Assembly: GCF_002251835.1 (NCBI RefSeq)
Contig: NZ_NOXV01000303.1
Location: forward strand, 29,763-63,864
Source of the DNA: Flavobacterium cyanobacteriorum
Lineage (GTDB): Bacteria; Bacteroidota; Bacteroidia; Flavobacteriales; Flavobacteriaceae
DNA length: 34,102 nt
Direction: 5' to 3'
A program made the translations under genes and the position numbers. The notes below the pieces were generated by a model. The model was not told the DNA's origin. It was given only the letters and a program-made list of their open reading frames with translations, and searched no databases. This document shows, in pieces, positions 1 through 34,102 of the stretch (position 1 is its first letter; each line of letters opens with the position of its first letter).

Positions 1-871
1 TTATAAGTTATTCCCAATACAAGGCTCCGGGTAAGCCCGTCTGGCCGCTCATCGCGCACTGCAAAAGGAGCAGCGGCTAAAAATTCAAGGCCATGCCGCG
101 GGTGAAGGCTGTAGTAAACTTCAAAAGTGCCGTTAAGGGTAAGGCCTTCAGAACCATCAATATCGCGCCTCCTCCCGAAAATATCCTCATAAGAATCTTT
201 GCCGAGATGATAAATTGCAAGGATACCCGGCTTCACCATAAATTTTCCCGCAGAAAATGTGTACAGCCCTTTTAGCAAAATATCGGGCCTGCGCTCAAAC
301 AAGTTGGTTGTAGGGAAATCATCAGTACCTGAATATTCAGCTATATAAGAGTTTTTATTGATATTAATAACAGGATATTGCAGGGAAGCAGTAAAACTTA
401 GCGCCCCGGTTTTGTAGTTAATGCCCAACAGGGCGTCAAATGTCCCGAGGCTTGCCTGGTAATCCATAGGCAGGGAAAAGCCGTTTATTTTAAGGTTTGC
501 CTGTGTAAAGGGGAACTTGGCGCCAAAGGTTAGCCACCACTGCCTGTTGCCTTTGCTGCTGAAATTATATGCTGCCGTAGCATAAGCATCGCCAAACTGC
601 CCGCGGGTGCCAAAGCTGCCATGCGCCTGCGAATAGGTAACACGGCCACTTACTACCCACCGGGCACTAAGTACACGGGTATATGCCAGAGCGCCGGTTA
701 TATAGGTTACATCGGCTTCTCCAGCGCCAAAACCGGGGTTACCTCTATACTATTGCTGTACGTGCTATCCCGGTACACATTGTTGTCCAGCGTGCATATA
801 CCTGCATCACTGCAACCTTGTGCGTAAAGGGCATTGGCTGCCACCAGGAAAAGTAGGATATAAACTTTCAT
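1..871 (-). pseudogene. Outer-membrane beta-barrel protein, frameshifted near the N-terminus, 3' end cut by window edge
   Basis: Two reading frames together encode one exported beta-barrel-like protein of about 290 residues. The ATG at 871 opens a signal peptide (MKVYILLFLVAANALYAQ) followed by GCSDAGICTLDNNVYRDS, but this frame stops at TAA 707-709. The -1 frame is open from about 764 to base 1. It is rich in alternating aromatic/hydrophobic strands with short turns (for example WWLTFGAKFPF, LSFTASLQYPV, LEFLAAAPFAV) and ends in LVLGITY, as outer-membrane barrels of Bacteroidota do. Adding one base to the AAAA run at 729-732 (TTTT on the coding strand) joins the frames as VTPVFGAGEADVTYITGA. 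The start lies three bases after the stop of the DM13 lipoprotein gene, so the two are probably co-transcribed. Whether the frameshift is real or a homopolymer sequencing error cannot be decided here. The specific barrel family is not recognised. Confidence 0.72.
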
Positions 872-874
872 AAA

Positions 875-1294
875 TTAAGGAATGGCTTGTAAAGCAGCGT
901 AAGCAAACAGGTGGTTATATTGCTGGCAATGGATGAGTACATGCGAATATTGCTCAACCGCTACACCCGAAGGGATAGTATATACATTATTAACATTAAA
1001 ATTACCAAGGTTGACAAACCCCTGCGGAAAGGGTGCTGTTGAAAGATATACCTTGAGGTCGGGCCCGTCAGATATTGCCAGATTTTCAAAATCAAGCTTG
1101 TAACTGCCCCCTTCCAGATAAATTTTTACATTGCCGGTTACGCTTATTCCCTGTGTAGGTTCAAAAACACCTTCAAATATTGGCGTGGCAGTTTCGGCAA
1201 CCGTGCCCGGAGGTTTTGTTGCGGTCAAATCTCCTGTCTCCTCACATGAAACCAACACCAGTACTGCAAGGATGAAATAAATAGCTCTTTTCAT
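875..1294 (-). CDS. DM13 domain lipoprotein
   Basis: 139 residues. The N-terminus MKRAIYFILAVLVLVSC is a lipoprotein signal with Cys17 as the lipidation site. After a short linker, residues about 40-138 match the DM13 pattern: F.G.F, then GNVKIYLEGGSYKLDFENL, then the diagnostic SDGPDLKVYLST, and a C-terminal VLIHCQQYNHLFAYAAL. DM13 domains are proposed to act in electron transfer or redox chemistry; a conserved Cys (in LIHCQQ) is kept. The gene is immediately upstream of, and probably in an operon with, the frameshifted beta-barrel gene, suggesting an envelope pair. A TAGCTTTG -7 box lies at 1315-1322. Confidence 0.85.
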   Translation of the reverse strand: MKRAIYFILAVLVLVSCEETGDLTATKPPGTVAETATPIFEGVFEPTQGISVTGNVKIYLEGGSYKLDFENLAISDGPDLKVYLSTAPFPQGFVNLGNFNVNNVYTIPSGVAVEQYSHVLIHCQQYNHLFAYAALQAIP

Positions 1295-1314
1295 ATTCTT
1301 AGTATTTTACACTA

Positions 1315-1322
1315 CAAAGCTA
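1315..1322 (-). promoter_or_regulatory. -7 promoter box TAGCTTTG of the DM13 operon
   Basis: The minus strand reads TAGCTTTG, a perfect match to the Bacteroidota TAnnTTTG -7 element, 21 bases upstream of the DM13 lipoprotein start. No convincing -33 TTG was seen at the usual spacing. Confidence 0.55.
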
Positions 1323-1422
1323 ATTGTAAGCAAAAAAGGCATTTGTCGGCTACTTTACATATCCGGTAAAATAAATAAGTGTGGAAATAATTGCTTATAA
1401 TTTTATTGCCGATGGTGTCTGG

Positions 1423-1695
1423 CTAGTCGATAATATAGCTGTTATAATCTGATATCCACCAGTCTTCAACCGCAAATTGTATAGAATGCTCCTGCCCCTC
1501 ATCCGCCACCACATAACCACGGAATGCGCCCTGCAGCACATAGCTCCTGTGCCTGGCTGTGAAGCCCGGCTGTATGATGAACTGCCTTTTCTTCACCTTT
1601 ACCAGCTTAAAATAAGAGGTAAACAGGCGGGCCTCCTCAGGTGTGAGGCTTACCCTGGCATTAACGTGGTCAATAAGGGGTTGCAGTGGTTCCAT
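1423..1695 (-). pseudogene. Truncated Crp/Fnr-family regulator (N-terminal fragment only)
   Basis: The ORF from ATG 1695 gives 90 residues matching only the first half of a Crp/Fnr-type sensor domain (SLTPEEARLFTSYFKLVKVKK, QFIIQPG, VLQGAFRGYVVADEGQEH, FAVEDWWISDYNSYI) and then stops at TAG. Relatives are about 190 residues with a rest of the beta-barrel, a dimerisation helix and usually a C-terminal HTH; all of that is missing here. Just after the stop the +1 frame reads TSQTPSA before another stop, resembling the sequence that normally continues the sensor domain, so a frameshift followed by deletion is likely. It starts one base after the stop of the complete Crp/Fnr gene (TGATATG), so it would still be translated by coupling. 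A start at 1716 is possible but overlaps the upstream gene. A functional decoy sensor cannot be excluded. Confidence 0.65.
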
Positions 1696-1696
1696 A

Positions 1697-2389
1697 TCAG
1701 TTAAGTTGGTCCTCAAGGGCGGTAAGGCTGTTGATTATAATATGTTTGCGGGAATATTGTATCAGCTGCTTTTCTTCCAGCTCGTTTAATAGCTGCGTGG
1801 CAGTTTGCCTTGAAGTGCATATTATCTGCGCAATATCATTCTGCGTAAGGTAATTCTCAATATTGGCAGTATCTCCTTCCGGCTTGCCTTCCCGGTGTGC
1901 CCAATCCTTCAGGAAAAGCATCAGCCTGGATCTTGCGTCTTTTGATATTAGATTGGTATAGCTGTTTTTCCATTTCATCATCCTTAGCCCTACAAACTTT
2001 GTATAGGAAAGTGCCAGGTCCGGATGCTTCAGCAGCAGGTTTTCAAAATCAGATAATAAAAAGCTGCAAATAATGACTTCATCGGTAAGCGCCTGGGCAT
2101 ATTCATTGTTTTCCGTATGTGTTTCCAGCGTAAGTTCACCAAACAGGTCGCCTTTTTGTATAATATCCTTGATCATTTCGTTCCCTTCCTTATCAACAGA
2201 AACTATTTTTATGTTCCCTTTTTTAAGGAAGAAGATACGGGGAAGCTCACCCGCAGAAAAATAGATAATATCGCCCCGGCCGGCCTTTTTAAAGCCCGTG
2301 ATGATGCAGAGCTGCTTTATCTGGGAAAGGTTTAATGTCCTGAACAGCTTGTGGTTCCTGAGGTACCAAAATTTTAAATCGGCTGACAT
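1697..2389 (-). CDS. Crp/Fnr-family transcriptional regulator
   Basis: 230 residues. Residues about 20-140 form the cyclic-nucleotide-binding-like beta-barrel (GDIIYFSAGELPRIFFLKKG, GDLFGELTLE). Residues about 145-228 carry the Crp-type winged helix, with LTQNDIAQIICTSRQTATQLL as helix-turn-helix and LIQYSRKHIIIN as wing. There is no Cys cluster of the FNR iron-sulfur type, so the ligand is not evident. A TATTTTTG -7 box lies at 2407-2414. A truncated paralogue follows one base downstream. Target genes cannot be read from the sequence; the DM13/beta-barrel pair further downstream is a neighbour worth considering. Confidence 0.9.
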   Translation of the reverse strand: MSADLKFWYLRNHKLFRTLNLSQIKQLCIITGFKKAGRGDIIYFSAGELPRIFFLKKGNIKIVSVDKEGNEMIKDIIQKGDLFGELTLETHTENNEYAQALTDEVIICSFLLSDFENLLLKHPDLALSYTKFVGLRMMKWKNSYTNLISKDARSRLMLFLKDWAHREGKPEGDTANIENYLTQNDIAQIICTSRQTATQLLNELEEKQLIQYSRKHIIINSLTALEDQLN

Positions 2390-2406
2390 ACTGCTTATAG
2401 TTTTTC

Positions 2407-2414
2407 CAAAAATA
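2407..2414 (-). promoter_or_regulatory. -7 promoter box TATTTTTG upstream of the Crp/Fnr gene
   Basis: The minus strand reads TATTTTTG, matching TAnnTTTG, 18 bases before the start codon. The A/T-rich background makes a chance match possible. Confidence 0.4.
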
Positions 2415-2480
2415 AGGACAAAAGGAGTTGCTGTCTACAGCGGTTAAAAATTTTTAAGTTTTGTATAACCAGCACGAGGG

Positions 2481-3437
2481 TTATGCAATAAGGTAAAAGT
2501 ACAATGGAAAACCAATAGTAATATTCACAGGAAAAGTAACACCGAGCGCCATGGGGAGGTAAAGGCCCGGATTTGCTTTAGGCGCCGCTATTTTCATAGC
2601 TGCGGGCACCGCAATATATGATGCGCTGGCGGCCAGTACGGCAAATATGAACCTGTTTGAAACATCATGGGTAACCATTGCGCTAAGATAGGCTATAACA
2701 GAACCATTAATAAGCGGGATAATGATGCCAAATACAAATGGAAACCAGCCTTTAGCAATAAGCGCGCCGAGCTTCCGCCCGCTTACAATACCCATATCAA
2801 GCAGAAAGATTGCGAGGAAGCCTTTAAAGATATCATTTGTAAAAGGTTTAATACCTTCGGCCTGTTTAGCACTGGTGAGGAAGCCTATCATAAGGCTACC
2901 CAGTATAAGCAGTACGCTGCCATTGGTAAGCGAATGCTTAATTACCGTACGCTTTTTTATTTGGGTGTCATTTTCCTTATCAAACAATGATATTAGGATT
3001 AATCCGGCTATAATGGCCGGTGACTCCATGAGCGCCATTATGGCTACCATGTGGCCCTGGAGGGTTATCTGCTGCATTTCCAGGTATGATACCGCAGTTA
3101 CAAATGTAACGGCACTTACCGAACCATAGGCTGCGGCAATAGCGCCTGAATCATAAATACTCAGCTTTCGCTTCAGGATAAAGAAGGTATAAACCGGTAT
3201 GGCAAGGGCTATAAAAATACCAAAAGCCATGGAAGTGGCAATTTCGGTTGTAAATTCTTCATGAGAAAGTTCCTGACCCCCCTTAAAGCCAATAGCAAAG
3301 AGGAGGTAAAGTGAAATAAATTTTGAAGTGTTTGAAGGAATTTCAAGGTCACTTTTCAAATACACTGCCACAATACCCAGGATAAAGAATAACAGTGCAG
3401 GGTTTGTAAGATTTTCAATCAGAAGGTCGAAGTTCAT
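2481..3437 (-). CDS. sbtA: Sodium-dependent bicarbonate transporter family protein (SbtA type)
   Basis: 318 residues with about ten hydrophobic segments and no signal peptide. The start (NLTNPALLFFILGIVAVYLKSDLEIP) and the following SKFISLYLLFAIGFKGGQEL are typical of the SbtA/DUF897 family of Na+-dependent HCO3- symporters. The central MALMESPAIIAGLILISLFDK, DMGIVSGRKLG and the final AAPKANPGLYLPMALGVTFPVNITIGFPLY also fit. The protein sits in the inner membrane. Its ATG overlaps the tsaC stop codon by four bases (ATGA at 3434-3437), so translation is coupled. It is the last gene of the DUF6671-tsaC-sbtA operon. No PII-like SbtB gene or carbonic anhydrase is seen nearby. Transport of bicarbonate is inferred from the family. 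Confidence 0.88.
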   Translation of the reverse strand: MNFDLLIENLTNPALLFFILGIVAVYLKSDLEIPSNTSKFISLYLLFAIGFKGGQELSHEEFTTEIATSMAFGIFIALAIPVYTFFILKRKLSIYDSGAIAAAYGSVSAVTFVTAVSYLEMQQITLQGHMVAIMALMESPAIIAGLILISLFDKENDTQIKKRTVIKHSLTNGSVLLILGSLMIGFLTSAKQAEGIKPFTNDIFKGFLAIFLLDMGIVSGRKLGALIAKGWFPFVFGIIIPLINGSVIAYLSAMVTHDVSNRFIFAVLAASASYIAVPAAMKIAAPKANPGLYLPMALGVTFPVNITIGFPLYFYLIA

Positions 3438-4408
3438 TTACGTGTGTTTATCGGTTTAGATGCCCTTTCAAGGCGGTCGTTAATTGCACGCCCGTAACCT
3501 TCGCCCGGCATTTTTTCGGCTATTATAACATCGGCATCGGTAGCATCAAGCAGATGCATCGTATGGTAGAGGTTAGCAGCAGCTTCCCTAAGATTCCCGC
3601 TTACTGAAAGCACCTTGCAATATACAATGTTTTTTGACTTTACAACTTCGCGCAACGCCAATACTGCAATTTTTTTATCTGAAAAATTTTCGGCCAGCCT
3701 TGCCACATCATCCGTAAGATATAAAGGTTTTTTCGGTGAATAATGCTTTAAGAGCATACCCGGGGCTTCAGGCTGTTTTTCCTGTTTATTGAATAGTTCG
3801 AGTTTTCCGGTTACGGCTTCAATCTGCTCAATGGTTAAAGAGCCTAGCCTGTATACAACAGGCTCATTACCGCGAAAACCTACAATGGTAGATTCAATAC
3901 CGGCTTCACACGCGCCTCCATCAAGGATAAGTGGTATTTTGCCTTCAAAATAATCCTGTACATGCCTCGCTGTAGTGGGGCTTATCGTAGTAAAAGGGTT
4001 TGCACTCGGCGCAGCCAACGGATATTGTAACTGTTTTAGCAGGCTTAGCGCTACGGGATGTGCCGGTACCCTAACGGCTACGGTATCTTTACCTGCTGTA
4101 ACCCAGCCGGGTACTTCAGGTTGTTTTTTTAGCACTAATGTAAGTGGCCCCGGCCAAAATATTTCGGCGAGTTTTTGTGCCAGAGGAGGTATTTCTGCAG
4201 CAATTTTGGGAAGCTGCAATACAGATGCAATGTGTACTATCAGAGGATTATAATGAGGCCGTTGCTTTATGGCATATATCTTATTTATAGCAATCTGGCT
4301 GTAAATATTTCCCGCAAGCCCATATACTGTTTCGGTAGGTATGGCAACAACATTATTGGTATCAAGTACCTTTGCTGCTTCCTCTATATCTGTGGTAATT
4401 ATAGCCAT
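3434..4408 (-). CDS. tsaC: L-threonylcarbamoyladenylate synthase (TsaC/Sua5, two-domain)
   Basis: 324 residues, the long Sua5 form. Residues 1-200 are the YrdC-like catalytic domain (IPTETVYGLAGN, KQRPHYNPLIVHI at 48-60, AAPSANP at 132-138). Residues about 213-225 (PEAPGMLLKHYSP) are the Sua5 linker that closes over the active site, and 227-324 are the Sua5 C-terminal domain. The enzyme makes threonylcarbamoyl-AMP from L-threonine, ATP and bicarbonate, the first step of N6-threonylcarbamoyladenosine (t6A37) formation in ANN-decoding tRNAs; it is cytosolic. It lies three bases after the DUF6671 gene and overlaps sbtA by four bases. The rest of the t6A machinery (TsaB, TsaD, TsaE) is not in this window. 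Confidence 0.95.
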   Translation of the reverse strand: MAIITTDIEEAAKVLDTNNVVAIPTETVYGLAGNIYSQIAINKIYAIKQRPHYNPLIVHIASVLQLPKIAAEIPPLAQKLAEIFWPGPLTLVLKKQPEVPGWVTAGKDTVAVRVPAHPVALSLLKQLQYPLAAPSANPFTTISPTTARHVQDYFEGKIPLILDGGACEAGIESTIVGFRGNEPVVYRLGSLTIEQIEAVTGKLELFNKQEKQPEAPGMLLKHYSPKKPLYLTDDVARLAENFSDKKIAVLALREVVKSKNIVYCKVLSVSGNLREAAANLYHTMHLLDATDADVIIAEKMPGEGYGRAINDRLERASKPINTRK

Positions 4409-4411
4409 TTG

Positions 4412-5248
4412 TCAGGGATTGCATATATCACAATACATTGGGTCTTCTGTCTTTACACTATTAGGATAGTATAACTCATCTGAATGAAAACATTTCGCGC
4501 ACTGGTAAATATGGCTGAGTACTGATTTTGTGGGGTACCCGCACAGGCTGCATGGAAGGCCTGTCCTTATCTCGGTTACACCATAACCCGGTGTCTGGCA
4601 AACAGGACATAATGTAAGGGCCTTTTCTACAAGTTTTCTTACAGCTGTGGCAATAACCGCCATACGCGTAGGGTTATGCATGGCACGCATATCAGTCTCG
4701 GCGTACGCGCTGCCATATTGGCTATAGAACCTGCTGAATGTTTGCGTAAGCAGGGCCTCGTCAGTTATGCCCTTTACCATATCCGTGAGGTTACCTTCCG
4801 CTTTTTTTAGTATCAGTGCGTGTGTGGGGAACTTTGCCATAGCAGCAAAATCTTTTAATTCGCTAATGCTTTTAATGGTTTTACCATTAAAATTGGTATC
4901 AACAGATAATTCCCTGGCTTTAATTTCAAGGCCGTTTTTGCGGTCAGCCAGTAAAACAAGTTCATCATCGGCCGAGGCAAAAAATATAGACGGATGTGGC
5001 CCGAAAGAACCTTCGCTTGCTATAGCCAGGTCATATCCCAGCATATCCATGGCCCTGTTACATTTTTCCCTTGCTGTTGTAAGCGGGTCATGCTGCCGTT
5101 CTATTTCGCCTGCAAAAGTACCCAGCAGGTCAGTATCAAATCCTGATGCCACCACGCATTCTACACCAAGTCCCTGTTCCAGCAGGGGTGCCATAACTGT
5201 TTCTTTGCTGTGCTTTGTAACTATTAGTAATTTTCTTCCGGCAAACAT
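4412..5248 (-). CDS. DUF6671-type protein with C-terminal double zinc ribbon
   Basis: 278 residues when started at MFAGRKLLIVTKHSKE (ATG 5248), which I prefer to the upstream ATG at 5293 because the extra 15 residues are Cys/Ile-rich and unlike a protein start. Residues 1-215 form a soluble alpha/beta domain containing VTKHSKE, ASEGSFGPHP, and NPTRMAVI before the zinc region. The last 60 residues carry four CxxC-type pairs (CPVC, CSLC, CAKC, CDIC), consistent with two zinc ribbons. The resemblance to DUF6671 proteins is from memory; no function is established that I know of. It is the first gene of an operon with tsaC (three-base gap) and sbtA, so a link to tRNA modification or bicarbonate use is possible but only inferred. 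Confidence 0.8.
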   Translation of the reverse strand: MFAGRKLLIVTKHSKETVMAPLLEQGLGVECVVASGFDTDLLGTFAGEIERQHDPLTTAREKCNRAMDMLGYDLAIASEGSFGPHPSIFFASADDELVLLADRKNGLEIKARELSVDTNFNGKTIKSISELKDFAAMAKFPTHALILKKAEGNLTDMVKGITDEALLTQTFSRFYSQYGSAYAETDMRAMHNPTRMAVIATAVRKLVEKALTLCPVCQTPGYGVTEIRTGLPCSLCGYPTKSVLSHIYQCAKCFHSDELYYPNSVKTEDPMYCDICNP

Positions 5249-5586
5249 AATATATATAATTATTTTGCAGAGGCATAAAGGATGCGCCGGCAACTATGTA
5301 TAAGGTTATATGTGGCAATTGTCCCCAAATCCTTCTAATCGCCTTAGCCGCCCCGGCAAATGCTTTTTGCTGTACCCTTTGTTTTACTTCCCGCAAAAAA
5401 ATGTGAAAGCCTATTTTCCTACTGGCTTTACTAATTTGGATATAAAAATACAATCTAAAATTGAAAAACAATCAGGCAGGCGCCTTTTGATGAAAGTTTA
5501 TTTCATAGAGAGGCTAAAAAATAAGAAGAGCTGCCATGCCAGAGAGGCACAGCAGCTTTAACCTGTAACTTTTGTTTGCCACAGCC
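5249..5586. other. Non-coding gap between icd and the DUF6671-tsaC-sbtA operon
   Basis: 338 bases. Apart from the icd terminator hairpin at 5529-5557 I see no supported gene. The two short frames that cross it have no family resemblance and use unlikely residue composition. It must contain the promoter of the DUF6671 operon, but no TAnnTTTG box was found at a plausible distance; the TATGTTTG at 5249-5242 overlaps the start codon and is probably chance. Confidence 0.5.
5512..5557 (-). terminator. Rho-independent terminator of icd
   Basis: On the minus strand an interrupted stem AGCTGC-TG-TGCC / GGCA-TG-GCAGCT with a TCTCT loop (5557-5529) is followed by CTTCTTATTTTTT. It begins 30 bases after the icd stop codon. 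Confidence 0.75.
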
Positions 5587-7023
5587 TTATTGGCCTTGTC
5601 CCAGTGAGTATGCATCTCTACCGTTGATCTTGTACAGGTTTTCAGTTTTTATTACATCAATATTGTTGCCTTCAGCAGCCGTAAGCAGGTTTATGATATC
5701 ATTTTTATTTATCTGCTGCCCTTCGGCAGGCTTAAACCTGCAACGCCAGTGGTCAGTACAGAATGTTTCCCTGAATCCTTCAGGCCAAACTTTAATACCA
5801 CGGTTTGTTATCATGCTTAGTTTTACCGAACCGGATTCTATAGCCTTAACTTTTTCGGCAAGCTCTTCAGCATCGGTGCCATTCCAGTGTACGAAAATAT
5901 CAACACCTACGAGTTCCTTCTGCCCCGGTGCTTTGCGGACATACTTTGGTACGTTGATTATGCTGTTTTTATCGTAGCTGACCGGCTGAAGTTTTTCAGG
6001 CATCTTCCCGAAGTTAGCAATTACCGCATCGGCAAACTCACTGGTACCTACACGTTTTGTGCTTGTACCTTCCTTATATATATCATAGGTATGGATACCA
6101 TCTTCTATAGTCCTTAGCCAGGCATTTTGTACTTTTTCGGCAACCTCTGTCTGCCCGATATGGTTTAGCATCATAATAGCGCCCTGTAATAAACCTGAAG
6201 GATTTGCCATATTCTGCCCTGCCCTGCGCGGTGCAGAACCGTGTATAGCCTCAAACATCGCGCACTCTTCACCTATGTTAGCGGAGCCGGCAAGGCCTAC
6301 CGAACCGGCAATCTGCGCGGCAACATCAGAAAGCACATCACCGTAAAGGTTTGGCATTACTATAACATCAAAAGCTTCTGGCGTATCTGCCATTTTAGCT
6401 GCGCCTATATCTATAATCCAGTGCTCATTTTCTATTTCAGGATATTCTTTGGCAATTTCATCAAACACCTGGTGGAAAAGCCCGTCAGTCTGCTTCATAA
6501 TATTGTCCTTGGTAAAGCAGGTTACTTTTTTGCGTTTGTATTGTTTCGCATATTCAAAAGCATAACGTACAATTTTTTCGCAGCCAGGCCTGCTTATAAG
6601 TTTAAGGCACTGCACTACCTCATCGGTCTGCTGGTGTTCAATACCTGCATACAGGTCCTCTTCATTTTCCCTTACGATCACGATATCCATTACAGGATGC
6701 TTAGTATCAACAAAAGGATGCAGGCTCATGCATGGCCTTACATTTGAGTAAAGCCCTAAAAATTTACGGGTAGTAACGTTAAGGCTCTTATACCCACCTC
6801 CCTGAGGTGTAGTTATTGGTGCTTTAAGGAAAACTTTGTTCCTGCGTATTACATCCCACGACTCTTTGGCTATACCTGAAGTATTTCCGGAAAGGTAAAC
6901 TTTTTCACCTACTTCAATTTCTTCAATTTCAATCTGCGCGCCGGCAGCCATAATGATTTTCAATGTGGCATCCATGATTTCTGGCCCGATGCCGTCACCT
7001 TTTGCAATAGTAATTTTTTTCAT
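5587..7023 (-). CDS. icd: NADP-dependent isocitrate dehydrogenase, type II
   Basis: 478 residues. It oxidatively decarboxylates isocitrate to 2-oxoglutarate in the TCA cycle (cytosol). The N-terminus ITIAKGDGIGPEIMDATLKI is the conserved IDH/IPMDH start. The isocitrate-binding region includes TTRKFLGLYSNVRPC. VRENEEDLYAGIEH, MPNLYGDVLSDVAAQIAGS (metal-binding Asp) and EAIHGSAPRRAGQNMANPSG follow. The last ~140 residues are the extra C-terminal domain seen in the Thermus/Rickettsia-like long IDHs. NADP preference is the usual annotation of this subfamily, not proved here. The gene is divergent from a LysR gene, has a TATATTTG box at 7047-7054 and a strong terminator downstream. Confidence 0.93.
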   Translation of the reverse strand: MKKITIAKGDGIGPEIMDATLKIIMAAGAQIEIEEIEVGEKVYLSGNTSGIAKESWDVIRRNKVFLKAPITTPQGGGYKSLNVTTRKFLGLYSNVRPCMSLHPFVDTKHPVMDIVIVRENEEDLYAGIEHQQTDEVVQCLKLISRPGCEKIVRYAFEYAKQYKRKKVTCFTKDNIMKQTDGLFHQVFDEIAKEYPEIENEHWIIDIGAAKMADTPEAFDVIVMPNLYGDVLSDVAAQIAGSVGLAGSANIGEECAMFEAIHGSAPRRAGQNMANPSGLLQGAIMMLNHIGQTEVAEKVQNAWLRTIEDGIHTYDIYKEGTSTKRVGTSEFADAVIANFGKMPEKLQPVSYDKNSIINVPKYVRKAPGQKELVGVDIFVHWNGTDAEELAEKVKAIESGSVKLSMITNRGIKVWPEGFRETFCTDHWRCRFKPAEGQQINKNDIINLLTAAEGNNIDVIKTENLYKINGRDAYSLGQGQ

Positions 7024-7046
7024 ACCATGTCATTTGTTTGATGCGG

Positions 7047-7054
7047 CAAATATA
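7047..7054 (-). promoter_or_regulatory. -7 promoter box TATATTTG of icd
   Basis: The minus strand reads TATATTTG, a perfect TAnnTTTG match, 24 bases upstream of the icd ATG and back to back with the LysR promoter. Confidence 0.6.
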
Positions 7055-7060
7055 CAATGC

Positions 7061-7072
7061 TTTATCCATAAA
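7061..7072. promoter_or_regulatory. Possible operator TTTAT-CC-ATAAA between icd and lysR
   Basis: A 5-bp inverted repeat (TTTAT/ATAAA, spacer CC) sits exactly between the two divergent -7 boxes, about 7 bases from each. LysR-type regulators usually bind A/T-rich dyads in such shared promoters. The motif is short and A/T-rich, so the evidence is weak. Confidence 0.3.
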
Positions 7073-7080
7073 TTTTTATT

Positions 7081-7088
7081 TATATTTG
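7081..7088 (+). promoter_or_regulatory. -7 promoter box TATATTTG of the LysR gene
   Basis: Perfect TAnnTTTG match, 24 bases upstream of the LysR ATG at 7113. Confidence 0.6.
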
Positions 7089-7112
7089 ATATAGAATACA
7101 TTAAATGTTTTT

Positions 7113-8036
7113 ATGAATTATACCTTAAACCAGCTGCAGATTTTTCTTAAGATAGCAAAGACACAAAGTGTTACCAAAGCAGCTGAGGAACTGCACCTTA
7201 CACAGCCCGCGGTTTCCATACAGCTCCGCAATTTTCAGTCACAATTCAGTATACCGCTAACAGAGGTAGTGGGCCGCAAGATATATATCACAGATTTTGG
7301 TAAAGAAATAGCGATTGCAGCCGAAAAAATACTTGAAGAAGTTGCCAACATAAACCACAAAACACTGTCATACAGAGGAGAAATGTCTGGCAGGCTTAAG
7401 ATATCAGTAGTATCAACAGGCAAATACATCATGCCCTATTTTATTTCAGGGTTTATAAAGAATAACCCCGGCGTAGAACTTTATATTGATGTCACTAATA
7501 AAACAAGCGTATTGGCGAGCCTTGAAAATAATGAAGTAGATTTTTCGCTGGTTTCCATAGTGCCGAACAACCTCAATATTGAGAAACTCGACCTGCTTCA
7601 GAACAGGCTTTACCTGGTGGGGAATACTGAAGAAAAATTTAATGAAGGGGCGCACAGCATCGATATATTCAGCAACCTGCCCCTTATCTTCAGGGAAACT
7701 GGGTCAGGCACGCGGCAGGCGATGAACAAATTTATTGAAGCCAATAACATAAAAGTCCTCAAGAAAATGGAACTTACTTCCAATGAAGCATTAAAACAGG
7801 CTATACTGGCCGGAATGGGCTACTCAATAATGCCACTCATTGGCCTGAAAAGTGAACTTATTGACCATCAGCTTCAAATCATACCCGTTAAAGGATTACC
7901 AATAAAAAGCATGTGGAGCCTGATATGGCTGAAAGGAAAAAAGCATTCTCCCCTTGCTGAAAAATACCTGGAGTATCTCAAAAAGGAAAAGGAGGCTTTG
8001 GTGCAAAAGCATTTTGAATGGTATGAATTGTATTAA
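7113..8036 (+). CDS. LysR-family transcriptional regulator
   Basis: 307 residues. Residues 3-62 form the LysR winged helix-turn-helix (LNQLQIFLKIAKTQSVTKAAEELHLTQ... PAVSIQLRNFQ... FGKEIAIAAEKIL). Residues about 90-295 are the periplasmic-binding-protein-like effector domain (GRLKISVVSTGKYIMPYFI, FRETGSGTRQAMNKFI, LAGMGYSIMPLIG). The effector part most resembles the CbbR/CysL-like branch, but the ligand is not known. It is divergent from icd with a shared 89-base promoter region, the classic arrangement for a LysR regulator acting on its neighbour. The sterol-desaturase-family gene follows 59 bases downstream with its own -7 box. Confidence 0.92.
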   Translation: MNYTLNQLQIFLKIAKTQSVTKAAEELHLTQPAVSIQLRNFQSQFSIPLTEVVGRKIYITDFGKEIAIAAEKILEEVANINHKTLSYRGEMSGRLKISVVSTGKYIMPYFISGFIKNNPGVELYIDVTNKTSVLASLENNEVDFSLVSIVPNNLNIEKLDLLQNRLYLVGNTEEKFNEGAHSIDIFSNLPLIFRETGSGTRQAMNKFIEANNIKVLKKMELTSNEALKQAILAGMGYSIMPLIGLKSELIDHQLQIIPVKGLPIKSMWSLIWLKGKKHSPLAEKYLEYLKKEKEALVQKHFEWYELY

Positions 8037-8071
8037 TACCCTACTATTTTAGTAGATTAATATTTTTTATA

Positions 8072-8079
8072 TACATTTG
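8072..8079 (+). promoter_or_regulatory. -7 promoter box TACATTTG of the sterol desaturase gene
   Basis: Perfect TAnnTTTG match, 16 bases before the ATG at 8096. It suggests transcription separate from the LysR gene. Confidence 0.55.
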
Positions 8080-8095
8080 CCTTAAACCAGAATTT

Positions 8096-9322
8096 ATGGA
8101 AAATATACCATTCCTGGCATTTGCCATGCCTGCTTTTTTGCTGTTTGTTTATGCGGAGTACCAGATAACCCGTAAGACCCGACAAAAAAGCATTTTCAGG
8201 CACGAAAGTTCCGTATCGAACATAAGTGTGGGAATAGCTGAAAGGCTCATCAACCTTTTTGTAGCGGCGAGTTTCTATGAATTATTTTATTACATCTACA
8301 ACAACTACCGGCTATTTGATGCAGGAAGCTCTTACTCTGCCTGGATATTGCTGATACTGGGAACGGATTTTGTATGGTACTGGTACCACAGGCTCGGCCA
8401 TGAAGTAAATTTTTTCTGGGCAGCACACATAGTCCATCATCAAAGCGAAGAGTTTAATTTTACTGCTGCGGCACGCATTACTACCATACAGGCTATTATA
8501 CGCACAGGTTTTTGGTGCATATTGCCCCTGGCGGGATTCCATCCTAAAATGGTAATAACCATGCTCCTGGTGCACGGGGCCTATTCCTTCTTTACGCATA
8601 CACAGCTTATAGGACGTATAAAATGGCTTGAATATATTTTCGTGACACCCTCAGTACACGGCGTACACCACGCATCAAATGAAAAATACCTCGACAAGAA
8701 TTATGGCGATATGTTTACGTTTTGGGACCGCATGTTCGGTACTTTCCAGGCAGAAGAAGAAAAGCCAAGATACGGGCTTACGCACCCGCTGAAAAGCTAC
8801 AGCTTTTTGTGGCAGCATTTCCACTACTACTTTGAAATTTATGAACTGTGGAAGCGCTCAAAAGGTTTCAGGGCGAAATGGAATGCTGTTTTTGGCAGCC
8901 CTGCCCAAATGGACCAGGACATAAGGCCAATGCTCGAAAAGCGTTTCCTGCAGGACCGTACGCATGATGTACCGCGCCTGAAGTTCAGGGGCTACCTGTA
9001 CCTGCAAATTGGGTTTTGCATTGCAGCGTTAACGGCATTAACCTACTACTGGCAGTTTACCGATGGGGGTACCCGGCTTTTTGTAACACTATTTATATTG
9101 ATAACACTCATTAACTGCGGTGCCCTGCTTGAACAGCGCAGGTGGATATATTACCTTGAATATGCACGGCTTTTCCTCTGCTCGGTTTACCTGCTCCATA
9201 AATATGACCTCGAAGAATATACATTACTGCCGCTCATAGTTATGGTTATTGCTGAGCAAAAACTTCATTTGGGCAAAAGGTACAGCAGGTTCGTACTACA
9301 GGCTGAAAGGCAGGGTAAATAA
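8096..9322 (+). CDS. Sterol desaturase / fatty acid hydroxylase family membrane protein
   Basis: 408 residues. The N-terminus is hydrophobic (FLAFAMPAFLLFVYAEYQ) and the protein has several membrane segments. The di-iron histidine clusters of the fatty acid hydroxylase superfamily are present: HRLGH, HIVHH and HGVHHASN, followed by YGDMFTFWDRMFGTF. These proteins hydroxylate or desaturate membrane lipids or sterols using O2 at the inner membrane. The layout, with a C-terminal extension of three to four more hydrophobic segments (about 300-395), is reminiscent of alkylglycerol-monooxygenase-like members, but the substrate cannot be assigned. It lies downstream of a LysR gene and convergent with an OmpA gene. 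Confidence 0.9.
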   Translation: MENIPFLAFAMPAFLLFVYAEYQITRKTRQKSIFRHESSVSNISVGIAERLINLFVAASFYELFYYIYNNYRLFDAGSSYSAWILLILGTDFVWYWYHRLGHEVNFFWAAHIVHHQSEEFNFTAAARITTIQAIIRTGFWCILPLAGFHPKMVITMLLVHGAYSFFTHTQLIGRIKWLEYIFVTPSVHGVHHASNEKYLDKNYGDMFTFWDRMFGTFQAEEEKPRYGLTHPLKSYSFLWQHFHYYFEIYELWKRSKGFRAKWNAVFGSPAQMDQDIRPMLEKRFLQDRTHDVPRLKFRGYLYLQIGFCIAALTALTYYWQFTDGGTRLFVTLFILITLINCGALLEQRRWIYYLEYARLFLCSVYLLHKYDLEEYTLLPLIVMVIAEQKLHLGKRYSRFVLQAERQGK

Positions 9323-9332
9323 GTACCTAATA

Positions 9333-10199
9333 TTAATTTTCAAGCACCAGCACTTCTACCCTGCGGTTTTCAGCGCGTTCTTCCTCGTTTTTTTCAGGAA
9401 TGGGATTAATAGGCTGCGTAGTGCCTAAGCCTTCAAAAGTTAAACGGCTTTTTTCAATACCGTTGAGCGTAAGGAACCTCATAACAGCCTTGGCACGATC
9501 ATACGATAGTTTGCGGGGGTCGCTCTTCATACAGCAAATATGTCCGAGAAGTTTTATTTTAAGTTTTTTGTGCAGGCGCATTACCTCCAGCAGCTCATAT
9601 AGCACAGGCCTTGATTCCGGTATTATGTTAAAGGTATTCTCATAAAAGTTGAGGTTCTTTAACCTTAGCTTCTCTCCCGGTTTTGCCTGTCCCACTTGTT
9701 TCATGAACACAGGGTCAAGTATAATTTCCTGTTTAGTACCATTTGGGTTGGTAAGCACAATCCGGGAAGGGTATGTTACCACCTCCGGCTCAGGCTTTAT
9801 ACCGAGTATTTCATTTTCGCGGTGCAGGTCTTTTTCAGGCAGGTAAAATATTGTAGCCTTGCGGTTTTCTGCCTTATTTTTGGAATGCTGGTGCAGTTCG
9901 CCAAAACTTCTGGCCTTAAAATCCTCACGTGTTTTTACCCTGCCTTTGAGGGTAGCATACACGTAGCTTACCCGGCGTTGTGCCAGCGTATCATTAAGGC
10001 CTACAGTACCATCTTCGTCTGTATAGCCGTTTATAGCCAGGACTTTTGAAGTTTTGTTGGCTGCTATCCAGGCCTCAAGCCGGTTCTGCTCACTTTTCTT
10101 CAACTCATGCTTATTACTGTCAAAATATACCGAGAATTGTTCCTGGGCTGAGAGTGTAGCAGTGACGAGCAATATGATGTAAAAATATAAATTCTTCAT
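9333..10199 (-). CDS. OmpA-family protein with two OmpA-like domains
   Basis: 288 residues from ATG 10199 (MKNLYFYIILLVTATLSAQ, a clear SPI signal peptide). The in-frame ATG at 10214 would add five residues in front of the signal and is less likely. Domain 1 (about 24-125) keeps INGYTDEDGT and the Arg of LAQRR. Domain 2 (about 185-288) starts at LNFYENTFNIIPESRPVL and has LLGHICC where typical OmpA domains have GHTD, then LSYDRAKAV and ENRRVEVLV. The family binds peptidoglycan from the periplasm or outer membrane. It is a tandem paralogue of the gene at 10340-11122. A near-match -7 box (TAACTTCG) lies about 25 bases upstream. Confidence 0.88.
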   Translation of the reverse strand: MKNLYFYIILLVTATLSAQEQFSVYFDSNKHELKKSEQNRLEAWIAANKTSKVLAINGYTDEDGTVGLNDTLAQRRVSYVYATLKGRVKTREDFKARSFGELHQHSKNKAENRKATIFYLPEKDLHRENEILGIKPEPEVVTYPSRIVLTNPNGTKQEIILDPVFMKQVGQAKPGEKLRLKNLNFYENTFNIIPESRPVLYELLEVMRLHKKLKIKLLGHICCMKSDPRKLSYDRAKAVMRFLTLNGIEKSRLTFEGLGTTQPINPIPEKNEEERAENRRVEVLVLEN

Positions 10200-10339
10200 T
10201 GGGGAGAATATCATTGTACGCCGAACGAAGTTACATATTATTTATTTCACGAGATCAATTACATATAATAAACCTTACTAAAAAACTCTTGCTTCCATTG
10301 AAACAGAACAACTGAAAATCTATCTTTTTTGGCTTTTAA

Positions 10340-11122
10340 CTAATCTATTTCCAGTATCTCTATCTCTACCCTACGGTTAGCAACTCGCTCTTCCTCATTT
10401 TTTTCAGGTATTTTATATAAAGGCCTGTTGCTACCAAAACTTTGATAAGATATTCTGTTACCAGCAATGCCGTTAAGTTCCAGAAAACGGTGTACAGCCT
10501 TCGCCCGTTTATTAGCAACATCCAATACATCAATTTCCTGGCAGCAGATGTGCCCCTGTATATCAATCTTCAGATTAGGATTAGCCTGCATTATTGCCAG
10601 AAGTTCCCTCAGTACAGGCTCACATTGGGGTAGGACCACGTCAGACTTATCATAAAAATTGAGATTAGAAAGGCGCAGCTTGTCACCTTTTTTGGCTGTG
10701 GAAACTGCCCCAAAAAGTTTTGTTTCAGGTTTAGGCGCTACTGATGCCTTTTCAACCTGAAGCTTTTTGATAACTACTGTAACTTTTCTGTCTTGTGGAG
10801 ATTTGCCTCCTCTAGCAACGGATTCGCCAAAGCCCTGCTGACGGATGCCTGTTACATCAAGGCCTTCTGCTCTTAATAGCCTATAAACATATGCTGCCCG
10901 TTTTTCTGATAGTTCCTTATTGTAGGCGTCAGTACCCACCGCATCAGCATAGCCATCTATTTGAAGTACTTCAGCATTTTTATTGGCATCAATCCATAAT
11001 TTTAAATCCTTGGCTGACGAAGGATTAGCTTCGGCAACGTCAAAATCAAAATAAACAATAAATTTTTCCTGTGTAGATGCTGTAAGAGGCAGCAGTAACA
11101 GTAAGAGTAAAAGATTTTTCAT
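10340..11122 (-). CDS. OmpA-family protein with two OmpA-like domains (paralogue)
   Basis: 260 residues with signal peptide MKNLLLLLLLLPLTASTQ. Domain 1 (about 20-120) contains FIVYFDFDVAEANPSS, IDGYADAVGT and LSEKRAAYVY. Domain 2 (about 155-258) contains LSNLNFYDKSDVVLPQCEPVL, IQGHICCQE, ANKRAKAVHRFL, IPEKNEEER and ANRRVEIEIL. The order and many residues match the neighbouring OmpA protein, so the pair arose by tandem duplication. Both replace the usual Thr-Asp after GH in domain 2 by Ile-Cys-Cys. Expected to be periplasmic or outer-membrane associated. A small dyad at 11186-11211 lies in its upstream region. Confidence 0.88.
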   Translation of the reverse strand: MKNLLLLLLLLPLTASTQEKFIVYFDFDVAEANPSSAKDLKLWIDANKNAEVLQIDGYADAVGTDAYNKELSEKRAAYVYRLLRAEGLDVTGIRQQGFGESVARGGKSPQDRKVTVVIKKLQVEKASVAPKPETKLFGAVSTAKKGDKLRLSNLNFYDKSDVVLPQCEPVLRELLAIMQANPNLKIDIQGHICCQEIDVLDVANKRAKAVHRFLELNGIAGNRISYQSFGSNRPLYKIPEKNEEERVANRRVEIEILEID

Positions 11123-11185
11123 GAATCTTATTTAGCCGTTAAATAAATCAATCAGTTTGACTCTACTCCCTTTTTAATTAGGTAA

Positions 11186-11211
11186 TAATGAAGAAACTTT
11201 GTGCTTCATTA
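11186..11211. repeat. 8-bp inverted repeat upstream of the OmpA paralogue
   Basis: TAATGAAG and CTTCATTA are exact reverse complements separated by 10 bases, 64-89 bases upstream of the OmpA start. No T tract follows on either strand, so it is not an obvious terminator; an operator or leader hairpin is possible. Confidence 0.35.
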
Positions 11212-11274
11212 ATAAGGGATTTCAAAATAAGAAACGCCTCAATTTAATGATTATTATTTTATTACAGGTAGGAA

Positions 11275-11304
11275 ATAAAAAACCTGCCGGTTGTGCGGCA
11301 GGTT
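11275..11304 (-). terminator. Rho-independent terminator of glnN
   Basis: A perfect 9-bp stem AACCTGCCG / CGGCAGGTT (11281-11289 with 11296-11304) is followed on the minus strand by TTTTATT, about 24 bases after the glnN stop codon. Confidence 0.85.
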
Positions 11305-11327
11305 GTACTCAATTAATTGCTATGAAA

Positions 11328-13517
11328 TTATCGTGTAAATAATAACTCCCTGTATTTGGTCAGTGTCCATATCTCGTCATCAACCAGCAGCTCCAGCTTA
11401 TCGCAGTGGTTCCTGATGATGTCAAAATACGGCTTCACCTTCTCACAATAGGCATGAGCCATAGCCTCGGCATTATCAAGCGCGTTAGCTTTTTTGCGTT
11501 CTTCGGTCATTTCCTCCACTTTAGAGTTTATTTCCGAAATGTGTTCTGATATTTCTTTGATAAGCGCTATCTGCTCCCTGCCAATTTTTTCGAACTCACT
11601 GCCAAAAATCTCTTTAAGCCCCTTAACATTCTCAATAAGCACGTTTTGGTACCGTATAGCCGTTGGGATTACGTGGTTACGCGCAATATCACCCAGCACA
11701 CGCCCTTCAATCTGTATCTTTTTGGTGTATTCTTCCAGCTCAATTTCATAACGGGCTTCCACTTCAACATGGTTCATTACGCCAAGCTCCTCAAAAAGCT
11801 TCAGTGCATCTTCAGATACTTTTGCCTTCAGTGCAGCCGGTGTGGTTTTGTGGTTGCTTAGGCCACGCTTTGCTGCTTCCTGCTCCCACGCCTCGCTGTA
11901 GCCGTCACCTTCAAACAGTATATTCTTAGTCTCTTTAATATACTCCCTCAGTACATTGAATATCGCATCGTCCTTCTTCATGCCTTTGCCATCGATTAGG
12001 GCATCGACTTCTTTTTTGAAATCCCTTAGCTGCCTGGCCACAATAGCATTGAGTATGGTCATGGCATTGGCACAGTTAGCGCTTGAACCCACAGCACGGA
12101 ATTCAAACTTATTACCTGTAAAGGCAAAAGGCGATGTCCTGTTCCTGTCGGTATTATCCAGCAATACATCAGGTATTTTACCTACCACGTTCAGCTTAAG
12201 GTCGGTTTTTTCTTCCGGCGAAAGCTTCCCGCTCGATACGCCTTCCAGCTCTTCGAGCACTTTGGTAAGTTGCTGGCCTATGAATACTGATATAATAGCC
12301 GGCGGCGCTTCGTTAGCACCAAGCCTGTGGTCATTTGATGCCGTGGCTATTGATGCCCTTAGCAGTGCTTCATTTTTATAAACAGCTTTTATAGTATTTA
12401 TAAAGAAGGTAAGGAACTGCAGGTTACTCATGGGAGTTTTGCCGGGGCTAAGCAGGTTTACACCGGTATCAGTAGCCATTGACCAGTTGTTGTGCTTGCC
12501 CGAACCATTCACGCCTTTAAAAGGCTTTTCGTGGAAAAGTACCTTAAAATCGTGGCGTTCCGCAACTTTCTGCATCACATCCATAAGGAGTGAGTTATGG
12601 TCAACCGCAAGATTGGTCTCTTCAAAAATAGGCGCAAGCTCAAATTGGTTGGGCGCCACCTCATTATGGCGTGTCTTAACAGGGACACCCAGCAGCATAC
12701 ACTCATTTTCCAGGTCACGCATATAGTTCAGGACACGTGTAGGTATAGAACCGAAATAATGGTCCTCAAGCTGCTGCCCTTTTGCCGAAGCATGACCCAG
12801 CAAAGTACGGCCGGTTAGCAATATGTCCGGCCTTGAAGCGGCCAGCGCCGCATCAACAAGGAAATACTCCTGCTCCCAGCCCAAAGTAGCGGTTACTTTT
12901 TTTACATTTTTATCAAAATAACGGCACACTTCTGTTGCTGCCTCATCTACTGCATGAAGCGCCCTTAAAAGTGGTGTTTTATAATCAAGTGCCTCACCGG
13001 TATAAGAAACAAATACTGTAGGTATACAAAGTGTGGTACCATATATAAAGGCAGGTGATGTCGGGTCCCAGGCCGTATAACCACGGGCCTCAAAAGTATT
13101 CCTTATGCCTCCGTTAGGAAAACTTGAAGCATCAGGCTCCTGCTGTGCAAGCTGGCTGCCCCCGAATTTTTCCACAGGGTCGCTGCCATCAAGCGATGTT
13201 TCAAAAAAAGCATCGTGCTTTTCGGCAGTAGCGCCTGTAAGCGGTTGAAACCAGTGTGTGTAGTGGGTAACGCCTTTGCTTAGCGCCCACTCTTTCATGC
13301 CGATGGCGATGTAATCTGCCAGCCTGCGGTCAATTTTTGTTCCGTGCTGCACCGCATTTTTTACGGCCTGGTAAGCCTCAGGCGTCAGGTATTGGCGCAT
13401 CGCCTTGTCATTGAATACATTACTTCCGAAAATAACGGACTTTCTGTCGAGTTCCTCGACTTTTACAGGCTTTCTTCCTGCGGCTTCTTTTAACGCCTGA
13501 AAACGAAATGTTGACAT
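11328..13517 (-). CDS. glnN: Glutamine synthetase type III
   Basis: 729 residues, the length of GSIII and much longer than GSI or GSII. It makes glutamine from glutamate, ammonia and ATP. The N-terminus MSTFRFQALKEAAGRKPVKVEE and EELDRKSVIFGSNVFND are characteristic of this class. Active-site signatures visible are LGWEQEYFLVD, TRHNEVAPNQFELAPIFEE, HEKPFKGVNGSGKHNNWSM and SNDHRLGANEAPPAIIS. The C-terminal ~170 residues are the helical GSIII extension ending in LLVDDEIWTLTKYRELLF. It is monocistronic, with a TATCTTTG -7 box at 13558-13565, a palindrome just upstream of it and a strong terminator. Nitrogen control is likely but the regulator is not in the window. Confidence 0.97.
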   Translation of the reverse strand: MSTFRFQALKEAAGRKPVKVEELDRKSVIFGSNVFNDKAMRQYLTPEAYQAVKNAVQHGTKIDRRLADYIAIGMKEWALSKGVTHYTHWFQPLTGATAEKHDAFFETSLDGSDPVEKFGGSQLAQQEPDASSFPNGGIRNTFEARGYTAWDPTSPAFIYGTTLCIPTVFVSYTGEALDYKTPLLRALHAVDEAATEVCRYFDKNVKKVTATLGWEQEYFLVDAALAASRPDILLTGRTLLGHASAKGQQLEDHYFGSIPTRVLNYMRDLENECMLLGVPVKTRHNEVAPNQFELAPIFEETNLAVDHNSLLMDVMQKVAERHDFKVLFHEKPFKGVNGSGKHNNWSMATDTGVNLLSPGKTPMSNLQFLTFFINTIKAVYKNEALLRASIATASNDHRLGANEAPPAIISVFIGQQLTKVLEELEGVSSGKLSPEEKTDLKLNVVGKIPDVLLDNTDRNRTSPFAFTGNKFEFRAVGSSANCANAMTILNAIVARQLRDFKKEVDALIDGKGMKKDDAIFNVLREYIKETKNILFEGDGYSEAWEQEAAKRGLSNHKTTPAALKAKVSEDALKLFEELGVMNHVEVEARYEIELEEYTKKIQIEGRVLGDIARNHVIPTAIRYQNVLIENVKGLKEIFGSEFEKIGREQIALIKEISEHISEINSKVEEMTEERKKANALDNAEAMAHAYCEKVKPYFDIIRNHCDKLELLVDDEIWTLTKYRELLFTR

Positions 13518-13557
13518 GAAACAAAAATTTTGGGTTACACTTATAAAAAAAACAGGG

Positions 13558-13565
13558 CAAAGATA
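13558..13565 (-). promoter_or_regulatory. -7 promoter box TATCTTTG of glnN
   Basis: Perfect TAnnTTTG match on the minus strand, about 40 bases before the glnN ATG. No TTG -33 element is visible at the usual spacing, which fits an activated promoter. Confidence 0.6.
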
Positions 13566-13592
13566 TTAAATTAATATTTTATAATTTATATT

Positions 13593-13613
13593 ACCCCTAT
13601 AAAAAATAGGGTT
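13593..13613. promoter_or_regulatory. Palindrome ACCCCTAT-aaaaa-ATAGGGTT, candidate glnN operator
   Basis: CCCTAT and ATAGGG form an inverted repeat separated by an A run, and the flanking bases nearly continue it. Its centre is about 40-45 bases upstream of the -7 box of glnN, a position suited to an activator. The identity of the binding protein is unknown. Confidence 0.45.
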
Positions 13614-13784
13614 AAAACAAAATAATAACCTATAAATTGCCGACCTACCCTAAAATTTTGACAGGTACAACCATAATTGACCAGCTTTAATAATTAAAAT
13701 TATATATAAACCCATTGCCCCTCTTAAATATAACTTAAAATACTTACAATCCTAAAAAACGTTGTTAAACTTATTATAATCAAA

Positions 13785-13815
13785 TTGTTAGCAGGCACCT
13801 GAATGGCTAATTTAG
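13785..13815 (+). promoter_or_regulatory. Probable promoter of the YtxH-like / glycosyltransferase genes
   Basis: TTG at 13785-13787 and TAATTTAG (7 of 8 to TAnnTTTG) at 13808-13815 are separated by 20 bases, the normal Bacteroidota spacing. The first gene starts 45 bases further on. Confidence 0.45.
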
Positions 13816-13860
13816 CAATGTCAATAACTCTCTGATTAACCAAAAATATACAGCAAGGCC

Positions 13861-14118
13861 ATGAACAAAAAAATTATATGGGGAATTGCCGCGGGAGCAG
13901 CAGCCCTGGGAATTGCCGCTATCCTGATAAACAGGAGAAACAGTGAAAAACGTTTTAACGCACAGGCAGGCGAAGCAAAAGAAAATTTTAAAAAGAAATT
14001 AACTGAACTGCAGCGGAAGGCAAAAAAAGAATATAAAAATTCCCGTCCCGGAGCCCTGGAAGCCGTAAATAGAGCTAAAGGCCGGGCAGAAGAATGGGTG
14101 AAAAGGGCCAACGCATAG
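13861..14118 (+). CDS. YtxH-like small membrane-anchored protein
   Basis: 85 residues. One N-terminal membrane helix (IIWGIAAGAAALGIAAILI, residues 5-23) is followed by a highly charged, Lys/Glu/Arg-rich helical tail (about 24-85) likely to form a coiled coil. This is the layout of YtxH-domain and related gas-vesicle-like stress proteins of Bacteroidota. No enzymatic motif is present. It precedes the GT4 glycosyltransferase by 45 bases on the same strand and may be co-transcribed. Function is unknown. Confidence 0.75.
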   Translation: MNKKIIWGIAAGAAALGIAAILINRRNSEKRFNAQAGEAKENFKKKLTELQRKAKKEYKNSRPGALEAVNRAKGRAEEWVKRANA

Positions 14119-14163
14119 CCGGTACCACAGAACCACACCACTGCTAATAACATCTAATGAGGT

Positions 14164-16536
14164 ATGAAAACCAGGAAGACCACAGGAAAAAATTTTCAAT
14201 CCTACAACAAACTGATTGAAAGGCTTGGCGCACAGGATGCCGTAAAACCTGTTGTAAATATATTGCCTGAAATAGTAGTAGTAACCACATTTCCACCAAG
14301 GGAATGTGGTATTGCAACATATTCAGAAGACCTCATCAGGGCGCTAAAAAAACACTATATAGACTCCTTTTCTATAAAAGTGTGCGCGGTTGAAAATACC
14401 AATGAAAGGCATAATTATGATTATACTGACGTGAAATATGTGCTGAATACTTCCAAACCAGACTCCTATAAGTTATTTTCTGAACAGGTAAATCGTGATG
14501 ACAACGTTAAAGTAGTGCTCATACAGCACGAATTTGGCCTATTTGCTGAAACGGCAAACCATTTTAACACGTTTATAAATGACATCAACAAGCCGCTTTC
14601 GCTGGTATTCCATACCGTGTTGCCAAATCCTGACAGAGCGCTTAAAGACAATGTCTGTTATATGCTGGACCGTGCCGATTCGCTCATTGTAATGACACAC
14701 AATGCTGCTAATATCCTTAAGCGCGATTACGCAGCAGATGCTGAGAAAATTACTGTTATCCCGCACGGTACGCACCTTGTGCCACATACTGACAAGGCGC
14801 AACTAAAAAGGAAATATGGTTTTGAAGGCAGGAAAATACTATCAACATTTGGCCTTTTGAGTTCCGGAAAAAGCCTTGAAACTACCCTTGACGCGCTGCC
14901 CGAAGTGATTAACAAATGCCCAGAAGTTCTGTTCCTGATAATTGGGAAAACACACCCTACAGTAGCCCTGAATGAAGGAGAACACTACAGGGACTTCCTT
15001 AAACACAGGATACAGGAACTTGGCCTTGAGGAAAATGTAAAATTCATCAATAAGTATGTAGCCCTCGATGAACTTCTGGAGTATTTGCAAATGACCGATA
15101 TTTACCTGTTTACTTCCAAAGACCCTAACCAGGCCGTAAGCGGTACATTTTCATACGCGCTCAGTTGCGGCTGCGCCATCATATCTACACCGATACCTCA
15201 TGCAAAAGAAGTATTAGCCGGCGATACGGGTATAACCTTTGATTTTGGAGACTCACAACAGCTTGCCGGTGCTATCAATACCTTGTTGTTTGACGTGGAG
15301 TTAAGGCATACAATGGTGTTAAACGGCCTGCATAAAATAGTGCATACCGCCTGGGAAAATTCGGCTGTCGCCCATGCTAAAGTGTTGCAGAAAGCAGCCG
15401 GAGAAGGGCTTGGGCTGCATTATAAAAACCCGGTGGTAAACCTTAGCCACATCAAGAATATGACTACCGATTTTGGCATATTGCAATTTTCCAAAATAAA
15501 TAAGCCGGATATTGAGTCGGGCTACACCCTTGATGATAATGCGCGGGCGCTAATAGCTATGTGCCAGTACTACAAGCAGTACCGTAATACAGAGTCGCTG
15601 AAGTACATCAAAACGTACCTGAACTTTATCGATTATTGCCAGCTGGAAGACGGCAGGTTCCTTAACTACGTAGATTTTAATTCCAACTTTACCCCGCAGA
15701 ACCGGAATGAAAACCTTGAAGACAGCGCGGGCCGAGCCATGTGGGCATTAGGCTATGTGGTGTCTTTATCTAAAATACTTCCGGAAGAAATTGGCAAAAA
15801 AGCCGAAGGGATGTTCCAGAAAACGCTGTCGCTTACTAAAAACATCCACTCTACAAGGGCTATGGCTTTTATTATCAAAGGCCTGTATTACTACAACCGC
15901 CATATTAAGGATGTAGATAACCTTTTATATATAAAACTTTTTGCCGACAGGCTGGTGCAGATGTACCGCCACGAAGCTGATACAGAATGGAAGTGGTTTG
16001 AAGGATACCTGACGTATGCCAACAGCGTACTGCCTGAAGCATTGCTGCTTTGCTACGCTATAACCGGCAATGAAACCTACAAGGCCATAGCTAAGGAATC
16101 ATTTGATTTCCTGCTGTCAAAGATATTTACCGATAATTCCATCAGGGTGATATCGAACCGCGGCTGGTACTTTAAGGGGCGGAACAAAGAGCTATTTGGC
16201 GAACAGCCGATAGACGTGGCTTATACCATACTGGCCCTCAGGAAGTTCCATGACATCTTTAAAGATGAAGAATACCTCAGCCGGATGGAAAGCGCATTTA
16301 ACTGGTTTCTTGGCAACAACCATCTCCAGCATATTGTTTATAACCCCTGTACGGGAGGTTGTTTTGACGGGCTTGAGGAGCACAGCGTAAACCTGAACCA
16401 GGGTGCGGAGTCCACTGTAAGCTACCTCATGGCCAGGCTGACTATCAATAAATATTTTGGCAATCCTGAGGGCAGTTATTTCCGCAGGAGGAACAGGGCC
16501 GACCAACTGGCAGCAATGGACGGACTCCATTTCTAA
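14164..16536 (+). CDS. GT4-family glycosyltransferase with C-terminal alpha-helical (toroid-like) domain
   Basis: 790 residues, cytosolic, no signal peptide. Residues about 37-405 form a GT-B fold of the GT4 type: FPPRECGIATYSEDL (acceptor-side glycine loop), VLIQHEFGLF, VIPHGTHLVPH, LSTFGLLSSGKSLETTLDAL, and nucleotide-sugar region SGTFSYALSCGCAIISTPIPHAKEVL with the Glu of the E-x7-E type motif partly visible. Residues about 415-785 are a repeated helix-hairpin region (GYTLDDNARALIAMCQYY, LEDSAGRAMWALGY, WKWFEGYLTYANSVLPEALL, QPIDVAYTILALRKF) resembling an alpha/alpha barrel of the kind used by glycoside hydrolases and lyases. The fusion suggests transfer plus carbohydrate binding or hydrolysis. 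Donor and acceptor are not known; mannan-type oligosaccharide metabolism is one possibility. Confidence 0.85.
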   Translation: MKTRKTTGKNFQSYNKLIERLGAQDAVKPVVNILPEIVVVTTFPPRECGIATYSEDLIRALKKHYIDSFSIKVCAVENTNERHNYDYTDVKYVLNTSKPDSYKLFSEQVNRDDNVKVVLIQHEFGLFAETANHFNTFINDINKPLSLVFHTVLPNPDRALKDNVCYMLDRADSLIVMTHNAANILKRDYAADAEKITVIPHGTHLVPHTDKAQLKRKYGFEGRKILSTFGLLSSGKSLETTLDALPEVINKCPEVLFLIIGKTHPTVALNEGEHYRDFLKHRIQELGLEENVKFINKYVALDELLEYLQMTDIYLFTSKDPNQAVSGTFSYALSCGCAIISTPIPHAKEVLAGDTGITFDFGDSQQLAGAINTLLFDVELRHTMVLNGLHKIVHTAWENSAVAHAKVLQKAAGEGLGLHYKNPVVNLSHIKNMTTDFGILQFSKINKPDIESGYTLDDNARALIAMCQYYKQYRNTESLKYIKTYLNFIDYCQLEDGRFLNYVDFNSNFTPQNRNENLEDSAGRAMWALGYVVSLSKILPEEIGKKAEGMFQKTLSLTKNIHSTRAMAFIIKGLYYYNRHIKDVDNLLYIKLFADRLVQMYRHEADTEWKWFEGYLTYANSVLPEALLLCYAITGNETYKAIAKESFDFLLSKIFTDNSIRVISNRGWYFKGRNKELFGEQPIDVAYTILALRKFHDIFKDEEYLSRMESAFNWFLGNNHLQHIVYNPCTGGCFDGLEEHSVNLNQGAESTVSYLMARLTINKYFGNPEGSYFRRRNRADQLAAMDGLHF

Positions 16537-16590
16537 GCCCGCGAAAAATGTCCCGGACAAGCAGAGGCAAGGCTGGCAACTACATTTTCC

Positions 16591-16670
16591 AGCCCCGATG
16601 GAAGCGGCATCCTCCCCGCCGCCCGCTTTTGCGGCGGGGAGATAGAGCTGAGAGCGGGAAATAGCTGCCA
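16591..16670 (+). repeat. GC-rich hairpin intergenic repeat, copy 1
   Basis: The core runs AGCC.CGATGGAAGCGGCATCCT, then a perfect 11-bp stem CTCCCCGCCGC / GCGGCGGGGAG (16612-16622 with 16631-16641), then GAGATA.AGC. A second copy in opposite orientation lies at 18072-18143. It is strikingly GC-rich compared with its surroundings and carries no ORF. It resembles the REP-like repeats scattered between genes in flavobacterial genomes (recalled, not searched). Confidence 0.75.
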
Positions 16671-16756
16671 AAAAAATAAAAGCAGTACATTACTGAGTAT
16701 CAGGAAAACGTATAAGTACAATGCCTTACCGGAAATACTTTCTTTACATAACTGAC

Positions 16757-16793
16757 AAACAAAAGCCGGCGCTGATACGACCGGCTTTTGTTT
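16757..16793. terminator. Bidirectional Rho-independent terminator
   Basis: A perfect 13-bp stem AAACAAAAGCCGG / CCGGCTTTTGTTT (16757-16769 with 16781-16793) with an 11-base loop. T-rich arms on both strands let it serve the rightward glycosyltransferase unit and the leftward lipoprotein gene ending at 16814. Confidence 0.8.
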
Positions 16794-16813
16794 TGCTATG
16801 CCAGGAGCTGTAA

Positions 16814-17320
16814 TTAATTTTCAAGCCTGTGTACTTCCACCCCGCCCTGCTGGCCAAGGGCTTCAATTACGGCATCATAACTATTAACGTTGACCGTATT
16901 GGCAAAAAATCCGGGTACGCGCACAATCCTGAAAATCTGGTTTTGGGTAAGGCCCGGCAGGGCGTTCAGGTCGGCAAATTCGTTTGACTGCATAAAAATT
17001 TCCACATCATCAGCGGTAAAGTTGAAGTCATAATCCACTTCGCCACCATTATTTAAATATATAGTCCGGGGGATTTGCTGCCATACATCAAACCCGTCAA
17101 CATTAACAAGCCTGTACACCAGCACCACATCCGCATCGAAAGTCGGGGGTGCAAATTGGTAAAAAATCGTAAAGTTGTTTCCGGCATTAAAATCAACATT
17201 GGTCAGTTCAATTACCTGGCTAATCGTATCATTATCGGTATAGACTACATCATCGTCATTATCACAACCTGTAAAAACGGCCATTCCGGCAAAGGCAAAA
17301 AATAGGAAAATCTTTTTCAT
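16814..17320 (-). CDS. Lipoprotein of unknown function
   Basis: 168 residues from ATG 17320 (MKKIFLFFAFAGMAVFTGC, SPII signal with Cys19). The frame is open further upstream, but that part is not protein-like and lies in the divergent promoter. The mature protein begins with an acidic DNDDDVVYTDND spacer and continues with beta-rich segments (IFYQFAPPTFDADVVLVYRLV, WQQIPRTIYLNNGGEVDYDF). No known domain is recognised; the type is common in Bacteroidota surface lipoproteins. It is divergent from the DUF1543 gene and lies between two inverted hairpin repeats. Confidence 0.75.
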   Translation of the reverse strand: MKKIFLFFAFAGMAVFTGCDNDDDVVYTDNDTISQVIELTNVDFNAGNNFTIFYQFAPPTFDADVVLVYRLVNVDGFDVWQQIPRTIYLNNGGEVDYDFNFTADDVEIFMQSNEFADLNALPGLTQNQIFRIVRVPGFFANTVNVNSYDAVIEALGQQGGVEVHRLEN

Positions 17321-17411
17321 AATTATAAACTGTTTTTTATTGTCATAAAGGTAATTCCAAAAACTGCACCAAAATTTAAATTTAGGAGAAATTTGGTTAT
17401 TTTTATTTGAA

Positions 17412-17419
17412 TAACTTTG
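17412..17419 (+). promoter_or_regulatory. -7 promoter box TAACTTTG of the DUF1543 gene
   Basis: Perfect TAnnTTTG match only seven bases before the ATG at 17427, so the leader would be very short or absent. A TTTG at 17392-17395 could be the -33 element (spacing slightly short). Confidence 0.55.
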
Positions 17420-17426
17420 CAAGACT

Positions 17427-17984
17427 ATGGATACGGATTTTAAACTTTACATGATTTTACTGGGCTGTAAGCCCAAGGGCAGGTTCACGGAACAGCATGA
17501 TATTTTTTTCGGGATTGGGACATCGCCGGAAGCGCTAAAAGAAGAAATGTATGCTTTCTGGCCCGATGCCGGCACCCTGCACATTGATTCATGGCGTGAA
17601 GTAACCACCGTGGAAGGCTGTACTATAAAAGTAGTGCCCAGGAAAAGCATGCGCCCTGGCGGTGACAAACTTTTTTTCATCAACCTTGGCGGTTACCGTC
17701 CCGGTGATTTTGAAGAATACCATTATAAAATGATTATGGTGGCGCCTACCATGGCCGAAGCAATAAAAAAATCAAAAGCATCAGCTTTTTATAAGCATTT
17801 TGGCTTCAGGGGTGCCGAGTCGCATATTGATGACAAATATGGCATTGATGTAGATGATGTATACCCTGTTGAAGACATGCTGGCACCACACTTCAGGGAA
17901 AAATACGCCTTAGAGCTGGCAGCCGCGCAAAACCCTCGGGAAGACATCCTGCACATAGGCTACCTGAAGATAGGCCCGGTATAA
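17427..17984 (+). CDS. DUF1543 domain-containing protein
   Basis: 185 residues, no signal peptide, so cytosolic. KLYMILLGCKPKGRFTEQHDIFFGIGTSPEAL at the N-terminus and the second copy-like region FFINLGGYRPGDFEEYHYKMIMVAPTMAEA at about 75-110 are the two half-repeats typical of DUF1543 proteins. The family has no assigned function. It is monocistronic, divergent from a lipoprotein gene, with its own -7 box. A GC-rich repeat lies just downstream. Confidence 0.85.
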   Translation: MDTDFKLYMILLGCKPKGRFTEQHDIFFGIGTSPEALKEEMYAFWPDAGTLHIDSWREVTTVEGCTIKVVPRKSMRPGGDKLFFINLGGYRPGDFEEYHYKMIMVAPTMAEAIKKSKASAFYKHFGFRGAESHIDDKYGIDVDDVYPVEDMLAPHFREKYALELAAAQNPREDILHIGYLKIGPV

Positions 17985-18071
17985 CTACACCACTGCCTCT
18001 TGCCGGGACACAAATCTAACCCTTGTTATTTACTTGGAGCAGCCGGCTAAGCGCTTTTCTGCAAGGTTTGG

Positions 18072-18143
18072 TCGCGCTGTCCGCTATATCTCACCCGCCG
18101 CCATAAGCGCGGCGGCGGGGAGGATGCCGCTTCCATCGCGGCT
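18072..18143 (-). repeat. GC-rich hairpin intergenic repeat, copy 2 (inverted)
   Basis: Read on the minus strand it gives AGCCGCGATGGAAGCGGCATC, CTCCCCGCCGCC, a loop, GGCGGCGGG and TGAGATATAGCGGACAGCG, closely matching copy 1 at 16591-16670. Its stem is CCCGCCGCC / GGCGGCGGG (18094-18102 with 18111-18119). The loop and stem length differ from copy 1 but the stem is kept, suggesting selection for the hairpin. Confidence 0.75.
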
Positions 18144-18231
18144 AGGCAAAAACACCAGTCTTATCCTGGCTGCTTATACTATGAGCGCATCCATCTGGCT
18201 TTTATAAAATAGTGGCCAGGCAGGACACAAC

Positions 18232-19239
18232 CTACCTTGCTTTGCCATCAGGCCCCGGGGCAGTAGCTATACTGATGTACGGCTGCAGGAACGGGGCCAG
18301 GCTGAAATGATGGAGTTTCTGTGGGACATCAATAAATGGTGCTTTAGCAAACTTTTCATTGGTAACATAAAAATCTATGCCATTATTGCCGGCAATGCCT
18401 TCTATTTGGTGGAATGACAGGCCCAGCCGGAGCTTCCTTTTATTGCCCGAAAAAAAATCATGCCCGTTGAAGCCATATAGCAGGTACAGGAATGGCTGCA
18501 AAAATGTACTGTAACCGGTAAGGACTACAATCTTTTTATCTTCAATATATACCGCACCTGTAATCAGGCCTTGTGTATCAAATGTTGCTTTCAATGTTGC
18601 CTGGTAAGTACCCGGCTCTTTAGGCAATACGTATAGCGACGTCTTTTTGCTTATCCATTGTTTGGTAAACAGGTACAGGCTGTCTGCAGAGGCGATGAGT
18701 GCTTCACAATCAAAATCGGTGTGGTTTGCCTCCTTGGCTGTATAATCGGTTTGGCCGGCATAACTAAAATTTATGTTTGCCGTAACGGGTTCGCCATTCA
18801 GCAGTGAAGTTTTCGCTACCTTTATTATCCTTAAGTCAGTACGGTTTCCGTTTGCATTGTTACCAAAATCGCCGATGTATATATAATCCTCATCCTGTGC
18901 CACATCTTCCCAATCCTGGTTGCTTACCCCGTTTATGGGAATAGGCTGCCCCACTGCGCCGGTACCCGGATCAATAGCATATAGGTTTATATCCGTATCG
19001 TCATTATGCGTATATAAGCTACTGCCCCAGAGAATAAGGCCGGATGTCTCCTTGAGCACAGGGGAAAGGCCTACCGAAGCCACCGGGTTTACCGAAGCTG
19101 GAGGGTAAGTGCAGCTACCGTCATTAATGGTAGCATCAGGGTTGTAATTACCGGCCAGCGGATCAGTACAGCCGGGTACCTGGGCCACGGCGGTAACTGC
19201 TGAGAATAATAAAACCCATACTATTGCATTTATCTTCAT
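18232..19239 (-). CDS. Exported protein with a GCTDP...DGSC calcium-loop-like repeat
   Basis: 335 residues from ATG 19239 (MKINAIVWVLLFSAVTAVAQ, SPI signal). The frame continues upstream to 19284 but that extension precedes the signal peptide. Residues about 22-42 contain GCTDPLAGNYNPDATINDGSC, a short Asp/Asn-rich module frequent in secreted Bacteroidota proteins. The remainder (about 55-330) looks like a beta-propeller-type region (SGLILWGSSLYTHNDDTD, DYIYIGDFGNNANGNRTDLRI, DCEALIASADSLYLFTKQW). No catalytic motif is recognised and no type IX secretion C-terminal domain is visible. It probably acts in the periplasm or at the surface. Confidence 0.8.
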   Translation of the reverse strand: MKINAIVWVLLFSAVTAVAQVPGCTDPLAGNYNPDATINDGSCTYPPASVNPVASVGLSPVLKETSGLILWGSSLYTHNDDTDINLYAIDPGTGAVGQPIPINGVSNQDWEDVAQDEDYIYIGDFGNNANGNRTDLRIIKVAKTSLLNGEPVTANINFSYAGQTDYTAKEANHTDFDCEALIASADSLYLFTKQWISKKTSLYVLPKEPGTYQATLKATFDTQGLITGAVYIEDKKIVVLTGYSTFLQPFLYLLYGFNGHDFFSGNKRKLRLGLSFHQIEGIAGNNGIDFYVTNEKFAKAPFIDVPQKLHHFSLAPFLQPYISIATAPGPDGKAR

Positions 19240-19456
19240 TGTAGAATCCTGTAGTTTAGCACTAAAATATGCATTCTGATTCATTGAAGATATTGTTTTA
19301 GTAAATTTTAATATTAAAACGTTCCCCTGTATAGATAGTAAGTTCCCCGGCTTCGTATACCATCCTACCTCAATATTTCTTTAAATAATTATAATATAAT
19401 GTTAAGAATGGCTGGTAGGGCTTCATAGCTTCTGCAAGATTTGTAATTTTAGGTTC

Positions 19457-21430
19457 ATGAGCTATGGTATTAATCATAATCTTAAAAAATCTGCCTGTAT
19501 AGGTTTTTTAGGAACCATTTTTACGGCCAATGTATTTATGAACTGTAGTGCCCGATTTACAGAACAGGAAATTTATTTTGAACTTCCGGTAAAAAAAACC
19601 ATGAACGACCTGCTGCTCGGCTATGATAGCGATGGCGATAAACGTATTACTAAAGATGATGCCCCCCAGAAAGATTACTTTATGATAAGTACTAAAGGCG
19701 ATACCGTAATTCTCCGCAATACTTATCACATCAGTAATTTGCTGCAGGAACTTGCCATAGCTGCAGACAGCGCACAGGAAACGCTAAGTATAAACCTCAG
19801 GCAAATACAGGAGCCGCCAGCCGAACGTATATCGCGCCGCATCCGCACACATTTTTGGGATGACCTTACGCGTACTGTTGATGAAGCCGGATTAGACCGT
19901 ATTGCCACCGATGAAAAAATGCATGATGCGCACCAGAGGGTATATGTACCCTATTATGACAGTACGGGCATTGCCTATTTTCTGGAGCTGCAAAAGCGCC
20001 GGAGGAACCTTGAAGTGAACATCCTTCCCCCTGTAATCACACCGGAATATGTGCGTTCCATAAATAGCAAACCGGGAATATTAACATTGAAAATCAAAAA
20101 TGGGAAAGGCGTACCTTTTGTAGTACCCGGCGGGCGGTTTAATGAAATGTATGGATGGGACAGCTACTTTGAAGGTGTTGGCCTGATTCTCGATGGGCGG
20201 GCTGACCTTGCAAAAGCTATGGTTGACAATTTCTGTTACCAGATAAAATTTTACGGTAAAATACTAAATGCTAACCGTTCCTACTATCTTACCCGGACAC
20301 AGCCGCCATTCCTCTCATCATTTATCAAAGAAGTATATGAAGCCATGCCTGTTAAAGATAAAAGGTGGCTTGCAGAAAGCCTGTCCATGGCTATACACGA
20401 ATATGAAACGGTGTGGATGCAGGGCAAACGGTTTACGCCACAGACGGGCCTTAACCGCTATTATGCTGACGGCCTTGGCATTCCGCCAGAAACAGAACCA
20501 GGGCATTTCAGGGAAGTGCTTGATAGCTATGCAAAAAAATATAACCTGAGCATTTTGGAATTTGAGGAACAATACAAGAGTGGCAGGATCATGGATGCCG
20601 GGCTAGACCGCTACTTCGTCCATGACCGGACATTGCGCGAAAGCGGCCATGATACATCATGGAGGCTGGATAACGTGGCAGCAGACCTGAATTGTGTTGA
20701 TGTTAATGCCCTTTTATATAAATATGAGGCCGATTTTCAATATTTAATTGCAAAATATTTTGACAATGAATTTACTGCCGAAAACGGCAATACTTACACC
20801 ACCGGCTACTGGCATGAAAAAACAGCAACGCGCAAACTGCTTATGAAACAATACCTATGGGACAAAACAGCACAATGTTTTTATGACTACAATATAAAAA
20901 AACAACGCCAAACGGATTTTATGTCGGCTACAAATTTTTTCCCGTTGTGGGCAGGCCTTTGTACAGAAGAGGAAGCCGCTGCCATAGTACCCCTGCTCCT
21001 GCATGAGCTGAAAGCAGCGGGAGGTTTCCTGGCCTCAGGCCGGGACAGCACCTATAAATACGCTACAAATAACGTGCAGCGCCAGTGGGACTACCCAAAC
21101 GGATGGGCCCCTCACCAAATGATGCTGTGGAAGGGCCTGCTACATTATGGCTATAAAGCTGAGGCCCGTGAAATGATATACCGATGGCTGTATATGATTA
21201 CACAAAACGCGGTAGACTATAATGGCACAATACCGGAAAAATATGATGTAGTGAAAAGTACGCACAAGGTTTATGCTGAATATGGCAATGTTGGGGCTGA
21301 GTTTGCCTACATAACCCGGAGCGGCTTCGGCTGGATGAATGCCTCGTACCAGCTCGGCCTCAGCCTGCTTGAACCGGAATATGTGCAAAAGCTAAATAAT
21401 TTGGAAAAGCCGGAAGCCATATTTAAATAG
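19457..21430 (+). CDS. Trehalase (GH37), fungal neutral-trehalase-like, exported
   Basis: 657 residues; hydrolyses trehalose to two glucose. Residues 11-30 are hydrophobic and end in FMNC, a possible but atypical lipobox. Residues about 49-105 contain an EF-hand-like loop D57-S-D59-G-D61-KRI-TK-D67 and HISNLLQELAIA, the layout of the calcium-binding domain of fungal neutral trehalases. Residues about 120-645 are the GH37 catalytic barrel, with signatures PGGRFNEMYGWDSYF (225-238) and QWDYPNGWAPHQ (543-554). Catalytic residues by family alignment are Asp399 (RESGHDTS) and Glu594 (PEKYDV). KILNANRSYYLTRTQPPFL and DGLGIPPETEPGHF are also strongly neutral-trehalase-like. It stands alone; no trehalose transporter or synthesis gene is near. 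Confidence 0.92.
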   Translation: MSYGINHNLKKSACIGFLGTIFTANVFMNCSARFTEQEIYFELPVKKTMNDLLLGYDSDGDKRITKDDAPQKDYFMISTKGDTVILRNTYHISNLLQELAIAADSAQETLSINLRQIQEPPAERISRRIRTHFWDDLTRTVDEAGLDRIATDEKMHDAHQRVYVPYYDSTGIAYFLELQKRRRNLEVNILPPVITPEYVRSINSKPGILTLKIKNGKGVPFVVPGGRFNEMYGWDSYFEGVGLILDGRADLAKAMVDNFCYQIKFYGKILNANRSYYLTRTQPPFLSSFIKEVYEAMPVKDKRWLAESLSMAIHEYETVWMQGKRFTPQTGLNRYYADGLGIPPETEPGHFREVLDSYAKKYNLSILEFEEQYKSGRIMDAGLDRYFVHDRTLRESGHDTSWRLDNVAADLNCVDVNALLYKYEADFQYLIAKYFDNEFTAENGNTYTTGYWHEKTATRKLLMKQYLWDKTAQCFYDYNIKKQRQTDFMSATNFFPLWAGLCTEEEAAAIVPLLLHELKAAGGFLASGRDSTYKYATNNVQRQWDYPNGWAPHQMMLWKGLLHYGYKAEAREMIYRWLYMITQNAVDYNGTIPEKYDVVKSTHKVYAEYGNVGAEFAYITRSGFGWMNASYQLGLSLLEPEYVQKLNNLEKPEAIFK

Positions 21431-21550
21431 CAGCAACTATAATGCTGTCACCTTACATACCACAAAAGGTAGTGGTACAGACAGGGAAGCTGTAAACTTA
21501 AATTTTGCTTAGTATTCCACATCCTTATTACATGTTGTGTTAAAGTTGGA

Positions 21551-21558
21551 TAATTTTG
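21551..21558 (+). promoter_or_regulatory. -7 promoter box TAATTTTG of the small membrane protein gene
   Basis: Perfect TAnnTTTG match 19 bases before the ATG at 21578. Confidence 0.5.
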
Positions 21559-21577
21559 GCTCTAAAATTATGTAATT

Positions 21578-22069
21578 ATGAATGATGCACATTTTCACCT
21601 GATTGTAAATCACCTCCCTATTATCATACCTGCCATTGGACTGGCCGTATTGGTGGGCGGACTGGTAACCCGAACTGAAGTTATAAAACGAACCGCTTAT
21701 TGTATATTAATTGCCGGTTCGCTTGCCACTATCGCCGCAATGGCAAGTGGTGAAGGGGCAGAAGAAGTTGTAGAGCAACTGCCCACTGTAGGGCACAACC
21801 TTATAGAAGCCCATGAAGATGCAGCGGGTACTTTTGCGGTTTTATCTTACCTGCTGGGATTACTGTCTGCAGTGAGTTTGTGGGCCAGCATGAGGCAGCA
21901 GAAGATTTCGCGGATTCTGGCCCCGGCTACGGTTTGCTACAACATGGGTGTAGTTTATTTTGCACTATTGACAGGAAGCACGGGAGGTAAAATTAATCAT
22001 CCTGAAATCAGTAACGCAAGCAGTAAAATAACTAACGTAATAGAGCAAGAGCATACTAATGATGACTAA
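21578..22069 (+). CDS. Four-helix inner-membrane protein (DUF2231-like)
   Basis: 163 residues with four hydrophobic segments (about 10-32, 38-60, 83-105, 112-133). The start MNDAHFHLIVNHLPIIIPAIGL, with His5, His7 and His12 next to a membrane helix, resembles the His-containing first helix of DUF2231-type proteins. The last 30 residues are polar. Function unknown; His residues could bind haem or metal (inference). The stop codon overlaps by four bases the end of the convergent gene at 22066. Confidence 0.7.
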   Translation: MNDAHFHLIVNHLPIIIPAIGLAVLVGGLVTRTEVIKRTAYCILIAGSLATIAAMASGEGAEEVVEQLPTVGHNLIEAHEDAAGTFAVLSYLLGLLSAVSLWASMRQQKISRILAPATVCYNMGVVYFALLTGSTGGKINHPEISNASSKITNVIEQEHTNDD

Positions 22070-22575
22070 TGCAGCGTTAATCCATTAGCATCGGCATTAG
22101 CAGTAACTATAAACATCAATCCTGTAAAATCAGCTGAATTTTCTGAAAGTATAGGGAGCATCATGTAAAGCAGCAGACAGTGCAGTAATCCGTTGGTAGA
22201 GTTACCATCAATGCGAAGAGTGGCTTTACTATTTTCAGAATCAAGGTTATAGGCCAATATGACTTGCCCGTTATGAGTAATGCTCCACCCGGCCATAGGA
22301 TTGTTACTCACCGAAAGGGTATAGTTTTTACCTTCATAATTGAAATACCACTTATGTCCATACCAGTTAACGGGCTTTATTTCAATAGCACCTTCGTGGT
22401 TCTGGATAATAATGGCAGTTTTCCAAAAGCCTTTACGGTATATTTTGTAGTGTTTGCCATCAACAGTGCCAGTTGCCGTTCCCTTTGTTATATGCCATTC
22501 TAACGTGGCTAGTAACAAGCCATCAGTGCTTAGTGAGTAGGCAGTATCATTTTCCTGTTTCCATTTTAGTTCCAT
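22066..22575 (-). CDS. Hypothetical protein
   Basis: 169 residues, not recognised. The first 120 residues are beta-rich with many Trp, Tyr and Lys (ATLEWHITKGTATG, HYKIYRKGFWKTAIII, VNWYGHKWYFNYEGKNYTLSVS), resembling a small beta-barrel such as the LURP-one/Tubby-like fold, though this is a guess. Residues about 130-155 are hydrophobic (GLLHCLLLYMMLPILSE, FTGLMFIVTANA) and could be a C-terminal membrane anchor. It has a TAACTTTG -7 box close to the start and converges with the DUF2231-like gene. Confidence 0.65.
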   Translation of the reverse strand: MELKWKQENDTAYSLSTDGLLLATLEWHITKGTATGTVDGKHYKIYRKGFWKTAIIIQNHEGAIEIKPVNWYGHKWYFNYEGKNYTLSVSNNPMAGWSITHNGQVILAYNLDSENSKATLRIDGNSTNGLLHCLLLYMMLPILSENSADFTGLMFIVTANADANGLTLH

Positions 22576-22585
22576 AAGCCTATAT

Positions 22586-22593
22586 CAAAGTTA
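22586..22593 (-). promoter_or_regulatory. -7 promoter box TAACTTTG of the hypothetical gene
   Basis: Perfect match on the minus strand, ten bases before the ATG at 22575, implying a leader of only a few bases. Confidence 0.5.
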
Positions 22594-22693
22594 CGGTTAT
22601 AGGTCGCAAGGAGAAGATATTTGTTACAACGCGTATAACGATACGTTTAGGTACCTGAATACATATAAATAATATCCATTTTTAGTCATACTT

Positions 22694-22736
22694 ATATTTT
22701 GTGCAGAATATTTAAAAGTATCATTGCACAAAATAT
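22694..22736. repeat. Perfect 12-bp inverted repeat, 19-base spacer
   Basis: ATATTTTGTGCA (22694-22705) and TGCACAAAATAT (22725-22736) are exact reverse complements. The element lies 17 bases after the end of the haem-binding lipoprotein gene and about 120 bases upstream of the hypothetical gene, both on the minus strand. No T tract follows, so it is either a weak transcript-end hairpin or a protein-binding site. Confidence 0.55.
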
Positions 22737-22753
22737 TTCATGCTATGTTCAAT

Positions 22754-23206
22754 TTATTTAATGTATAATTTCTTTATTCTCGATACCGGGCCTTCGCATT
22801 TTGCTTCATGGCAGCGTACACATGCATCAACAGCATCATTGAAATGCTTTGTGGCGTTAAGGGTATCTTGGTAAATGAGTTGCTGCGCCTTGATAAACTT
22901 TGCGGCCTGTTCCTTGAAAAAAGCATCATTTTCATCAGGGTCGGTCATTACTGAGGAATGTATTTTTAATATATGCTTAGGGAAAGTACCTATAGTATCG
23001 CCATTTTTTATGCGCTCCTTAAGCCGCTGGTTGTCCACGTACATCTGTTCCATTAAAGCTGCCATTTCAGACATTTCGTACATCACGAATTCCTTTTCGG
23101 GCTTTTTTGCGGTCTCTTTCGGGGCTACCGGCTTTGGCTCTTCCGCTTTTTTGGCGCAGGCGCTAAAAATTACAAGCGATGAAAGTATGACAGGGAACTT
23201 TTTCAT
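22754..23206 (-). CDS. Cytochrome-c'-like lipoprotein with a CxxCH haem motif
   Basis: 150 residues. SPII signal MKKFPVILSSLVIFSAC (Cys17), a Pro/Lys/Glu-rich linker (20-40), then a helical domain (about 42-148) ending in CVRCH (129-133) near the C-terminus. A late CxxCH in an all-helical domain is the pattern of cytochrome c'/c556-type haem proteins. It is predicted to face the periplasm, lipid-anchored. Its ATG shares one base with the stop codon of the DUF4920 gene (TAATG), so the two are translationally coupled. Redox or ligand-binding function is inferred. Confidence 0.75.
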   Translation of the reverse strand: MKKFPVILSSLVIFSACAKKAEEPKPVAPKETAKKPEKEFVMYEMSEMAALMEQMYVDNQRLKERIKNGDTIGTFPKHILKIHSSVMTDPDENDAFFKEQAAKFIKAQQLIYQDTLNATKHFNDAVDACVRCHEAKCEGPVSRIKKLYIK

Positions 23207-23862
23207 TACTTACTTATAAGCACGCCGTCAGCCATAAACTTATACTCAATCTTAGGCTGGGTTATTTTTGCAATCTCAGCCTCGCTTTGCCCACCGTCTT
23301 TAGCATAATGCTTTAACTGGGCAATTGATGTTTCGCTTACAAAAGCTTTTCCGCTCACTATTGCTTCTGACTCCGCTGCATTTAGCGGGACAAAATAAGC
23401 ATAGTCTTTAAATTTAACGAACGATTTCTGCCCGCCCGGAAGCTCCATTTCCATCCAGCAACCCTTTTTCTGGCAAACATCTTTTATGGTTGACCTGAAC
23501 TTAACTGTTATAGTATCCCCCGGTTTTAGTGACCTGTACTTTTGCAGCATCTGTTCTTTAGTAAGTGCCTTATCGGCAACTATCTTCGCACCAAATGAAC
23601 TGTATTGAGCCTTAACTTCCTGCCTGGCAGGTTCCATAGTATTGCCGGATACAATTTTAGCGGCAGGCGCTTCTTTAGCCTCAACAGGAGCTGCCGGGGG
23701 AGCTGCTTCACTATTAGTATCTGATACGGTATCGGTGTCAACATGCATAGTATCTGCCTTTCCCTCAATAACTGTATCTTCACTCTTTATTTCTGTTTCT
23801 TTATGCTTTTGGCAGGCTGTAAATGAAAATAATACAGCGGCTGCAACAACTATTTTTTTCAT
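23206..23862 (-). CDS. DUF4920 domain-containing lipoprotein
   Basis: 218 residues. SPII signal MKKIVVAAAVLFSFTAC (Cys17) and a long low-complexity Asp/Thr/Ala/Pro linker (about 22-80). Residues about 88-190 form the DUF4920 domain: SSFGAKIVADKAL, GDTITVKFRSTIKDVCQKKGCWMEM (Cys130 and Cys135) and FVKFKDYAYFVPLNA. The KGCWM motif with two Cys is the family's signature and could bind metal or form a disulfide. The function is not known. It has a good promoter (TTTTG, 18 bases, TAACTTTG at 23885-23892) and is coupled to a haem-binding lipoprotein. Confidence 0.85.
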   Translation of the reverse strand: MKKIVVAAAVLFSFTACQKHKETEIKSEDTVIEGKADTMHVDTDTVSDTNSEAAPPAAPVEAKEAPAAKIVSGNTMEPARQEVKAQYSSFGAKIVADKALTKEQMLQKYRSLKPGDTITVKFRSTIKDVCQKKGCWMEMELPGGQKSFVKFKDYAYFVPLNAAESEAIVSGKAFVSETSIAQLKHYAKDGGQSEAEIAKITQPKIEYKFMADGVLISK

Positions 23863-23884
23863 ATTTTTAATTTTCTTTGGAAAG

Positions 23885-23892
23885 CAAAGTTA
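23885..23892 (-). promoter_or_regulatory. -7 promoter box TAACTTTG of the DUF4920 operon
   Basis: Perfect match on the minus strand, with TTTTG 18 bases upstream as the -33 element, 23 bases before the ATG. Confidence 0.65.
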
Positions 23893-24000
23893 TACAGAAA
23901 ACTCTAACAGCAAAACATTTAACTTTATTTAGAACCTTTCTCATAAAAGGCAGGTATAATGTAAATTTTTATCAAAAAGTTACAGGGTATCTTTTTTTAG

Positions 24001-24008
24001 TAACTTTG
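24001..24008 (+). promoter_or_regulatory. -7 promoter box TAACTTTG of ilvE
   Basis: Perfect TAnnTTTG match 28 bases before the ilvE ATG at 24037. Confidence 0.6.
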
Positions 24009-24036
24009 CAGCCATACAACTACTAACCACCACTTG

Positions 24037-25101
24037 ATGGATACAACCCCAACCCTTATAAATATTACCAGAGCAACGGTATCTAAAATAGGTTCGGTTG
24101 ATTTTGAAAACCTTACTTTCGGCAATGTTTTTACTGACCATATGCTTGCTTGCGAGTACAGCAACGGCGCGTGGCAGGCTCCTGTAATAAAACCCTATGA
24201 ACCTTTCATGATTGATCCTTCGGCCAAAGTTTTTCATTATGGCCAGGCAATTTTTGAAGGAATGAAGGCGTATAAGGATGAGCATGATGATGTATGGCTT
24301 TTCCGCCCTGATGAAAATTATGACCGTTTTAATAAATCGGCCGCAAGGCTGGCAATGCCCGAAGTACCGGAAAATATTTTTATCGGCGGGCTGAAAGCAC
24401 TACTAAACATAGAACGCGAATGGGTAAAAAAAGGGAAAGGCAATTCACTCTATATAAGGCCCTTCATGATAGCTACAGGTTCAGGTGTGATAGCCGCGCC
24501 CTCAACCCAATACCGCTTCATGATTATCCTCTCACCTGCCCGATCATATTATTCAGGGGAAGTAAAGGTTATTATTGCGGAGCATTATAGCCGCGCCGCC
24601 AATGGCGGGATAGGCGCGGCGAAGGCTGCAGGTAACTATTCGGCCCAATTTTACCCTACAAAACTGGCCAATGAACAAGGCTTCCAGCAGATCATCTGGA
24701 CGGATGATGCTACGCACACAAGGCTTGAAGAAGCCGGAACCATGAATGTTTTTTTCAGGATAAATGATACCTTATATACCGCACCTACCAGTGAAAGAAT
24801 CCTGGACGGTGTAACACGCAAAAGTATTATAGAACTTGCCGCCCGTGAAAATATACCTGTAGAGGTGAGGCCTGTACTGGTATCAGAAATTGTTGCAGCT
24901 GCTGAAAACGGCACGCTTAAAGAAATATTTGGCGCGGGCACAGCGGCAGTTATTAATCCGATATGCGGCTTCAGCTACAAGGGCAAATACTATGAACTTC
25001 CTGTAAGCGAAGACACTTTTGCCGCAGAATTAAAAGAAAAACTTACCAACATACAATATAAACTCGCCGAAGATACATTTGGCTGGACAGTTAAGGTATA
25101 G
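24037..25101 (+). CDS. ilvE: Branched-chain amino acid aminotransferase
   Basis: 354 residues from ATG 24037; the preceding TTG codon at 24034 is a less likely start. It is a PLP enzyme exchanging amino groups between Leu/Ile/Val and 2-oxoglutarate, cytosolic. The class-IV fold signatures of the long (eukaryote-like) BCAT branch are present: PSAKVFHYGQAIFEGMKAY, FRPDENYDRFNKSAARL, IRPFMIATGSG, and the Schiff-base Lys in GAAKAAGNYSAQFYPTKLA. TMNVFFRI and EIFGAGTAAVINPI also match. It is monocistronic with its own -7 box. Confidence 0.95.
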   Translation: MDTTPTLINITRATVSKIGSVDFENLTFGNVFTDHMLACEYSNGAWQAPVIKPYEPFMIDPSAKVFHYGQAIFEGMKAYKDEHDDVWLFRPDENYDRFNKSAARLAMPEVPENIFIGGLKALLNIEREWVKKGKGNSLYIRPFMIATGSGVIAAPSTQYRFMIILSPARSYYSGEVKVIIAEHYSRAANGGIGAAKAAGNYSAQFYPTKLANEQGFQQIIWTDDATHTRLEEAGTMNVFFRINDTLYTAPTSERILDGVTRKSIIELAARENIPVEVRPVLVSEIVAAAENGTLKEIFGAGTAAVINPICGFSYKGKYYELPVSEDTFAAELKEKLTNIQYKLAEDTFGWTVKV

Positions 25102-25117
25102 GAATATCAAGGGCAGG

Positions 25118-25147
25118 AACCATACGTACACCAAAAGAATGTATGGC
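25118..25147 (+). terminator. Weak hairpin after ilvE
   Basis: CCATAC and GTATGG can pair across a long loop and are followed by GCCTTTT. The stem is only six pairs, so the call is weak; no better terminator was seen between ilvE and the convergent MazG-like gene. Confidence 0.25.
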
Positions 25148-25156
25148 TAATGCCTT

Positions 25157-25543
25157 TTAATGTCCAAGTATTTCTTTAAAATCTGGCTTAAAATAGTTGG
25201 GGCCTTTCATTACCTTGCCGTCTTCCCGGTAAATAGGCTTGCCGTCTTGGCCCAGTTTGCTCATATTGCTTCTCTGAATTTCATCGAAAACTTCCTCTAT
25301 TTTGTGCTGTAGGCCATGCTCGATTATTGTACCGCACAAAATATATAACATATCACCCAGCGCATCGGCAATTTCTACCACATCATTATTCCGTGCAGCT
25401 TCAAGGTATTCTTCATTTTCTTCTTTCATCAGGTTATACCGGAGCATGTTTACCTGTTCGCCAAGCGATGCCTTTGGTGTTTCGCTTATGCCCAGCCCGA
25501 AAGCGGCATGGAATTGTTGTACAGCTTCAAGTTGCTTTTTCAT
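25157..25543 (-). CDS. MazG-like / phosphoribosyl-ATP pyrophosphohydrolase-like nucleotide hydrolase
   Basis: 128 residues from ATG 25543 (MKKQLEAVQQFHAAFG). A longer frame reaches 25615 but that extension is Tyr/Phe-rich and crosses the promoter of the next gene. KEENEEYLEAA and VEIADALGDMLYILCG give the E-E-x-x-E ... E-x-x-D metal-binding pattern of the all-alpha NTP pyrophosphatase superfamily. The tail carries DGKPIYREDGKVMKGPNYFKPD. Likely substrate is a (d)NTP or related nucleotide, so a house-cleaning role is inferred. Confidence 0.85.
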   Translation of the reverse strand: MKKQLEAVQQFHAAFGLGISETPKASLGEQVNMLRYNLMKEENEEYLEAARNNDVVEIADALGDMLYILCGTIIEHGLQHKIEEVFDEIQRSNMSKLGQDGKPIYREDGKVMKGPNYFKPDFKEILGH

Positions 25544-25589
25544 ATTTCTGAATTTGCAATAAAAATAGATAATATTAAAGCCTATGTTG

Positions 25590-25597
25590 TAGCTTTG
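25590..25597 (+). promoter_or_regulatory. -7 promoter box TAGCTTTG of the 64-residue membrane protein gene
   Basis: Perfect TAnnTTTG match 16 bases before the ATG at 25614. Confidence 0.55.
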
Positions 25598-25613
25598 CAA
25601 AAAAGATTTCAAC

Positions 25614-25808
25614 ATGTTTAGCAGAGGACAACTTGTATTTGCCGGCTTGTTTATTGTAGTTTTTGTTGCCGTTATGGTTTATGTTTACAGGAAAGACCTT
25701 GCCCTGCATAAAAAATATTATAAAGGCAGTTACTGGATATTGATATGTTTCCTGATTTTTATAGGGCTCTTATTTGTATTAAAAAGCTTTCTTAAAGCCA
25801 ATCCCTGA
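25614..25808 (+). CDS. Small two-helix membrane protein
   Basis: 64 residues with two hydrophobic helices (about 7-25 and 42-60) joined by a basic loop (RKDLALHKKYYKGS). A good -7 box and a real-looking protein composition support it as a gene. No family function is known to me; similar short proteins occur throughout Flavobacteriaceae. It is divergent from the MazG-like gene. Confidence 0.75.
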   Translation: MFSRGQLVFAGLFIVVFVAVMVYVYRKDLALHKKYYKGSYWILICFLIFIGLLFVLKSFLKANP

Positions 25809-25836
25809 TAATTTGCAAAGTTTTTGAATATCATAT

Positions 25837-25859
25837 AGCCTGTTAAAAAGCCTGTTAAA
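25837..25859 (+). repeat. Short tandem direct repeat AGCCTGTTAAA x2
   Basis: AGCCTGTTAAA occurs at 25837-25847 and again at 25849-25859 (12-base period). It lies in the 216-base gap before the LpoB-like gene, which otherwise shows nothing beyond an imperfect -7 box (TTAATTTG) about 20 bases before that gene. It may be a chance repeat or a binding site. Confidence 0.3.
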
Positions 25860-26024
25860 GTAATCATTACATGTTTTGAAGAGGGAGCATGACTTATCCT
25901 GGTATCTCTTTTTATTCATCAGTTAAATTGTTAAATTGGCACGGTATGTGTAATGGGTAAAATCGTTATAAAAATTTTAACATTATAAGTAATAGTATTA
26001 ATTTGCACAATAAATTTTAAAATC

Positions 26025-26621
26025 ATGAAAATCAAATTACTTTCTTTGGCGTTCTTTTCCGCTACGGCACTATTAATTGGGGGCTGTTCATCTGCTCCAA
26101 AAGTAACACGTGTTAATGAAGATACAGTAACTGACCTTAGTGGCCGCTGGAATGAGACCGATTCAAGGGTAACGGCTCAGGAAATAACCGCCGAACTGAT
26201 GTCGCACTCCTGGTATAGCACCTATGCTTCAGAAAATACAGGAAAAAAACCTGTTATAATTGTAGGTATCATTACCAATAAATCACATGAACATATTGCT
26301 ACTGAAACATTTTCAAAAGATATAGAGAAGGAAATGATAAATTCCGGAAGGATGAAAGTAGTCCAGGGTGGTGCCATGCGTGAAGAAATACGCGCCGAAA
26401 GGGCAGACCAGCAAAATTTTGCTTCCCAGTCAACCATGAAAAAATTTGGCCTGGAAAACGGTGCAGATTTCATGTTGCAGGGTACCATAAACTCTATAGT
26501 AGACCAGGCCGGCAAAAACAAAACTGTATATTACCAGATAGACCTTGAGCTTACCAATATCCAGACAAATGATAAAGTATGGATTGGTGACAAAAAGATA
26601 AAAAAAGTAGTAAGAAAATAA
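26025..26621 (+). CDS. lpoB: LpoB-like penicillin-binding-protein activator lipoprotein
   Basis: 198 residues. SPII signal MKIKLLSLAFFSATALLIGGC (Cys21). The mature part starts SSAPKVTRVNEDTVTDLSGRWNETDSR and continues with KPVIIVGIITNKSHEHIATETF, MKVVQGG and GADFMLQGTINSIVDQAG, typical of LpoB/COG3417. In E. coli LpoB reaches from the outer membrane through peptidoglycan to activate PBP1B; the role here is inferred from that family and was not shown for Bacteroidota by this sequence. It heads an operon with a COG3014-type protein ten bases downstream, as in several gammaproteobacteria. Confidence 0.85.
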   Translation: MKIKLLSLAFFSATALLIGGCSSAPKVTRVNEDTVTDLSGRWNETDSRVTAQEITAELMSHSWYSTYASENTGKKPVIIVGIITNKSHEHIATETFSKDIEKEMINSGRMKVVQGGAMREEIRAERADQQNFASQSTMKKFGLENGADFMLQGTINSIVDQAGKNKTVYYQIDLELTNIQTNDKVWIGDKKIKKVVRK

Positions 26622-26631
26622 CCTGCGCCTG

Positions 26632-28122
26632 ATGAAAGCAGCCAATAACATTATTGCCGCTATTATTAGGCCTTTGCCCTTTTTGTTACTGTTTGCTTTG
26701 AGTGCCTGCAGCACTTATAACAGCCAGTTGGGGATTGAAAATGACCTGTACAACGGTGATTTTGATAAAGTAGCTTCTACTATTGAGAATAACCGTTTCC
26801 TGAAAAAAGACAAGAACAGGCTGTTATACCTGCTTGAAAAGGGGAAGGCGGAACACTTGAGGGGCAACTATGAAGCCAGCAACCGCCTTCTTGAAGAAGC
26901 CTATTTACTGGTGGATGATAAAATCAAAACATCGGCCGCGCAGTATGTAGCCGCTAAATTTACCAACCCCAATGCCGAGCCATACAAAGGCGAAGACTTT
27001 GAAAAAGTTACCATTCATTATTATAAGGCTATCAACTTTTTTATGATGGGCAGGCCGGATGATGCGCTTGTAGAAGCAAAACGCATAAACTTAAGGCTGC
27101 TTGAATTTAATGACAAATATGAAGGAAGGAAAAATAAATATACCCGTGATGCTTTTTCGCAGATACTACAGGGTATAATTTATGAGTCAACCGGTGATAT
27201 CAATAACGCCTTTATAGCCTACCGCAATGCGGAAGAAATATACAGCAGCAGCAACAACGTTTATTTCGGTGTAAAATTCCCGGAGCAGTTAAAGCAAGAC
27301 CTGCTGCGCACCGCAATGCAACTCGGCTTCAGGCAGGAATATGATGACTACCTCAAAAAATTCAACTTTGCTAAAGATTATGTCCCGGCCCCGCCTGCTC
27401 CCGCGGAAGCAATACTATTTTGGGAAAATGGGCTCGGCCCGGCTAAAGACCAGATTATACTGACTGTATCGGCCTCTCTTGGCGCATTTGTGGCGACCTA
27501 TACTGAAGACGGCATAACACGTGAGATTATAATTCCAATACCCCGTGATGTTGACCTTGGCGTAATTAATGCCATTGCCATACCTAAATACAACAGGCGA
27601 GAAAGCTTTTACAAGCATGCTATTGTAACCTGTAATAGCAACGAGCAAAACCTGGAAACGGTTGAGGATTTTTATCCTATAGCCGAACAATGCCTCAATG
27701 ACCGCATGATGCGCGAAGTAGTAGACCTGGCCCTGAGGTTTGCCACAAAAAAAGCCGCCGGAGCGGGGTTAGGCACTATCGCTAAAGAAAACCTGGGAGG
27801 GGACTGGGGCGATATCGTAAGGGCAGCCAGCGATATTGCGGGTGCAGCCACCGAAAAAGCCGATACGCGAAACTGGCAGACCCTGCCTGCAACAATAAGC
27901 TATGCAAGGTTTCCGCTCAAGCAGGGCGAAAATAAAGCTACATTAAAAAAATTTGGGCCTGATGGTGTTGTGGATACCGATATACTGACTATCCCATTCC
28001 GCCCCGGCCTGCAAATTGTTAATTATTATGACCTTGGCAGGACACAGGTGACCCCACCTCAAGCCACTGCGGTACAACCTGCACGTGAAGCCTCGGTAAT
28101 TCCTAACCCTGCAAATCATTAA
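26632..28122 (+). CDS. COG3014-type outer-membrane lipoprotein with helical repeats
   Basis: 496 residues. A lipoprotein signal (IIRPLPFLLLFALSAC, Cys26) precedes about 200 residues of TPR-like helices (LLYLLEKGKAEHLRGNYEASNRLLEEAY, AINFFMMGRPDDALVEAKRIN, ILQGIIYESTGDINNAFIAY). The second half is beta-rich (ILTVSASLGAFVATYTEDG, REIIIPIPRDVDLG) with a GxG-rich stretch AAGAGLGTIAKENLGGDWGD. This is the layout of COG3014 proteins found next to lpoB. Probably a periplasmic partner of the LpoB-like protein in peptidoglycan synthesis (inference). It is followed six bases later by a small exported protein. Confidence 0.8.
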   Translation: MKAANNIIAAIIRPLPFLLLFALSACSTYNSQLGIENDLYNGDFDKVASTIENNRFLKKDKNRLLYLLEKGKAEHLRGNYEASNRLLEEAYLLVDDKIKTSAAQYVAAKFTNPNAEPYKGEDFEKVTIHYYKAINFFMMGRPDDALVEAKRINLRLLEFNDKYEGRKNKYTRDAFSQILQGIIYESTGDINNAFIAYRNAEEIYSSSNNVYFGVKFPEQLKQDLLRTAMQLGFRQEYDDYLKKFNFAKDYVPAPPAPAEAILFWENGLGPAKDQIILTVSASLGAFVATYTEDGITREIIIPIPRDVDLGVINAIAIPKYNRRESFYKHAIVTCNSNEQNLETVEDFYPIAEQCLNDRMMREVVDLALRFATKKAAGAGLGTIAKENLGGDWGDIVRAASDIAGAATEKADTRNWQTLPATISYARFPLKQGENKATLKKFGPDGVVDTDILTIPFRPGLQIVNYYDLGRTQVTPPQATAVQPAREASVIPNPANH

Positions 28123-28128
28123 AGTATT

Positions 28129-28506
28129 ATGAAAAAAATATGGGCAATATTATTTTTAGTAATTAGCGCCGGGCTGGCCGCACAATCCCAAAATGAATGG
28201 GAAGAGTGGCAAAAAACAAGTTGTTACAGCAAAATATGGTTTCGGCTCAGAGAAGAACCAAGGCATGGGGAGCAATACCATTGGAAAGTACAGTTCAGGA
28301 ACGGTTACAATGAACTTATATCCTTTAATTATCATGTTGCCGATAAGCTACAGCAATACAATATTACCACACGGCGCAAAACGCTTAATGCAGGTCAGGA
28401 AAGCGAGGAGATAGATATTTATGCCCGGGAAGCAGATATATACCTCCTGGTTGATAAAGTTAGCCTTAGCCCTTATCCTGAATCTTTTTTAGGATGTGAC
28501 CAATAA
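28129..28506 (+). CDS. Small exported protein, third gene of the LpoB operon
   Basis: 125 residues with signal peptide MKKIWAILFLVISAGLAAQS (SPI, no lipobox). The mature part is beta-rich with one Cys near each end (KTSCYSKIW and FLGCDQ), which could form a disulfide. WKVQFRNGYNELISFNYHV resembles an immunoglobulin-like strand pair. It occupies the place where gammaproteobacterial lpoB operons have YcfL (DUF1425), but I cannot show homology. A strong terminator follows directly, so it ends the transcript. Confidence 0.7.
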   Translation: MKKIWAILFLVISAGLAAQSQNEWEEWQKTSCYSKIWFRLREEPRHGEQYHWKVQFRNGYNELISFNYHVADKLQQYNITTRRKTLNAGQESEEIDIYAREADIYLLVDKVSLSPYPESFLGCDQ

Positions 28507-28511
28507 AAAGC

Positions 28512-28534
28512 AGCTCCCTCAAGGGAGCTTTTTT
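28512..28534 (+). terminator. Rho-independent terminator of the LpoB operon
   Basis: Stem AGCTCCC / GGGAGCT with a TCAA loop, followed by TTTTTT, starting six bases after the stop codon of the small exported protein. Confidence 0.88.
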
Positions 28535-28628
28535 AATTTAAGCGCTTTAGCATGTTAAAGGCATTAGTTTCTTTATATATTTATTTATAATTTTACGCCT
28601 GCCTGCGAATTTTAAGAATCAAAGCTGC

Positions 28629-29981
28629 ATGAAAATTTTAAAATATGTTTTTTTGCTCCTGCTCATCATTGGAATTGCCCTAGTTGTATTTATCGCAACC
28701 CAGGAAGGCAGGTATGATATTATAAAAGAGCGGGTTATAAAGGTTCCGGAAGCCACATTATACAATTATGTAAATGATTACCACAACTGGGAAAATATTG
28801 GCATCCTTACGCACAATGATACCACTGCCATTTTTACATATCCCGGCGTGTCATCAGGTAAAGGCGCAATCGCAAGCTGGAGGCTCAAAGATTTAAAAGG
28901 GGAAATAACTACTATTAAAGCAATACCCGGGGATTCACTGGTACAAAAAGCAGTTATCAACGGCCTGGTCTCCTACATAAAATGGGAGTTTCATGAGATG
29001 AAAGGGGCAACAAAAGTATCTGTACAGGTCAAAGGAGAACTTAGTTTTACAGAAAAGGCTTATGCTGTTCTTAAAGGAGATGTCCAGGACAACCTGGAAG
29101 CCAGCCTGGAACAGGGATTGAAAAACCTTGATAACTTTCTTGTACATGAATTAAATACCTATACTATCAATGTTGGGGAAGTTGTAACCAAGACCGGCAC
29201 ATTTTACCTAAAACAAACTGCAGTATCATCGCTTGAGGAAACCGCAAGGAAAACTACTGAGATGCTTAACAGGCTTTTGCTATTTGCCGGGGAAAATAAA
29301 ATTTCGACTAACGGTGCCCCATTTACGTTATATAAAGTATATGACAAACAGGCAAACAGGGCAGAATATGCAGTCTGTATCCCCATAAAAGAAGAAATAT
29401 TCACTATGGCAGGCAGTGATATTGAAGGAGGCAGGCTTGAACCATTCACGGCACTGAAAATAAGACTAAGAGGAGATTATTCACACCTGAAAAAAGCATG
29501 GGACGCCGGCTACCGTGAGATTAACAGCAAGGGCTTATTGCTCAATGCAACCCTGGCGCCTATAGAGGCTTATACAAAAAGCATAAAGCAGGCAAGAAGG
29601 CCATCACAATGGATTACTGATATTTATATACCGGTAGGGCAGCCTACAGTAATCCAGGCTGAGGAAGCTGTTCCTATGCCACCATTAACATCAACACAAG
29701 GAACTACAACAACAGGGGAACCTGCGAAACAGGCAACAGTAAAGCCTGCAAATACCACAACGGGCACTACGCAGCCAGGAAATAAAGTAACGACGAGGCA
29801 ACCTAATGCCGGAACAGGGCAGCCACGGAGTAGAGGTGAATCACAGGAAAAGCCGGCCGGAACCACTACTACAAGGGCAACCTCGACACCTGCCAATAAA
29901 CCTGCGGGAATCACCACTGCAAAACCACCTGCCACAACAGCAGAACCGGCAAAGACACTACCAACACAGGTAACAGAATAA
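28629..29981 (+). CDS. Membrane-anchored SRPBCC / GyrI-like protein with Thr/Pro-rich tail
   Basis: 450 residues. One N-terminal membrane helix (ILKYVFLLLLIIGIALVVFIA, residues 2-22). Residues about 28-180 are a SRPBCC (Bet v1-like) lipid/ligand-binding domain (RVIKVPEATLYNYVNDYHNWENI, YIKWEFHEMKGATKVSVQVKG). Residues about 190-345 look like a GyrI/AraC effector-binding domain (NKISTNGAPFTLYKVYDKQAN, RAEYAVCIPI, LKIRLRGDYSHL, AYTKSIKQARRP). The last 97 residues are Thr/Pro/Ala/Gly-rich and presumably disordered. The function is not known; small-molecule binding at the membrane is inferred. The downstream gene is convergent. Confidence 0.82.
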   Translation: MKILKYVFLLLLIIGIALVVFIATQEGRYDIIKERVIKVPEATLYNYVNDYHNWENIGILTHNDTTAIFTYPGVSSGKGAIASWRLKDLKGEITTIKAIPGDSLVQKAVINGLVSYIKWEFHEMKGATKVSVQVKGELSFTEKAYAVLKGDVQDNLEASLEQGLKNLDNFLVHELNTYTINVGEVVTKTGTFYLKQTAVSSLEETARKTTEMLNRLLLFAGENKISTNGAPFTLYKVYDKQANRAEYAVCIPIKEEIFTMAGSDIEGGRLEPFTALKIRLRGDYSHLKKAWDAGYREINSKGLLLNATLAPIEAYTKSIKQARRPSQWITDIYIPVGQPTVIQAEEAVPMPPLTSTQGTTTTGEPAKQATVKPANTTTGTTQPGNKVTTRQPNAGTGQPRSRGESQEKPAGTTTTRATSTPANKPAGITTAKPPATTAEPAKTLPTQVTE

Positions 29982-30012
29982 AATGCGGATTTAATAATTT
30001 AAAGAAACCTTA

Positions 30013-30083
30013 TCATTCCGGCGAAGGAGAATCAAATGTTTAGATTTGGGGTTCTTCACAACATTTCATTTCGTTCAGAATGA
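30013..30083. repeat. Miniature intergenic element with TCATTC...GAATGA ends
   Basis: The 71-base element begins TCATTCCGGCGAAGGAG and ends TTCGTTCAGAATGA; the terminal six bases are inverted repeats (30013-30018 with 30078-30083). It fills most of the gap between two convergent genes. The end sequences closely resemble a small element widespread in flavobacterial intergenic regions (recalled, not searched). Confidence 0.6.
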
Positions 30084-30106
30084 CATCAGGATAACTTTTA
30101 AAGATA

Positions 30107-30829
30107 TTACTGTTTGTTCTTTATCAGGTATTTAACTACCGTCTCTGCCGAATGCAGTCCGAATACTGCGGGAATCCAGCTGTTAGTGCCGTAAAACGAT
30201 TTCTTGAAATTAAGCCCGTCAGTCATTTTAAGGCTGTCCTGGTCAGGCGCTTCCGTTGAAAAAACTACTTTTACACCTTTGCTTACACCTTCTTTTTTAA
30301 GGCGCTTACGTACCGTCTTAGCCAGCGGGCATACATCGGTTTTACTAATGTCAGCCACTTTCACCTTTCCGGCTTCATATTTACCTCCGGCCCCCATATT
30401 GCTGATTATCTTAACCTTTTTCCTGCGTGCGGAAATGATAAGGTTGAGCTTAGGGGTGATGCTGTCAATACAGTCCAGCACATAATCATATTCGTTAGTC
30501 ACCAGGCTATAAGCACGGTCAGGTGATAAAAATTCCTTTATCCTTGTCAGCTTAAGTTCGGGGTTTATGTCCATAAGCCTGTCGCCTACTACATCTACTT
30601 TTGGCATCCCAACTGTAGAATGAAGCGCAGGCAACTGACGGTTTATATTGGTAATATCTACAACATCACCATCAACAATGGTCATGGTGCCCACACCTGC
30701 ACGGGCTAAGAATTCGGCTGCAAATGAGCCCACACCGCCAAGCCCCACTACCATAACGTGGCTTTTCTTTAAATTATCGAGGCCTTCTTTTTTAAATAAG
30801 AGCTCGGCCCGCTCTGTCCATTCAGCCAT
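30107..30829 (-). CDS. tcdA: tRNA threonylcarbamoyladenosine dehydratase
   Basis: 240 residues, E1-like ThiF/MoeB superfamily. It uses ATP to cyclise t6A37 of tRNA to ct6A. Residues 25-60 form the nucleotide-binding fold (VMVVGLGGVGSFAAEFLARAGVG, IVDGDVVDITNINRQ). HSTVGMPKV, LDCIDSITPKLNLI, ISNMGAGGKYEAGKVKVADISKT and KGVKVVFSTE also fit TcdA/CsdL. The C-terminus is short (ends KYLIKNKQ) and lacks the membrane-like tail of E. coli TcdA. It overlaps the end of the upstream tatD-like gene by eight bases, so translation is probably coupled. Its substrate depends on TsaC, encoded elsewhere in this window. Confidence 0.95.
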   Translation of the reverse strand: MAEWTERAELLFKKEGLDNLKKSHVMVVGLGGVGSFAAEFLARAGVGTMTIVDGDVVDITNINRQLPALHSTVGMPKVDVVGDRLMDINPELKLTRIKEFLSPDRAYSLVTNEYDYVLDCIDSITPKLNLIISARRKKVKIISNMGAGGKYEAGKVKVADISKTDVCPLAKTVRKRLKKEGVSKGVKVVFSTEAPDQDSLKMTDGLNFKKSFYGTNSWIPAVFGLHSAETVVKYLIKNKQ

Positions 30830-31466
30830 TCTTAAAAACGGTTTTAAAATTAGTGCTAATTGTATCCTGTAGTGCCGCTATATTCATATTTCGTGCCAAA
30901 GCCGCTTTAGCGTACACTTCTTCAATGCCTTCTTCAATAGTGTCGGTTTCCAGGAAAAACCTGTCTTCGGGAACCATTGCCAGCACTGCCGACAGCTCCG
31001 GGTTGCGCAGCAGGTACTTCCCGAACGAGAGGTAAAAGCCATTATCAAGCAATTGCTTTGCCACCTGCGCGTTCTTTGAGAACCCGTGGATGATCATCGG
31101 GACGCCCGGCTGCAGCCTGTCCTTTATCTCAACCAGCTCCTGAAAAGCCGCAACAAGGTGCAAAATTACAGGTTTTTGGTATTGTTTTGCCATTGCCAGC
31201 TGTTTTTCAAAAACTTCAGCCTGAATAGTAAGCGGAGTTTCAATACGTTTATCAAGCCCGCATTCGCCTAAGGCAAGGCAGTTGGGTAATTGCAGCCGCT
31301 GCTCTATAATTGCCAGGTGCTCCCCTACTTTCTCCTCATCAATATGCCATGGATGTATGCCTGTTGAAAAATACGGCACATTAATCTCCTCATAAGGATA
31401 GCGGTTAACTACCTCAAAAGTATTGGGGTTGTTGGTGAAGTTGTGGGTATGGAGGTTGTGGAACAT
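30822..31466 (-). CDS. TatD-family metal-dependent hydrolase
   Basis: 214 residues, shorter than typical TatD (about 260). It keeps the metal ligands: NLHTHNF (HxH at the N-terminus), Glu in LGECGLDKR, His in PVILHLVAA, His in PMIIHGFSKN and Asp in FFLETDT. Members are deoxyribonucleases or related phosphohydrolases acting in the cytosol. It is upstream of and overlaps tcdA by eight bases, a pairing seen in many Bacteroidota. It starts three bases after the PIN toxin gene, so the TA pair, tatD and tcdA could share a transcript. Confidence 0.9.
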   Translation of the reverse strand: MFHNLHTHNFTNNPNTFEVVNRYPYEEINVPYFSTGIHPWHIDEEKVGEHLAIIEQRLQLPNCLALGECGLDKRIETPLTIQAEVFEKQLAMAKQYQKPVILHLVAAFQELVEIKDRLQPGVPMIIHGFSKNAQVAKQLLDNGFYLSFGKYLLRNPELSAVLAMVPEDRFFLETDTIEEGIEEVYAKAALARNMNIAALQDTISTNFKTVFKNG

Positions 31467-31469
31467 AGA

Positions 31470-31877
31470 TTAAATTAAATAGTCTGCCATAGTAACTATT
31501 TTTGTCTTTCCTATTTTATCTAATTCTAATAAATCCTTATCTCCTGTAATGAGATGGGTGGCTTTTCCATCTTTAGCCAAAGACAAAAGAAAGTTATCCT
31601 TTTCATCACGACATAACCTGACATCAGAAGTAACTTCAATAAATTCTGAATATAAGTGGATTTGTTGCAGCAGATGCTCTACATTTTCAGGCGAAAAATA
31701 TTGTTTAAATTTAGGCCTTGATGTGACTTCTAAAAATTCTTCCAAAAGTTCATTACTAAAAAGCAACACTACTTTTTGTTCGTAAAGCAGTACATCGAGT
31801 TTAGAAAAATCTTTGGTAAGGAAAAAACTAATCCAAAGATTTGTATCGATAACAACCCTACTTTTTCTTTTTAGCAT
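31470..31877 (-). CDS. PIN-domain putative toxin (COG1569 / TIGR00305 type)
   Basis: 135 residues, a single PIN ribonuclease domain. The acidic metal-binding residues are present: Asp11 (VVIDTN), Glu in SNELLEEF (43-48), Asp94 (RDEKDNFLLSLA) and Asp113 (ITGDKDLL). PIN toxins cleave RNA, often tRNA or mRNA. The gene overlaps the upstream small antitoxin-like gene by 20 bases, a typical toxin-antitoxin layout. Target and activity are inferred from the family; the catalytic set looks intact. Confidence 0.87.
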   Translation of the reverse strand: MLKRKSRVVIDTNLWISFFLTKDFSKLDVLLYEQKVVLLFSNELLEEFLEVTSRPKFKQYFSPENVEHLLQQIHLYSEFIEVTSDVRLCRDEKDNFLLSLAKDGKATHLITGDKDLLELDKIGKTKIVTMADYLI

Positions 31878-32082
31878 ACCGATCTGCCCTTACAGATTCA
31901 ACTTCTTTGGTAATATCTTCCAGCGTTGGGGCATCTTTCGATGCGTTTTGCCGAATATCTGACAGTACCTTAAGAAAGTTATTTTGTCCTGTAGGCTTCA
32001 TAGAAATCAATTTAAGTTCTGCAAGATCCTGAAGGAGTTTTATAGCTTTTGGATTTAATATGTCAATCTGATACGTTTCCAT
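31858..32082 (-). CDS. Putative antitoxin of the PIN toxin
   Basis: 74 residues. The N-terminus METYQIDILNPKAIKLLQDLAELKLISMK is a form found in small antitoxin-like proteins that precede PIN toxins in Bacteroidota. The C-terminus is charged (ITKEVESVRADRYAKKKK) and could wrap the toxin. It overlaps the toxin gene by 20 bases and is preceded by a TATCTTTG -7 box. Autoregulation is expected for the type but no operator is visible. The mnmA stop codon lies only 19 bases upstream. Confidence 0.8.
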   Translation of the reverse strand: METYQIDILNPKAIKLLQDLAELKLISMKPTGQNNFLKVLSDIRQNASKDAPTLEDITKEVESVRADRYAKKKK

Positions 32083-32086
32083 ACAT

Positions 32087-32094
32087 CAAAGATA
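32087..32094 (-). promoter_or_regulatory. -7 promoter box TATCTTTG of the toxin-antitoxin pair
   Basis: Perfect TAnnTTTG match only four bases before the antitoxin ATG, inside the 19-base gap after mnmA. If used, the transcript would be leaderless. Confidence 0.45.
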
Positions 32095-32101
32095 ATTAAT
32101 T

Positions 32102-33289
32102 TTACGATATCACCCCGCTACCTACGAGTTCCTCACCAATGTACCATGCAGCAAACTGGCCTTCGGTAATGGCGCTTTGCGGCTGCTCAAAGGATATATA
32201 CATACCGTCCTCAAACTGGTGCAGTGTAGCCTTTTGCAGTGGCTGGCGGTAACGTATCCGCACCATCACGTCCATGGTTTCGCCATCTTTCAGCGCCAGG
32301 TCCTCGCGTATCCAGTGCACCTCGCTGCCCTGTATGAACAGCGCCTTGCGGAACAGGCCCGGGTGGTTGTGCCCCTGCCCTGTGTATATAGTATTGGTTT
32401 CAGTATCGGTCGCTATAATGAAAAGCGGTTCTTTGGTCCCGCCTACATTTAAGCCTTTGCGCTGGCCTATGGTATAATAATGCGCTCCCTGGTGCTTACC
32501 AACAAGTTTGGCCATTTCAGGCTTGTAGTCAATGTTTTTAGCTTCGTGAGCCAGTTGTTCTTTTACTGATGTAAATTGAGGTTTCTCTGCCTTATAGGTG
32601 TCCATATCGGCATTAACTTCATATATTAATCCTTCTTTAGGCTGCAGCTGCTGCTGAAGGAATTCCGGCAGCCTTACCTTGCCTATAAAACAAAGCCCCT
32701 GTGAATCTTTTTTCTCAGCGGTAGCCAATTCTATTTTTGCGGCAATTTCGCGCACCTGCGGCTTTGTAAGCTCCCCTATAGGAAACAAAGCCTTACTAAG
32801 CTGCTCCTGGCTAAGCTGGCACAAAAAGTAGGACTGGTCCTTATTGCTATCAACACCTGCCAACAACTGGTACACTTCTTTACCGTCTTTTTCTATAGTA
32901 GCTTTGCGGCAGTAGTGGCCGGTTGCCACGTAATCGGCTCCCAGGCTAAGGGCAATCTTCATGAACACATCGAACTTTATTTCGCGGTTACAAAGCACGT
33001 CAGGGTTTGGCGTGCGGCCTTTTTCGTATTCGTTGAACATATAGTCCACAATACGCTCTTTATATTGTTCGCTCAGGTCAACCGTCTGGAAAGGGATTCC
33101 CAGTTTTTCGGCTACTAAAAGTGCGTCGTTACTGTCTTCCAGCCACGGGCACTCGTTGGATATAGTAACCGAATCATCATGCCAGTTCTTCATGAACAGT
33201 CCTATAACCTCATAGCCCTGCTCCTGCAGCAGGTATGCCGCCACACTTGAATCTACACCGCCCGAAAGCCCTACAACAACACGTTTCAT
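32102..33289 (-). CDS. mnmA: tRNA 2-thiouridine(34) synthase
   Basis: 395 residues. It adds sulfur to U34 of Lys, Glu and Gln tRNAs using ATP and a sulfur relay. The P-loop-like motif [15 protein letters not shown] is at residues 7-21. The catalytic Cys pair is in [14 protein letters not shown] and [26 protein letters not shown] and the C-terminal RIRYRQP beta-barrel are also typical. Some Bacteroidota MnmA have 390-400 residues, so the length is normal. A TAACTTTG -7 box lies at 33312-33319, and the toxin-antitoxin genes follow immediately downstream. Confidence 0.96.
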
Positions 33290-33311
33290 TTTCTCTTCCC
33301 TGAAATTTTGG

Positions 33312-33319
33312 CAAAGTTA
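33312..33319 (-). promoter_or_regulatory. -7 promoter box TAACTTTG of mnmA
   Basis: Perfect match on the minus strand, 23 bases before the mnmA ATG. It is also only nine bases past the stop of the MORN-repeat gene, so mnmA has its own promoter. Confidence 0.6.
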
Positions 33320-33328
33320 CAAAAATAA

Positions 33329-34024
33329 TCAATTGGCTTTTTTAGCCGGTACCCTTTTGGCGCTCATATCTACTTCTTTAACCAGCTTACCTTTTTCAAA
33401 ATATTGCCATATACCGGCTTTTTTACCATTTTTAAACTGGCCTTTTACAATTACCTGGTTACCGGGATTACGGTAAATTACCGGCCCGTGAAACTCATCA
33501 TTTTTATACTGTGCTTCCTCTATTACCACGCCTTTTTCGGTGTAGCGCCTGTAAGGGCCTTCCTTAACGCCGTTAACATATACTGTTTCTTCGGCTAAAA
33601 TAGTACCCGGATAAAAAACTTTTTTAGTACCTGTAAGCTTTCCTCCTGTATAATTCTCAAGAGAAAGCAGGGCACCGCCTTCCTGGTAAAACTTCCATTC
33701 GCCCTCCCGTACCTTATTTACTTCCCTGCCTTCGGCGGTTTTTGCGCCTTTGGCATCAAAAAAAACGGTATAGCAGGACCCGTTACCTGCAGAAAAATCT
33801 TTTGTAGCCACAACAGGCGAACCCTTTGTGTTTTCAAAGAATTTAAAAACACCTGTTTCTTTTCCATGATTGAATGTACCCTCATAACGCGGCAGTTTAG
33901 TATCTTCATAAACGCCTTTCCATAATCCGTGACGCTGGCCGCCGGCATCTTTTTTATTAATATCCTGCGCTGTTGCAGTAAGCGTTAAACACAATAACAC
34001 TATTGCTGACAGTAATTTCTTCAT
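33329..34024 (-). CDS. Exported MORN-type repeat protein (YwqK-like)
   Basis: 231 residues with signal peptide MKKLLSAIVLLCLTLTATAQ. Five or six MORN-2-like repeats follow, each of the form G....G.W..Y...G.L..E..Y..G: for example GLWKGVYEDTKLPRYEGTFNHGK, REGEWKFYQEGGALLSLENY, KEGPYRRYTEKGVVIEEAQY, HGPVIYRNPGN, KAGIWQYFEKGKLVKEVD. The tail is basic (MSAKRVPAKKAN). Such proteins are often labelled YwqK-family antitoxins, but the signal peptide and lone position give no support for an antitoxin role here. The remaining 78 bases to the window end hold only its upstream region. Confidence 0.85.
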   Translation of the reverse strand: MKKLLSAIVLLCLTLTATAQDINKKDAGGQRHGLWKGVYEDTKLPRYEGTFNHGKETGVFKFFENTKGSPVVATKDFSAGNGSCYTVFFDAKGAKTAEGREVNKVREGEWKFYQEGGALLSLENYTGGKLTGTKKVFYPGTILAEETVYVNGVKEGPYRRYTEKGVVIEEAQYKNDEFHGPVIYRNPGNQVIVKGQFKNGKKAGIWQYFEKGKLVKEVDMSAKRVPAKKAN

Positions 34025-34102
34025 ATAATACCTTTATCTTATTAAACTAAAATGCTATCTAAGTTCAATTCATAAGTGCAACACATAAATCTGCTGGAGT
34101 TT

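Follow-up and report, generated by a model that had tools for sequence, protein, structure and literature searches.

Trehalases of the EF-hand type, which share the domain layout of the yeast neutral trehalase Nth1, occur in Bacteroidota in two forms, and the one encoded in the stretch of Flavobacterium cyanobacteriorum DNA analysed here (34,102 nucleotides, the window) has an N-terminal leader. Our main reading, to which we assign a probability of roughly 0.7, is that this enzyme (hereafter the query) is exported and probably lipid-anchored, while a leaderless cytosolic form, paired with an MFS permease, is used by relatives in whose genomes no trehalose synthesis was detected. The query would act outside the cytoplasm, splitting environmental trehalose into glucose for uptake by the cell, and we infer that export would hold the enzyme apart from the trehalose made by the cell itself, avoiding a futile cycle. 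The gene of the leaderless trehalase lies directly after that of the MFS permease and is probably co-translated with it; the permease would probably bring in trehalose, and the leaderless enzyme would act in the cytosol. The pairing of the leader with trehalose-6-phosphate synthase (TPS) would arise because export separates the enzyme from home-made trehalose, and the MFS-coupled leaderless form would account for the remaining carriers.

The query is a predicted alpha,alpha-trehalase, as judged by homology and by its catalytic pair (Table 1), and exceeds the curated cut-off of the GH37 profile PF01204 (456.6 bits versus 21). Its tblastn match to E. coli TreA, which is not known to have an EF-hand domain, covers query residues 220-641 only. 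In a phmmer search of solved structures, Nth1 was matched over query residues 40-640 (529 bits, E 1.2e-157), whereas two bacterial trehalases of the periplasm gave E 8.3e-38 and 1e-36 (the best with 134 bits) and the Arabidopsis trehalase E 6e-33; the NCBIfam TreA/TreF models scored 186, 165 and 148 bits, under their cut-offs of 512, 941 and 560. Stretches aligned between the query and Nth1 (PDB 5jta) include KILNANRSYYLTRTQPPFL/KILNANRSYYLCRSQPPFL, GLGIPPETEPGHF/GLGIPPETESDHF, RESGHDTSWR/RESGHDTTYR and SNLLQELAIA/SNLLQELTIA. The AlphaFold model of the query, built with 14 sequences, has a mean pLDDT of 83 and reaches 85-95 over residues 41-110 of the EF-hand block; Nth1 is the top match in a structure search with this model, whose residues 36-657 superpose on 5n6n over 600 residues (2.6 A, 40% identity), the EF-hand domain included. 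The alignment and the superposition bear out the fungal neutral trehalase layout proposed in the earlier note, as the search values do its remark that long stretches are closer to Nth1 than to TreA or TreF. Like the query, Nth1 (PDB 5n6n, 5jta, 5nis, 5m4a) joins an EF-hand-like domain to a GH37 barrel with the catalytic pair, but the query comes from a bacterial host, has a leader and is without the N-terminal stretch of 14-3-3 phosphosites. Ahead of the aligned part lie 39 residues in the query, mostly leader, and 96 in Nth1; since the reported phosphosites Ser20-Ser83 (PMC10847541) precede Nth1 residue 97, where the alignment begins, the fungal regulation by these sites is, as judged by the alignment, not carried over to the query.

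Table 1. Features of the EF-hand-type trehalase gene, in window positions
Feature	Position	Strand	Remarks
GH37 trehalase gene, EF-hand (yeast Nth1) type	19457..21430	+	657 aa, ATG start, gene complete
Leader, residues 1-30, last residue Cys30 (M-[N/S]-C)	19457..19546	+	Probable lipoprotein export signal; helix 9-29 with low pLDDT; hydropathy 1.86
EF-hand-like calcium-binding domain (predicted), residues 40-113	19574..19795	+	Nth1 alignment from Nth1 residue 97
EF-hand loop DSDGDKRITKDD, residues 57-68	19625..19660	+	Pairs with Nth1 D114-D125
GH37 catalytic domain, residues 113-637	19793..21367	+	PF01204 E 1.7e-136
Catalytic Asp399 (= Nth1 D478)	20651..20653	+	By alignment; Asp in 119/119 relatives
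Catalytic Glu594 (= Nth1 E674)	21236..21238	+	By alignment; Glu in 119/119 relatives

The EF-hand-like loop that had been noticed at residues 57-67 is present, with its bounds corrected by Nth1 114-125 to those of Table 1. The aspartates at loop positions 1, 3 and 12 are common to the query and Nth1, and position 5 is Asp in the query and Asn in Nth1; the loop ligands are conserved, and the query may bind calcium. Among 119 relatives, 4 have a residue other than D or N at position 3, and 3 a residue other than D at position 5 (L048 being unaligned there). Three related leaderless proteins (L178, L179 and L180) have lost both positions, and their calcium site is therefore probably dead; in L163 position 3 is lost. 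The profile check with PF07492, the calcium-binding domain of neutral trehalases, which the earlier note had advised, came out divided: the query gave no match at E<=10, and the profile matched 110 of 117 relatives at E<=0.01 (40 of the 47 others bearing a leader and all 70 leaderless ones), with Nth1 as positive control scoring 61.1 bits versus a cut-off of 25. The matches among the relatives argue that the domain is homologous and that the copy of the query has diverged. Across the query's genome, the best place for the profile (E 0.47) lies on a contig other than that of the trehalase. As sole test of the type, PF07492 was rejected, since it misses the query. The papers listed in a search for this domain concern fungi, by their titles.

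Many relatives start about 6 residues ahead of the position of query residue 45, and others carry a hydrophobic leader. A leader was called when a start codon lay at least 20 residues upstream and a 12-residue hydropathy of at least 1.5 was reached; the rule was loosened a single time, after a stricter version (cut 1.9) had missed the query and two further proteins with obvious leaders. TPS was sought in the carriers' genomes by PF00982 profile search, with E. coli as control. After removal of the ambiguous L104 from a set of 119 (106 distinct proteins with TPS state plus 13), 118 distinct proteins remain, 48 with a leader and 70 leaderless: leader and TPS go together in 47, a leader stands alone in 1, neither is found in 70, and a leaderless enzyme beside TPS in 0. 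The pattern was first seen in a sample of the phylum, where the EF-hand type (>600 bits) occurs in 20 of 395 Bacteroidota genomes (19 of 394 without the query's own), the remaining trehalase carriers being of intermediate or ordinary type; TPS was found for 8/8 leader carriers and 0/12 others, the genome of L104 being among the 12. It was seen again in the genomes behind the best 80 loci, of which 50 were chosen (28 leader, 22 other; 47 genomes) and the other 30 are all leaderless: TPS is present in 26/26 leader genomes, three of them with proteins identical to phylum-sample ones, and in 0/21 others. It was then predicted before the search of a family sample (57 of 397 genomes matching at E<=1e-100, own genome included), which gave 8/8 leader and 0/45 leaderless carriers, the 45 including a fragment (L181) that enters neither the distinct-protein counts nor the trees. 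Ten of these 53 predicted genomes (3 + 7) have proteins identical to those of the best-80 set and are thus in effect the same genomes; with such repeats removed, 5/5 and 0/38 are new, G606 in this new part being without its N-terminus. In a sample of a second class, 20 of 178 genomes carry the EF-hand type, 13 of them new, with TPS in 11/12 leader and 0/1 leaderless carriers; a further draw of nearly the same genomes of this class gave no extra carrier. The single exception, G941, has a leader and no TPS was found in its genome, which is 95% complete; TPS is present in all eight of its genus-mates tested. In the query's own genome, the TPS gene (C252:7839-9212, in a 724-aa open frame) and the trehalase (C273) lie on different contigs.

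Synthesis by TreY or TreS was considered as an alternative route in cells whose trehalase has no leader and was rejected: TreY exceeded its cut-off in 3 and TreS in 4 of 80 genomes, all within the 30 leader genomes tested, and neither did in any of the 50 non-leader genomes (one of them that of L104). This last protein, from genome G280, has a leader by the rule, but from a non-ATG start, and is the only one of the 119 with neither a clear leader nor an MFS neighbour; no TPS was found in its genome, and its upstream neighbour gene has kin beside the trehalases of a leader-bearing genus (g90). It was treated as leader in the 106-protein set and the simpler-model tree, as leaderless in the neighbourhood survey, and stands outside the 118.

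The two forms also differ in their chromosomal neighbourhood. An MFS gene (PF07690) lies directly upstream on the same strand in 70/70 leaderless loci (for instance L044:4782-6008) and in 0/48 leader loci, of which 45 had at least 1.1 kb of flank for this check and 3 had short flanks. At the leaderless loci no more than 198 nt separate the end of the MFS match from the position of query residue 45 in the alignment, and in 66 of the 70 the trehalase starts between -20 and +40 nt from the MFS stop, an overlap of 4 nt being both the median and the commonest case. Any leader at such starts would need to be coded within the MFS gene. Leaderless loci often add a PfkB kinase, glycosidases and a second MFS gene, which distantly resembles sucrose symporters, below the model cut-off. 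In nine leader loci of Robertkochia, Aquimarina and related bacteria, a sodium:solute symporter gene (PF00474) lies just before that of the trehalase, and its product may take up the glucose that the enzyme sets free. One chromosomal site, from queG to a malic-enzyme gene (both Pfam-checked), hosts both forms, with the leader form in Salinimicrobium, Robertkochia and Aquimarina and the MFS-leaderless form in Dokdonia and Maribacter; further genes there are putatively ruvA, ruvB, sprA and P450. No MFS gene is found among the genes flanking the query trehalase in the window, where both neighbours were checked: the downstream one encodes a DUF2231-like membrane protein (Pfam score below cut-off), and the upstream one (18232-19284, minus strand, 350 aa) gave no Pfam or NCBIfam match at E<=0.001. 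The upstream protein has a hydrophobic stretch close to its N-terminus. Elsewhere in the window (14164-16536, plus strand), a 790-aa protein carries a glycosyltransferase-1 domain in its N-terminal half and a second half without family.

The number of independent events behind these counts is small. The tree requires four leader changes and five TPS changes; among independent pairs with contrasting leader state, TPS differs in the same direction in 4/4 (in 3 for 7 of 200 pairings), and in the five pairs that differ in TPS, the leader differs in the same direction in 4 and not at all in 1. With about four independent switches, a sign test gives p 0.125, so the tip counts overstate independence and 118 proteins are not 118 independent cases. 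This scarcity of switches is what leaves some room for the idea that the leader, the missing MFS neighbour and TPS are a combination inherited or acquired jointly in a few lineages, without functional link. In G943, moreover, some 50 nt separate the end of a 748-aa TPS frame from the trehalase open frame (L243) that follows it on the same strand (G943:C22:8500-14500), a possible synthesis-degradation operon, and such adjacency makes joint transfer possible. Yet by their coordinates the two genes are close only in G943, with separate contigs in the query's genome, for which reason tight TPS-trehalase linkage was rejected as the cause of the pairing, and sister clades carry different forms at the same site. 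The separate branch of ordinary GH37 enzymes also leans the same way as the EF-hand type, with exceptions. In 48 TreA/TreF-type proteins from 46 phylum-sample genomes (48 of 49 places, the contig-edge fragment G223 being omitted and the intermediate group excluded; the start of L206 is doubtful), with the leader judged from the first two ATGs at a hydropathy cut of 1.9, 18 have leader and TPS, 8 leader only, 3 TPS only and 19 neither (Fisher p 1.3e-4, kinship uncorrected); a looser cut gives 18, 10, 3 and 17 (p 1.0e-3, kinship uncorrected). Leaderless enzymes beside TPS are thus rare in this control and leaders without TPS common. Taken with these observations, joint inheritance without function is an unlikely explanation, if one that keeps some weight. 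The excluded intermediate GH37 group (L112-L118, L122), whose matches begin past the EF-hand domain, has leaders; TPS is listed for G062, G067 and G212 and not listed for the leader-bearing G108 and G116. These exceptions, like G941 and the ambiguous L104, weigh against the main reading.

The hydrophobic N-terminus noticed in the earlier note proved real, and under the export reading it would be a lipoprotein leader. Residues 9-29 form a helix in the model, and the best 12-residue hydropathy, counted from the ATG, is 1.86. The M-[N/S]-C motif at Cys30, conserved in 8/8 rows of the nearest clade, suggests that the query is a lipoprotein, the motif not being a classical lipobox; many other leaders finish in lipobox-like or AQ-like sites, as judged by eye. 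The leader of the query is the least hydrophobic among 37 leader rows, falling below the first cut of 1.9, and its helix has low model confidence, which would fit a mere inner-membrane anchor or a misread start, with the enzyme on the cytosolic side; against the conserved cysteine motif, the cleavage-site-like ends of other leaders and the pairing of the leader with TPS, this is improbable. Export is harder to reconcile with one reported phenotype: F. rivuli is described as using trehalose and F. subsaxonicum as set apart from it on trehalose use (PMC4572689), and both have the leader form (L026 and L014, respectively), so that the F. subsaxonicum enzyme, beside a reported lack of trehalose use, counts against the export reading.

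Regarding its origin, the EF-hand trehalase of the query is not an isolated transfer. Relatives were found at no fewer than 584 loci in genome contigs, the best 80 of these at least 584 all carrying Bacteroidota names; the type is spread across ten family codes within the phylum, and other Flavobacterium hold relatives 71-74% identical to the query. Plasmid and phage collections gave no EF-hand-type match among the matches listed, in which the sole plasmid match covering 80% of the query, a Granulicella intermediate, begins at query residue 113. A quick LG+C20 tree, in which TreA/TreF served as outgroup, unites the EF-hand rows with Nth1 (support 99) and places the query among them, outside the bacterial TreA/TreF group, as the earlier note had anticipated. 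Nth1 pairs in this tree with the leaderless row L108, of unusual composition, inside the bacterial rows (SH-aLRT 95); a constraint keeping all bacterial rows together was not rejected (AU p 0.15), and a simpler-model tree puts Nth1 near the base, its position unresolved and with a long-branch warning. Since Nth1 is the only fungal sequence in these trees, no direction is claimed between fungi and bacteria; in a published GH37 tree, fungal trehalases are reported to form a clade separate from the bacterial ones (PMC4498783). Of the two origins that had been suggested, inter-kingdom transfer or a shared old family, the ten family codes make a recent transfer from fungus to Flavobacterium unnecessary. 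That a fungal neutral trehalase gene recently entered Flavobacterium is suggested by the query lying far nearer Nth1 than TreA/TreF, but is highly improbable given its close congeneric relatives, the number of related loci, their spread over the phylum and the placing of Nth1 as a long branch among or beside bacterial rows.

Similar arrangements are known from other trehalases. E. coli TreA is, as the query would be, an exported GH37 enzyme in a cell that makes trehalose, via OtsA/OtsB (PMC11228248; PMC10969515), although it belongs to another GH37 branch with far lower similarity; it shows the same logic of export apart from home-made trehalose (PMC10969515). E. coli TreF is a GH37 enzyme whose cytosolic place the leaderless relatives would share; it too lies on another branch, and TreF and TPS are reported in one cell (PMC10969515), a combination unseen in the 70 leaderless carriers. 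In Fusarium sacchari, the neutral-type GH37 trehalase FsTreA is described as having a signal peptide and residing mainly at the cell surface (PMC13274424), but it is fungal, and its abstract draws no link to lost synthesis or to a paired transporter (PMC13274424).

In the literature covered (titles and abstract openings, with few subscription journals), no bacterial EF-hand trehalase and no leader/TPS pairing appeared among the matches listed, and a nearly strict switch between two forms within one calcium-domain family seems new. The whole-genome survey covers one phylum, Bacteroidota, in which the layout behind the Pfam 'Neutral trehalase Ca2+ binding domain' (PF07492) is widespread, and in which the site of a degrading enzyme is tied to the synthesis of its own substrate with 1 exception in 118 proteins. 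The MFS family upstream of the leaderless trehalase is a candidate trehalose importer. More tentatively, and at odds we put below even, bacteria would alternate between two solutions within this one family, an importer-coupled enzyme in the cytosol where trehalose is not made and an exported one free of the importer where it is, sometimes at the same site. Fungi, whose enzyme is cytosolic and beside TPS, would meet the same conflict through phosphorylation, 14-3-3 and calcium; their enzyme would be descended from a leaderless bacterial one to which regulation, and not a leader, was added. The family would offer a natural test bed for futile-cycle avoidance, by relocation in bacteria and by regulation in fungi.
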